Assembly: GCA_017962615.1 (NCBI GenBank)
Contig: JAGCUZ010000054.1
Coordinates: 1-47,269 of the forward strand
Source of the DNA: Bacteroidales bacterium
Lineage (GTDB): Bacteria; Bacteroidota; Bacteroidia; Bacteroidales; P3
Direction: 5' to 3'
Length of the DNA stretch: 47,269 nt
Shown: piece after piece, positions 1-47,269 of the stretch
Position numbering within the stretch: the first letter of the stretch is position 1
How the letters are laid out: the number at the start of each line of letters is the position of its first letter
Position numbers and translations under genes: made by a program
The notes under the pieces: generated by a model
Seen by the model: only the letters and a program-made list of their open reading frames with translations
Told to the model about the DNA's origin: nothing
Database searches by the model: none

Positions 1-1182
1 CGCAGCCTTGCCTTTGTGGTCAACATAGTTGCCGAGTATCGGGGTGATAGCCACAGCCAACAGCGGGAACACCGCGAATATCGTTTCGGCCGTTCCGCGC
101 ATGTAACCCATGTAGCAGTACACAACCAGTGCCACTACGGCCATTGCCATCAAGCCCAACTTCAAGCCTTTCTTCTTCGAGAAGTTGCTGGCGAAAGCGC
201 ACACGGCAACAACGAGCATGATAACATACTGCACAATCGTCACCGAGCCGTCGGCCCAGAACGAGCCTTCCGCTGCAGGATTCAGCGTCAGGTTGCACTG
301 CAGCATGTTGACGGCGTATTTCTGGAAGGGGAATATAGCACTATAGTAGAGCACGCAGAGCAGAGCAACGAGCCAGAAGCCGAGGCTGGTGAATATCTTG
401 CCAAGATCGCTGATTTTGAAGGGGTCGTCCTTCTCTTCGGCCTCGCCGGTCTGGCTGTCCAGTTTCTTGTCCATGAAGAAGTAGGTGATGAACATAATCA
501 AAGCTATGCAAAGCAGCACCACGCCGAATTTCACGGCATTGTCAACATGCACCTCGCCGCCCAGCTTGGCAAAGAACGGACTGAATATCATGCAGGTGGC
601 CACACCAAGACGGGCCAGAGCCATCTCAGAGCCCATTGCAAGGGCAGTCTCACGACCCTTGAACCACTTCACAATACCGCGGCTCACGGTGATACCCGCC
701 ATCTCGCATCCGCAACCAAAGAACATGAAGCCCAGGGCTGCCAGCTTAGCCGAAGCAGGCATACCCGCCGCAAAAGGCAGTATGGCGCCAATCACCGGCA
801 ATTCGCCGTTCCAGTTCAGGTGCGAGCCGAACCACTGCTCCAGCCCGGACCCTGCAAAGGCATCGCTGACGGCATAGAACTTCACAACACCTCCAAAGAG
901 CATCACTGCTCCCGACAGTATAGCCGTGAACCTCACCCCCATCTTGTCGAGGATTATACCGGCAAAGATAAGGAAGAACACATACACATTCAGAAACACC
1001 TCGGCGCCCTGCATACGACCAAACGAGGCGCTGTCCCATCCGCGCGTGTCCTGCATCAGGTCCTTAATAGGCGACAAAATGTCCATGAAAACATAGCTGC
1101 AGAACATTGCCAGGGCAAGCAGCAGCAACGCAGTCCAGCGCATAGCTGCACTGTCTCTTAAAACTTTTACTTTTTCAGTCAT
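1..1182 (-). CDS. MFS transporter, 3' end cut by window edge
   Basis: Reading from an ATG at 1182 gives 394 codons that run off the window, so the C-terminus is missing. The protein begins MTEKVKVLRDSAAMRW and is followed by repeated hydrophobic segments typical of a 12-helix inner-membrane carrier. A charged cytoplasmic loop with GNYVDHKGKAA near the cut end resembles the MFS loop motif (G-x-x-x-D-x-x-G-R/K). A hydrophilic stretch rich in Glu and Lys (AEEKDDPFK), about two thirds of the way along the visible part, fits the central loop between the two six-helix halves. The substrate cannot be told from sequence. It is transcribed away from the DUF2461-sbcDC operon across an AT-rich divergent spacer (1183-1322). 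The family call is firm, the specificity unknown. Confidence 0.8.
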   Translation of the reverse strand, partial: MTEKVKVLRDSAAMRWTALLLLALAMFCSYVFMDILSPIKDLMQDTRGWDSASFGRMQGAEVFLNVYVFFLIFAGIILDKMGVRFTAILSGAVMLFGGVVKFYAVSDAFAGSGLEQWFGSHLNWNGELPVIGAILPFAAGMPASAKLAALGFMFFGCGCEMAGITVSRGIVKWFKGRETALAMGSEMALARLGVATCMIFSPFFAKLGGEVHVDNAVKFGVVLLCIALIMFITYFFMDKKLDSQTGEAEEKDDPFKISDLGKIFTSLGFWLVALLCVLYYSAIFPFQKYAVNMLQCNLTLNPAAEGSFWADGSVTIVQYVIMLVVAVCAFASNFSKKKGLKLGLMAMAVVALVVYCYMGYMRGTAETIFAVFPLLAVAITPILGNYVDHKGKAA

Positions 1183-1287
1183 TGTATATTAGAACTTTAG
1201 TTAATAATTATCATTTTTGGTTTGTCGTGCAAAAATACGACTTTTTCTTGTATTATTTAGAAAAAATATGCACTCTTGAAATAATAT

Positions 1288-1318
1288 CTTGAACTTTCAG
1301 TTTTTTATCGTAAATTTG
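1288..1318 (+). promoter_or_regulatory. Bacteroidota-type promoter of the DUF2461-sbcDC operon
   Basis: A -7 box TAAATTTG at 1311-1318 matches the Bacteroidota consensus TAnnTTTG. CTTG at 1288-1291 lies 19 bases upstream, matching the -33 TTTG/TTG element. The ATG at 1323 lies only 4 bases past the box, so the transcript is predicted to be leaderless or nearly so. Confidence 0.65.
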
Positions 1319-1322
1319 CAAC

Positions 1323-2021
1323 ATGAAAGCACTACTCCATCCCGACACGCTACAGTTCTTCAACGAACTAAATATCAGCAACAACAAAGATTGGTTTCTT
1401 GCCAACAAGGAACGGTGGGAGGCCATAAGGGCCAAGTTTGTCGACTTCACCGCCGAGGTGATAAAGGTGATGACCGAACTCGACCCGTCGCTCGGCAACA
1501 TCACCCCGCAAAGCTGCCTGTACCGTATCAACCGCGACCTGCGGTTCACCCCCGACAAGCGGCCCTACAAAACACACATAGCCTTTTTCCTCCCCACCGG
1601 AGGCAACCGTCGTTGCGCCGTGCCGGGCTATTATATGCAGCTTGGCATAGAGGACTACGGTCTACACGGCAACTGCTCGCTGGGCGGCGGCATATTCATG
1701 CCAACTCCGCAGACACTCAACGCCATACGGCAGGAGATATTCTACAACACCGACGACTTCCTGGCAATCATCAACAACAAAGATTACAAGCGGTACTTCG
1801 GCAGCAAGTTCTTCACCACCAAGGTACTGTCTCGCCCACCCAAAGGCTATCCCGCCGACTGGCCGCATGTCAACCTACTTAAATACAAGGACTACTGCAG
1901 CATGCACGAGGTGCCACAAGAGTTGATTTTCGGCGAAGATATGCTGCCGCACGTTCTCGACGCCTTCCGCGCCACCGTCCCGCTCAACCTCTTCATCCAA
2001 CGGGCCATGTACGGTCTATAA
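1323..2021 (+). CDS. DUF2461 family protein (TIGR02453-like)
   Basis: The 232-residue protein starts MKALLHPDTLQFFNELNISNN and contains the family hallmarks: an N-terminal NKDWFLANKERWE segment (about residues 19-31), INRDLRFTPDKRPYKTHIAFFL in two parts around 68-90, and a central GYYMQLG strand. Length matches the usual 220-230 residues. The biochemical role of DUF2461 is not known to me. It is the first gene of a unit with sbcD, whose ATG lies 13 bases after this stop codon, so co-transcription with DNA-end processing genes is likely. That is context, not proof of function. Confidence 0.88.
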   Translation: MKALLHPDTLQFFNELNISNNKDWFLANKERWEAIRAKFVDFTAEVIKVMTELDPSLGNITPQSCLYRINRDLRFTPDKRPYKTHIAFFLPTGGNRRCAVPGYYMQLGIEDYGLHGNCSLGGGIFMPTPQTLNAIRQEIFYNTDDFLAIINNKDYKRYFGSKFFTTKVLSRPPKGYPADWPHVNLLKYKDYCSMHEVPQELIFGEDMLPHVLDAFRATVPLNLFIQRAMYGL

Positions 2022-2034
2022 AGTGCTAAAAGCG

Positions 2035-3351
2035 ATGATAAAGATACTTTGCACCGGCGACTGGCATATAGGCAATGTATTTCATGGCATTGACCGCACA
2101 GCCGAGCACCGACATTTCTTTGAATGGCTTGAGGGCATGCTGATTGAGCGGCAACCCGATGCGTTGCTGGTTGCAGGCGACGTGTTCGACAACAGCAACC
2201 CTTCGGCCGAGGCGCAGTCGTTGTATTATGGCTTCCTCGACCGCGCCACCCACGCTGTACAAGGGCTGCAGGTGGTGGTGACAAGTGGCAACCACGACTC
2301 TGGCAACCGGTTGGAGGCTCCGCGCCACCTGCTACTGCGCCACGGCGTGGAGGTGCGCGGAAGTCTGCGACGCTTGCGCAGCAACAGCACCGACAGCTCA
2401 GAAGCAACCGCCGAATACAACGACCTGCTCGTGCCGCTACACGACAAAGAAGGCCGTCCCGCCGCTGTGGTGGCCACCCTCCCCTACCTGAGGCTGGAGC
2501 AGACAGCAGGCGGCAACTACTCTGACGGTGTCCGCAAGGTTATGAAAGAGTTATGTACCATAGGGCGCGAACGCTACAAAGGGCTACCCCTAGTCATGAT
2601 GGCGCATCTGTATGCCTCGGGCGCAGAGATAGCCGAAGGGTCGTCGGAACGCATAGTCGGCGGCCAGGAGCAGGTTGCTTTGGACTCATGGGAAGGGCAT
2701 CCCGACTACTTCACCTGCGGCCACATACATAAACGCCAGCCCATCTGGGGCACCGATTGGGCACGCTATACGGGCAGCATACTTCCCATGTCGTTTGCCG
2801 AACGGGGCTACCGTCACGGTGTCGACCTCGTCAGCATAGGACAAGATGGAAAACCCGAAGTAGAATTCATCGAATACCATGTACAGCACCCGCTTGTAAG
2901 CCTTCCCTCCGACGGTGCCGCCGACGAGAGCACGCTGCTGCAACTCATCGCAGCGCTGCCATCCCGTTCTGAAGCAAAGCCCTCAGAACATTGCGTCTAC
3001 CTCGAACTTAAACTCAAGTCAGACAACGTACAAGCTGAGGTTGTGCAAAAGCTGCACGACACCGTGGAGAGAAAAGACGCCATCATCTGCCGCATGGAGA
3101 AGGTGATGCCCGACATCGAGATTCGTTCAATGAACGGTGAGGAGGTGTTCAACACCGTCGACGCAATTATGAAAAGAGACCCAATGGACGCCCTCGAGGA
3201 ATGCTTCGAGATAAAGAACGGCAAAGGCAGCCTCGGCGAACGCCGTCGCCAACTGCTTGAACAGGTAGTACGCGCCTGTGCCTCCGAGACTGCACAACAA
3301 GACGATGCAGACCCACCCCCACCCTCATCACCCGAAGACCATACGATATGA
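2035..3351 (+). CDS. sbcD: exonuclease subunit SbcD (Mre11-type nuclease)
   Basis: This metallophosphoesterase nuclease partners with SbcC to cut hairpins and process DNA double-strand ends. Conserved metal ligands are visible: GDWHIGN (about residue 8-14), AGDVFDNSNP (near 47), SGNHD (near 84), MAHLYASG, and CGHIHKRQPIW (near 232), followed by YTGSILPMSF. I chose the ATG at 2035 because it gives the family N-terminus MIKILCTGDWHIGN; a GTG four codons earlier (2023) is possible. The acidic Pro-rich tail (DDADPPPPSSPED) is short and not conserved in the family. The stop overlaps the sbcC start as ATGA (3348-3351), indicating translational coupling. Confidence 0.95.
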   Translation: MIKILCTGDWHIGNVFHGIDRTAEHRHFFEWLEGMLIERQPDALLVAGDVFDNSNPSAEAQSLYYGFLDRATHAVQGLQVVVTSGNHDSGNRLEAPRHLLLRHGVEVRGSLRRLRSNSTDSSEATAEYNDLLVPLHDKEGRPAAVVATLPYLRLEQTAGGNYSDGVRKVMKELCTIGRERYKGLPLVMMAHLYASGAEIAEGSSERIVGGQEQVALDSWEGHPDYFTCGHIHKRQPIWGTDWARYTGSILPMSFAERGYRHGVDLVSIGQDGKPEVEFIEYHVQHPLVSLPSDGAADESTLLQLIAALPSRSEAKPSEHCVYLELKLKSDNVQAEVVQKLHDTVERKDAIICRMEKVMPDIEIRSMNGEEVFNTVDAIMKRDPMDALEECFEIKNGKGSLGERRRQLLEQVVRACASETAQQDDADPPPPSSPEDHTI

Positions 3352-6300
3352 TTAGATTCCTGCGCCTTGAGATAAAAAACCTGGCATCGCTGCAAGGCGA
3401 TACACCGCATGTGATAGACTTCGAGAATGGTCCACTCGCCGAATGCCAGATATTCAGCATCGTCGGACCAACAGGAAGCGGCAAGTCGACGATACTCGAC
3501 GCCATCTGCCTTGCCCTCTACGGCTCGGCACCACGCTATCCTTTGCGTAAAGGGCAGAAAGGGAAGATAAACATAATGGGCGAAAGCGACGAGGATGAGC
3601 GCAACCGGCTTGCACCCACCGACCCGCGCAACATTCTTACCAAAGGGCAACGCAACGGTTTCAGCAAACTCACCTTCACCGCCAACGACGGCGGCCTGTA
3701 CCGTGCCGAATGGCACGTCTCGTTCAAACGCAAGCTGTACACCAAGCCTGCCACCATGCTCTATCGCATCGACAACGGCATCGAGCAGGAACGCGACTGG
3801 AACAGCCTGTCATTGATGCTTGGCATCGACTTCGACGAATTTCTGCGCACAGTGCTCATAGCCCAGGGCGGCTTTGCGGGATTCCTCAACGCCAAGGAGG
3901 ACGAACGCTACCTGCTTCTCGAGAAACTGGTTGGCAACGGTAAAGCCTACCAACGTATTGCCGAACAGGTAGCCATAGAGCGCGAAAAGGCCGAGCTGAA
4001 CTGCAACACACTGAAAGCACAATGCGCCGCTTACGAGAACGACATACTCGACGAAGAGACCAAAACCACGCTGCAACAGGAGATTGCCGCACTTGTAGAT
4101 AGAGAAAAAGCAGTGGAGTCGAGGCGGGAGCAGGTTAAGAAATGCATGGATTGGTATCAACAGGAAGAGGCTCACATCAAGAACCTTCAGCTCTGCGAAG
4201 CAAAAGCTAGCGAGGCTCAACAGGCCATGGACAGCATGACCGCAGCAGCCTCTCGACTCCAACTGCACGACGACACCGGCGAAGCCGCCGAACTGCTCCG
4301 CAGCCATCGGTCGCGGCTCAAATACGCAACCGATCAGGAGCAAACCCTGAACTCTCTCCGAGTACAGCTGGAGCAGCAAAGCAACGAGGCGGTGCAAGCC
4401 ACTGAAAAGCTCAACACCGCAACCGCCGAGGCCGCCAAAGCCACCGACACTCTCAACGCCATGATGCCGCATATACAGAAAGCACGCATCATAAAAGCTC
4501 AGATTGAGAACGATACCGCACAGCTGAAAGTGTTACAAAGCGAGCACGACAAGGCGGCGAAAGAGGCAAAAGAGGCCTGCGATGCATGTGAACGCAACCG
4601 AAAAGAATACCACCAGGCCGTGACCGATGAAGCCGAAGCCGCAAAACGGTACGACACCACAAAGCACGACTCTGCCGAACGGCAGAAAGCATTGTCTGAA
4701 AAACACCAGGCAGCCCAAGACGCTCTCACCGCAGCACGCAAGTTACTTGAAGGCTGCGACAGCAACAGTCTGCAACAAGCCTTCAACAACGCCGTAAACA
4801 CTTGCAACGACATAGAAAAGGCCATACACACCGCCGAGTTAACCGAGCAGAAAAGAACGACCATCGAGCAGCAGGAAAAACGTGCCAAAATCCTCGAAGC
4901 AGACACCGCTGGCATCGTCCTCCGCCTCTCCGCCTTGCACCCTGATGTCCTCGAAAAAGAGGTATCACTGCTCAACGACACCTACACCCTCATGAACAGC
5001 GAGCAGTGGGCGCACCACCGCCACAACCTCAAAGAGGGCGAGGCCTGCCCACTATGCGGTGCCGACCATCACCCCTACGCCGCCGACTATCACTACAAGG
5101 AGGCCGCCGACAAACTGGGCGGGATGCTCAAAGAAAAACGCGAACATCTTGAGTCGCAACGCAAAGAGCAGCAAGACCTATCCACCCGCAAAGCCAACAA
5201 CGACGGTGTCGCAAAAAATATACATTCATCTTTGGACACCCTGCGCAACGAACTGCAGCAACTCGAAAACGACTGGCTGAAGATTGCGCAGCGTCATCCC
5301 GAATGGGAACGCGACATTGCACAGCTAAAAGTCTTCCAAGCCTCTGCCCTCCAAGCCAAACAGGATGCCGGCCAGGCTATGAAGCGCTACAACGACGCCC
5401 TGCAGGAAGCCACCCACTGCCAACGTGCCGCCGATGCCGCCACTCAAGCCCTGCTCAACGGCGAGCGCAGTAACGCTGCCGCACTGCAGGACGCCGACAG
5501 CCACAGGCAGCTGTGCACAACACGTCGGGCCACCCTCGAAGTGGCAGCCAGCAGCCTACAGCAGCAATGCACCGAGAAGAAAGGCACACAGGACGAGGTC
5601 GCCACAAAACTCCGCAATGCGGCCGATAAGATTGCCGTACTTAAAGAGAGTGCCGACAAAGAGACTGGCGGCATTGACCCCGACGCATACGAAAACACCC
5701 TTCAGCAACGTTGCAAGGAGACTGTCGAGGCGGTGAACGGTCAAAAGGAACTTCTGGCCAAGCTCGCCGCCAGACACAGCGCCATAGAAGGCGAAATCAA
5801 AGCCACAACCGTCAACAAACGAAACGCCGAAGCCGAGGCCACCCGCCTGCTCACGCAACTCAAGCTATGGATATCAAGCTACAACAGCAGCCACCCGTCG
5901 CAAATATCCGTAGCAACTATTGAGGAACTTACCACCTCGCCCGACGACTGGAACGCAATACGCAACACCTTGCAGAAACGGCGCAACGACCTCACCGCGG
6001 CGCAAACCACCCTGCGTAACGAGAGAGAGTCCATCGCCAAGCATCAGGAGCAGAAACCCGCCGAAAGCCTCGAAGATCTCGAAGCCGAACGGCAACAGCT
6101 GGCACAGCAGAACTACCGCGACACATTGCTCGAGAAACAGGCTGTCATACGGCGGCACGAGAACGCCATGGCACAACTCGGCGGACTTGCCAAAGCCAAA
6201 GCCGAGGCCGACAGTCTGAAAGCCGACTGGGACGCCATATACAGCGCCATTGGTTTCCGCGAAGGCAAAGATCTGCGCAAGATAGCGCAGTGCTATACCC

Positions 6301-6725
6301 TGCGGTTCCTCGTCGAACTGGCCAACACCGAGATAGCCAAGTTCAACCGACGCTATGCGCTCGAACAGGTGAAGAACTCGCTCGGCATACGCGTCATCGA
6401 CCACGATCGCTTCGATGAGCGGCGCGACACCACGTCGCTGTCGGGCGGCGAGACCTTTGTGGTCTCGCTGGGACTGGCACTAGGGTTGGCATCCCTGTCA
6501 CCAGGTAACGCCGCTTTCGCCAACCTCTTCATCGACGAAGGCTTCGGAACCCTCGACCCTGAGAACCTCGCAACGGTAATAGCAGCACTCTCAGCCATGC
6601 AGTCGCACCACGGCAAGAAAGTGGGAGTCATCTCCCACACTGAGAGCATGTCGGAAGGCATACAGACTAAAATCCGCGTAATCAAAGACGGCAACACTGG
6701 CACCAGCCACATCGAGGTGGAATGA
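3348..6725 (+). CDS. sbcC: exonuclease subunit SbcC (Rad50-type SMC ATPase)
   Basis: The ATPase arm of the SbcCD complex has 1125 residues. Walker A GPTGSGKST lies at about residues 40-48. Two long Ala/Glu/Gln-rich coiled-coil arms follow. The zinc hook CPLCGADHHP near residue 567 separates the arms. The ABC signature LSGGE lies near 1031 and Walker B FIDEGFGTLD near 1060. All catalytic elements are present and the length is typical (about 1000-1200). It overlaps sbcD by four bases. Hairpin cleavage by SbcCD is of interest here because the same window carries two 23-bp perfect hairpins, a class of sequence that SbcCD normally destabilises. Confidence 0.95.
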   Translation: MIRFLRLEIKNLASLQGDTPHVIDFENGPLAECQIFSIVGPTGSGKSTILDAICLALYGSAPRYPLRKGQKGKINIMGESDEDERNRLAPTDPRNILTKGQRNGFSKLTFTANDGGLYRAEWHVSFKRKLYTKPATMLYRIDNGIEQERDWNSLSLMLGIDFDEFLRTVLIAQGGFAGFLNAKEDERYLLLEKLVGNGKAYQRIAEQVAIEREKAELNCNTLKAQCAAYENDILDEETKTTLQQEIAALVDREKAVESRREQVKKCMDWYQQEEAHIKNLQLCEAKASEAQQAMDSMTAAASRLQLHDDTGEAAELLRSHRSRLKYATDQEQTLNSLRVQLEQQSNEAVQATEKLNTATAEAAKATDTLNAMMPHIQKARIIKAQIENDTAQLKVLQSEHDKAAKEAKEACDACERNRKEYHQAVTDEAEAAKRYDTTKHDSAERQKALSEKHQAAQDALTAARKLLEGCDSNSLQQAFNNAVNTCNDIEKAIHTAELTEQKRTTIEQQEKRAKILEADTAGIVLRLSALHPDVLEKEVSLLNDTYTLMNSEQWAHHRHNLKEGEACPLCGADHHPYAADYHYKEAADKLGGMLKEKREHLESQRKEQQDLSTRKANNDGVAKNIHSSLDTLRNELQQLENDWLKIAQRHPEWERDIAQLKVFQASALQAKQDAGQAMKRYNDALQEATHCQRAADAATQALLNGERSNAAALQDADSHRQLCTTRRATLEVAASSLQQQCTEKKGTQDEVATKLRNAADKIAVLKESADKETGGIDPDAYENTLQQRCKETVEAVNGQKELLAKLAARHSAIEGEIKATTVNKRNAEAEATRLLTQLKLWISSYNSSHPSQISVATIEELTTSPDDWNAIRNTLQKRRNDLTAAQTTLRNERESIAKHQEQKPAESLEDLEAERQQLAQQNYRDTLLEKQAVIRRHENAMAQLGGLAKAKAEADSLKADWDAIYSAIGFREGKDLRKIAQCYTLRFLVELANTEIAKFNRRYALEQVKNSLGIRVIDHDRFDERRDTTSLSGGETFVVSLGLALGLASLSPGNAAFANLFIDEGFGTLDPENLATVIAALSAMQSHHGKKVGVISHTESMSEGIQTKIRVIKDGNTGTSHIEVE

Positions 6726-6754
6726 CGGCTTTCTTGTCCGTCGTCTATCATATT

Positions 6755-6994
6755 TTATAACACCAGTTTTGTTTGTATCCGTTTATCATTCATCAGCTCA
6801 TATAGATATGCGGGGCTTTGCACATACAGCTCTCCTTCTTCGTCCTGCAAGGCATCCATCAACGGAGATGTATAAACCTTTTCCATTGCCTGCTCTATAC
6901 TACAACCCGTATCCTCCATCACATATTTCACCAACTCACTCAAAGCGTAATCTGTAAGGTACGTTGCTATTTGATGATGTGATGGCTGACTCAT
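6755..6994 (-). CDS. small helical protein, third gene of the DUF3990 module
   Basis: This 79-residue acidic protein is not something I can name with certainty. It reads as all-helical: a helix YLTDYALSELVKYVMEDTG, the motif SIEQAMEKVYTSPLMDAL, then EEGELYVQSPAYLYELM. The pattern of a short helix pair plus an S-x-x-x-A-x-x-x-V/L motif is reminiscent of DUF3791, the first gene of the same unit, so both may derive from one antitoxin-like family (inference). Its ATG overlaps the stop of the DUF3990 gene as ATGA (6991-6994), so its synthesis is probably coupled to that protein. It is convergent with sbcC, 29 bases away. It could be a second antitoxin, a chaperone, or an immunity-type partner. Confidence 0.7.
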   Translation of the reverse strand: MSQPSHHQIATYLTDYALSELVKYVMEDTGCSIEQAMEKVYTSPLMDALQDEEGELYVQSPAYLYELMNDKRIQTKLVL

Positions 6995-7479
6995 ACGCTT
7001 TCCACATTTACCTTATGAATGTAACCAATAGCCCGTTCCGTTCCAAAGTAGTATTGCTGATCAAGATATTTATCTTGCAACAACTGTGCCGCCTGTTCCG
7101 GAGAATATATACCCTCGCGGTAGTTTGTCAATTGCAGCACAACGCCATCATTTGCAATCGGACCAATAACAATATCATAGTCATGAACAGGATCGGCATT
7201 CATTCTGTCACGATTGGCATCAACAAACAGGAACCACTCCACAGACGCCTTTTCCGGGAATCGCTTTATCTTTAAGTCCGACAGTAATGCTGTTTCATCA
7301 AAGTCGTAGGTTATCAGTGTCGCCGTTCCACCGAAAAGGCGAGCTCTTTTCTGCGCCATGCGTACTGCTGTCGTCCTGTCGGGTGTTGCATAGAATCCCT
7401 TGCCGAAATCCTTGTACCGCAAGCCTCTGGTCAGGTCTATATACTCAATGTCTGCATTTGTGCCGTGGTACAGTTTCAT
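6991..7479 (-). CDS. DUF3990 protein, predicted ADP-ribosyltransferase fold
   Basis: From the ATG at 7479 the protein has 162 residues. It opens MKLYHGTNADIEYIDL and continues with YKDFGKGFYATPDRTTAVRMAQ, the two signature blocks of DUF3990. As I recall, DUF3990 is grouped with ADP-ribosyltransferases; the Y-H-G-T and G-K-G-F-Y-A-T elements would supply the first two members of an H-Y-E type site. WFLFVDANRDR and YDIVIGPIANDGV further on are also family-typical. I preferred the 7479 start over 7506 because its ATG overlaps the stop of the upstream DUF3791 gene (ATGA), the same coupling seen at its 3' end. Likely role: toxin or effector of a toxin-antitoxin-like operon. The target is unknown. 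Confidence 0.85.
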   Translation of the reverse strand: MKLYHGTNADIEYIDLTRGLRYKDFGKGFYATPDRTTAVRMAQKRARLFGGTATLITYDFDETALLSDLKIKRFPEKASVEWFLFVDANRDRMNADPVHDYDIVIGPIANDGVVLQLTNYREGIYSPEQAAQLLQDKYLDQQYYFGTERAIGYIHKVNVESV

Positions 7480-7691
7480 GCAAGCGACCCTCCGTTTTGT
7501 TGGCATACAACGAGCAAGTCATCTATGGTTTCATCCATCGACTGAAGGTGTTCCACATCGTAGAATTCTATAAGAAATGCCAGTCCTTTATGTGTATGCA
7601 GATAGTTGAAGGCAGCCTGCCTTGTAATCGCAAAGCGCTGTCCAAAAGCCTGCACAACAGCAGTCAGAAACGGTATCTCATACTTGCTCAT
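7476..7691 (-). CDS. DUF3791 small protein, probable antitoxin of the ART module
   Basis: This 71-residue protein matches the DUF3791 pattern: a first helix (FLTAVVQAFGQRF), then TRQAAFNYLHTHKGLAFLIEFYDVEH, and a final helix SMDETIDDLLVV. Such genes are regularly found directly upstream of DUF3990 in Bacteroidota and Firmicutes (recalled, not searched). It is promoter-proximal in the three-gene unit, the usual antitoxin-first order. The start at 7691 is 20 bases from the -7 box at 7711-7718. The stop overlaps the next ATG. No DNA-binding domain is obvious, so autoregulation is not demonstrated. Confidence 0.82.
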   Translation of the reverse strand: MSKYEIPFLTAVVQAFGQRFAITRQAAFNYLHTHKGLAFLIEFYDVEHLQSMDETIDDLLVVCQQNGGSLA

Positions 7692-7700
7692 AACTTATAC

Positions 7701-7742
7701 TTTCGTTTTGCAAAATTACGATATTTTCACGACATGGCAAAA
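7701..7742 (-). promoter_or_regulatory. promoter of the three-gene ART module, shared 42-bp block
   Basis: On the minus strand the -33 TTTG (7738-7741) and the -7 box TAATTTTG (7711-7718) are exactly 19 bases apart. The box is followed by CAAAACGAAA (7701-7710). The whole 42-bp block matches 35 of 42 positions of the promoter in front of the vapBC-like pair at 16444-16485, including both elements and the identical initially transcribed segment. Confidence 0.75.
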
Positions 7743-7795
7743 AGTTTTTCATCACACCACGTGTAATTCGAGAATTTTATGTAAATTTGCAAGAC

Positions 7796-8377
7796 ATGAA
7801 AGAATTGATATTTGCAACGAATAACAAGCATAAACTGCAAGAAGTCAGGGCAATGCTCGACGGGCTTGTAGTTGTCAAAAGCCTTGAGGATGCCGGACTG
7901 TCGGGCGAAATCGACGAAACTTCCAACACCCTGCAAGGCAACGCCCTGCAAAAAGCCCAGTGGGTGTGGGAGCGCACCCATGCCGACTGCTTTGCCGACG
8001 ACACCGGCCTCGAGGTCGACGCCCTCGGCGGCGCCCCTGGCGTGTACAGCGCACGCTACGCCGGCGAACACTGCAGCTTCGACGACAACATCAACAAACT
8101 GCTTGCCGCTCTGCAAGGTACGGAGAACCGCAAGGCCGACTTCCGCACGGTGATATGCCTTATCGAGCAAGGCGTGCCGCGCTATTTCGAAGGCCGCGTG
8201 GACGGCACCATACTCACCGAACGCTATGGCACTGAAGGTTTTGGATACGACCCCGTGTTCATACCCGACCGCTTCGCCGTGAGCTTCGCCGAGATGCCGC
8301 CCGACGTCAAGAACATGATAAGCCACCGCGGCATGGCCGTGAAAGCCCTGACAGCCTATCTTAAGACACTCGTCTGA
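7796..8377 (+). CDS. rdgB: RdgB/HAM1 family dITP/XTP pyrophosphatase
   Basis: This house-cleaning nucleotidase hydrolyses non-canonical purine nucleoside triphosphates (dITP, XTP) to monophosphates and pyrophosphate. Visible motifs are FATNNKHKLQEV at the N-terminus, the catalytic FADDTGLEVDAL and GVYSARYAGE segment near residues 65-85, GYDPVF near 145, and SHRGMAVKAL close to the end. The length of 193 residues is normal. The ATG at 7796 is chosen over an in-frame TTG at 7787 because it gives the family start MKELIFATNN and the TTG lies inside the promoter box. The -7 box TAAATTTG (7782-7789) ends 6 bases before the ATG, predicting a near-leaderless mRNA. Confidence 0.95.
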   Translation: MKELIFATNNKHKLQEVRAMLDGLVVVKSLEDAGLSGEIDETSNTLQGNALQKAQWVWERTHADCFADDTGLEVDALGGAPGVYSARYAGEHCSFDDNINKLLAALQGTENRKADFRTVICLIEQGVPRYFEGRVDGTILTERYGTEGFGYDPVFIPDRFAVSFAEMPPDVKNMISHRGMAVKALTAYLKTLV

Positions 8378-8422
8378 GGCCGTCCGTAGCACACAACAAC
8401 AAAACCAAAGCACTGTAGCAAA

Positions 8423-8983
8423 GTGAAATACATCCAAGCCTATCCTTTGGACATACGCCTCATGGGCAACAACCCAGCCTCGTACATGCTCATGCTCGTC
8501 GAGCACGACGAGAACCGCTACGTGCCCATCCTCATCGGCGAGCAGGAGGCGCAAGGCATCATCATGGCCGCCGAAGGCCGCAAAGCCCGCCGTCCCATGC
8601 CGCACGACCTCTTGGTAGACCTCTGCGACCAGTTCGACATCAAGATAACCCGCATCACCATCGACCGCTTCGAGGAGGGCATCTTCTACGCTTCGATACA
8701 CGCCAAAGACAGCTTCGCCGAGCACCGCATCGACAGCCGCACCAGCGACGCCGTGCTGCTCGCCATGAAGACCGACACGCCCATCCTCGTGGCCGAGTCG
8801 GTCCTCGAAGAGGCCGGCGTGTCGGTGGAACAGCTAACGCAGAACACCGACGACATGTCGCCCGAGCGCCAACGCGCCATGCTCGAAGACCTGCTGCGCG
8901 AAGCCGAGGAACGCGAAGACTACGAACGCGCCGCCGAGATACAGAAACAGCTCGACGACCTCAACAACGACAACTCCCAGTAA
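8423..8983 (+). CDS. DUF151 bifunctional nuclease-like protein with C-terminal UVR-type helices
   Basis: The 186-residue protein starts at a GTG (8423); no ATG gives the full domain. Residues 1-125 match the DUF151/BFN domain: VPILIGEQEAQGIIMA, PMPHDLLVDLCDQF, FYASIHA, and IDSRTSDAVLLAM. The C-terminal EDLLREAEEREDYERAAEIQKQLDDL resembles the UVR helix motif of UvrB/UvrC. Plant and bacterial members have been linked to nuclease activity; whether this protein is a nuclease is untested. It sits between rdgB and a membrane transporter, all on one strand with short spacers. Confidence 0.85.
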   Translation: MKYIQAYPLDIRLMGNNPASYMLMLVEHDENRYVPILIGEQEAQGIIMAAEGRKARRPMPHDLLVDLCDQFDIKITRITIDRFEEGIFYASIHAKDSFAEHRIDSRTSDAVLLAMKTDTPILVAESVLEEAGVSVEQLTQNTDDMSPERQRAMLEDLLREAEEREDYERAAEIQKQLDDLNNDNSQ

Positions 8984-9013
8984 CCCAGTACCTCTACCCC
9001 ACCCTTTCGTTCC

Positions 9014-9913
9014 TTGAGCAAGATTAAGTCATACGTACTTCCAATAGCCATCGTGGCCGCTCTGCTGCTGCACAAATGGTGCGCCCGGCTCTGCTTCATG
9101 GTGCCCGCAATAATATTCAGCATCCTGCTGCTCAACTTCTCAGCCGTCAACGTCAAGCAGCTGAAAGTGAAAATCATCGACCTGTGGCTCATGCTTTTCC
9201 AACTGGTGGTGAGCATCGGGGGCTACGCGCTGCTGAGCCTGTGCGGAGCCGGTCAGGTGCTGGCCCACGGCGCACTGATAGCCGTGCTCTGCCCCGTGGC
9301 CGCTTCGGCACCCGTAGTGGCCGTCATGCTCGGCGCCGACAGGGGCACCATGACCACCTACACCATCGTGGGCAACCTCATGGTGGCCGTCGCCGCTCCA
9401 GCCTATTTCTCGCTGCTCAACGTGCAGCCCGACATCTCGTTCTGGAGCTCGTTCCTGCTCATACTGGGCAAAGTGGCGCCCACCATAGGCCTGCCCTTCT
9501 TCGTGATATGGGCGCTGCAGGCACATTGGACGCAGGCCGCCGGATGGCTCCGCCAGCGCAACGGCCTGGCGTTCTACCTCTGGGCCATAGCGTTGCTGTT
9601 CACACTCGGACAGACTTTCGACTACCTCTTCCGCCAAGGCGACGCCACCCGCTGGAGCGACCTGGCGCTGCTCGGACTCATAGCCCTCGCCGCCTGCGTG
9701 TTACAGTTCGCCGTGGGGCGGCGCATCGGACGGCGCTACGGCGACAAGGTGAGCGGCGGACAGCTCCTCGGACAGAAAAACAGCGCCATGGGCATCTGGA
9801 TGTGCAACAACTACCTCGAGCCGATGGCCGCCCTGACCATGGCCTTCTACTCTGTATTTCAGAACCTTTTCAACAGTTGGCAACTATGGAGGAAAGATCA
9901 TGACAATACTTGA
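9014..9913 (+). CDS. BASS-like inner-membrane transporter
   Basis: The 299-residue, highly hydrophobic protein has roughly nine to ten membrane segments. LCPVAASAPVVAVMLGADRGTMTTYTIVGNL in the middle resembles the discontinuous-helix core of bile acid:sodium symporter (BASS) relatives, which have ten helices. The best start is a TTG at 9014 (SKIKSYVLPIAIVAALLL), because the first ATG (Met29) would remove the first helix. The 3' end overlaps mntP by 14 bases, so the two are probably translated from one message. The substrate is unknown. The family call rests on fold-like pattern only. Confidence 0.68.
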   Translation: MSKIKSYVLPIAIVAALLLHKWCARLCFMVPAIIFSILLLNFSAVNVKQLKVKIIDLWLMLFQLVVSIGGYALLSLCGAGQVLAHGALIAVLCPVAASAPVVAVMLGADRGTMTTYTIVGNLMVAVAAPAYFSLLNVQPDISFWSSFLLILGKVAPTIGLPFFVIWALQAHWTQAAGWLRQRNGLAFYLWAIALLFTLGQTFDYLFRQGDATRWSDLALLGLIALAACVLQFAVGRRIGRRYGDKVSGGQLLGQKNSAMGIWMCNNYLEPMAALTMAFYSVFQNLFNSWQLWRKDHDNT

Positions 9914-10466
9914 CGCCCTTTTGCTTGCGCTCGCCCTGAGCATCGACTCGCTCGTGGTAGCCACGGCCTGCGCCCTCAAAAACAACATAAGCCGCACGCG
10001 CGGCCTGCTGCTTGCAGCCACCTTCGCCCTCTTCCAGGGCGGATTTCCGCTCATCGGAGCCCTGATAGGCAACAGTTTCCAGCACCTCATCGAAAGCATC
10101 GACCACTGGATAGCCTTCGCACTGCTTGCAATAGTGGGCCTGAAGATGATTGTCGACGCGCTGCGTGGCGACGACGGCGACCGCAAGCTCGACATCTCGC
10201 GCTACTGGGTTATATGCGCCCTCGCGGTCTCCACAAGCATCGACGCCTTCGCCGTAGGCATCGGGCTCGGACTCGAGAACACCACCGCCACCGTCCTCAA
10301 GACCGTCGCAGTCATCGCCGTGGTCACATTCCTGGCCGCCATGCTGGGCCTCACCCTTGGCCACCGCAACGCACACATACCCGAACGCTGGGCCGGCATC
10401 CTGGCCGGACTGGTGCTCATAGCTCTCGGCACGCACACGCTGCTCGAGCACCTGCAACTGCTGTAA
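9900..10466 (+). CDS. mntP: manganese efflux pump MntP
   Basis: This 188-residue, six-helix membrane protein exports Mn(II) and protects against manganese excess. Both halves carry the diagnostic acidic helix motif: ALSIDSLVVATACAL near residue 14 and STSIDAFAVGIGLGLE near 115, giving the two membrane aspartates of the family. Length matches E. coli MntP (188). The ATG at 9900 lies inside the end of the upstream transporter gene (14-base overlap). I see no yybP-ykoY-like manganese riboswitch immediately upstream, as expected for an internal operon gene. Confidence 0.93.
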   Translation: MTILDALLLALALSIDSLVVATACALKNNISRTRGLLLAATFALFQGGFPLIGALIGNSFQHLIESIDHWIAFALLAIVGLKMIVDALRGDDGDRKLDISRYWVICALAVSTSIDAFAVGIGLGLENTTATVLKTVAVIAVVTFLAAMLGLTLGHRNAHIPERWAGILAGLVLIALGTHTLLEHLQLL

Positions 10467-10492
10467 CACCACCTACGCCGCAAACACACTTA

Positions 10493-10654
10493 GAAACTGT
10501 TTTGATTTTGTCGATGAGATTTATTGGTCATAGAAACGAGGGATTTTTTTGCGGTACTGAGGGCGCAATGGGGGTCCATTGTAACCGAAGGACCGCGGAA
10601 AAAGCACCGTTTATATGGCATAAGAAATACATTGGATAAAATCAAAACAGTTTC
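10493..10654. mobile_element. 162-bp MITE with 17-bp perfect terminal inverted repeats
   Basis: GAAACTGTTTTGATTTT at 10493-10509 is repeated inverted and without mismatch at 10638-10654. The element is flanked by TTA direct repeats (10490-10492 and 10655-10657), consistent with a 3-bp target duplication. It encodes no transposase. A TNA target and GAAACTG-type ends recall the IS5/IS1031 group, but this assignment is a guess. It separates mntP from the phosphatase gene. Confidence 0.78.
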
Positions 10655-10670
10655 TTAACGTCACGCTGAT

Positions 10671-11129
10671 ATGAAACATATACTCTTCGTATGCCTCGGC
10701 AATATCTGCCGCAGCCCCATGGCCGAATACTACATGCGCCACATCGTGGCACTCAACGGATTAGACGGCATCATAACCGTGTCGTCGGCCGCCATCAGCA
10801 ACGAAGAGGAAGGCAACCCCGTGTACCCGCCGGCGCGGAAGAAACTGAACGCCAACGGCATCGACTGCAACGGCAAGACGGCTCGCCAGATTCGTCCCGA
10901 CGACTACGACCGCTACGACCTCATCATCGTGATGGACAGCAGCAACATGCGCAGCATCCTCCCGCGCATGGGCGGCGACCCGCAGGGCAAGATACACAAA
11001 CTGCTCGACTTCACCGGCACCACGGGCGACATTGCCGACCCGTGGTACACGCGCGATTTCGACCGCGCCTGGCGCGACATAACGCGCGGATGCGATGCCC
11101 TCCTGTCCTTTTTGCGCCAAGAGCTCTGA
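10671..11129 (+). CDS. low-molecular-weight protein-tyrosine phosphatase
   Basis: This 152-residue cytoplasmic phosphatase has the P-loop CLGNICRSP (Cys8-x5-Arg14) at the N-terminus and the general-acid loop DPWYTRDFD near residue 125, which together define the LMW-PTP family. DLIIVMDSSNMRSIL in the middle is also characteristic. Length is normal (about 150-160). Members dephosphorylate tyrosine on kinases for exopolysaccharide or on stress proteins, but no kinase is adjacent here. Its promoter region is interrupted by the MITE ending 17 bases before the ATG, so expression may depend on sequence in or across that element. Confidence 0.93.
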   Translation: MKHILFVCLGNICRSPMAEYYMRHIVALNGLDGIITVSSAAISNEEEGNPVYPPARKKLNANGIDCNGKTARQIRPDDYDRYDLIIVMDSSNMRSILPRMGGDPQGKIHKLLDFTGTTGDIADPWYTRDFDRAWRDITRGCDALLSFLRQEL

Positions 11130-11266
11130 TTGCCCTTCCGCACCGCACTCCTTATTTTACATACCACTAAAAACCAGGGCTTTACAAGCCCAAAATCCAC
11201 TCGTGCAAAAAATCGCATTTTTTTGCACGGCACCACGATTTTGACCAATTTTTGGTAAAGCGTAAG

Positions 11267-11315
11267 TATATAGATGATAAGGAGTTGGTGGGACCAACTC
11301 CTTATCATCTATATA
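11267..11315 (+). repeat. long hairpin repeat, copy 1
   Basis: The arms 11267-11289 and 11293-11315 are perfectly complementary over 23 bp with a 3-base loop (GGG). The flanks are CGTAAG on the left and CCTTCTCT on the right. The same element, in the opposite orientation, occurs at 35366-35414 with the same flanks and one compensated base-pair difference (position 8 of the arm, A:T here and T:A there). There is no U-tract, so it is not a standard terminator. Confidence 0.92.
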
Positions 11316-11377
11316 CCTTCTCTATATGTACCATATATTTGCCCTGAAACGGGTGCCAATCGGCACGGTAAATCATG

Positions 11378-11488
11378 TCGGTCGGGAGTCGATTTGGTAT
11401 CGGTTGGGCACTAATTGGACATCAGTCGGGCATAGGTTGGGAGTCGGTTGGGAATCGGTTGGGAAATGGTTTGGCTGTGGTTTGACAG
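11378..11488 (+). repeat. degenerate 11-bp tandem array next to hairpin copy 1
   Basis: About ten units of 10-12 bases around TCGGTTGGGAA. Successive units include TCGGTCGGGAG, TCGGTTGGGCAC, TAGGTTGGGAG, TCGGTTGGGAA, TCGGTTGGGAAA and TGGTTTGGCTG. G-runs recur once per helical turn. It lies about 60 bp downstream of the hairpin in the same relative orientation as the array at the second hairpin. Confidence 0.8.
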
Positions 11489-11644
11489 TATTCAGAGAGG
11501 GGATTGGATATGTTCGAGGGGGGATTGAGGTGTATCTGGAAAACGATTTAGCAAGGTTTATTGAGCGGATTCGATTTCGACAAAAAGATAGTCCGCAGGG
11601 CATTCAGGATGCTCTGCGGATTGTTTCAAGATGGAATTGCGGGA

Positions 11645-12571
11645 TTAGTGGTGGCGGCTGCGCTTGAGGAGGTAGGGCAGCATGACCTGCTCGAAGCCGA
11701 GACCGACATCGACGGGTATGTAGTCGATGTGATATTGGACGGCATGCTGCTTAAGTGCCTCGGTCATTGTGCGTAGCTGTTCGCGGTAGGCGTCGGCCAC
11801 TTCGTTGGGGAAGAGCTTGATGCGGGTATCGCTTTCCATGTCGATGAAATGGCATGGGCGGTTGCCGAAGTTGAAATCCAGCTCTTTGTCGCGGTCGTAT
11901 GTGTGGAAGAGCAGCACCTCGTGCTTGCAGTGGCGCAGGTGGCGCAGGGCGTCGAAGAGCGCCTCGTGCTGCGTTGGGTCGACGAAGGCGTCGGTGAAGA
12001 TAATCACCAACGAGCGGCGGTGCATCTTCTCAGCAATGAGGTGGAGCGTGGGGGCTATGTTGCTGCCCTTGCGTTCGAGCTTAGAGGCTTCGACAGGTGC
12101 AAGAAGCTGTTCGAGGAGGCCGAAGATGTGCCGCTGGTGGGCGGTGCTGCCGCGCACGTCACTCTGCAGGTGTATGTCGTCGCCAAAGAGTGTAAGCCCG
12201 AAGGCGTCGCGCTGGCGCACAAAGAGTTCCACAAGGAGTGCGCTGGCGTAGGCGGCGAAGGTTATCTTGTTGGGCTTGTCGAACTTGCCCTGTCCTTCCA
12301 CCGGGAAATACATCGACGTGGAGTCGTCGATGAGCAGGTGACACCGCAGGTTGGTCTCTTCCTCGAAGCGTTTCACGAAGAGCTTGTCGGTGCGTGCATA
12401 AAGTTTCCAGTCGATATTGCGCGTTGAATCGCCGTTGTTGTAGAGGCGATGCTCGGCAAACTCGACTGAGAAACCGTGGAAGGGGCTCTTGTGCAGGCCT
12501 GTGATAAAGCCCTCGACAACCTGGCGCGCGAAGAACTCCAGGTTTTTATATCCTTCTATCTCCTGGAACAT
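11645..12571 (-). CDS. DUF58 domain protein (MoxR-associated, vWA-like)
   Basis: The 308-residue cytoplasmic protein has the DUF58 core G(D)STRNIDWKLYARTDKLFVKRFEEE split around residues 47-72, followed by a vWA-like fold with a MIDAS-type start LIDDSTSM (near 81). FTDAFVD later in the chain is the matching vWA strand. DUF58 proteins normally sit in MoxR-DUF58-BatA/BatB operons and are thought to work with MoxR AAA+ chaperones in envelope stress or aerotolerance. No MoxR or Bat gene is next to it. Upstream is thioredoxin, 6 bases away, so thioredoxin and DUF58 are probably co-transcribed. Confidence 0.9.
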   Translation of the reverse strand: MFQEIEGYKNLEFFARQVVEGFITGLHKSPFHGFSVEFAEHRLYNNGDSTRNIDWKLYARTDKLFVKRFEEETNLRCHLLIDDSTSMYFPVEGQGKFDKPNKITFAAYASALLVELFVRQRDAFGLTLFGDDIHLQSDVRGSTAHQRHIFGLLEQLLAPVEASKLERKGSNIAPTLHLIAEKMHRRSLVIIFTDAFVDPTQHEALFDALRHLRHCKHEVLLFHTYDRDKELDFNFGNRPCHFIDMESDTRIKLFPNEVADAYREQLRTMTEALKQHAVQYHIDYIPVDVGLGFEQVMLPYLLKRSRHH

Positions 12572-12577
12572 CCGCTG

Positions 12578-12892
12578 TTATAAGAGCGCGTTGACCTTCT
12601 CGGCCAGCGTTGCTTTGGCCACGAGTCCCACGCTTTTGTCTTTCATCTCGCCGCCTTTGAAGAAGAGGACGGTGGGCACGTTGCGTATGCGGAAACGCGC
12701 TGCCAGCTCGGAGCACTCCTCGACATCGGCTTTGGCGAAGACGGCCTTGCCTTCGTATTCATTTGCAAGTTCCTCAATGATGGGGGCCAGAGCCTTGCAT
12801 GGACCGCACCACGTGGCACCGAAATCAACGATTACAGGTTGGGCTCCTTGAAGAAGACTGTCGAATGAACTTTCAATAACTTCTACTACCAT
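12578..12892 (-). CDS. trxA: thioredoxin
   Basis: This 104-residue, cytoplasmic, single-domain thioredoxin has the redox site WCGPC (about residues 28-32) after VDFGATWC, the cis-proline strand NVPTVLFFKGG near 70, and no signal peptide. It reduces protein disulfides. A rho-independent terminator at 12966-13003 separates it from the upstream typA, so it starts its own unit with DUF58 downstream. An AT-rich upstream region with a TAnnTTTG-like segment is present but not sharply defined. Confidence 0.95.
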   Translation of the reverse strand: MVVEVIESSFDSLLQGAQPVIVDFGATWCGPCKALAPIIEELANEYEGKAVFAKADVEECSELAARFRIRNVPTVLFFKGGEMKDKSVGLVAKATLAEKVNALL

Positions 12893-12965
12893 AATGATTT
12901 AGAATAAGGTTTTTGTTTTATGATTATTTATGCAAAGTTACGCTTTTTTCGCGTGTTCCAAGCAT

Positions 12966-13003
12966 AAAAAAAGCGAGGCGAACCGCGCTGCAGTCGTCCT
13001 CGC
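12966..13003 (-). terminator. rho-independent terminator after typA
   Basis: On the minus strand GCGAGG (12998-13003) pairs with CCTCGC (12973-12978) around a 19-base loop. Seven T residues follow (12966-12972). It lies 69 bases past the typA stop. Confidence 0.75.
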
Positions 13004-13071
13004 ATGTTAATTCTATAATATCCAATACTATAAGCCTTGATAATTTATGTATCATAGGCGTTGGCCTGGCA

Positions 13072-14907
13072 TCACTCATCTTTATAGCCTGCGGCGATGC
13101 GGGCGCGCTTGCGCTCAATCTCGTCGAGGATAATTTTGCGTATGCGCAGGTTGCCCGGGGTCACCTCAAGGTACTCGTCCTCACGGATATACTCCATAGC
13201 CTCCTCGAGCGAGAACTTTATAGCCGGCGAGCATGTCGACTTCTCGTCGGCGCTCTTGGTGCGCATGTTGGTAAGGTTTTTGGCCGTCACCACGTTGATG
13301 ACTATATCGTTGCCCGGACGGAGGCTCTCGCCGATGACCTCGCCGGCATACACCATGTCGCCCGGCTCGATGAAGAAAGGACCACGGTCTTGCAACTTGC
13401 TGATGCTGTAGGCTGTGGCGGCACCGGTCTCCTTGGCGATGAGGGCACCCATCTTGTGGGTATCCATGTCACCCTTCCACGGCTGGAACTCGAGGAAACG
13501 GTGGGCTATGACGGCCTCGCCGTTGGTAGCGGTGAGGAGGGTGTTGCGCAGGCCTATGATGCCACGGCTGGGGATGGTGAAGTCGAGTTGCACACGGTCG
13601 CCTTTGGTGTCGACGTTGCCAAGCTCGCCCTTGCGGCGCGTGACGACGTCGATGACCTTGCTGGAGAACTCCTCGGGCACAAGGACTGTGAGTTGCTCTA
13701 TAGGCTCACACTTCTGACCGTCTATCTCCTTGATTATGACCTTGGGCTGACCCACCTGCAACTCGTAGCCTTCGCGGCGCATGGTCTCGATGAGGACGCT
13801 GAGGTGCATGATGCCGCGCCCGAAGACCAAAAGTGCGTCGGGCGAGCCGGTCTCCTCGATACGCATGGCAAGGTTCTTTTCAAGCTCCTTGAAAAGGCGG
13901 TCGCGCAGGTGACGGCTGGTGACATACTTGCCTTCTTTGCCGAAGAAGGGCGAGTTGTTGATGGTAAAGAGCATGCTCATAGTGGGCTCGTCCACCTTGA
14001 TAGGCGGCAGGGGCTCGGGGTTGTCGTGGTCGCAAATCGTGTCGCCAATCTCGAAAGTCACGTTTTTGTCGAGGTCCATCAGCACGGCACATATCTCGCC
14101 AGCCTCCACGGGGGTCTTGATACGCTCCTTGCCAAGGCCTTCGAAGGTATATAGCTCCTTGATTTTGCTGCTGATGCGCGAGCCGTCGCGCTTCATAAGG
14201 CTGATGCTCTGTCCGGCCTGCAGCACGCCGCGGTGCAGACGTCCGACGGCGATACGGCCAAGGTAGGAGCTGTAGTCGAGCGAGGAAATCATCATCTGGG
14301 TGTTGCCTTCGGGCACCGACGGCGACGGTATATGCTCGATAATGAGATCCATAAGATAGCTGATATCTTCGGTGGGGGTGTTCCAATCTTCGCCCATCCA
14401 GCCCTGCTTGGCGCTGCCGAAGGCCGTCGGGAAGTCGAGCTGATCGTTGTTGGCACCGAGGTTGAACATGAGGTCGAAGACGGCCTCCTGCGTCATCTCG
14501 GGGTCGCAGTTGGGCTTGTCGACCTTATTGACCACCACTATAGGCTTCAGTCCCAGCTCGATGGCTTTCTGCAGGACGAAGCGCGTCTGCGGCATCGGGC
14601 CTTCGAAGGCGTCGACCACCAGCAGCACGCCGTCGGCCATGTTGAGCACACGCTCCACCTCGCCGCCGAAGTCACTGTGGCCTGGGGTGTCGATAATGTT
14701 GATTTTGTAGCCTTTGTAGCGCACACTCACATTCTTGGAGAGGATGGTTATTCCGCGCTCGCGCTCCAAGTCGTTGTTATCGAGTATGAGGTCGCCAGTC
14801 TCCTGATTGTCCCTAAAGAGCTTGGCCTGGTGCAGCATTCGGTCAACCAAAGTAGTCTTGCCATGGTCAACATGGGCTATAATCGCAACATTACGAATAG
14901 TTTGCAT
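13072..14907 (-). CDS. typA: translational GTPase TypA/BipA
   Basis: This 611-residue ribosome-binding GTPase assists 50S assembly and stress adaptation. G-domain motifs are [14 protein letters not shown] (G1, residues 11-24), RERGIT (G2 region), [16 protein letters not shown] (G3), and NKVDKP (G4, near 127). The C-terminal domain is complete and ends in a basic helix ([15 protein letters not shown]). Length is standard. The gene is monocistronic by appearance: AT-rich spacers on both sides and a strong terminator downstream. A -7 box TATTTTTG lies upstream in the 14930-14942 region on the minus strand. Confidence 0.97.
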
Positions 14908-15009
14908 AACTCAACCTATATTAAAAACAAGTTGCAAAAATACGAAAAAAAACAGAAATATTCAGAAGAAACTGACGTGCAAAAATATTTCCGGCAGCCG
15001 TCAACGCAA

Positions 15010-15468
15010 TCACTTGCGCTCGTGGATGGTGAAGGACCTGTAGCGCGACACGGGGCTGTCTGCCTCTTCGACGAGCAACACCTTGTCGCCGAAGTACATG
15101 GTCTTGACCAAAGCATCGGCGTTATCGGTCTTGTACACCTGAAAAAGCTGGTTGAAGTCGCGCAGGAAGTCGGCGCTGCGCACGTCGACGATAATCTCAT
15201 AGCAGTAGTCGCCGTTGGGGTCGGTCTTGAAGGTGCAGCGGTAGTCGGCCGTGTTGATAATCATAACGCCTTCCACCTTGTTGGCGGCAGGCATGTATGT
15301 AATGTCAAACGCCTGACTCTCGGCACGTTCGTTGCCAACAAAAGCCCCTAAAGACTGCACCATCTGGTGGGCGTCGCGTCCTATCTGCTCCACGATATAA
15401 GACGACTGTGCCTTCACTGAAAACTGCGCCACCAAAAGCATGGCGGCCAATAATGACAAATATTTCAT
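15010..15468 (-). CDS. small exported protein of unknown function
   Basis: The 152-residue protein starts with a clear signal peptide, MKYLSLLAAMLLVAQFSVKAQ, with likely cleavage after KAQ. No lipobox is seen, so it is probably periplasmic or surface-exposed. The mature part is a mixed alpha/beta sequence with FDITYMPAANKVEGVMIINTADYRCTF in two strands and an acidic middle. I recognise no family. It follows the nucleoside phosphorylase gene by 12 bases and is probably co-transcribed. Confidence 0.8.
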   Translation of the reverse strand: MKYLSLLAAMLLVAQFSVKAQSSYIVEQIGRDAHQMVQSLGAFVGNERAESQAFDITYMPAANKVEGVMIINTADYRCTFKTDPNGDYCYEIIVDVRSADFLRDFNQLFQVYKTDNADALVKTMYFGDKVLLVEEADSPVSRYRSFTIHERK

Positions 15469-15480
15469 AACGAGAGTGTT

Positions 15481-16368
15481 TTATGATGCCACAAGCCGCG
15501 ACATCAGTTTATCAATAAGTGCGTGCATCTGGTCGTGATAGTCGTTGAGGAATGTGCCGTCAACCCTGTTGGCTATGACGAGACACACGGTAAGAGCTTG
15601 ATGCCCAAGCTGACGCGCAAAGCCGTATATCGCCGAGGTCTCCATCTCGAGGTTGGTCACCGACAGCCCGTTCCAACCAAAAGCCATCAGCCGCTCGTTG
15701 AGGTCGGCCACTGCCGGACGCAGCCTTATATTGCGTCCCTGCGGGCCATAGAAACCTGGTGCCGTCACAGTTATGCCTTTATGCATACCCTCCGCCATAC
15801 GACGCAAGAGAGCCTCACTGCCACGCACACAATAAGGGCGTGCCTGGCCCGCGGGCAGTCCCATGTGCGCCTCGAAAGCCGCCAGCATATCCTCCTCGAA
15901 GAGGCTGTTGTCGCAGGCGTAGTAGTTCATCAGACCGTCCAAGCCTACGGCATAGGCCGAAGCCACCACGCTGCCCGTGCCCACCTGCGCGCAGAGCGAG
16001 CCGCAGGTGCCTATACGCACTATATTGAGGCTGCGATGGGGATGAGAGGCGTCGACCTCGCCACGATGTGCCACGAGGTTGGCGGCAGCATCGAGCTCGG
16101 TCATAACTATGTCGATATTGTCGCAGCCCATGCCTGTGCTAAGAACACTGACGCGGTGACCACGGCATAAACCTGTCAACAGACGCATCTCACGGTTGGA
16201 AGACTCATAGTCGACCGTCTCGAAGAAATCCCTGAACATATCAACCCTACCCGGGTCGCCGACAAGGAATATGTCGTCGGCCAGTTCCTCTCCTACTGCA
16301 TGAATATGATACAGACGGCCGTCGGGCGACAGCACCAATTCGCTTGATTCATAACTATCCTTTTGCAT
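15481..16368 (-). CDS. nucleoside phosphorylase, uridine phosphorylase type
   Basis: This 295-residue PNP/UDP family enzyme cleaves a nucleoside with phosphate to base and (deoxy)ribose-1-phosphate. Visible are the phosphate-loop GDPGRVDMF (near 38), STGMGCDN (near 76), RIGTCGSL (near 118), and the ribose-binding NLEMETSAIYG (near 240), which is the family signature. Bacteroides relatives of about 290 residues are annotated as uridine phosphorylase; specificity cannot be proved from sequence. It is the first gene of a short unit with the exported protein downstream. Confidence 0.88.
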   Translation of the reverse strand: MQKDSYESSELVLSPDGRLYHIHAVGEELADDIFLVGDPGRVDMFRDFFETVDYESSNREMRLLTGLCRGHRVSVLSTGMGCDNIDIVMTELDAAANLVAHRGEVDASHPHRSLNIVRIGTCGSLCAQVGTGSVVASAYAVGLDGLMNYYACDNSLFEEDMLAAFEAHMGLPAGQARPYCVRGSEALLRRMAEGMHKGITVTAPGFYGPQGRNIRLRPAVADLNERLMAFGWNGLSVTNLEMETSAIYGFARQLGHQALTVCLVIANRVDGTFLNDYHDQMHALIDKLMSRLVAS

Positions 16369-16443
16369 CGCTGTGTTATTTCTAATTGTAATAACGTTGA
16401 AGTCTGCAAAATGTTATGTATTCATGCTCCCCAAGAAAAAATA

Positions 16444-16485
16444 TTTTGCCATATCGAGGAAAAGTTGTATTTTTGCAAAACGAAA
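16444..16485 (+). promoter_or_regulatory. promoter of the vapBC-like pair, shared 42-bp block
   Basis: TTTG at 16445-16448 and TATTTTTG at 16468-16475 are exactly 19 bases apart. CAAAACGAAA follows. The block is 35/42 identical to the promoter of the ART module at 7701-7742. Confidence 0.75.
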
Positions 16486-16523
16486 CAACAACCAAAGCGG
16501 CTTGAAATTAAAGACTAAACGCC

Positions 16524-16781
16524 ATGAATACCTACGCATACAATAACAATGCAATGACCAATCTGTGGAACTACTTACAGGGGCTTTCTCTCTCAGCCAC
16601 AGACAGTCGATGGCTTGCCGACCATCTAATCCAGAATGCAGACAAGCAAGAAAAGGAATATCAGCAGGTCTCTGCAAAAGACTTGTATGGTATATGGGGC
16701 GACGATGGTATCAATGCCGATGATGCTGTGGCTGAATTAAAAGAGATGCGTTCGTTCAACCACAAATCAATCCAACTATGA
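16524..16781 (+). CDS. probable antitoxin partner of the PIN-domain gene
   Basis: The 85-residue protein has an acidic C-terminal half (WGDDGINADDAVAELKEMR) typical of toxin-neutralising tails. The N-terminal half reads as helical (TNLWNYLQGLSLSATDSRWLADHLIQNAD). No named DNA-binding domain is recognisable. The stop codon TGA overlaps the ATG of the PIN gene (16778-16781), the classic antitoxin-toxin coupling. The start at 16524 lies about 40 bases downstream of the predicted transcription start. The gene appears intact although its toxin partner carries a premature stop. Confidence 0.75.
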   Translation: MNTYAYNNNAMTNLWNYLQGLSLSATDSRWLADHLIQNADKQEKEYQQVSAKDLYGIWGDDGINADDAVAELKEMRSFNHKSIQL

Positions 16782-17188
16782 AATACCTGCTCGACACAAA
16801 CGTTTGCGTGTTCTACCTGCGTGGTAAATACAATATGGATATCGCCATAGACAAAGTCGGATGGAGGCAATGCGCAATATCAGAAATAACGGCTTTGGAA
16901 CTAAAGATTGGCGCCGAACTATCAATGCAGCGCGATGGCATTGACAGAATGGAAGGTTTGAATCATTTTCTGAATGCTATCACCATCCTGCCAATATCCA
17001 AGGCTATTGACATGGCTGCAACAGAGAAAGTGCGTTTGCGCATGGCAGGGGCGCCTCTTGACGACGATTTCGACCTACTAATTGGATGCACAGCCGCTGC
17101 CTAAAATATGGTATTGGTAACCGAAAATATAAAAGACTTCAAGAACATAAGAGACATTCAAATAGAGAATTGGATTGTCCGAAAATAA
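16778..17188 (+). pseudogene. vapC: VapC-type PIN-domain ribonuclease with a premature stop
   Basis: The frame opens MKYLLDTNVCVFYLRGKYN with the PIN motif DTN (Asp6), the central SEITALELKIGAE, and DDDFDLLIGCTAAA, carrying the later acidic residues. A TAA at 17102-17104 then interrupts it. Translation of the same frame continues immediately with NMVLVTENIKDFKNI and QIENWIVRK and ends at a second TAA (17186-17188), giving 136 codons plus stop, the normal VapC length. The strand containing VTEN, usual in PIN domains, lies after the stop. So the gene is most simply a nonsense-mutated toxin truncated to 108 residues. Readthrough or a sequencing error is the alternative. Confidence 0.85.
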
Positions 17189-17233
17189 GGTTATGACAAC
17201 AACGTATTTCAAACAGTATTATTCACTTGCCGA

Positions 17234-19291
17234 CTATTTAAAGCGGAGACCGACGAGGAAGGTGATTCCTGGTTGCGGAACGCCGCCGTGGTCGCAATAG
17301 GAACGGTTTGTCAGATTGTGAAACTGCAAGAAGAGTGTGAGGCGGCGTAGAGGATACTCCGCCGTGGCATTGACCAGCAGCACATCGCCATAAGGCGTCA
17401 GATTGCCATCGGCTCCAATGTAATTACCCTCGCGGCAGCGATATACGATATCGCCTTTCAGACGCAACGGGAAAGCCGACTCGGCTTCGAACAGACGTGA
17501 CGGCACGAGCGCGACGGTCAGCACACCTTTGTGCCTCAGATAGTCGAGCACATACGGCGAAAGATATCCGCCAGCATCCTGTGCCACAGTACAGAAGGCA
17601 TAACTAGCGTCGACAGCATCGACAAACGAAGCCGCCTTCCATGACGCCATCAACTCGGCACCAATGGCATCGACACGGGTATGGTTCATTGAATACCACA
17701 GCTCTGCATCGGGCAGACGCACCCAGTCGATTATCTCACGGCCGGCACGGTAATACGACGTGGCGAGCAGGCGGAATGCCGACGTATTGTATTCCGTCCT
17801 CAACTCCAAGGCTGTGCTGTGCTCGGCATTGAGGTCGGGGTTGGCCATCTGGTTGACGCTTCTGTAGTAAAGGTCGGTAAATGACGGCAAACGGTAGGTG
17901 CGGCTCGCGGCGACACTGACACGCCACTGTGCTGAAGGCCGCCATACGACATCGGCCGAGGCTCCATAGTCGAAACCAAACATGCTGTTATGGCCGCCTA
18001 ACAGATTAGCCTCGAAGGTCAGCTTGTCGATAGAGAGCCTGTAGCCGCCAAAGAGCGACTGAGAGAGGCGCGACGACGCGTGGTCGTAGCGCGACGGCGG
18101 CTCACAAAGTCCATACACCGACGGCTCTCCAAGCACGTTGCTCACAATACCCTCATGGCGCACTTCGAAGCCCACGAAGGCAAGACCACGACCAACACCA
18201 CGCACAAGCCGCGAGCGGAGTCCGCCAATGTCGGAAAGGTGATAGTTGTGTCCTGCATACCAAGAGGCTGGCACGGCCACACCCTCGCGGAACAGTTCGA
18301 AACGGTCGGAATGCAAACGACCGTAAACGGCACTCTCGACGCGCATAGCGTCGCCACGATAGACATGTGCGGCCGATGCCGTGAGGGTACGCGTGGACTC
18401 GAACTGGTCGGGATAAGAGAGGCTGTAGAATGCCTGACTGCCGAAATCTTTTGCCTGTCCACCAAGCTGCAGCCGCCAGTTATGACGTTCTCCTCTACGC
18501 ACCGACTGCAGGTATAGACTCGCCAACCTGTAGTCGGTGTTCTCCATATAGCCATCGCTGCGCCCATAGGTGGCTGACACTGTATGAGCCCATGTACCTG
18601 CATGTTTCGTAGCCAGTGCCGACACCTTGGCTGTACCACACGAACCACCGTAAAGCTCGGCAAGGATGCGGTCTCGACAGACCTCGCAAACAACAATGTT
18701 TATTGCGCCACAGAAAGCCACAATACCTCTGGACAGCAGCATGGAGGGCGTCAGCACCTCGACACGCTCGACCATCGAGATATCGACAGGTATGTCGAGG
18801 TTATGGTGACCCGTCTGCGCATCGGTGAGGTTGATGCCGTTAAGGAGGACAAGCATCTGGTCGAATGTGCCACCACGCATCGACAAGTCACCTTGCATAT
18901 CGCCTACACCACGCACACGCATATCGACACCCGCAACGAGGGCAACCACGTCGCTAAGCGTTGAGACTGTATGTTTTGATAAATCCTCGGCCGTGAGTAA
19001 GACAGCAGGCTCTGCCGACACCTGCACCGAGGCAACTGGAGCAACTACCTGTACCGAACGAAGTTCAATCAAGTCGGACTCATCTTCGCTTTGAGCATAA
19101 AGTGCCAGAGGGACACTGAACATGAAACCCACAAGGGTGCCCACCGACTTGCGCAGCTGACAGTCGGCAATGTAAGATGCCACACGACCAATATTAACAA
19201 CTCTATGCAATGAGTTGAATGCAGCGTACCTGGCTCGCGTAAAGCGGCGAAAACGGAAAACGCCGAACCTATGAGATATCTGTCCGTACAC
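17234..19291 (-). CDS. TonB-dependent outer-membrane receptor
   Basis: This outer-membrane 22-strand beta-barrel with plug domain imports a ligand using TonB energy. The plug is visible as VAGVDMRVRGVGDMQGDLSMRGG (in two blocks), FDQMLVLLNGINLTDAQTGHH, and VERVEVLTPSMLLSRG. The barrel ends ...GGVPQPGITFLVGLRFK with a terminal aromatic-basic strand. The layout (plug, then SRTYRLPSFTDLYYR, a BtuB-like segment) suggests a cobalamin- or siderophore-type receptor, not a SusC. The start is uncertain: the longest frame uses GTG 19291, but the hydrophobic signal segment lies near 19110-19150 and a GTG at 19183 fits better. I see no cobalamin riboswitch upstream. Confidence 0.88.
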   Translation of the reverse strand: MYGQISHRFGVFRFRRFTRARYAAFNSLHRVVNIGRVASYIADCQLRKSVGTLVGFMFSVPLALYAQSEDESDLIELRSVQVVAPVASVQVSAEPAVLLTAEDLSKHTVSTLSDVVALVAGVDMRVRGVGDMQGDLSMRGGTFDQMLVLLNGINLTDAQTGHHNLDIPVDISMVERVEVLTPSMLLSRGIVAFCGAINIVVCEVCRDRILAELYGGSCGTAKVSALATKHAGTWAHTVSATYGRSDGYMENTDYRLASLYLQSVRRGERHNWRLQLGGQAKDFGSQAFYSLSYPDQFESTRTLTASAAHVYRGDAMRVESAVYGRLHSDRFELFREGVAVPASWYAGHNYHLSDIGGLRSRLVRGVGRGLAFVGFEVRHEGIVSNVLGEPSVYGLCEPPSRYDHASSRLSQSLFGGYRLSIDKLTFEANLLGGHNSMFGFDYGASADVVWRPSAQWRVSVAASRTYRLPSFTDLYYRSVNQMANPDLNAEHSTALELRTEYNTSAFRLLATSYYRAGREIIDWVRLPDAELWYSMNHTRVDAIGAELMASWKAASFVDAVDASYAFCTVAQDAGGYLSPYVLDYLRHKGVLTVALVPSRLFEAESAFPLRLKGDIVYRCREGNYIGADGNLTPYGDVLLVNATAEYPLRRLTLFLQFHNLTNRSYCDHGGVPQPGITFLVGLRFK

Positions 19292-19312
19292 TTGGCAGTG
19301 CTTTTATGATTT

Positions 19313-19350
19313 AAAAAGGGCTGGCACTGTAGTGTCAGCCCCCTCTTTTG
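19313..19350 (-). terminator. terminator after the Asn/Ser/Thr-rich protein gene
   Basis: GGGCTG-x-CACT pairs with AGTG-x-CAGCCC (19318-19328 with 19331-19341), with one internal mismatch or wobble. It is followed on the minus strand by TTTTT (19313-19317). It separates the repeat-protein gene from the TonB receptor. Confidence 0.7.
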
Positions 19351-19364
19351 TTCTCAAGAAAATC

Positions 19365-20765
19365 TTATCGGCGACCAGTGCGGCCATTGCCGGTATTACG
19401 CGACGTGCTGCCATCGCCACTTGTAGAGGTGCCGTTGTTGGTGTTGATTCTGCTACGTGTCGAACCACTGTTCACGTTGCTACGGGAAGAGCTGTTGTTA
19501 CTGCTGCTGGTCGATGCGCCGCGCGAGTTGCTGCTGCCACTGTTCAACGTTGTACTACGCGAGGTGCTGTTGTTATTGCTGGTGGCAGTGCTGCGCGAAG
19601 TGTTGCTGTTGTTCGTGTTAACAGAGGTTGCACGCGATGTGCTGGCACTGTTATTGTTGTTCACAGTAGAGCGAGAGGTGTTGTTGCTCGTGTTGACAGT
19701 AGTTGCACGCGACGTGTTGGCACTGTTATTGGTGTTCACAGTGGAGCGAGAGGTGTTGTTGCTTGTGTTGACAGTAGTTGCACGCGATGTTCCGACATTG
19801 TTACTGGTGTTTACCGTGGAGCGAGAGGTGTTGCTGTTACCCGTGTTAACGGTAGCACGCGACGTATTGCCGTTGCTTGTGTTCACAGTGTTGCGGGTTG
19901 TACTGCCTGTATTGTTGCCCGTATTCACATTACCACGCGAGCTATTACCCGTGTTGCCACCATTGTTTACTTTTCCACGAGAACTATTGCCGGTATTTCT
20001 CCCATTATTCACATTGCCTTGCGAGTTGTTGACTGTGTTGTTACCTGTGTTCACATTGCCACGGGAGTTTGTATTGGTGTTGTTGCCAGTACTTATGCGG
20101 CCAGTTGGACGGGTGTCGCCACTCCCGTTGCCAATATACTCATACCCTGAAAAGCCATGGTACTGGCTGTTAGTGTAGTGCGGACGGTCGATACCCGGAG
20201 TGAATGGACGGTCGGGATGCGGAGGCATGGTGCCTGGTCTACGCATATAATAGGGGTGCATGTGCGGCGGAGGCATACCGGGACCCGGCATTGCAGGCGG
20301 CAACCATCCATATTGATGCACATCGTAGTGATAGGTGCGGACATAACCAGGCGCGTGCACCACACGTACGAAGGTGCTGTAGCGCGGCATGTTCCACGCA
20401 AACGACGGCACAGTGCGCGTGTTGCGGAAACGCATATAATCAGCGGCACTGTACATGTTGTTGCCATTGAAAAGCCATATGCACGACAGGTCTATCGGCA
20501 TATAAATCTCCTCGCCGGTGTAGGCATCGTAGCCGAAAATCCATATTTCGTAGTACTTACTGTTGATACCTTCCATCCAAACATCGGAAAGAATCACATA
20601 GGTTGCAAGCTCGTTCTGATAGCCGCAATAGATCATCAATTCGGGCTGTCTGTTCAACGCTGCAACCACCCGCGTAGCCTGCGGATGAGTGAAGAAACGG
20701 ATGTTGTTGGCCGACGCGGTGAACAACAAAGCGCAGAAAGCCACTAAAAAAGCAAACTTTTTCAT
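19365..20765 (-). CDS. exported protein with a 240-residue Asn/Ser/Thr/Arg repeat tail
   Basis: The 466-residue protein has three parts. A signal peptide, MKKFAFLVAFCALLFTASA, is followed by a folded domain to about residue 140 (ATRVVAALNRQPELMIYCGYQ, EIWIFGYDAYTGEEIYMPIDLSCIW in two strands). A Pro/Met/His-rich linker spans about 150-210 (PGPGMPPPHMHPYYMRRPGTMP). From about residue 225 to the end the chain is almost only Asn, Ser, Thr, Gly, Val and Arg, in degenerate units such as NTSRSTVNT and NTSRATTVNTSN. I know no family match for the whole. The tail resembles surface or matrix low-complexity repeats and may be an O-glycosylation substrate (Bacteroidales modify D-S/T-hydrophobic motifs, which are rare here) or an adhesive, prion-like tail. 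Confidence 0.85.
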   Translation of the reverse strand: MKKFAFLVAFCALLFTASANNIRFFTHPQATRVVAALNRQPELMIYCGYQNELATYVILSDVWMEGINSKYYEIWIFGYDAYTGEEIYMPIDLSCIWLFNGNNMYSAADYMRFRNTRTVPSFAWNMPRYSTFVRVVHAPGYVRTYHYDVHQYGWLPPAMPGPGMPPPHMHPYYMRRPGTMPPHPDRPFTPGIDRPHYTNSQYHGFSGYEYIGNGSGDTRPTGRISTGNNTNTNSRGNVNTGNNTVNNSQGNVNNGRNTGNSSRGKVNNGGNTGNSSRGNVNTGNNTGSTTRNTVNTSNGNTSRATVNTGNSNTSRSTVNTSNNVGTSRATTVNTSNNTSRSTVNTNNSANTSRATTVNTSNNTSRSTVNNNNSASTSRATSVNTNNSNTSRSTATSNNNSTSRSTTLNSGSSNSRGASTSSSNNSSSRSNVNSGSTRSRINTNNGTSTSGDGSTSRNTGNGRTGRR

Positions 20766-20792
20766 GGTTTATTGATATTGAAATTTATTTTG

Positions 20793-20800
20793 CAAAAATA
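20793..20800 (-). promoter_or_regulatory. -7 box of the repeat-protein gene
   Basis: TATTTTTG on the minus strand fits TAnnTTTG and lies 27 bases before the ATG at 20765. No convincing TTTG is found at the -33 position, so the promoter call rests on one element. Confidence 0.5.
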
Positions 20801-20852
20801 CACAATTATTTTGGATTATCACGCAGACTTGTAAAAATATTTTGGCAACGGC

Positions 20853-21965
20853 TTAATTATCGGCTCCGAACTCCATGAGGTAGGCTTTGATAAAGTTGTC
20901 GATTTTGCCGTCCATTACGCCGGTAACATCACCTGTCTGGTAATTGGTGCGGTGGTCCTTGACGCGGCGGTCATCCATGACGTAGCTGCGTATCTGGCTG
21001 CCCCACTCTATCTTTTTCTGCGAAGCTTTTATCTTGGCCTGCTCTTCCTGACGGTGCTTGAGTTCGCGGTCGTATAGCTGCGAGCGGAGGAGGCGCATGG
21101 CGTTTTCCTTGTTCTTGGGCTGGTCGCGCGTCTCGGTGTTTTCTATAAGTATTTCTTCCTCGGCTCCAGTGTAGGGGTCTTTGTACTGGTAGCGCAGACG
21201 TACGCCAGACTCTACCTTGTTGACGTTCTGCCCGCCGGCACCGCCACTACGGAAAGTGTCCCATGAGAGGCGCGACATGTCGACGACCACCTCGATGGAG
21301 TCGTCGATAAGTGGTGTGACGCTGACGGAGGCGAAAGATGTCATGCGCTTGCCTTGTGCATTGAATGGACTTACGCGAACGAGGCGGTGAACGCCGGTCT
21401 CGCTCTTGAGGTAGCCATAGGCGAAGTCGCCTTCTATCTGCATGGTGACGGACTTTATGCCTGCGCCTTCGCCATCGAGGGAGTTGGAGATGGCGACGCG
21501 GTAGTTGTGTGTCTCGGCATAGCGTATGTACATGCGCATGAGCATCTCGGCCCAATCCTGTGCCTCGACGCCGCCGGCACCGGCATTAATGCTTAGCACT
21601 GCATCGAGCCGGTCGCTCTCGTTGCGGAGCATATTCTTGAATTCCAGATCTTCCACTTTGCGACGCGTGCTTTCCATCTGGTTGAGCAATTCCTCTTCGG
21701 TGGCATCGCCCGACTCAAAGAACTCGTTCATGACGGCAAGGTCGTCACAGCTTTCGGCCACTTCGGCGAAGGATGTGGTCCAGGTCTTCTTTGCCTTGAT
21801 GGCTTTGAGTATCTTCTGCGCCTCCTTGGGGTCGTCCCAGAAGTTGGCGGCTTCGGTCTTCTTCTCTTCCTGTGCTATGTCGGCGGAGAGGTTGTCGATG
21901 TCCAGATAGCGTTTCAGCGCGTCTTTGCGCGAAAGGAGGTCCTTGATGGTTTCGGCTGTCGTCAT
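20853..21965 (-). CDS. prfB: peptide chain release factor 2
   Basis: This 370-residue class I release factor reads UGA and UAA. The GGQ peptidyl-hydrolysis loop is RSGGAGGQNVNKVES near residue 245, and the anticodon-mimic region contains the RF2-type segment around SPFNAQGKRMTSFASV (near 200). The usual programmed frameshift site (CTT TGA C near codon 25) is absent: the equivalent KRYLDIDN is encoded by an uninterrupted frame (TAT CTG GAC ATC). So this copy lacks the classical autoregulation. It follows the glycosyltransferase gene by 34 bases on the same strand. Confidence 0.95.
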   Translation of the reverse strand: MTTAETIKDLLSRKDALKRYLDIDNLSADIAQEEKKTEAANFWDDPKEAQKILKAIKAKKTWTTSFAEVAESCDDLAVMNEFFESGDATEEELLNQMESTRRKVEDLEFKNMLRNESDRLDAVLSINAGAGGVEAQDWAEMLMRMYIRYAETHNYRVAISNSLDGEGAGIKSVTMQIEGDFAYGYLKSETGVHRLVRVSPFNAQGKRMTSFASVSVTPLIDDSIEVVVDMSRLSWDTFRSGGAGGQNVNKVESGVRLRYQYKDPYTGAEEEILIENTETRDQPKNKENAMRLLRSQLYDRELKHRQEEQAKIKASQKKIEWGSQIRSYVMDDRRVKDHRTNYQTGDVTGVMDGKIDNFIKAYLMEFGADN

Positions 21966-21999
21966 TACGGAGAGTATATTGTTTTCTAAGTGTTAGTTG

Positions 22000-23898
22000 T
22001 TATATGCGGTTCCAGTTGCGGAGAAGGATGATTAGGTCGGTGGAGGTGTGGTAGTCGGAGGTGTAGTTGTGGTCGAGGCGCTGCCTGTCGAGTCCTTTGG
22101 CCTTAGGGAAGCGGTCGCTGGTGGAGAAGACACCCGCGCGGATGTTGGGTGTGGAATAACCCACCCACGAGCTGCGGCCGCGCAGCACCGACAGGCAGTC
22201 GGCAAAATAGCGGCGCTTGTGCTGCTGCGGCCAGAAGAGCAGCGGCGAGAGAAGCAGCATGGCTATGGCGGTGAGTATGTCGAAAAGGCGTTTGTTGCGC
22301 CGGTTAGTGGCTGAGGTCACGGTGTTGGAGGCCTCGCCATAGAGGGAGTCGGCCGTGGCAGTGTACTTGCTGCCTATAAGCACGGAGTCGCCGTGGGGCG
22401 CTATGCGGAAGGTGATGCCTTTGCCGCGCAGGACACACATGGTGTCGAGAATGCGGTCCACGGACAGGTCCTTGCTGCAGAACACCATCTCGTCGATGTG
22501 GCCAGTCTTTGCCGTGGAGCCTATAAGGGAGTCCACCTGCGACGGGAGACAGGTGTCGACAGAATGGGGCGTGAGGTCCATGGTGTCGAACAGTGCCGCC
22601 ACACGCGCCTGCTCCTCGGGACTGCCAACCACGAGATAGCGCCTGCGGCGGGGTGCCGCCGCGTAGCCTTTTACACGGAAGAGGCCCAGCAGGAGCCTCA
22701 CGGCCACCAGTCCCGCCAGGGTCCAGAGAGAGCCCAGCAGCACTATGGCGCGCGAATAACGCAGGGTCTCGTCGAGCAACGAATAGAAGAGCAACAACAG
22801 GCAGGTGCCCAGGGCTATGCCTTTGGCTATGCGTCCCGTGCGGACGGGCTTGTCGTAGCCGCCGCCGAGGAATGTTGAGCAGAGCAACAGGAGGCTGTAA
22901 AGAGGCAGTATGAGGAATGTGTAGCTTTGAGGATAGTAGTTGACGTTGGAGGCCCAGAGCGAGGCCCAAAGGTATTTGATAGCCACGAAGCCGCCCCACG
23001 ACACGGCAAAGTCGAGCGTCGGCAGTGCCAGCCGTCCCACGAGACGCTGCATGAAAGCCAGGAAGGCCCGGCACCAGATGGCGGTTTGTATTAGCATCAT
23101 GTAGAGTCTTGCGCCACGGCCGCTGAAATAGCGCCGCGCGAAGATAACCATGGCGTTGTAGAAAGTGTAGACGTAGTTCATGGAGCCGCGGTGGGTGCTC
23201 TCTCCTTTGTAGTGCAGGATGCGTGTAGTGGGCATGTAGTGGTTCTCGAAGCCTGCCAGCTTTATGCGCCAGGAGTAGTCAATGTCCTCGCCATACATGA
23301 AATAGCTCTCGTCGAGCAGGCCAACCTTATCGAGCGCCGCGCGCCTTATCATGAGGAAGGCGCCGGGGAGTATGTCGACAGGTGCCTCCTCGTCGTCGGA
23401 CAGATGGCCCATGTAGTATGCTGCCACACGGCGGTGGCGCGGGAAGAGGCGGATGAGGCCGCTTATCTTGTAGAACGACGTGGCCGGAGTGGGAAAGCCG
23501 CGTTTGCTCTCCTTGAGGTACTCGCCTTCGCCGTTGACCATCTTGACGGTGAGGCCGCCACAACGTTCGTTGGCCTCGAAATGCTCCACGCAGCGCAGGA
23601 GGGTGTCGGTCTGCAGGAGGGTGTCGGGGTTGAGCAGCAGCACATAGTCGCCGCTGCATTCCCGGATAGCCTGGTTGTTGGCCTTGGCAAAGCCCACGTT
23701 GTCCTTGTTGGTAATGAGCCTCACAGAGGGGAACTTCTCGCGGAGCATCTCCACGGAGCCGTCGTCGGAGTTGTTGTCGACCACAAAGACCTCGATGTCG
23801 TCAATAACGCCACCACGCTCCGAGTCGTATACCGACACGAGGCACTGGTCAAGGAAATGCTTGACGTTGTAGTTGACTATGACGACACTTACCTTCAC
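22000..23898 (-). CDS. family 2 glycosyltransferase with C-terminal polyprenyl-phosphate-transferase-like region
   Basis: The 632-residue membrane protein has a rhamnosyl-type GT2 domain at residues 1-240: VSVVIVNYNV at the start, VVDNNSDDGSVE, NVGFAKANNQAIR, LLLNPDT (the metal-binding DxD-like site), and DESYFMYGEDIDYSWR. The middle (about 265-420) has several hydrophobic segments. A nucleotide-binding-like strand, RRRYLVVGSPEEQARVAALF, follows near 430. The end has one more hydrophobic segment and a region resembling truncated sugar-phosphate transferases. It probably builds surface polysaccharide at the inner membrane. The fused layout is uncommon, though I have some memory of similar long GT2 proteins in Bacteroides. 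Confidence 0.85.
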   Translation of the reverse strand: MKVSVVIVNYNVKHFLDQCLVSVYDSERGGVIDDIEVFVVDNNSDDGSVEMLREKFPSVRLITNKDNVGFAKANNQAIRECSGDYVLLLNPDTLLQTDTLLRCVEHFEANERCGGLTVKMVNGEGEYLKESKRGFPTPATSFYKISGLIRLFPRHRRVAAYYMGHLSDDEEAPVDILPGAFLMIRRAALDKVGLLDESYFMYGEDIDYSWRIKLAGFENHYMPTTRILHYKGESTHRGSMNYVYTFYNAMVIFARRYFSGRGARLYMMLIQTAIWCRAFLAFMQRLVGRLALPTLDFAVSWGGFVAIKYLWASLWASNVNYYPQSYTFLILPLYSLLLLCSTFLGGGYDKPVRTGRIAKGIALGTCLLLLFYSLLDETLRYSRAIVLLGSLWTLAGLVAVRLLLGLFRVKGYAAAPRRRRYLVVGSPEEQARVAALFDTMDLTPHSVDTCLPSQVDSLIGSTAKTGHIDEMVFCSKDLSVDRILDTMCVLRGKGITFRIAPHGDSVLIGSKYTATADSLYGEASNTVTSATNRRNKRLFDILTAIAMLLLSPLLFWPQQHKRRYFADCLSVLRGRSSWVGYSTPNIRAGVFSTSDRFPKAKGLDRQRLDHNYTSDYHTSTDLIILLRNWNRI

Positions 23899-23913
23899 TT
23901 TACGGCCCTTTGA

Positions 23914-23941
23914 TGTTGATAAGTTGATATGTTTGCGTCAG
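23914..23941 (-). repeat. intergenic repeat, partial copy D
   Basis: On the minus strand this reads TGACGCAAACATATCAACTTATCAACAT in effect. It shares the TGACGCA...CATATCAACTTATC core with copies A and B (26041 and 30060) but lacks the 9-bp array. Instead, AACTTAGAACTTA-type repeats adjoin it up to the ZIP gene stop. Confidence 0.6.
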
Positions 23942-23972
23942 TCACTTAGAACTTAGAACTAATAACTTAAAA

Positions 23973-24809
23973 CTAAAACGTTGGGTATATCTCGGGGCAG
24001 CCAGGCGTGAAGTAGGCGGCAACGAAGGCCACCAGGATAAGCGCCAGCTTGGCGTAGGAGAAGCGGTTGTGGTCGTGGTCGAAAAGGATGCTCACCGACA
24101 CATGGAGCAATATGCCCACAACAACGCCCATCACAAGGCTTTGCAGCACCTCCTCCTGCGGCAGCAGGTAGAGGTTGCACAGCGAGCCCAGCGGCGTCAT
24201 GACGGCGAAGAGCGCCAACAGCGTCAGCGACTTCATAAAGCTGTAGCCGTTCACCATAAACAGCGACACCATCACCAACGCAATGGGTATGTTGTGCAGC
24301 ACTATGCCGTAGAGCAGCCCTTGGTGGATGTCGCCGTCGGCACCGTCTACAAGCGGCATGCCCTCGAGGAAGGCATGGATGCAAAGACCAATCATGAGAC
24401 CCGTGACGGGGTGCACACCCTCACGGTGGCAGGAGCCGTCGTGGTGATGATGCTCATGGTGCTGGTGCTCCTGAAGTTCCTCGGCCTGCTCATTGCAGCA
24501 TGCGCAATGGTTGTGTCCATGCTCCACACCTTTGGTGAGATGCTCCAGAAACAGCTGTATGAGGAAGCCTATCATCACCGCAGCGGCAATCTTGAAATGG
24601 CATTCGGGTGTCACAAAACGCGCCTCACCTTCGCCGAGGAACATGTGGGGCACCAAGTTGATAAAACAGCTTGCAAAAAGAAACGCCCCGCCAAACACCG
24701 TCACGTACTGCATAACCTTTTCAGGCACATGCTTGCGTCCCGGCAGCAGTGCTGCCCATACCACCACTCCGGCGATTATTAATATATAAGATAAAACAAC
24801 GTTGGTCAT
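23973..24809 (-). CDS. ZIP family metal transporter
   Basis: The 278-residue inner-membrane protein is of the ZIP type (zinc or related divalent cation uptake). Seven to eight membrane segments are visible. A histidine-rich cytoplasmic loop (EHQHHEHHHHDGSCHREG, about residues 112-129) precedes the signature helix GLMIGLCIHAFLEGMPL, and HNIPIALVM gives the second metal-binding helix (HNxPxA). Length is normal. The gene is followed on the same strand by the glycosyltransferase gene, with intergenic repeat copy D between them. Confidence 0.9.
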   Translation of the reverse strand: MTNVVLSYILIIAGVVVWAALLPGRKHVPEKVMQYVTVFGGAFLFASCFINLVPHMFLGEGEARFVTPECHFKIAAAVMIGFLIQLFLEHLTKGVEHGHNHCACCNEQAEELQEHQHHEHHHHDGSCHREGVHPVTGLMIGLCIHAFLEGMPLVDGADGDIHQGLLYGIVLHNIPIALVMVSLFMVNGYSFMKSLTLLALFAVMTPLGSLCNLYLLPQEEVLQSLVMGVVVGILLHVSVSILFDHDHNRFSYAKLALILVAFVAAYFTPGCPEIYPTF

Positions 24810-24845
24810 CTGTCTTCCTGTGTTATATTTATGACAATAAAAAAA

Positions 24846-24941
24846 GGGTAAGCTGTTTATATCGCACCGCTACAACCAAACACCCTTGCTGCATTCCTGC
24901 CCTGGGGGATTCAATGGGAGCTGGTCGTATAAGACTTACCC
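24846..24941 (-). ncRNA. ffs: signal recognition particle RNA, small bacterial type (4.5S)
   Basis: On the minus strand the roughly 96-nt RNA starts GGGTAAG and ends CTTACCC, so the ends pair. The apical SRP core is present as CAGGGCAGGAATGCAGCAAGGG, close to the conserved GG-CAGG--GGAA-G-AGCA pattern that binds Ffh. A run of T residues follows on the minus strand (24838-24845), giving a terminator-like end. A textbook promoter lies just upstream. It binds Ffh to target membrane and secreted proteins. Confidence 0.9.
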
Positions 24942-24946
24942 GATTG

Positions 24947-24977
24947 CAAAAGTACGCATTTTTTTTAAATTGGCAAA
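24947..24977 (-). promoter_or_regulatory. promoter of the SRP RNA
   Basis: On the minus strand TTTG (24974-24977), 19 bases, and TACTTTTG (24947-24954). The predicted first base of the RNA is about 6 bases downstream. This is the cleanest Bacteroidota consensus promoter in the window. Confidence 0.85.
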
Positions 24978-24992
24978 CATTTTTTACTTTTT

Positions 24993-26027
24993 TCAATGTA
25001 TATTGCGCTCGTTCAACGCCCTATGAAAGCGTGCCGCATTGGCGTTATGCTGTGCAAGGGTGGCTGCAAAGCGGTGACTTCCCGAAAAATCCTCCTTGGC
25101 ACAAAAATACAAATAGCCCGTAGGCAGATTTTCCAACACAGCCTCAATACTTTCCACCGATGGCAGGCATATCGGCCCCGGGGGAAGTCCTTTGTGGCGG
25201 TAGGTGTTGTAAGGGCTCTCGTGCAATATCTGTTCACGCCCCAACCTGCGGAGGCTGAAGTCGCCCACTGAGAACTTAAGGGTGGGGTCGGCCTGCAATA
25301 GCATGCCCTTGCGCAGACGGTTCAGATATACACTCGCAATAGTGTCCTTCTCCTTGTTATTGTTGGTCTCTTCCTCCACTATGCTTGCCAAGGTAATCAC
25401 CTCGGCGGGCGTCAGGCCCAGCGATTTGCACTGGTTCATGCGCCTGTCGTTCCAAAAGCGCTCGCTCTCGCGCTCCATCCTGTCGAAGAGGCGCTTGGCT
25501 GTGCTGTTCCAATACAGCTCATATGTGTTGCACAGAAACATGCAGGGGAAGTTCTCCACCGTGTAGCCGTAGTACTCTGCCACGCTGTCGGTCTTCATCA
25601 TGCGCAGCAGGGTGTCGCCACTAACCTCCAATTTACTTCCCAGGAATGCGCACAGCGTCTCAACGGTGCGGTGTTTGCCGATGGTGACCGTCACCGCGTC
25701 CTGATTGCCACGCGACAGTTTCTTGACCAGCTGCACCATGTCCATGCCCGGCACTATGCGGTAGCTGCCCGACTTGACATTGTCCTGATACCGGCACATA
25801 CGTGCCATGGTGCCGAACATGGCGCGACCGCTTATGCACTGATGTGCCACGAGCGTATCAACCACAGCCTCGTATGTGCTGCCAGTCGGGATGTATATGC
25901 GTACCTCCTGCCGCAACGGGAGCCGCCAACTACGGTGTATTGCAACAGCTGTCACAACTATCAGCAGCACAGCCACCGCAGCATATACTTTCCATGGTTT
26001 TATATTGTTCTTCTTCTTTTTTGTCAT
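24993..26027 (-). CDS. mltG: endolytic transglycosylase MltG
   Basis: This 344-residue inner-membrane enzyme cleaves nascent peptidoglycan strands and sets glycan length. It has a basic N-terminus (MTKKKKNNIKPWK), one membrane helix (VYAAVAVLLIVVTAVAI), a LysM-like region, then the YceG domain. The catalytic glutamate lies in LASIVEEETNN (near 218), and SPYNTYRHKGLPPGPICLPS (near 270) is the family signature. Length is typical. Intergenic repeat copy A fills most of the gap between it and the upstream GNAT gene. Confidence 0.94.
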   Translation of the reverse strand: MTKKKKNNIKPWKVYAAVAVLLIVVTAVAIHRSWRLPLRQEVRIYIPTGSTYEAVVDTLVAHQCISGRAMFGTMARMCRYQDNVKSGSYRIVPGMDMVQLVKKLSRGNQDAVTVTIGKHRTVETLCAFLGSKLEVSGDTLLRMMKTDSVAEYYGYTVENFPCMFLCNTYELYWNSTAKRLFDRMERESERFWNDRRMNQCKSLGLTPAEVITLASIVEEETNNNKEKDTIASVYLNRLRKGMLLQADPTLKFSVGDFSLRRLGREQILHESPYNTYRHKGLPPGPICLPSVESIEAVLENLPTGYLYFCAKEDFSGSHRFAATLAQHNANAARFHRALNERNIH

Positions 26028-26040
26028 AAGTATTGTTTAA

Positions 26041-26106
26041 TGTGGATAAGTTGATATGTTTGTGCGTCAGCCTCTATCGCTTCTATCGTCTCTATCACAT
26101 CTATAA
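26041..26106 (-). repeat. intergenic repeat copy A with 9-bp tandem units
   Basis: Plus-strand reading: GATAAGTTGATATG, then GTGCGTCAGC, then 9-base units CCTCTATCG, CTTCTATCG, TCTCTATCA, CATCTATAA. The stop codon of the GNAT gene (26101-26103) lies in the last unit. The same organisation recurs at 30060 and 30854. Confidence 0.8.
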
Positions 26107-26643
26107 CCTTTCAGTCAGTATCAGCTGCATCACCCATGCATCCTCCCAGCCTTGGGGCGTGTGCAGCCATTGCTTTTTCGTGCCGCACACCTCGAAGCCC
26201 TCGGCCGTGAACAGTGCCAAAGAGGCTTTGTTGCTGCACCCCACCTCGCAATAAAGCTGGTGAAGGTCGAGATTATCTTTCACATAATCCTTCAATGCCT
26301 TGAGCATGGCACGGCCCACACCCCTGCGTCGCCACGCCGTGTCGACGAGTATGCCGACGCCTGCCCTGCGATGGTACGGGTCGAAATCGTACAAGTCGAC
26401 GGCTCCGACGGCCTCATATCCATCCGAGCCACACACCTCCCCTATCAGCCGCAGCTGCTTGGTGGAATATATGTCCTGCTCAAGCGAGGCCATCACGTAC
26501 TGCGTCAACTGGTGCCGCGAAAAGGGCGTGTGCGCCGCACTGTACTGCCACACCTCGTGGTCATTCTCCCAACGGTATATCGCCTCAATATCCTCGGGCT
26601 CTACTGCCCTGAGCCTTATCTCTATATCAATCGGTTTATCCAT
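26101..26643 (-). CDS. GNAT N-acetyltransferase, SpeG-like
   Basis: This 180-residue acetyltransferase has the acetyl-CoA site RRRGVGRAML (near 105-114) after VGILVDTAW, a strand GAVDLYDFDPYHRRAGVG, and the closing YCEVGCSNKASLALFTAEGFEVCG. The N-terminus RLRAVEPEDIEAIYRWEND resembles spermidine acetyltransferase SpeG and ribosomal acetyltransferases. It overlaps the MATE gene by 8 bases (26636-26643) and lies in the same strand run as the putrescine genes aguA and aguB. A polyamine substrate is therefore an attractive inference, not shown. Confidence 0.85.
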   Translation of the reverse strand: MDKPIDIEIRLRAVEPEDIEAIYRWENDHEVWQYSAAHTPFSRHQLTQYVMASLEQDIYSTKQLRLIGEVCGSDGYEAVGAVDLYDFDPYHRRAGVGILVDTAWRRRGVGRAMLKALKDYVKDNLDLHQLYCEVGCSNKASLALFTAEGFEVCGTKKQWLHTPQGWEDAWVMQLILTERL

Positions 26644-28033
26644 TATTTACTGTACTTAAATTCATCGTGTCGCCCTGCTGCTTAAGCTTGCGCGATATCC
26701 ACACGGCAAACGGCAGCGCAAGCAGGAAAGTGCACGCGTCGGCCACCGCCTGCGCCATCTCCACGCCGTGTATGCCCAGCAGCATGGGAAGTATCAGTAT
26801 GGCTGGCACGAAGAATATGCCCTGCCGGCCTATGCTTAGCAGCGTGGAACGGAACGTCATACGTATGTTCTGAAACAGCATGTTGGTTGAGGTCGACGGT
26901 CCTATGAGCGGAAACGAGACACACTGCCACCGCAGCGTACGTGCTCCGATGGCAATCATGTCGGGGTCTTCGCCTCTGAAGAGGGTCATTATCTCTGGAG
27001 CCCACACGAAGCCTATCGTCGAGAATGCCAGCAGTATGAGTGTCGATCCGCCGAGGGCGAACAGGTATGCCTGCCGCACCCTCATGTATTGCTTCGCTCC
27101 GTAGTTGAAACCGCTCACCGGCTGAAAGCCTTGATTGAAGCCAAGTGCCAACGAGAAGGCAAACATCATGGTGCGGCTCACCACGGCAAAGGCCGCCACC
27201 GACGAGGCTTCCTGCCCCGCGGGTGCATACTTGGCCGCCGCATAGTTCAGCATTATTGTGGCGGCACAGTTGAAGCCCTGACGACATAGCGACGGCAGTC
27301 CTCCGGCAAGTATCTCCCTGTAGCTGTGCAGTGTAGGTTTGAAGTTACGCAGCAGTATCGACACCGAGCCCGGCTTCATGGTGCCGCGCCACAGCAGCAC
27401 GAACGAGAATGTCTGACTCACCGCCGTGGCAAGTGCCGCACCCGTCACGCCGAGTCCGCAGGTGAAGATAAGCAGCGGGTCGAGTGCTATGTTGAGCAAC
27501 GCGCCGCTCACTATACCCACCATGCCGATGCTGGCGTTGCCTTGCAGACGCAGCTGGTTGTTGAGCGTCAGCGCCGACATCATAAATGGCGACGCTATCA
27601 GTATGTAACGCAGGTAGTCACATGCGTAGGGCATAACCGCCTCGGGTGCTCCCAGCAAGCGTGCCAGGTGTGGCAGAAACAGCAGTCCTGCAACAGCCGA
27701 CACCACCCCTATTATGAACGGCGTGAAGAAGCCCACAGCCGCCATCTGCGCCGCGTCGTCCTGCCGCCGTGCACCGAGGGTGCGCGATATATGGTTGCCC
27801 GAGCCGTGGCCAAAGAAGAAGCCAACGGCCTGTATGAAAGTCATATAGGCAAACGATATACCGATGCCTGCCGTGGCCTCGGTGCTGAGCCGTCCAACAA
27901 AGGCGGCATCCACCACGTTGTACAGAGCCGTCACGACCATGCACACCATGCTCGGCACCGCCAGTCGCAGCACGAGCCGTGGAATGGAGGTGGAGGTCAT
28001 CTCCACGTATTTGGCATCGAGGTCGGCTCCCAT
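26636..28033 (-). CDS. MATE family multidrug/organic cation exporter
   Basis: The 465-residue, 12-helix inner-membrane antiporter uses a Na+ or H+ gradient to export organic cations. The N-terminal half has LVLRLAVPSMVCMVVTALYNVVDAAFVGRL, the usual MATE start, and GFFFGHGSGNHISRTLGARR, the first cytoplasmic loop. The second half repeats the pattern (LGFNQGFQPVSGFNYGAKQYMRVRQAY in two blocks). The ATG at 28033 is chosen; an in-frame TTG at 28039 is less likely. It begins 9 bases after the aguA stop and overlaps the GNAT gene at its end, so aguA, MATE and GNAT look like one unit. Confidence 0.92.
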   Translation of the reverse strand: MGADLDAKYVEMTSTSIPRLVLRLAVPSMVCMVVTALYNVVDAAFVGRLSTEATAGIGISFAYMTFIQAVGFFFGHGSGNHISRTLGARRQDDAAQMAAVGFFTPFIIGVVSAVAGLLFLPHLARLLGAPEAVMPYACDYLRYILIASPFMMSALTLNNQLRLQGNASIGMVGIVSGALLNIALDPLLIFTCGLGVTGAALATAVSQTFSFVLLWRGTMKPGSVSILLRNFKPTLHSYREILAGGLPSLCRQGFNCAATIMLNYAAAKYAPAGQEASSVAAFAVVSRTMMFAFSLALGFNQGFQPVSGFNYGAKQYMRVRQAYLFALGGSTLILLAFSTIGFVWAPEIMTLFRGEDPDMIAIGARTLRWQCVSFPLIGPSTSTNMLFQNIRMTFRSTLLSIGRQGIFFVPAILILPMLLGIHGVEMAQAVADACTFLLALPFAVWISRKLKQQGDTMNLSTVNNG

Positions 28034-28042
28034 TGACAAGAC

Positions 28043-29074
28043 TTACGCTGGTATCTGCTGGCTTAGGCAGTGGAAGCTGCCTAAGCCCCATATTATGTCG
28101 GTGCTGTCAATGCCTATTATCTCACGGTCGGGGAAGCACTCCTCAAGCACATACGCCGCACGGGTGTCGTTGTCGCAACGGTAGGTGGGGAATATAACGC
28201 GCCCGTTGGCTATGTAGAAGTTGGCATACGATGCCGGCAGCCGCTGGTCTTCCCATATCACAGGGTCGGGCATGGGCAGCTCGGCCACCGTGGGCTGCTT
28301 GCCATTGCTCAGACGGCAGCGGTTCAGCCGCGCAATGTTCTCCTGCAACGGCTTGTAGTTGTCGTCGTTGGCATTCTCCTCCACAGCCGTTACAATCAAG
28401 TCGGGGGCGCAGAAGCGCGACAGGTCGTCGACATGCCCGTCGGTGTCGTCGCCGTCTATGCCGTCGCCCAGCCAGATGATATTGTCAACACCGTAGTAGT
28501 CACGCAGATAGCCTTCTATCTGTTGTTGCGACAGGCTGGGGTTGCGGTTAGGGTTGAGCAGGCACGACGTGGTTGTGAGCAGGTCGCCCTCGCCGTTGAA
28601 GTCCACCGACCCGCCTTCCATCACTATACCCGGGTGGAAGCACTCGAGGCCGAGGCATTCGGCCACCTTGGCGGGGATACGGTTGTCGAGGTCGAAGGGC
28701 GGATACTTGCCGCCCCAGGCGTTGTACCCCCAGTCCACCACGGCGCGACGGCCGTCCTTGCGGTTGAGCAGCACGGCAGTACCGTGGTCGCGGCACCAGG
28801 CGTCGTTGGTCGGGAAATCGTGCAACATCACGTTGGACATATTGCATCCTATCGCCCTAAGTTCAGCCTCCACGCGCTGACGCATGGCTTCACTGCTCAT
28901 GTTGATATGCACCTGCTCCACTTCGGCCAGGTGTTTGATAAAGAGGTTGTACGACTTATATATGGTCTCTATCTTGCCCGGCCATGAGTTCTCGTTGTGG
29001 GGATAGCTGAGCCATGTGCCTTCGTGCTTGGCCCATTCGGCCGGCATATAGAAGCCTTGTTCTTTAGGAGTCAT
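28043..29074 (-). CDS. aguA: agmatine deiminase
   Basis: This 343-residue enzyme converts agmatine to N-carbamoylputrescine and ammonia. Guanidine-modifying fold motifs are DAWCRDHGTAVLL (near 91), EGGSVDFNGEGD (near 153), DGDDTDGHVDDLSRF with the catalytic His (near 213), and IIWGLGSFHCLSQQ with the catalytic Cys near the C-terminus. GLGSFHC differs from the common GGGNIHC, but the key Cys and the QQ are kept. Length matches the family. Together with aguB upstream it makes putrescine. Confidence 0.92.
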   Translation of the reverse strand: MTPKEQGFYMPAEWAKHEGTWLSYPHNENSWPGKIETIYKSYNLFIKHLAEVEQVHINMSSEAMRQRVEAELRAIGCNMSNVMLHDFPTNDAWCRDHGTAVLLNRKDGRRAVVDWGYNAWGGKYPPFDLDNRIPAKVAECLGLECFHPGIVMEGGSVDFNGEGDLLTTTSCLLNPNRNPSLSQQQIEGYLRDYYGVDNIIWLGDGIDGDDTDGHVDDLSRFCAPDLIVTAVEENANDDNYKPLQENIARLNRCRLSNGKQPTVAELPMPDPVIWEDQRLPASYANFYIANGRVIFPTYRCDNDTRAAYVLEECFPDREIIGIDSTDIIWGLGSFHCLSQQIPA

Positions 29075-29148
29075 TTTTGTTGTGTGGTTGGATAGCGCAG
29101 CGGAGGAAAAACCGCATCAGCCAATTTTTAATTCTTAATTTTTAATTT
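29075..29148. other. AT-rich spacer between aguB and aguA
   Basis: It contains short TTAATTTTTAATTCTTAA-type repeats (about 29125-29150), a simple-sequence class common in Bacteroidota spacers. No gene or clear terminator is seen. Confidence 0.5.
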
Positions 29149-30033
29149 TTAACTACTTAAGTCGCCGAGCCAGCGGCTGGTTATCGGCGCGTAGCTGTCT
29201 ATGCGGCGGTCGCGCAGGTAGGGCCAGTGACGGCGGTACTTGTCGCTGTCGCCAAGGTCTATCTCCTCTATGTGCGTGGCCTCCTCCAAGTGCGGACCCT
29301 GCCACAGCACGCGCCCGAAGGCGTTGGTGACAAACGAGCCACCCCAGAACTGCATGCTGCCTTCCACGCCGGTACGGTTCACGCTCACCACGGGCACTCC
29401 GTTGGCCACGGCATGTGCACGCTGTATGGTCTGCCACGCCTGGTACTGCTCGTCGTTGGTAGCCTCGTCCTGACTCTTGTCCCAGCCTATGGCCGTGGGG
29501 AAGAACAGCACCTCGGCACCCTTAAGCGCAGTGATACGCGCTGCCTCGGGGTACCACTGGTCCCAGCATATCAGCACGCCAATGCGGGCATAGCGGGTCT
29601 CGAACACCTTGTAGCCCAGGTCGCCGGGGGTGAAGTAGAACTTCTCGTAATAGCCGGGGTCGTCGGGGATGTGCATCTTGCGGTACTTGCCGAGATAGGC
29701 ACCGTCGGCGTCAAACACCGCCGTTGTGTTGTGGTACAGTCCTTCGGCGCGCTTCTCGAACATCGAGCACACCAGCACCACACCCAGTTCCTTGGCCAGC
29801 TGCTGGAAGTGCTTGGAGGTAGGGCCGTCGGGTATAGCCTCGGCATACTTGAAGTTATGGTAGTCCTCGGTGTCACAGAAATAGCGCGTGGCGAAGAGTT
29901 CCTGCAGGCATATTATCTGCGCTCCCTCCGAAGCCAGTTGCCGCACCTTGTCGGTATAGCGGGCAATATTGTCCGATGGTTCCTCTCCGCAGGCCATCTG
30001 CACAAGACCGATTTTCACTTTACTGTTTGTCAT
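29149..30033 (-). CDS. aguB: N-carbamoylputrescine amidase
   Basis: This 294-residue carbon-nitrogen hydrolase (nitrilase superfamily) releases putrescine, CO2 and ammonia from N-carbamoylputrescine. The Glu-Lys-Cys triad is visible in CLQELFATRYF (Glu near 45), YRKMHIPDDPGYYEKFYF (Lys near 120), and GVLICWDQWYPEAAR (Cys near 157). The GYYEK and QWYPEA context is the AguB subgroup, and adjacency to aguA supports this. Length is standard. Intergenic repeat copy B lies directly upstream. Confidence 0.93.
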   Translation of the reverse strand: MTNSKVKIGLVQMACGEEPSDNIARYTDKVRQLASEGAQIICLQELFATRYFCDTEDYHNFKYAEAIPDGPTSKHFQQLAKELGVVLVCSMFEKRAEGLYHNTTAVFDADGAYLGKYRKMHIPDDPGYYEKFYFTPGDLGYKVFETRYARIGVLICWDQWYPEAARITALKGAEVLFFPTAIGWDKSQDEATNDEQYQAWQTIQRAHAVANGVPVVSVNRTGVEGSMQFWGGSFVTNAFGRVLWQGPHLEEATHIEEIDLGDSDKYRRHWPYLRDRRIDSYAPITSRWLGDLSS

Positions 30034-30059
30034 TTATCGAGATGTTGATTGTTTTATCG

Positions 30060-30133
30060 TTGATAAGTTGATATGTTCAATGTGGATATGTGCGTCAGCC
30101 TCTATCACATCTATAGTATCTATCGCATCTATA
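30060..30133 (-). repeat. intergenic repeat copy B with 9-bp tandem units
   Basis: Plus-strand reading: TTGATAAGTTGATATG, then GTGGATATGTGCGTCAGC, then 9-base units CCTCTATCA, CATCTATAG, TATCTATCG, CATCTATAT. The array abuts the stop of the SUMF1-like gene (30134-30136). Confidence 0.8.
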
Positions 30134-30844
30134 TCAATAATACAAAGTTATTGGCCAGCATATCCGCAGCCCCGTGCGGCTGTCGGGGGCTTGGTACGGC
30201 TTGGCACTCGCCGTGGTGCAGTCCTCCGGCGGGTCGGCATACGAGCCGCCCATCACCTTGTACTCGGGCCGGTCCTTCGAGCGTGGCGACACAGGCTTGT
30301 CGCCTGCCGTAACCAGCTCGCCCACGTTGCCGCTCATATCGAAGAGTCCCAGCTCGTTGGGCACACGCATCGCCACTGGATGTGGCTTCTTGCGGCTGTT
30401 GGCCTTGTACCATGCCACGAAGCCTACGTTGTTGCTTCCGGCATAGCGGTAATGCTCGGGATAGAGGCCTCCGCTGGCGGCATAGCGCCATTCCTCCTCG
30501 CACAGCAGCCTCACGCCGAACACCAGCGTGGCATCGATGCGGCGGCAGAACTCCATAGCACTGTCGGGCTCCACGTTGGTCACAGGCATCGTGTCGCACA
30601 CCATGGCCGACGGGTTGTAGTGCATCATGGCACGCCACTGCGCCTGCGTCACCTCGGTCTTGGTCACATAAAGCCCGTGCACCGCCAGCACTCCGTTGTC
30701 GCGCAGCTCGGTGTCGCGTGCCACGAACTTGATGGCGAAGACGGCATCGCCCACAGCCACCACGTCCTCCACGTCGTTCTGCGCCGTGGCGGCAACCACG
30801 GCAGCCATCATGGGAATCAGCGTCGATATCCTGGCAAACTTCAT
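30134..30844 (-). CDS. exported SUMF1/formylglycine-generating-enzyme-like protein
   Basis: The 236-residue protein has a signal peptide (MKFARISTLIPMMAAVVAATAQ). The SUMF1-like domain follows: GLYVTKTEVTQAQWRAMM (near 58), MPVTNVEPDSAMEFCRRI, LLCEEEWRYAASGG (near 112), NELGLFDMSGNVGELV (near 162), and YKVMGGSYADPPEDC close to the end. These are the canonical blocks, although the fold is often used as a non-catalytic binding module (GldJ/GldK-like lipoproteins in Bacteroidota). There is no lipobox cysteine at the signal cleavage site. The catalytic Cys pair of true FGE is not evident, so a structural role is more likely. Confidence 0.85.
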   Translation of the reverse strand: MKFARISTLIPMMAAVVAATAQNDVEDVVAVGDAVFAIKFVARDTELRDNGVLAVHGLYVTKTEVTQAQWRAMMHYNPSAMVCDTMPVTNVEPDSAMEFCRRIDATLVFGVRLLCEEEWRYAASGGLYPEHYRYAGSNNVGFVAWYKANSRKKPHPVAMRVPNELGLFDMSGNVGELVTAGDKPVSPRSKDRPEYKVMGGSYADPPEDCTTASAKPYQAPDSRTGLRICWPITLYY

Positions 30845-30853
30845 TATGTGGAT

Positions 30854-30905
30854 ATATTATGTGCGTCAGCCTCTATCGCATCTATCGCCTCTATAGTATC
30901 TATCT
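30854..30905 (-). repeat. intergenic repeat copy C with 9-bp tandem units
   Basis: Plus-strand reading: ATTATGTGCGTCAGC then 9-base units CCTCTATCG, CATCTATCG, CCTCTATAG, TATCTATCT. The sppA stop codon (30900-30902) lies inside the last unit. The GATAAGTTGATATG part seen in copies A, B and D is missing. Confidence 0.8.
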
Positions 30906-32756
30906 CGTCAAGTTTATGACATAGGGCAGCCTGGCCTGCAGCGGCTCGCCGTACACCAGCGCCTCCAGCTGCTCGTACAGGCTCTCCATCGGGTCGCCCG
31001 AGCGCATCTTCAGCTGCCTGCGCAGTGCGGCGCGGCTCTCCTCGTCGCCAAGCTTCAGCAGCATGCTCTGCCACGACTTCTCTTCGGGATATTTCACTAT
31101 GCTATAGTTCTTCAATCCAGCCTTCTCGGCGGCGATGGCAAGAGCCAAGTTCAGACCTCCGAGGGTGTCGACCAGACCCAGCCTCTGGGCATCCACGCCC
31201 GTCCAGCAGCGGCCGCGCGCTATGCTGTCGACATAGTCCACCGTGAGGTTGCGCCCCGTGGCCACACGCAGGCAGAAGGTGTCGTAGAACTGCTCCACGT
31301 TGCGCTGCAGCATCTCCATCGCCGTGGGCGACAGCGGCCGCATCACCGAGAGAGCCGCAGAGTTGCGGTTGGTCATCACCGTGTCGGTGGTGATGCCCAG
31401 CTTGTGTTTCAGCATGTTGCCCACCTCGGGTATGGTGGCAAACACGCCTATCGAGCCCGTTATCGTGGTGGGTTGGGCCACTATGTAGGTCGCGTTGCTC
31501 GATATCTCGTAGCCCGCCGACGCCGCCAGGTCGCTCATCGACACCACCACAGGCTTCTTAGCCTTAGCCTTTACAACCGCGTCGGTCATTATCTCCGAAG
31601 CCGTCACAGCGCCTCCCGGCGAGTTGACGCGCAGCACTATGGCCTTCACGTTGTCGTCCTTGGCAGCCTTCTCTATGGCCTTGGCCACGTCGTCGCCGTA
31701 CACTGCCGTCTGGTAGCCGTTGCCCTTGCCCGGCACCACGTTGCCCTCGGCATACACTATGGCTATCTTCTCCTTGCGGTCTTTGTCTCCGAAGTTCTCG
31801 GCATAACGCGCGGCGGCGATGGTGTGACGGCCGTCGTAGCACTCCTTCATGATGGTTTTCATATCAGCCTCGAAGCCCATCACGTCCACCAGGCCGTTGG
31901 CCTTGGCGTCGGCAGCCAGGTAGCCGTTCAGGTCGTCAGCAATCTTGTTGACCTTCTCAATGCTCAATCCGCGCGACTGCGCCATGTTGGCCGCCACGTA
32001 GTTCCATATACTGCCCACATAGGCACGTATCTGCTCGCGGTTGGCCTCGCTCATGTGGTTCATCGTGTAGGTCTCGCCGGCCGACTTGTACGCGTTGTTC
32101 CTCGGACGTATCAGCTGCATCTTCACGTCGAGCTTGTCAAGCAGGTCTTTGTAAAACAGAGCCTCGGCGCCTATGCCGCGGAAGTCCACGAAGCCCGAGG
32201 GGTTCAGCATCACCGTGTCGGCCATGCTGGCAATATAGTAGCCCGTCTGCGAATAAGTGTCGGCATAGGCCAGCACCGCCTTGCCGCTCTCCTGGAAACG
32301 CTGCAGAGCCGAGCGCAGCTCCTCGGCAACGCCCCACGACACCGCCGAGCCCGAGCCCATATACACGTATATGCCGTTCACGTGGTCGTCCTTGGAAGCC
32401 TCGTCGATGGCGGCAAGCAGCTGGTCGAGGCCAACCATCTTCTCCTCGCTCATCAGGGCCAGCAGCTCGTTAGGCTTGCGCTCGCTTATCATGGCCGTAA
32501 GGTCGAGCTTCACAAACGAGTCCTCCTTCACGGTTGCCTTCGTGTCCTTGCTCATCGAGCTCAGCGACACGATAAGACTTATCATCATTATAAAAGCCAA
32601 TATGTTGGCAATGGCAATAACCACCACGAAGCCCAACGCCGAAGCCAGCATGGTCTTCCCGAAAGTCAGCGGCTTGGGCGTCTTCTTCGCCGCCTCACCG
32701 TTCTGCATCTGGTTCTTCACCTCCTCCCCCATCGGGGTCTGAATGTTCTCTTCCAT
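30900..32756 (-). CDS. sppA: signal peptide peptidase SppA, 67-kDa type
   Basis: This 618-residue membrane-anchored serine protease degrades released signal peptides. It has a cytoplasmic N-terminus, one membrane helix (ALGFVVVIAIANILAFIMMISLIVSL, in two stretches), then two tandem ClpP-like domains. The catalytic Lys is in NAYKSAGETYT (near 220) of the first domain, and the catalytic Ser is in TITGSIGVFATI (near 430) of the second, the split Lys-Ser dyad of long SppA. VLRVNSPGGAVTASE gives the oxyanion region. Length is typical of the duplicated form. Confidence 0.94.
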   Translation of the reverse strand: MEENIQTPMGEEVKNQMQNGEAAKKTPKPLTFGKTMLASALGFVVVIAIANILAFIMMISLIVSLSSMSKDTKATVKEDSFVKLDLTAMISERKPNELLALMSEEKMVGLDQLLAAIDEASKDDHVNGIYVYMGSGSAVSWGVAEELRSALQRFQESGKAVLAYADTYSQTGYYIASMADTVMLNPSGFVDFRGIGAEALFYKDLLDKLDVKMQLIRPRNNAYKSAGETYTMNHMSEANREQIRAYVGSIWNYVAANMAQSRGLSIEKVNKIADDLNGYLAADAKANGLVDVMGFEADMKTIMKECYDGRHTIAAARYAENFGDKDRKEKIAIVYAEGNVVPGKGNGYQTAVYGDDVAKAIEKAAKDDNVKAIVLRVNSPGGAVTASEIMTDAVVKAKAKKPVVVSMSDLAASAGYEISSNATYIVAQPTTITGSIGVFATIPEVGNMLKHKLGITTDTVMTNRNSAALSVMRPLSPTAMEMLQRNVEQFYDTFCLRVATGRNLTVDYVDSIARGRCWTGVDAQRLGLVDTLGGLNLALAIAAEKAGLKNYSIVKYPEEKSWQSMLLKLGDEESRAALRRQLKMRSGDPMESLYEQLEALVYGEPLQARLPYVINLTR

Positions 32757-32885
32757 TTCTATTATTATTTTATTCTATATATTTTAATAAGTTGAGTAAG
32801 TAACGCCACCATTCAATATTTATTGTGACAACACAAAAATAACAAGTTGTGTAGGTTCAACCATACATTCATTTAATCTTTCACA

Positions 32886-34342
32886 CTAATTATTGCGGTA
32901 CCATTCCTTCAATTCATCCCACTCGGCTTTATGGTCACTCGGCTGCTTATACTTGGATTTATTTGAATAAGCTGTATCAACAACCCTGTCACTCGTATTA
33001 TACATGTCTTTACTGCACGGAAATGCAAAAGCATAGCACGCCTTGAGTATATTGTCAACATATTTATTGGGACGGACATCATTTTTCTTCACAAACTCAT
33101 CTAACACAATCAGCATATCTTGATTGCCAATGTAATAATTGTTTCGATATTTGGATTGACTTTTAATGATTTGAAGATAGCTTTTTACCAGATGCGGGTG
33201 ATGCATAATAATCTCTCTTGTCAACTCGCCGAATGTTTGCACATCCGACCCGACAACATGATGATATATTACAGAAGAAGCCATTAACACTTCTTTACGG
33301 ACATTAACATTTGTAGTATATTGCTTGATCAATTCTTGACAAACTTCTGTACGAATAACATATCTAATCACCCGCAATGAAATCAATTGTTCCAGATGTA
33401 ACTTCTCTTCCAAAGACAATATGTTGCGTTTATATTGGTAGAATTGTAATTTATGATTTATATCATATTTACCAATTCCCTCAATCTGAAGATAATAACG
33501 ACTCAACAAAGTATAAAACAATTTTAATCCAGCCTCATCCTTTGGTGATTTGTCAATGTAATACATATAATCATCCTTAGGAACCAACTCTTCATAAAGA
33601 CGGATTGGCATACATGGCATTCCGTATTCGGCCCCGGAATCAATGTATGGTCTGTTTTTTATTTCCTTAACAAAACATTCTGCCTTTCCCGGATCCCCAT
33701 CCTTATACCATTGCTTGACTTTGTCAAGCATCTCCTTTTCCATTTCTATCCTTTTTGACACCTCATGTTCGTATTTAGGGCAGCATATCCATTCCCGCCA
33801 ACCCTCCGAAATCAAGCGCTCACGAACGCTTTCCTTTGAATAATCCGTATCCAACATATCCGACATGTATATCTCTACACACGGAATATTCAAATCTCGT
33901 ATTTGCTGACGTTTTTGCTCATCAACCTCGTGTGTCACACAGATTTCTATCCACAGAGGGTGTTCTTTCCCTTGGCTATATTTAATGCCGACACAATCAG
34001 TACGCATATTTTTATAAGGCACTTCCAGTAATACTTGGTCAAACGCAATGGACTTTGCCTTTTTCGAATAATAATCGTCATGAAAACCAGGCAACACGAG
34101 TTTCTTCTCCTCTGCAATTATCTGTTGCGCCAACATGTGCAATGCTGTCATTCGTGCCCCTGTGCAATCCTCCCCGCTGTAGTGTGCAAAATGATGTTTC
34201 TTTGGGTGCCCTCGTTTTTGGCAACCAACCGCTGCCTGCAATGCGGACACAAACACCCACATTCTAATCCATTGGCAACATCGTCAATATGGACCAATAT
34301 GTTTTCTTTCTCATCAATAGCATATCGCAAATAGTTATTCAT
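32886..34342 (-). pseudogene. CoiA-like zinc-finger/nuclease protein, frameshifted near the N-terminus
   Basis: Two frames join to one CoiA-like protein. The first (ATG 34342) reads MNNYLRYAIDEKENILVHID, then GLECGCLCPHCRQRLVAKNEG. It leaves the family pattern at about 34210. The second frame picks up exactly there with HPKKHHFAHYSGEDCTGARMTALHMLAQQI and runs to 32886. The zinc-binding CPHC and HHFAH parts are thus in different frames; one missing G in the GAGGGC run (34209-34211) would restore a protein of about 485 residues. A PD-(D/E)xK-like set (RTDCVGI ... LWIEICVTHEVDEQK) follows. The family is linked to competence and DNA processing. It may be a real pseudogene or an assembly error. 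Confidence 0.82.
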
Positions 34343-34388
34343 CACACAAATACATTTAACATTGACAATTTTTCATAAATAACATCCA

Positions 34389-34432
34389 CCCAAGTGTCGC
34401 CGAACACTTTAGTTGAAAAAAGGACACTTGGG
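34389..34432. repeat. 10-bp inverted repeat with 24-base loop
   Basis: CCCAAGTGTC at 34389-34398 and GACACTTGGG at 34423-34432 are perfect inverted repeats. They lie in the AT-rich spacer between the CoiA-like and PIN genes. No U-tract adjoins either end. It could be an insertion-sequence remnant or a weak terminator. Confidence 0.55.
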
Positions 34433-34509
34433 CCGAATCCCCGGGCAAAAGGACATATCTCACCGTGGATTATACCCTTCCTCTTTGCCTCGAACTGCAA
34501 AACGCAAAT

Positions 34510-34926
34510 TTATATCTCAACCAACTGAAGACCACACTTGTCTCGATATATTGGAAACTTTTTGTCGGAACTAATCAAGGTACGGTGTGTAACTATAGCT
34601 GTTGAGACAATCAATCGGTCAAAAGGGTCGGTATGGGCACGACCATTGATAACAGGGAAATCAAGTGTATAGAAATAATCCAAAATCGGTGCATCCGCTT
34701 CCACAACCTTAATATAGGACTTTTCAATAACGCGCAGTACATCCGACGGCTTTGCTTTGAGGCTGATCCTGTTTATCTGTTGCAACTGGATGATTTCAAC
34801 CAACGACAATGCCGACACCGAATATTTGCGGTAACTGCATTCAATATCTTCACGTATGACCGCCGGCAAACGACAATCGTCCGTAAGATACCATATCAAC
34901 GCCTCAGTGTCAAGCAGATATTGCAT
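34510..34926 (-). CDS. PIN-domain toxin, VapC family
   Basis: This 138-residue predicted endoribonuclease has MQYLLDTEALIWYL (Asp6 of the PIN site), SALSLVEIIQL (the second acidic residue), and HTDPFDRLIVSTAI (the third acidic cluster), followed by LISSDKKFP. This is the 'DTHALIWY' subgroup common in Bacteroidota and cyanobacteria. All acidic residues are present, so unlike the two damaged toxins in this window it could be active. Its ATG overlaps the stop of a 35-codon upstream frame (TGATG), the place where an antitoxin is expected. Confidence 0.85.
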   Translation of the reverse strand: MQYLLDTEALIWYLTDDCRLPAVIREDIECSYRKYSVSALSLVEIIQLQQINRISLKAKPSDVLRVIEKSYIKVVEADAPILDYFYTLDFPVINGRAHTDPFDRLIVSTAIVTHRTLISSDKKFPIYRDKCGLQLVEI

Positions 34927-35033
34927 CAGTTGCCAGTGCTGAACGGGTCGGCGACCAAATACTCACACTTGGGGAGATATTGTACTTTTCTCCGCTTGCG
35001 AGCATTTCTTTTTTTCTTAACAATAGCCTCCAT
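34926..35033 (-). CDS. 35-residue basic peptide upstream of the PIN toxin
   Basis: ATG 35033 to TGA 34926-34928. The peptide starts MEAIVKKKRNARKRRKVQYL and continues PKCEYLVADPFSTGN. It is preceded by an AGG/GGAG-like site and ends in a TGATG overlap with the toxin start, so it is probably translated. An in-frame TAA a few codons upstream rules out a longer N-terminus. It is much shorter than usual VapB antitoxins (70-90 residues), so it is either a minimal antitoxin, a truncated one, or a leader peptide. Confidence 0.6.
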   Translation of the reverse strand: MEAIVKKKRNARKRRKVQYLPKCEYLVADPFSTGN

Positions 35034-35097
35034 ATCACTATACTTCAGTTAGTTCACGTAATCAGACAGCACGTCAGCTCTCTTTATTACAACACTG

Positions 35098-35105
35098 CAA
35101 ATATA
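35098..35105 (-). promoter_or_regulatory. -7 box in front of the PIN-toxin pair
   Basis: TATATTTG on the minus strand fits TAnnTTTG. It lies 65 bases before the small ORF start, giving a leader of about 60 nt. The -33 position reads TCTG, a poor match. Confidence 0.5.
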
Positions 35106-35245
35106 CGCAAAATTTCTTATTCAGCAGAATTATTTTGAATGTTTTTGCCGTTTTGCACTGTTCAAAATCTGTTCATCTAAACTTATGCCATATGACGCAT
35201 TGTGACTTTAGGTCTATTCGACATTGTGTAATGCACGATGCCATC

Positions 35246-35340
35246 TAGATGTTTTTCCGACTATTTTTCGATCATTTCCCGACCGATTTTTGACCATTTT
35301 TAGATTATTTTCCGACTAATTTTCGATTGATTTTCGAATG
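35246..35340. repeat. 11-bp phased T-tract array next to hairpin copy 2
   Basis: About 8.5 units in strict 11-base register: TAGATGTTTTT, CCGACTATTTT, TCGATCATTTC, CCGACCGATTT, TTGACCATTTT, TAGATTATTTT, CCGACTAATTT, TCGATTGATTT. Phased T-tracts near the helical repeat predict intrinsically curved DNA. Confidence 0.85.
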
Positions 35341-35365
35341 AAATAAAGGGTGCATTTAGAGAAGG

Positions 35366-35414
35366 TATATAGTTGATAAGGAGTTGGTTGGACCAACTCC
35401 TTATCAACTATATA
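35366..35414 (-). repeat. long hairpin repeat, copy 2
   Basis: The arms 35366-35388 and 35392-35414 are perfectly complementary over 23 bp with a 3-base loop (TGG). Read on the minus strand it has the same flanks as copy 1 (CGTAAG ahead, CCTTCTCT after). One base pair differs from copy 1 and both arms carry the compensating change. Confidence 0.92.
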
Positions 35415-35678
35415 CTTACGATTTACGTTCTATATACCAAAATTGGGGTGTTGACGGATTTTCAATCTGTTTTTTATACCGCTATTACTTATTGATTACC
35501 ATATATTTATGCACAAAACTGGTAATTTTGGGCGTTTCTATGGTAGAACGGCTTTTTATGGATGTTTTTGCCGTTTTTGAGACAATGAGATTGGGAACGG
35601 AAACCGGGGGTGTTATTTTCTAAAACAAGAGGTGCCATCGACATGCCGGAAAGACTCCCGACGGGTGCGGCGGACGGC

Positions 35679-35774
35679 AGCTCGGGGTGAAAAAATATAT
35701 GGCACGGTACAAAGAAATATATGGCACGAGCTGAAATGAAATATTGCGCGAGCTGAAAATATATATAGCTCGGG
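35679..35774. repeat. degenerate 22-bp tandem array
   Basis: About four units: a 25-base first unit, then ACGGTACAAAGAAATATATGGC without the last two bases in register (35704-35725), ACGAGCTGAAATGAAATATT plus GC (35726-35747), and a 19-base last unit (35748-35766). Shared elements are CGAGCTGAAA and AATATATGGC. It lies 29 bp beyond the histidine kinase stop. Confidence 0.7.
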
Positions 35775-35802
35775 TGGGGAAATTGCCTAACGGGGGGCGG
35801 GG

Positions 35803-36852
35803 CTACAGCTGGATGTCGAGGTCGACGTGGTAGTGGCGGCCGTCGTCGGTTATTGCGAGGCTGTGGCGCGACGGGTAGAGGAGCTCGAGCCTGCGGCGGC
35901 AGTTGGCTATGCCTATGCCTTCGGCTTCGTTGCCGCGCTTCATCACGGGGTTGTCGATGTCGAAATGCAGATGGCTGCCCGACACGTGGAGGTTGATGAG
36001 TATGGTGGACTCCTCGTGCGACGACACGCCGTACTTGAAGGCGTTCTCGACAAAGGTGATGAGCAGCATCGGTGCCACGGTGGCAGCACTGCCGTCGGGC
36101 GCTATGGAGTGGTTGAAAATCACCTTGGTACACTCGCCCATGCGGTTACGCTGCAGGTCAACGTACTTCTGCAGGTAGCCGGTCTCCTCACTGACAGGCA
36201 CGCGCTCCTCGACGGCGTGGGTGTACATATACTTCATCATGTCGATGAACTGCACGAAGGCCTCCTCGGTGCGTTCGGAGCGGGTTATAACCATGCCGTA
36301 GAGCATGTTGAGGGTGTTGAAGAGGAAGTGGGGGTTGATTTGTGCGCGGTAGAGGGCGAGCTCGGCTTTCTGGTGCTCGGTCTCGACAGCGCGCTGACGC
36401 TCACGCTGTTTCTGCAACTCGCCGAGTGCGCCGACGAAGAAGCTGAAGGCCTCGACGGCCACGAAAAGTATCCACACCGACTGCTGGTGCTTGCGCAGCC
36501 AAGGCAGGAAGCGGTGCGACAGGGGCTGGACGAGGTAATAGTAGGGATTTTCGATGTTGAAGAGGGTGATGCCGTAAGTCACTGCTATAGAGGCCAGGAG
36601 GATGCCTGTGGCCATCCACCGCCCGCGGGCCGATTTGAAGGCCAGGGGGATGGTGAGTTTGCGGTTGACGAAATAGACGGCATAAAGCCATATCAAAAAC
36701 ACGAAAACGAAGAGCGGATAGTCGTAAAACCACCTCTCGACAGGGAAGACAAGTATCATCATTGGCAGCATGATGATGCAGAAAACAATGTCGAAACCTT
36801 TCAGTAACTTGTTGTCTTCGTTGTTCGCCACTACATTCTTGTTGTTCGCCAT
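35803..36852 (-). CDS. LytS/YehU-type sensor histidine kinase
   Basis: The 349-residue inner-membrane kinase has about four N-terminal membrane helices (20-165), then a His_kinase domain with the phosphoacceptor in ALYRAQINPHFLFNTLNMLY (His near 189) and an HATPase domain with the N-box LITFVENAFKYGVSS (near 268) and GIGIANCRRRLELLY (near 317). Such kinases normally pair with a LytTR response regulator encoded next door; none is present on either side. It is divergent from the RND pump operon, with almost abutting promoter boxes, so joint control of the two is plausible. Confidence 0.92.
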   Translation of the reverse strand: MANNKNVVANNEDNKLLKGFDIVFCIIMLPMMILVFPVERWFYDYPLFVFVFLIWLYAVYFVNRKLTIPLAFKSARGRWMATGILLASIAVTYGITLFNIENPYYYLVQPLSHRFLPWLRKHQQSVWILFVAVEAFSFFVGALGELQKQRERQRAVETEHQKAELALYRAQINPHFLFNTLNMLYGMVITRSERTEEAFVQFIDMMKYMYTHAVEERVPVSEETGYLQKYVDLQRNRMGECTKVIFNHSIAPDGSAATVAPMLLITFVENAFKYGVSSHEESTILINLHVSGSHLHFDIDNPVMKRGNEAEGIGIANCRRRLELLYPSRHSLAITDDGRHYHVDLDIQL

Positions 36853-36871
36853 TATTATTTTTTTGGTATTG

Positions 36872-36889
36872 CAAAAATAAGTAATTTTG
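36872..36889. promoter_or_regulatory. back-to-back promoters of the kinase and the RND pump
   Basis: The minus-strand box TATTTTTG (36872-36879) and the plus-strand box TAATTTTG (36882-36889) are 2 bases apart. The -33 regions are only T-rich and fall on the opposite gene's leader, so the two promoters cannot easily be bound at the same time. Confidence 0.65.
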
Positions 36890-36912
36890 CAAAATAAAAA
36901 ATAAAAACAATC

Positions 36913-37998
36913 ATGTTGAGACGAATTTTATATGCCGGTGTTGTTTCTGCGCTGATGATTTCGTGCGGCGGCGACAAGGAAAAACCATCCACCGCCGAAC
37001 TGCCCACGATGACCGTGGAACGCACCAGTCTGGAGCTTGAAACCGAGTATGCCGCCCGTATGACCGGGCGCCAGATGGTGGACATACGTCCGCAGGTGTC
37101 GGGAGTGATTACCAAGATATGCATCACCGAGGGCGACATGATACGCAAGGGACAGCTGCTGTTTGTGATTGACCAGGTGCCCTACCGCGCCGCGCTCGAG
37201 GTGGCCACGGCCAACGTGAAGACCGCCGAGTCGAGCCTGGCCTCGGCAAAGCTCAAGCTGCAAAGCAACAACGTCCTGTTTGCCAAAAAGGTGATATCGG
37301 AGTACGACTTGCAGCTGTCGAAGAACGAGGTGGCCGCCGCCGAGTCGGAACTGGCGCTGGCCAAGGCTCGCGAGACGGCGGCACGCAACGACCTGTCGTA
37401 TACCGAGATAACGAGCCCCGTTGACGGCGTGGCTGGCATGATACCCCATCATGTAGGCACGCTGGTGAGCAGCAGCATGGCCGAGCCGCTGGTCACGGTG
37501 TGCGACGACGGCGTGATATACGCCTATTTCTCGCTCACCGAGAGCCAGGTGATAAGCATGGTGAACGAATACGGCTCTACCGAGAAGTTCATAGCGCAGG
37601 CGCCTCCGGTGCGGCTGGTGATGAGCAACGGCGAGATGTACGAGGGCGAAGGCCGCATCGACGCCGTGAGCGGCGTTGTCGACGCCGGCACGGGAGCCGT
37701 GACGGTGCGCGCCGCCTTCGGCAACCGCAACCACCTGCTGCGCAACGGCGGCAGCGGCCGCGTGGTGCTTCCGGCAAGCCACGACAGCTGCCTGGTGATA
37801 CCTCAGTCGGCCACCTACGAGCTGCAGAACCGCGTGTTCGTGTACAAAGTGCTGGCCGACACCTGCACCGCCACGCAGGTGAGCGTGTACAAACACAACG
37901 ACGGCAAACATTATATAGTAGAGTCGGGCCTTGAAGAGGGCGACGTGATTGTTGCCTCGGGCGCCGGACTGATTAAAGAAGGGGCCCGCGTGAAATGA
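36913..37998 (+). CDS. RND efflux periplasmic adaptor (membrane fusion lipoprotein)
   Basis: This 361-residue adaptor links the inner-membrane pump to the outer-membrane channel. The lipoprotein signal is MLRRILYAGVVSALMISCGG with the lipidated Cys at about residue 18. The lipoyl halves are IRPQVSGVITKICITEGDMIRKGQLLFVID (in two parts) and TEITSPVDGVAGMIPHHVGTLV. An alpha-helical hairpin (ATANVKTAESSLASAKLKLQ onward) lies between. Its stop overlaps the pump start (ATGA, 37995-37998). Confidence 0.94.
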   Translation: MLRRILYAGVVSALMISCGGDKEKPSTAELPTMTVERTSLELETEYAARMTGRQMVDIRPQVSGVITKICITEGDMIRKGQLLFVIDQVPYRAALEVATANVKTAESSLASAKLKLQSNNVLFAKKVISEYDLQLSKNEVAAAESELALAKARETAARNDLSYTEITSPVDGVAGMIPHHVGTLVSSSMAEPLVTVCDDGVIYAYFSLTESQVISMVNEYGSTEKFIAQAPPVRLVMSNGEMYEGEGRIDAVSGVVDAGTGAVTVRAAFGNRNHLLRNGGSGRVVLPASHDSCLVIPQSATYELQNRVFVYKVLADTCTATQVSVYKHNDGKHYIVESGLEEGDVIVASGAGLIKEGARVK

Positions 37999-40900
37999 AT
38001 GCCAAGATGTTTGTAAGGCGGCCGGTACTGGCCTGCGTCATATCGGCACTCATACTGATATTGGGTGTGATAGGTCTCGTCAACCTGCCGCTTGAGCAGT
38101 TTCCCAACATAGCCCCGCCCACGGTGCGTGTCTCGTTCAACTACACGGGCGCCAACGCCGAGACGGTGATGAAGAGCAGCATCGTGCCGCTCGAGGAGGC
38201 GCTGAACGGAGTGGAGAACATGATGTGCATGACCTCGTCGGCCTCGAACAGCGGCGAGGGCAACGTGTACGTATACTTCCGCCAGGGCACCGACCCCGAC
38301 ATTGCCACGGTCAACGTGCAGAACCGCATAGCCGTTACGCAAAGCAAGCTGCCCGCCGAGGTTACCAAGAGCGGCATCAACATACGCAAGCGGCAGACGA
38401 ACAACATCAAGTCGATATCGCTCTTCAGCCCCGACGACTCGTACGACTTTGAATTCCTTACCAACTACCTGCGTATCAACATAGAGCCGCGCCTGTCGCG
38501 TATAGCCGGCGTGGGTGAGGTGAGCATCTACGGCTCGGAATACTCCATGCGTATATGGCTCGACCCCGCCAAGATGGCCCGCTACAGTCTGGTGCCCTCC
38601 GACATCTCGAAGGTGCTGGCCGAGCAGAACATTGAGTCGCCCACAGGCACGCTGGGCGCCGAATCGCCCAACTCCTTCCAGTATGTGCTTAAATACCACG
38701 GCCGCTGCGAGGAGGTAACCGAGTACGAGGACATGGTAATCAAGTCGCTGCCCAACGGCGACGTGCTGCGCATCAAGGATGTGGGACGTGTGGAGCTCGG
38801 CTCGACGAGCTACAGCCAGCACAACCGCGTGAACGGTCACCCGGGTATCAACTGCGGCATAGCGCAGACCTCGGGCTCGAACGCCAACGAGGTGATAAAG
38901 GCCATCGACGCCGAGGTAGAGGCCATACGCGCCGAACTGCCCAAGGGCATTGAGATTGTTGACCAGATGAGCGTCAAGGACTTCCTCGACGCATCGATAA
39001 AGAACGTGCTGCGCACCCTGATGGAAGCCATACTGCTGGTGGTGCTGGTGGTGTACCTGTTCCTGCACGACTGGCGTGCCACGCTGGTGCCGACCATAGC
39101 CATCATCGTTTCGCTGGTGGGCACCTTCGGCATCATGTACTTCATGGGCTTCAGCCTCAACCTGCTGACGCTGTTTGCACTGGTGCTGGTGATAGGCACC
39201 GTGGTCGACGACGCCATCGTGGTGGTGGAGGCCGTCAAAGAGCGCATGGACCGCGAGCACTGCTCGGCGTTCGCCGCCTCCGAGGGCGCCATGGAGACCC
39301 TCACCTCCCCCATCCTCACCATCACGCTGGTGTTCATGGCGGTGTTCATCCCCGTGAGCTTCATCAGCGGCACGACGGGTATCTTCTACAAGCAATTCGG
39401 CATCACCATGGCCGCCGCCGTAGCCATATCGTGCCTTAACGCCTTGACTCTGAGTCCGGCGCTCTGCGCCTTGGTGCTGCGCTCCGACGGCGAGAGCCGC
39501 CACGGCTTCGCCGAGCGCCTGGGCATGGCCTTCGACGCATCGCTAGACAGCATGCGCAAGCGCTACATCGGCGGCATATCCAAGCTACTCAAGCGTCCGT
39601 GGACGGCGTTGGCGGCGCTGCTGGTGTTTGTGGGCGGCTTCGCCTACATGCTGGCTACCACCAAGACGGGCTTCGTGCCCAAAGAGGACCAGGGTACCAT
39701 CAACGTGAACGTGCAGACCGCCCCGGGCACAAGCCTGGCGGTGACCACGGCGGTGATGGACCGCATCGACTCGTGCATCGCCTCGATACCGCAGGTAAAG
39801 GTGTACTCACGCGTCGACGGCAAGAGCGCCCAGCACGACTTCACCCCCTCGGCGGGTTCTTTCACCATACGACTGAAAGACTGGAGCCAGCGCAAGGGCA
39901 AGGACGAGGACATCAACGCCGTTATGGAGGAGATTTACCGCCGCACGGCAGGCATCACCGAGGCCAAGATACGCACCTCGACGCGCTCGATGATATCGGG
40001 CTACGGCAGCACCAGCGGCTTCGAGATGTACGTGCAGGACAAACAGGGCGGCAGCTTCGACGACCTACTGAAACAGACACGCCGCTTCCTCGACGAGTTG
40101 AACCGCCGTCCCGAGATTTCGCGTGCATACACCAACTTCGACACCAAATACCCGCAGTACCGCGTCGACGTTGACGCGGCACGGTGCCTGCGCAACGGGG
40201 TGTCGCCCGCCGACGTGCTGGGAGCCCTCTCGGGCTACGTGGGCGGCAACTACGCCTCCAACATCAACCTCTACACCAAGCTCTACAGGGTTATGGTGCA
40301 GGCGTCGCCCGAATACCGCCTCGACCCCGAGTCGCTGAGCAACATGTACGTGCGCAACGACAAGGGCGAGATGTCGTCGCTGGCACAGTATATTAAACTC
40401 ACGCGCGTGTACGGCTCGGAGACGGTGTCGCGCTTCAACCTCTTCAACGCCATCAGCGTCATGGGCGAAGCCGCCGAGGGCTACAGCTCGGGCCAGGCCA
40501 TCGAGGCCATACGCGAGGTGGCGGCGCAGACCCTGCCCAACGGCTACGGCTACGACTTCTCGGGCATGACGCGCGAAGAGGCCGAGATAGGCAACTCGTC
40601 GGCCATAGTGTTCGCCATCTGCATAATATTCATATACCTAATACTCTGCGCCTTGTACGAAAGCATCTTCATACCGCTGGCGGTCATCCTGGCGGTGCCC
40701 TTCGGCCTGGCGGGCAGCCTGCTCTTTGCCAACATCTGGGGCATCGAGAACAACATCTACCTACAGATTGGTCTCATCATGCTTATCGGCCTGCTCAGCA
40801 AAACGGCGATACTCATTACCGAGTATGCCTCGAAGCGGCGCGACGCGGGACTCTCGGTGCCCGAGGCGGCCGTTGAGGCGGCACGCATCCGCCTGCGCCC

Positions 40901-41108
40901 CATACTGATGACGGCCCTCACCATGATAGTGGGCCTGCTGCCGCTCTGCTTCTCGAGCGGCGTGGGTGCCAACGGCAACCGCTCGGTGGGCGTGGGCGCT
41001 GTGGGCGGCATGCTCGTGGGCACCATAGCCCTGCTGCTGGTAACGCCGGTGTTCTTCGTGCTCTTCAAGAAGATCGAAGAACGGGTCATGCCCAAGCGCA
41101 ACGTATGA
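37995..41108 (+). CDS. RND multidrug efflux pump inner-membrane subunit (AcrB/MexB family)
   Basis: This 1037-residue proton-driven trimeric exporter starts MNAKMFVRRPVLACVISALI, as HAE1 pumps do. The proton-relay aspartates are in VIGTVVDDAIVVVEAVKERM (TM4, near 405), and the partner lysine is in GLLSKTAILITEYASKRR (TM10, near 935). Two large periplasmic loops with porter subdomains are complete. Length equals AcrB (about 1050). It is translationally coupled to the adaptor. The likely substrates are bile salts, antibiotics or detergents, as for related gut pumps (inference). Confidence 0.96.
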   Translation: MNAKMFVRRPVLACVISALILILGVIGLVNLPLEQFPNIAPPTVRVSFNYTGANAETVMKSSIVPLEEALNGVENMMCMTSSASNSGEGNVYVYFRQGTDPDIATVNVQNRIAVTQSKLPAEVTKSGINIRKRQTNNIKSISLFSPDDSYDFEFLTNYLRINIEPRLSRIAGVGEVSIYGSEYSMRIWLDPAKMARYSLVPSDISKVLAEQNIESPTGTLGAESPNSFQYVLKYHGRCEEVTEYEDMVIKSLPNGDVLRIKDVGRVELGSTSYSQHNRVNGHPGINCGIAQTSGSNANEVIKAIDAEVEAIRAELPKGIEIVDQMSVKDFLDASIKNVLRTLMEAILLVVLVVYLFLHDWRATLVPTIAIIVSLVGTFGIMYFMGFSLNLLTLFALVLVIGTVVDDAIVVVEAVKERMDREHCSAFAASEGAMETLTSPILTITLVFMAVFIPVSFISGTTGIFYKQFGITMAAAVAISCLNALTLSPALCALVLRSDGESRHGFAERLGMAFDASLDSMRKRYIGGISKLLKRPWTALAALLVFVGGFAYMLATTKTGFVPKEDQGTINVNVQTAPGTSLAVTTAVMDRIDSCIASIPQVKVYSRVDGKSAQHDFTPSAGSFTIRLKDWSQRKGKDEDINAVMEEIYRRTAGITEAKIRTSTRSMISGYGSTSGFEMYVQDKQGGSFDDLLKQTRRFLDELNRRPEISRAYTNFDTKYPQYRVDVDAARCLRNGVSPADVLGALSGYVGGNYASNINLYTKLYRVMVQASPEYRLDPESLSNMYVRNDKGEMSSLAQYIKLTRVYGSETVSRFNLFNAISVMGEAAEGYSSGQAIEAIREVAAQTLPNGYGYDFSGMTREEAEIGNSSAIVFAICIIFIYLILCALYESIFIPLAVILAVPFGLAGSLLFANIWGIENNIYLQIGLIMLIGLLSKTAILITEYASKRRDAGLSVPEAAVEAARIRLRPILMTALTMIVGLLPLCFSSGVGANGNRSVGVGAVGGMLVGTIALLLVTPVFFVLFKKIEERVMPKRNV

Positions 41109-41118
41109 TTTCTCAAAA

Positions 41119-42543
41119 ATGTTAAAACGTAGTAGATATTTGTTTATGAAACGCATATACAGAGAGCACGGGCGCACGGCCCGTCAATGGTTCGGACTGC
41201 TGACGGTGTCGGCCGTCACGCTTCTCGCCATGAGCAGCTGCGCGATATACGGCACCTATCACCGCGACAATATCGAAGACATAGACAGCCTGTACGGCAC
41301 TGCGGCCTCGACCGACACCGTGGCGGTGCCCGGCTGGCGGCAGTTCTTCAGCGACCCGCAGCTGCAAAGCCTCGTCGAGACGGGACTCAGCCGCAACGCT
41401 GACCTCGGCATGGCTCGGCAACGGGTGCTGCAGGCACAGGCACGCCTGTCGTCGGCACGGCTCGACTATCTGCCGTCGCTCTCGCTGACCCCCGAGACCT
41501 CGGTCGATGCCTTCAACGGCACCACGAGCACCTCGTGGGAGCTTGCGGCCACCGCCTCGTGGGAGATAGACATCTTTGGCCGCGTAACCAACGCCAAACG
41601 CGGCGCACAGGCCGCCCTGATGGCCTCCGAGTCCTACTGCAAAGCCGTACAGACACAGCTCGTCGCCACGATAGCCGAGAGCTACTACTCGCTGCTGCTC
41701 GTCGACGCCAAGCTCACCGTGGCCGCGCAGACCCTCGAAAGCTGGACGCAGTTCATCAGCACCCTCGAAGCCCTCAAGGAGGCAGGCAACGCCACCGAGG
41801 CGGCGGTGCAACAGGCCGTGGCGCAGAAGTTGGCCCTCGACGCCGACATACTGTCGCTGAAGCAACAGCAACGCGAGGCCGAGAACACCCTGTGCACCCT
41901 CCTGCTGTGGTCGCCGCGCACCATATCGCGCGACACGCTGCCCGCCGAGGTATTCCCCGTGCCCCTCGAGGCCGGCGTACCGGCGCAACTGCTCGACCGC
42001 CGACCCGACGTGTGCCAAGCCGAGGCCGAGCTGATGCAGTCGTTCTATAACGTCAACGCCGCGCGCGCTGCCTTCTTCCCACAGCTCACCCTCGCGGGCA
42101 CGGCGGGCTGGACCGACAGGCACAGCGGCATATCGGTCGACCCCGCGCAGCTCTTCGTCAACGCCGCCGCGTCGCTGCTGCAGCCCGTGTTCCAACGCGG
42201 CCACCTGCGCGCCAACTACCGCGTGGCCGAGGCCGAGCGTGAGGCAGCACTGCTCAACTACCAGCAGACGGTGCTACGTGCCGGAGCCGAGGTCAACAAC
42301 GCCCTGTACCAAAGCCAGACGGCGCAGCAGCGCATCACCGTCGACTCGGCACGAGTCGAAGCCCTCAACAAAGCTGTCGACCACACCATGCAGCTCATGC
42401 AGTACGGCCGCGCCAACTACCTGGAAGTGCTCACAGCCCAGCAGTCGCTGCTCTCGGCACGCCAGGCTCTGGCCGAAGACGTCTACACCCGCGCCCTGGC
42501 TATGATAAGCCTCTACCACGCCATCGGCGGCGGCACCGACTGA
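41119..42543 (+). CDS. RND efflux outer-membrane lipoprotein channel (TolC/OprM, NodT family)
   Basis: This 474-residue outer-membrane factor has a basic N-terminus, a hydrophobic signal, and a lipobox-like LLAMSSC (Cys near 41). The two OEP repeats are visible: GWRQFFSDPQLQSLVETGL, NADLGMARQRVLQAQARL, then LDRRPDVCQAEAELMQSFYNVNAARAAFFPQL in two blocks, and a final RANYLEVLTAQQSLLSARQAL, the family signature. A later start at 41146 (MKRIYREHG) is possible. It follows the pump gene by 10 bases and completes the tripartite system. Confidence 0.94.
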   Translation: MLKRSRYLFMKRIYREHGRTARQWFGLLTVSAVTLLAMSSCAIYGTYHRDNIEDIDSLYGTAASTDTVAVPGWRQFFSDPQLQSLVETGLSRNADLGMARQRVLQAQARLSSARLDYLPSLSLTPETSVDAFNGTTSTSWELAATASWEIDIFGRVTNAKRGAQAALMASESYCKAVQTQLVATIAESYYSLLLVDAKLTVAAQTLESWTQFISTLEALKEAGNATEAAVQQAVAQKLALDADILSLKQQQREAENTLCTLLLWSPRTISRDTLPAEVFPVPLEAGVPAQLLDRRPDVCQAEAELMQSFYNVNAARAAFFPQLTLAGTAGWTDRHSGISVDPAQLFVNAAASLLQPVFQRGHLRANYRVAEAEREAALLNYQQTVLRAGAEVNNALYQSQTAQQRITVDSARVEALNKAVDHTMQLMQYGRANYLEVLTAQQSLLSARQALAEDVYTRALAMISLYHAIGGGTD

Positions 42544-42599
42544 TAACTATTGATACGTGTCGGCTTTGATGTTTTTTGTGTATTTTCGGAAAAAAGTCG

Positions 42600-42637
42600 T
42601 ATCTTTGCATTACGGAATTTACGTTACGGAATTTACG
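42600..42637 (+). promoter_or_regulatory. promoter and tandem operator-like repeat before the ATPase gene
   Basis: The -7 box TATCTTTG (42600-42607) has TTTG 21 bases upstream (42575-42578). Directly after it, TTACGGAATTTACG occurs twice head-to-tail (42610-42623 and 42624-42637), spanning the predicted transcription start. The repeat is followed by TAATACATTAC, an inverted echo. Confidence 0.6.
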
Positions 42638-42671
42638 TAATACATTACAAGCAATTAATACTGACTATAAT

Positions 42672-43799
42672 ATGAGCAAAAACATTCTAAACCCCTTTAT
42701 ATGTCAAGGTTATGAAAGTCCGGATTACTTCTGCGACCGCGAGGAAGAAACCGAAAAACTGCTATCATCGCTATATAATGGGCGAAATATTACCCTCGTT
42801 TCACCAAGAAGATTGGGCAAAACAGGGCTTATTTTGAATGCTTTTCACCGCATCCAATCGGAAAACAAAGACGCCGTCTGCATCTACATCGACATATTCC
42901 CCACCCAGAACCGGCACGAACTGGTCAATATGCTCGGCACAACGGTGCTCAATGACGCCATGTCGCGAGGCAAAGCCTTCGGCAGGAAGGTGTTGAACCT
43001 CATGGGCGCGTTACGTCCCATGGTTAGCATCGACAACATGACGGGGCTTCCGAACGTTACCGTGAATATCGACCCTGCGCAGGCCGAGATGTCATTGCAA
43101 AGCATCTTTGCCCATCTGAACCGCATCAACAAAGAGGTGTTTATCGCCATTGATGAATTCCAGCAAATAACAGGATACCCTGAAAGTGGTACAGAAGCAC
43201 TGCTCAGGTCGCACATACAGTTCCTGCGCAACGTCCATTTCATCTTCTCTGGCAGCAAGCAGCACCTTATGTCGGAGATGTTTCTCTCGCCACAACGTCC
43301 TTTCTACCAGAGCACCGACATCATGAACCTTATGCCTCTGAAAGAAGAGACCTACTACGTGTTTGCCAACAGCTTCTTTGAGAGGAAAGGCGGACGACTC
43401 GACCGCGAGGTTTTCCATGAACTGTACACCACCTTCGACGGGTATACCTGGTATATACAGTCGGTATTGAACCGCTTATATGAGAGCCACAAGACAGTAA
43501 ATGCAGTTGAACAGTTGCACAACACCATCCTTTCGGTAACCGAAAGCAAAGCACCGCAATACGAAAGTCTGGCGCACCTCCTCACCAGCAACCAGTTCGC
43601 AGTACTACGGGCCATAGCCAAAGACGATGTTGTCGGCGAGCCGACAAGCAAGGAATTCTTGAAGAAGCATAAACTTCCCAGTGCCAGCAGCGTAAAGACC
43701 GCCCTTGAAATGCTCGTCGACAAAGAGCTGGCCTACCGACAGCCCGATGGCTACATCGTCTACGACCGCTTCCTCGGGATATGGCTGAAACGGCTGTAA
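42672..43799 (+). CDS. archaeal-type ATPase (PF01637-like) of the P-loop superfamily
   Basis: The 375-residue predicted STAND/archaeal ATPase has MSKNILNPFICQGYESPDYF, then CDREEETEKLLSSL, the P-loop LVSPRRLGKTGLI (near 41), a Walker B VFIAIDEFQQITG (near 160), FIFSGSKQHLM (sensor-like, near 193), and a C-terminal winged-helix region (FLKKHKLPSASSVKTALEML). These are the classical blocks of the family; its biological role is unclear. The ATG at 42672 follows the operator-like repeat and gives the conserved start; the frame is open further upstream. A small antitoxin-like gene begins 17 bases after its stop. Confidence 0.88.
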   Translation: MSKNILNPFICQGYESPDYFCDREEETEKLLSSLYNGRNITLVSPRRLGKTGLILNAFHRIQSENKDAVCIYIDIFPTQNRHELVNMLGTTVLNDAMSRGKAFGRKVLNLMGALRPMVSIDNMTGLPNVTVNIDPAQAEMSLQSIFAHLNRINKEVFIAIDEFQQITGYPESGTEALLRSHIQFLRNVHFIFSGSKQHLMSEMFLSPQRPFYQSTDIMNLMPLKEETYYVFANSFFERKGGRLDREVFHELYTTFDGYTWYIQSVLNRLYESHKTVNAVEQLHNTILSVTESKAPQYESLAHLLTSNQFAVLRAIAKDDVVGEPTSKEFLKKHKLPSASSVKTALEMLVDKELAYRQPDGYIVYDRFLGIWLKRL

Positions 43800-43816
43800 A
43801 TAAAGTACTCAGTATC

Positions 43817-43993
43817 ATGGACGCAGTAGCATACACGAACGACACTGACACGACGCGGACACCTCGCACAAGGCACATCGCCAAAGAGTCTACCGCCAAG
43901 GTCGCAAAAACTCCTGAGAGCGAACTGATGACAGTTGAGGAATATTTCGGCATACTCAGAAAAAGAGTAAACGAATACTATGACAATCTATAA
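43817..43993 (+). CDS. antitoxin-like small protein, copy 1
   Basis: The 58-residue protein starts MDAVAYTNDTDTTRTPRTRH and ends with KTPESELMTVEEYFGILRKR and VNEYYDNL. The C-terminal helix overlaps by 14 bases with the RelE/ParE toxin frame starting at 43980, the normal antitoxin-toxin arrangement. It is clearly homologous to the protein at 44431 (same start MDAVAYTN, same KTPESELM core). It follows the ATPase gene without its own strong promoter. Confidence 0.75.
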   Translation: MDAVAYTNDTDTTRTPRTRHIAKESTAKVAKTPESELMTVEEYFGILRKRVNEYYDNL

Positions 43994-44288
43994 TGTCCGA
44001 TTGCATAGCTCCGCCATGCGCGACATGGACGATTAGGAGGAATATCTAAAGTCCGTCATGTCGCAGATAGGCGCAAACAAGTAAATCGACACGATGATTG
44101 CCGAGGTGATGTCGCTATCGGTATTTGCCGACCTCTACCGTCCTAGTACAAAAGAAGACATACTACAGTACCATCCACAAGCCCGACGCATGGTGAGCCA
44201 TAACAAGCGTTGGGTTTATATCTTCCATATCGAGTCCGAGACCGTCATTGTCGACCGCATCCGTCCCGCGAAACTTATCACAAAATAA
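43980..44288 (+). pseudogene. RelE/ParE-type toxin with two premature stop codons
   Basis: One uninterrupted reading frame from ATG 43980 to TAA 44286-44288 (102 codons) has two internal stops: TAG at 44034-44036 (codon 19) and TAA at 44082-44084 (codon 35). Translated across them it reads MTIYNVRLHSSAMRDMDD-stop-EEYLKSVMSQIGANK-stop-IDTMIAEVMSLSVFADLYRP and ends with RRMVSHNKRWVYIFHIESET and VIVDRIRPAK, the RelE/ParE C-terminal strands. No frameshift is needed. It is a decayed toxin; re-initiation at ATG 44094 could still yield a 64-residue C-terminal fragment. Confidence 0.88.
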
Positions 44289-44377
44289 GTGGTTTTGCTC
44301 ACAAGCCACCGACCTCTATTATCCGAGGCTTGTAGCTGATATTGTAATCTTTGTCCATACGCCTAGGTCAAAAAAGG

Positions 44378-44408
44378 GTTGCCTCTCGAAATAATCTTCG
44401 TACATTTG
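44378..44408 (+). promoter_or_regulatory. promoter of antitoxin-like copy 2
   Basis: GTTG (44378-44381), 19 bases, then TACATTTG (44401-44408). The ATG at 44431 lies 22 bases after the box. Confidence 0.65.
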
Positions 44409-44430
44409 CAAATTGAAACAACACCGAATC

Positions 44431-44619
44431 ATGGACGCAGTAGCATATACAAACAACACTGACACAGCGCAGATGCCTCACACAAGGCGCATCCATAAAG
44501 CCTCTACACGTCACGCAGAGATTTCCAAGACCCCCGAAAGCGAGCTGATGTCTGTGGATGAATATTTCGACATGGTGTGGAACCGCTACATGGAGAAATA
44601 CGAAAAACTACACAGATAA
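44431..44619 (+). CDS. antitoxin-like small protein, copy 2
   Basis: The 62-residue protein starts MDAVAYTNNTDTAQMPHTRR and has KTPESELMSVDEYFDMVWNR then YMEKYEKLHR at the end. It is a paralogue of the gene at 43817; the first 39 bases of the two genes are nearly identical, so the duplication is recent or under selection. It has its own promoter. Beyond its stop (44620-44690) a short remnant in another frame, IRFPKSAA, resembles the start of a second RelE-type toxin, cut off by the terminator. It may act as an orphan antitoxin. Confidence 0.72.
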   Translation: MDAVAYTNNTDTAQMPHTRRIHKASTRHAEISKTPESELMSVDEYFDMVWNRYMEKYEKLHR

Positions 44620-44689
44620 GATTTCCCAAAAGCGCAGCGTCATGTCGGGAATATGCCCGACCTCATACTTATTGGTCTCGGCGATGCAA

Positions 44690-44729
44690 AAAAGCGAAGG
44701 GTCGGCCATGTGGCCGACCCTTCGCTTTT
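44690..44729. terminator. strong bidirectional terminator between the antitoxin copy and rplS
   Basis: A perfect 18-bp stem (44690-44707 with 44712-44729) with a 4-base loop ATGT. The outer pairs are A/T-runs, so each strand has a T-rich 3' end. It serves rplS (-) and the antitoxin-like gene (+). Confidence 0.88.
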
Positions 44730-44754
44730 GCCTTTATAATCACTCGCCGGAGGC

Positions 44755-45108
44755 TTAGTGTCTTTTCTCCTTGATACGGGCTTTCTTGCCGGTAAGGTTG
44801 CGGAGATAGAAGATACGGGCTCTGCGGACGGCACCGCGCTTGTTCACGTCGATCTGTTCGATAAACGGTGAGGCGAAAGGAAATATCCTTTCCACGCCGA
44901 CGCCATTGGCTATCTTGCGAACAGTAAAGGTCTCGGTAGCTCCGCTTCCGCTGCGCTGCAGCACAACGCCTTGGAAGTTCTGGATTCTCTCTTTGTTTCC
45001 TTCTTTGATTTTATAGTGTACAGTGATGGTATCGCCAGCCTTGAACTCGGGGAACTCCTTGCGCTCGACCAAATTCTCTACATATTGCATTAATTCAGTT
45101 TTTCCCAT
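44755..45108 (-). CDS. rplS: 50S ribosomal protein L19
   Basis: This 117-residue ribosomal protein at the 30S-50S interface has [60 protein letters not shown], and [20 protein letters not shown], all L19-typical. The length is standard. In this organism it follows rplT by 24 bases and ends the translation operon at the strong terminator. Confidence 0.98.
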
Positions 45109-45132
45109 GATCTTAAAAGTTTTAAAGGTTTA

Positions 45133-45480
45133 TCATTTCTTTACCATCTTGACAACAGCGGTGAAGGCCTCGGGATTGTTCATGGCGAGGTCGGCCAGAA
45201 CCTTGCGGTTCAGCTCGATGTTGTTCTTGTGTAATTCACCCATAAACACGGAATACGAGATACCGTTCATGCGGCAACCGGCGTTGATACGGTTGATCCA
45301 CAGTGCGCGGAACTCGCGTTTCTTGTTCTTTCTGTCACGGTAGGCGTAGGTCTGACCTTTTTCCCATTTGTTCTTGGCTACGGTCCACACGTTTTTACCT
45401 CTGCCCCAATAACCTTTGGTGCGATTGAGGATTTTCTTTCTGCGGGCTCTTGAAGCCACTGCATTGACTGATCTTGGCAT
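45133..45480 (-). CDS. rplT: 50S ribosomal protein L20
   Basis: The 115-residue protein has a basic N-terminal extension ([20 protein letters not shown]) that threads into 23S rRNA and the C-terminal domain ending [20 protein letters not shown]. It is needed for 50S assembly and, in other bacteria, represses its own operon by binding mRNA. A GNRA-capped hairpin lies just upstream (45508-45523). Confidence 0.98.
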
Positions 45481-45507
45481 AATCTTTAATTTTTTTTCGT
45501 TTAAGCG

Positions 45508-45523
45508 GAGGCCTCGCGGCCTC
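45508..45523 (-). promoter_or_regulatory. GNRA hairpin upstream of rplT
   Basis: On the minus strand GAGGCC-GCGA-GGCCTC, a 6-bp stem with a GCGA tetraloop, 28 bases before the rplT start. There is no T-tract. It may stabilise the message or bind L20. Confidence 0.5.
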
Positions 45524-45560
45524 TCTTTGGTGCTCTAAACAATGGTTAATAACTCCGTTT

Positions 45561-45755
45561 TTACGCTAAAAGCATGCGTTTGACGCGCTTCTCGTCATCG
45601 CGGCTCACCAGGGCGGTGTGGTCGAGATTGCGTTTCTGCGTGGTCTCCTTCTTAGTCAGGATGTGACTGTGATAGGCATGCTTTCTCTTGATTCTGCCGG
45701 TGCCGGTGAATTCGAAACGTTTCCGGGCAGCGGCCTTGGTTTTCATCTTAGGCAT
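45561..45755 (-). CDS. rpmI: 50S ribosomal protein L35
   Basis: The 64-residue protein starts MPKMKTKAAARKRFEFTGTG and continues RIKRKHAYHSHILTKK, diagnostic for L35. The ATG at 45755 is chosen; the frame extends upstream only through non-conserved residues. It lies between infC and rplT as in most bacteria. Confidence 0.97.
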   Translation of the reverse strand: MPKMKTKAAARKRFEFTGTGRIKRKHAYHSHILTKKETTQKRNLDHTALVSRDDEKRVKRMLLA

Positions 45756-45786
45756 TACTCTACTGTTTTGTTGATTAGACATTTCG

Positions 45787-45816
45787 GGAGCCTCGGCCCT
45801 CACGGGTTACGGCTCC
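45787..45816 (-). promoter_or_regulatory. two-tier hairpin upstream of rpmI, possible L20 leader
   Basis: On the minus strand GGAGCC pairs with GGCTCC (outer stem 45787-45792 with 45811-45816), and inside it CCC-GTGA-GGG forms a GNRA-capped inner stem. It lies 31 bases before the L35 start, where L20-repression sites occur in other phyla. This is a structural call only. Confidence 0.5.
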
Positions 45817-45839
45817 TTTGTTATTGTGATTATAAAGGT

Positions 45840-46409
45840 TTACTTCTTTGGTGCAATTATCATCAGCATCCGTTTGCCTTCCAGGCGCGGCATCACCTCG
45901 GGCTTGCCGTAGTCGAGCAGCGCTTCGGCGAACTTCAGCAGCTGCGCTTCGCCTTGCTCCTTGTACAGGATGCTGCGGCCTTTGAAGAACACGTCCACCT
46001 TCACCTTGTTGCCCTCCTTGAGGAAGCGCATGGCGTGGTTGAGCTTGAACTCGAAGTCGTGGTCGTCGGTCTGCGGACTCAGGCGTATCTCCTTGATGAC
46101 TATCTTCGTCGACTTGGCCTTCATCTCTTTCTGTTTCTTCTTCTGCTCATAGAGGAACTTCTGGTACTCTATGACGCGGCACACCGGCGGGTTGGCCGTA
46201 GGCGATATCTCCACCAGGTCGAGCCCGCGGCTGTAGGCCAGCTCCAAGGCTTCTTTAGTATTGTAGATGGCTGTCTCGATGCCATCTCCCACCACTCGCA
46301 CCACCGGGTCGGTGATACGTTCGTTGATGCGGTGTTCGGGTTCTTTCTTGGCAGGTCCTCTGCCTCGTCCGTAGTTGTTGGGGTTGGACGGTTTGATCGG
46401 TGCTGCTAT
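45840..46409 (-). CDS. infC: translation initiation factor IF-3, non-AUG start
   Basis: This 189-residue factor prevents 30S-50S joining and proofreads start codons. [19 protein letters not shown] near residue 25 is the IF-3 N-domain, [20 protein letters not shown] the linker-side strand, and [22 protein letters not shown] the C-domain. The open frame upstream of these has no ATG, GTG or TTG before an in-frame TAG; the best start is ATA at 46409, 9 bases after AGGAG. A GTG at 46304 would remove the conserved start. Rare start codons are known for infC (AUU in E. coli) and allow autoregulation, so an ATA start is credible. Confidence 0.9.
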
Positions 46410-46463
46410 AACTTGTCTCTCCTATTTTAGGTTATTACTTTTATATTGTTCTTTACGTTGTTG

Positions 46464-47269
46464 TTACATCACTTCGGCTATCTCGTCGCCGATAATCTTT
46501 GCGAAGGCTTCGGGGGTCATGCTGCCCATGTCGCCTGCGCCCTGACGGCGCACGCTCACCGTGCCCTCGCCTATCTCCTTCTCGCCCAGTATAAGCATGA
46601 AGGGGTACTTGGCCAGTTCGGCGTCGCGTATCTTGCGCCCTATCTTCTCGTCGCGCATGTCGATGCCGCCGCGCAGGTCCATAGCCTCCAGCTTGCCCTT
46701 CAGCTCCTTGGCCTGCTCTATGTATTTCTCGCTCACCGGCAGTATTACGAACTGCTCGGGGGTGAGCCACAGCGGGAACTTGCCGCCCGTGTGCTCTATA
46801 AGCACGGCGCAGAAACGCTCCATCGAGCCGAACGGCGCACGGTGTATCATCACCGGACGGTGCTTCTGGCCGTCGCTGCCTATATATTCAAGGTCGAAGC
46901 GCTCGGGCAGGTTGTAGTCCACCTGTATGGTACCCAGCTGCCAGCGGCGCCCTATGGCGTCCTTCACCATGAAGTCGAGCTTCGGACCGTAGAAGGCGGC
47001 TTCGCCAAGTTCCACCTTAGCGTTGATGCCCTTCTCCTCGCAGGCCTCCTTGATGGCGGCCTCGGCCTTGGCCCAGTTCTCGTCGCTGCCCACGTATTTG
47101 GTGGTGTTCGACGGGTCGCGCAGCGATATCTGTGCCTCCCACTGCTCGAAGCTCAGGGCCTTGAAGATGATCTGTATGATCTCCATCACCTTGATGAAAT
47201 CCTCCTTCACCTGGTCGGGACGGCAGAATATGTGGGCGTCGTCCTGCGTGAAAGAGCGCACGCGCGTCA
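46464..47269 (-). CDS. thrS: threonyl-tRNA synthetase, 5' part outside the window
   Basis: The visible 268-codon C-terminal part begins within class II motif 2 ([14 protein letters not shown]), includes [17 protein letters not shown] and [17 protein letters not shown] (motif 3 region), and the anticodon-binding domain ([20 protein letters not shown], then [15 protein letters not shown]). It charges tRNA-Thr. The ribosomal operon thrS-infC-rpmI-rplT follows in order with a 54-base spacer to infC. Confidence 0.97.

Follow-up and report, generated by a model that had tools for sequence, protein, structure and literature searches.

A chromosome-wide family of evenly spaced intergenic palindromes built of 11-bp units in a Bacteroidales genome, with congeneric counterparts of different sequence

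Arrays of 11-bp repeats are known from parC of plasmid R1, where they are bound by the oligomerising protein ParR. The element described here has a step of 11.0 bp, equal to the parC repeat length, but its sites are many, evenly spaced and chromosomal, whereas parC is a single plasmid locus. Among dispersed elements of Bacteroidales, the BrickBuilt MITE of Porphyromonas gingivalis is described as carrying 23-nt direct repeats between a leader and a tail, with terminal inverted repeats, in 19 copies, for some of which target duplications are reported (PMC4596501). The REP/REPIN elements with RAYT are high-copy extragenic palindromes of species-specific sequence (PMC3116915; PMC3733652), and the next-neighbour distances above 200 bp of the SBW25 REPs fit a random model (PMC3116915). 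The extended motif of Escherichia coli gyrase shows G/C variation phased at 10 bp to either side of its centre, and the enzyme cuts BIME-2, a class of intergenic palindromes proposed to organise the genome (PMC6379681).

Like BrickBuilt, the present element occurs in Bacteroidales, is intergenic, dispersed and species-restricted, and contains tandem repeats; unlike BrickBuilt as described (PMC4596501), its units are 11 bp long and inverted about a dyad, it is present in 83 copies, no target duplication was found and its spacing is even. With REP/REPIN it shares the high copy number and the species-specific palindromic sequence, whereas even spacing, the absence of a consistent GTAG or CGTC tag and Y1 genes without flanking elements set it apart from the published REP description (PMC3116915). 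Its symmetric, phased sequence recalls BIME-2 and the gyrase motif, but the phase is 11.0 bp instead of about 10 bp, the units are exact repeats and there is one site per 10-26 kb (PMC6379681 for the comparison).

The window, that is, the whole stretch of DNA analysed, comprises 47,269 nucleotides of contig JAGCUZ010000054.1, from a Bacteroidales MAG (the source genome, G000; 2,009,018 bases in 71 contigs, 67% complete). A first-pass annotation, made from the letters of the window, had described a perfect 23-bp stem (11267-11289 with 11293-11315) closed by a 3-base loop, and a second copy at 35366-35414. The first stem pairs throughout and gains one further G:C pair, giving a 24-bp palindrome that spans 11266-11316, with the left arm at 11266..11289, the loop GGG at 11290..11292 and the right arm at 11293..11316, all on the forward strand and in element orientation; the loop reads NGG in 64 out of 69 copies. 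Its DNA fold has a z value of -10.5, which none of 200 shuffles equalled. The second hairpin is equally real: inverted repeat I6 has 24-bp arms at 35365-35388 and 35392-35415, around the loop TGG (35389..35391; CCA in element orientation). The flanks CGTAAG and CCTTCTCT, which the annotation had described as kept in inverted orientation, are so kept at both copies, and the pair at arm position 8 is, as it had noted, A:T in the first copy and T:A in the second. The 111-position core of covariance model R1 matches 11233..11343 on the forward strand (125.2 bits) and, inverted, 35338..35448 on the reverse strand (127.8 bits), although the model was built from these same copies, so that a high score is given by construction. 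At the threshold of the period scan, the window holds just two lag-11 arrays, one beside each copy: a G-rich array on the right flank of the first (11415-11492), and a C-rich array adjoining the second (35287-35341), which is likewise its right flank in element orientation; both are given on the forward strand. Elsewhere, the window carries a Bacteroidales small SRP RNA gene (24842-24948; Rfam RF04183) and, within a reading frame, three spaced 75-bp direct repeats of 80-100% identity (19599-19836).

Adjacent sbcD and sbcC genes were also found in the window (2023-6725), with sbcD above the TIGR00619 cut-off and the Walker B and AAA_23 matches of SbcC above the Pfam cut-offs. SbcCD is a palindrome-cutting nuclease; the long palindromes thus persist despite the presence of its genes, and loss of SbcCD is ruled out as the cause of their persistence.

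The hairpin is one of at least 83 similar palindromes set at fairly even intervals along the chromosome. With as many as 3 mismatches allowed, the source genome contains 83 occurrences of the core GATAAGGAGTTGGTNNNACCAACTCCTTATC and none of the reversed-pattern control, so the hairpin is not a product of chance. This number disposes of two possibilities that the annotation had raised against its own reading, namely that only these two copies exist and that the two loci are a recent duplication. An alignment of 69 copies was made from the 70 out of 83 that were extracted, omitting one cut by a contig end (L013). The covariance model built from it recovered 82 copies at full length, the lowest scoring 95.7 bits, and one truncated at a contig end; below these, at 84.4 bits, came the antisense reading of another copy. 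The model scored 150 out of 591 first-look candidates in the source genome, and decayed copies could therefore have been missed.

The element is larger than the hairpin. Across the 69 copies, strong conservation extends from about -60 to +52 around the centre, a stretch that aligns without gaps except for a 10-column insertion in one copy (L083), and weaker conservation reaches about -120 and +130. The inner stem is near-invariant, with a perfect inner 12 bp in 47 out of 69 copies, and the full 23-bp stem is perfect in 18 out of 69. The right arm exists in several versions, so that outer pairs fail in up to 46 of the 69 copies. An exact 11-bp period runs through the core, whose right side shows a lag-11 identity of 0.58 against 0.32 expected (0.22 at lag 10 and 0.19 at lag 12) and further peaks at lags 22 and 33; the same lags recur weakly in the flanks, out to 350 bp. 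For several hundred bases outside the core, 70 copies show a GC skew of about -0.2 to the left and of +0.2 to +0.4 to the right; within the core the skew is reversed. Each element is a dyad of 11-bp units about a palindrome, usually set in flanks that turn from C-rich to G-rich.

The annotation had read the double change at arm position 8 as an argument for selection on the folded form, and not for chance. The part concerning chance stands, since the dyad is kept in 83 copies against 0 controls. The part concerning the fold does not. Of the 69 copies, 34 have T:A at this pair, 19 have A:T and 16 leave it unpaired. Two-sided change was found at only two stem pairs, with the arm-position-8 pair accounting for 19 out of 20 such cells, and the RNAalifold covariation term amounts to -0.14 kcal/mol. 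The double change is a single two-state allele, and RNA covariation was dropped as main evidence. Moreover, copies exchange segments, and related sequences consequently outperform column shuffles without any structure. The compensatory change is best read as an allele copied into both arms and is no proof of RNA folding. Two elements of a congener (G028) give a lead to how the arrays change: one (L283) carries an entire additional 11-bp unit in each of its arms at once, which looks like the copying of one arm from the other, and another (L271) has one 11-bp unit fewer in one arm only.

Sequence exchange among dispersed copies was evident from the distribution of variants. In a four-gamete test of 43 two-state columns, 672 out of 903 site pairs showed all four combinations, as did 320 out of 408 pairs lying across the centre. 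Linkage disequilibrium (r2) decayed with distance, being 0.29 for sites 1-5 bp apart and 0.04 for those 61-110 bp apart. In some pairs of copies, a long shared flank occurs to one side and not to the other: L014 and L061 are alike from -400 to +65, L056 and L082 from -352 to +63, and L053 and L080 from -60 to +334. One-sided sharing together with the decay of linkage disequilibrium fits conversion between dispersed copies, although recurrent mutation could mimic part of the linkage pattern. Between species, positions turn over. For 11 elements of G000 or G028, the G009 stretches contain an orthologue of a neighbouring gene, and 3 of these 11 have a G009 element no more than 600 bp away (P 0.48), which gives no positional conservation beyond chance. 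Nor was conservation of position found for G085 and G069, in 14 ortholog rows, several of low identity and with no count against chance.

The elements are placed between transcription units. None of the 54 copies examined in the source genome overlaps a predicted gene, with gene calls taken from a crude codon-score script. Fifteen of these 54 had no called neighbour within the fetched DNA; the remaining 39, with both neighbours, comprise 18 divergent, 15 codirectional and 6 convergent pairs. The corresponding counts are 5, 6 and 0 for G085 and G069 (2 out of 13 elements being too close to a contig end), 2, 18 and 7 for G028 (three loci being second readings of elements already counted) and 15, 15 and 8 for G009. 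When the four data sets are pooled (40 divergent, 54 codirectional, 21 convergent), divergent pairs exceed convergent ones (p 0.02). However, the preference for divergent genes is clear in G000 (18 against 6) and reversed in G028 (2 against 7), and given this disagreement no firm orientation rule is claimed. Codirectional neighbours are under-represented in G009: 15 out of 38, compared with 237 out of 312 gene pairs in the background (p 1e-5).

Spacing is more even than chance in three species (G000, G085 and G009), as judged against uniform placement rather than placement in real intergenic gaps. The 34 within-contig spacings of the source genome range from 7.7 to 39.0 kb, with a mean of 22.0 kb and a coefficient of variation (CV) of 0.36, against 0.84 under uniform placement, a regularity not reached in any of 20,000 simulations. 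Setting aside copies less than 700 bp from contig ends leaves 23 spacings and a CV of 0.37 against 0.83. Neighbouring copies are oriented at random relative to each other, 16 pairs pointing the same way and 18 in opposite directions. G085, which carries a different palindrome, has 18 spacings with a mean of 26.5 kb and a CV of 0.49 against 0.78 (P 0.004). In G009, across 418 kb of stretches picked for holding exact copies, 30 spacings have a mean of 10.5 kb and a CV of 0.42 against 0.93 (0 of 20,000 simulations); the two below 5 kb measure 3.2 and 4.4 kb, so there is no absolute exclusion zone. Among the incomplete matches first listed for G009, the regularity was less clear (P 0.26) than in the full set. 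Among the matches listed for G028, none of 50 spacings is below 5.3 kb (regularity P 0.014), and among those listed for G064, none of 24 is below 10.0 kb (CV 0.76 against 0.82, P 0.33).

The G000 core pattern was not found in 60 other genomes, apart from one match with 2 mismatches in G027, and the model found no element in 119 other congeners, apart from a 37.8-bit match in G085. This match is a long palindrome of different sequence in the same setting. Congeners keep the plan with other unit sequences: searches with their own cores gave 64 matches in G085, 130 in G009, 81 in G064 and 141 forward matches in G028, where some elements match twice. G009 and G064 have a common core, CAACTCCTACC, similar to part of the G000 arm. 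In G028, each of the 27 distinct elements inspected carries inverted arrays of 11-bp units, mostly free of mismatches over ~44 bp per arm. The flank skew is weak in G028 (-0.10/+0.09) and near zero in 2 out of 4 elements examined in G069. No copy of four element cores was detected in 2.9 million viral contigs, and the G000 element was not found in phages and plasmids. The sole match in the genome-contig database (L157), without the flanks and without a long palindrome, was taken as chance.

A blind period scan of 20 congener stretches (337 kb) detected 10 lag-11 arrays in 7 of the stretches, and none at lags 9, 10, 12 or 13, along with 13 arrays at lag 7 and 5 at lag 14. Seven longer stretches of congener contigs (776 kb) held 27 lag-11 arrays against 16 at lag 7, and no other lag exceeded 9. 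Scans of 400 kb from other genera in the family and of 276 kb from other families yielded no lag-11 array. G004 and G116 each have two lag-11 arrays and no repeated palindrome in 200 kb. Other periods occur as well. The 13 arrays of 7-bp units in the 337 kb (TGATGAG, ACCTTGA, GTTAAGA and others) were seen in L198, L199, L201, L202 and L208, and the 400 kb of other genera held 13 intergenic-looking arrays of 21-bp period (L243, L245, L246, L252 and L254-L257). The latter, spanning two helical turns, may correspond in the sister genera to the 11-bp arrays.

The annotation could name no known class for the hairpin, and the element fits none of those tested. It had also remarked that the lack of a T-tract speaks against an ordinary terminator. 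This is borne out: a scan of 11130-11644 gave two terminator-like sites, neither at the hairpin, and an intrinsic terminator is rejected because no T-tract follows the stem. It had proposed looking for a Y1/RAYT transposase; two Y1 transposase genes are present in the source genome, neither flanked by an element. The nearest elements lie 3.2 kb (C22) and about 24 kb (C40) away, the gene on C40 being 142 bp from a contig end, so that one side of it is unseen. A GTAG or CGTC tag within 12 nt of the stem, on either strand, was found in only 4 out of 69 copies, and REP/REPIN with RAYT is ruled out on both grounds. Among 59 copies, no fixed-offset direct repeat of at least 5 bp, as expected of a target-site duplication, occurred in more than 6, in a test that variable-length ends would escape. 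A 4-bp direct match at -69/+67 is present in 16 of the 59, at positions where the consensus flanks are both A-rich, and own-locus direct repeats of 8-10 bp are slightly in excess (17 against 10.6, P 0.015). Similarity between copies fades with distance and has no sharp ends. The lack of a target-site duplication at fixed ends counts against a MITE, and BrickBuilt is rejected because the period is 11 and the arms are inverted, in place of 23-nt direct repeats. No Rfam match was obtained at the window's elements or in 10 element loci, which sets aside structured RNAs of curated Rfam families. A word search of open-licence papers found no description of such elements. The defining features tested for known classes were absent from the family.

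Even spacing, gene avoidance, random orientation, absence from viruses, the 11-bp step and species-specific units together point to a DNA site that would be read by a protein and needed at intervals. We favour, with slightly less than even confidence, the reading that the element belongs to a family of intergenic DNA sites, spread over the whole chromosome, for a chromosome-organising protein, which would bind the arrays and divide the chromosome into domains; both protein and function are inferred here from sequence. A protein with an 11-bp step would load cooperatively onto each array, starting at the dyad and spreading outwards, and an array every 10-26 kb would yield domains, the arrays acting as loop anchors, topological barriers or segregation sites. 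The specificity of the protein would drift over time, and gene conversion between copies would let the set of each genome track it. More tentatively, each species may mark its chromosome every 10-26 kb with its own dyad of 11-bp units, read by a fast-evolving protein and homogenised by conversion, so that sequence and positions turn over and step and spacing are kept, as in the centromere satellites of eukaryotes.

The strongest competitor, in our view unlikely, is a mobile miniature element moved in trans, in which the 11-bp units would be transposase sites and target immunity would separate the copies. Dispersal at high copy number between genes, positions that differ between species and the even spacing that target immunity would yield all agree with it, and in Bacteroidales BrickBuilt offers a precedent, as described, for joining a MITE with a minisatellite (PMC4596501). 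However, the excess of 8-10 bp repeats is slight, no fixed-offset duplication appeared, the copies fade instead of ending sharply, the unit differs between species at a constant step, and no mobile source emerged among Y1 transposases, the type searched.

It is improbable that the elements are strong sites for DNA gyrase or topoisomerase IV, which would set supercoiling domains through a symmetric, helically phased wrapping sequence; this account is a special case of the protein-site reading. The phasing of the gyrase motif on both sides of its centre and the cutting of BIME-2 in E. coli (PMC6379681, as reported there) lend it support, as do the symmetry and domain-scale spacing of the elements, but the period is 11.0 with peaks at lags 22 and 33, lag 10 in the core falls below expectation, and exact species-specific palindromes exceed what a motif read indirectly needs.

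More doubtful still is a satellite free of function, with slippage producing the 11-bp repeats, hairpin copying the palindrome and conversion the spread. The 7-bp arrays common in the same genomes, the 21-bp arrays of sister genera and the unit-number changes in L271 and L283 are what such a process might leave, yet it explains neither even spacing in three species and gene avoidance nor the persistence of palindromes in a genome that encodes the SbcCD pair.

The least probable account, a bidirectional terminator or intergenic RNA hairpin, Rho-dependent or not, which RNA would enter C-rich and G-poor from either side, agrees with the C-to-G skew around the centre in G000 and with the position between genes and outside operons, but has against it the missing T-tract, an excess of divergent over convergent pairs where convergent ones should be favoured (though the data sets disagree), several units, such as TGTACAGTATA and TTATACTATAT, that contain no YC dinucleotide, and the even spacing, which it leaves unexplained.

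There is no settled account of how bacteria divide their chromosomes into domains. To our knowledge, evenly spaced, sequence-defined boundary sites are not among the known repeat classes. If the elements are sites for a chromosome-organising protein, as we favour, the family would point to a hitherto undescribed means by which bacterial chromosomes are marked or organised, in a genus whose candidate boundary sites can be read from sequence and differ between species. Deleting or relocating such candidate sites is feasible, as is using them as bait for a protein. The family also illustrates clearly the concerted evolution of short, dispersed DNA in bacteria.
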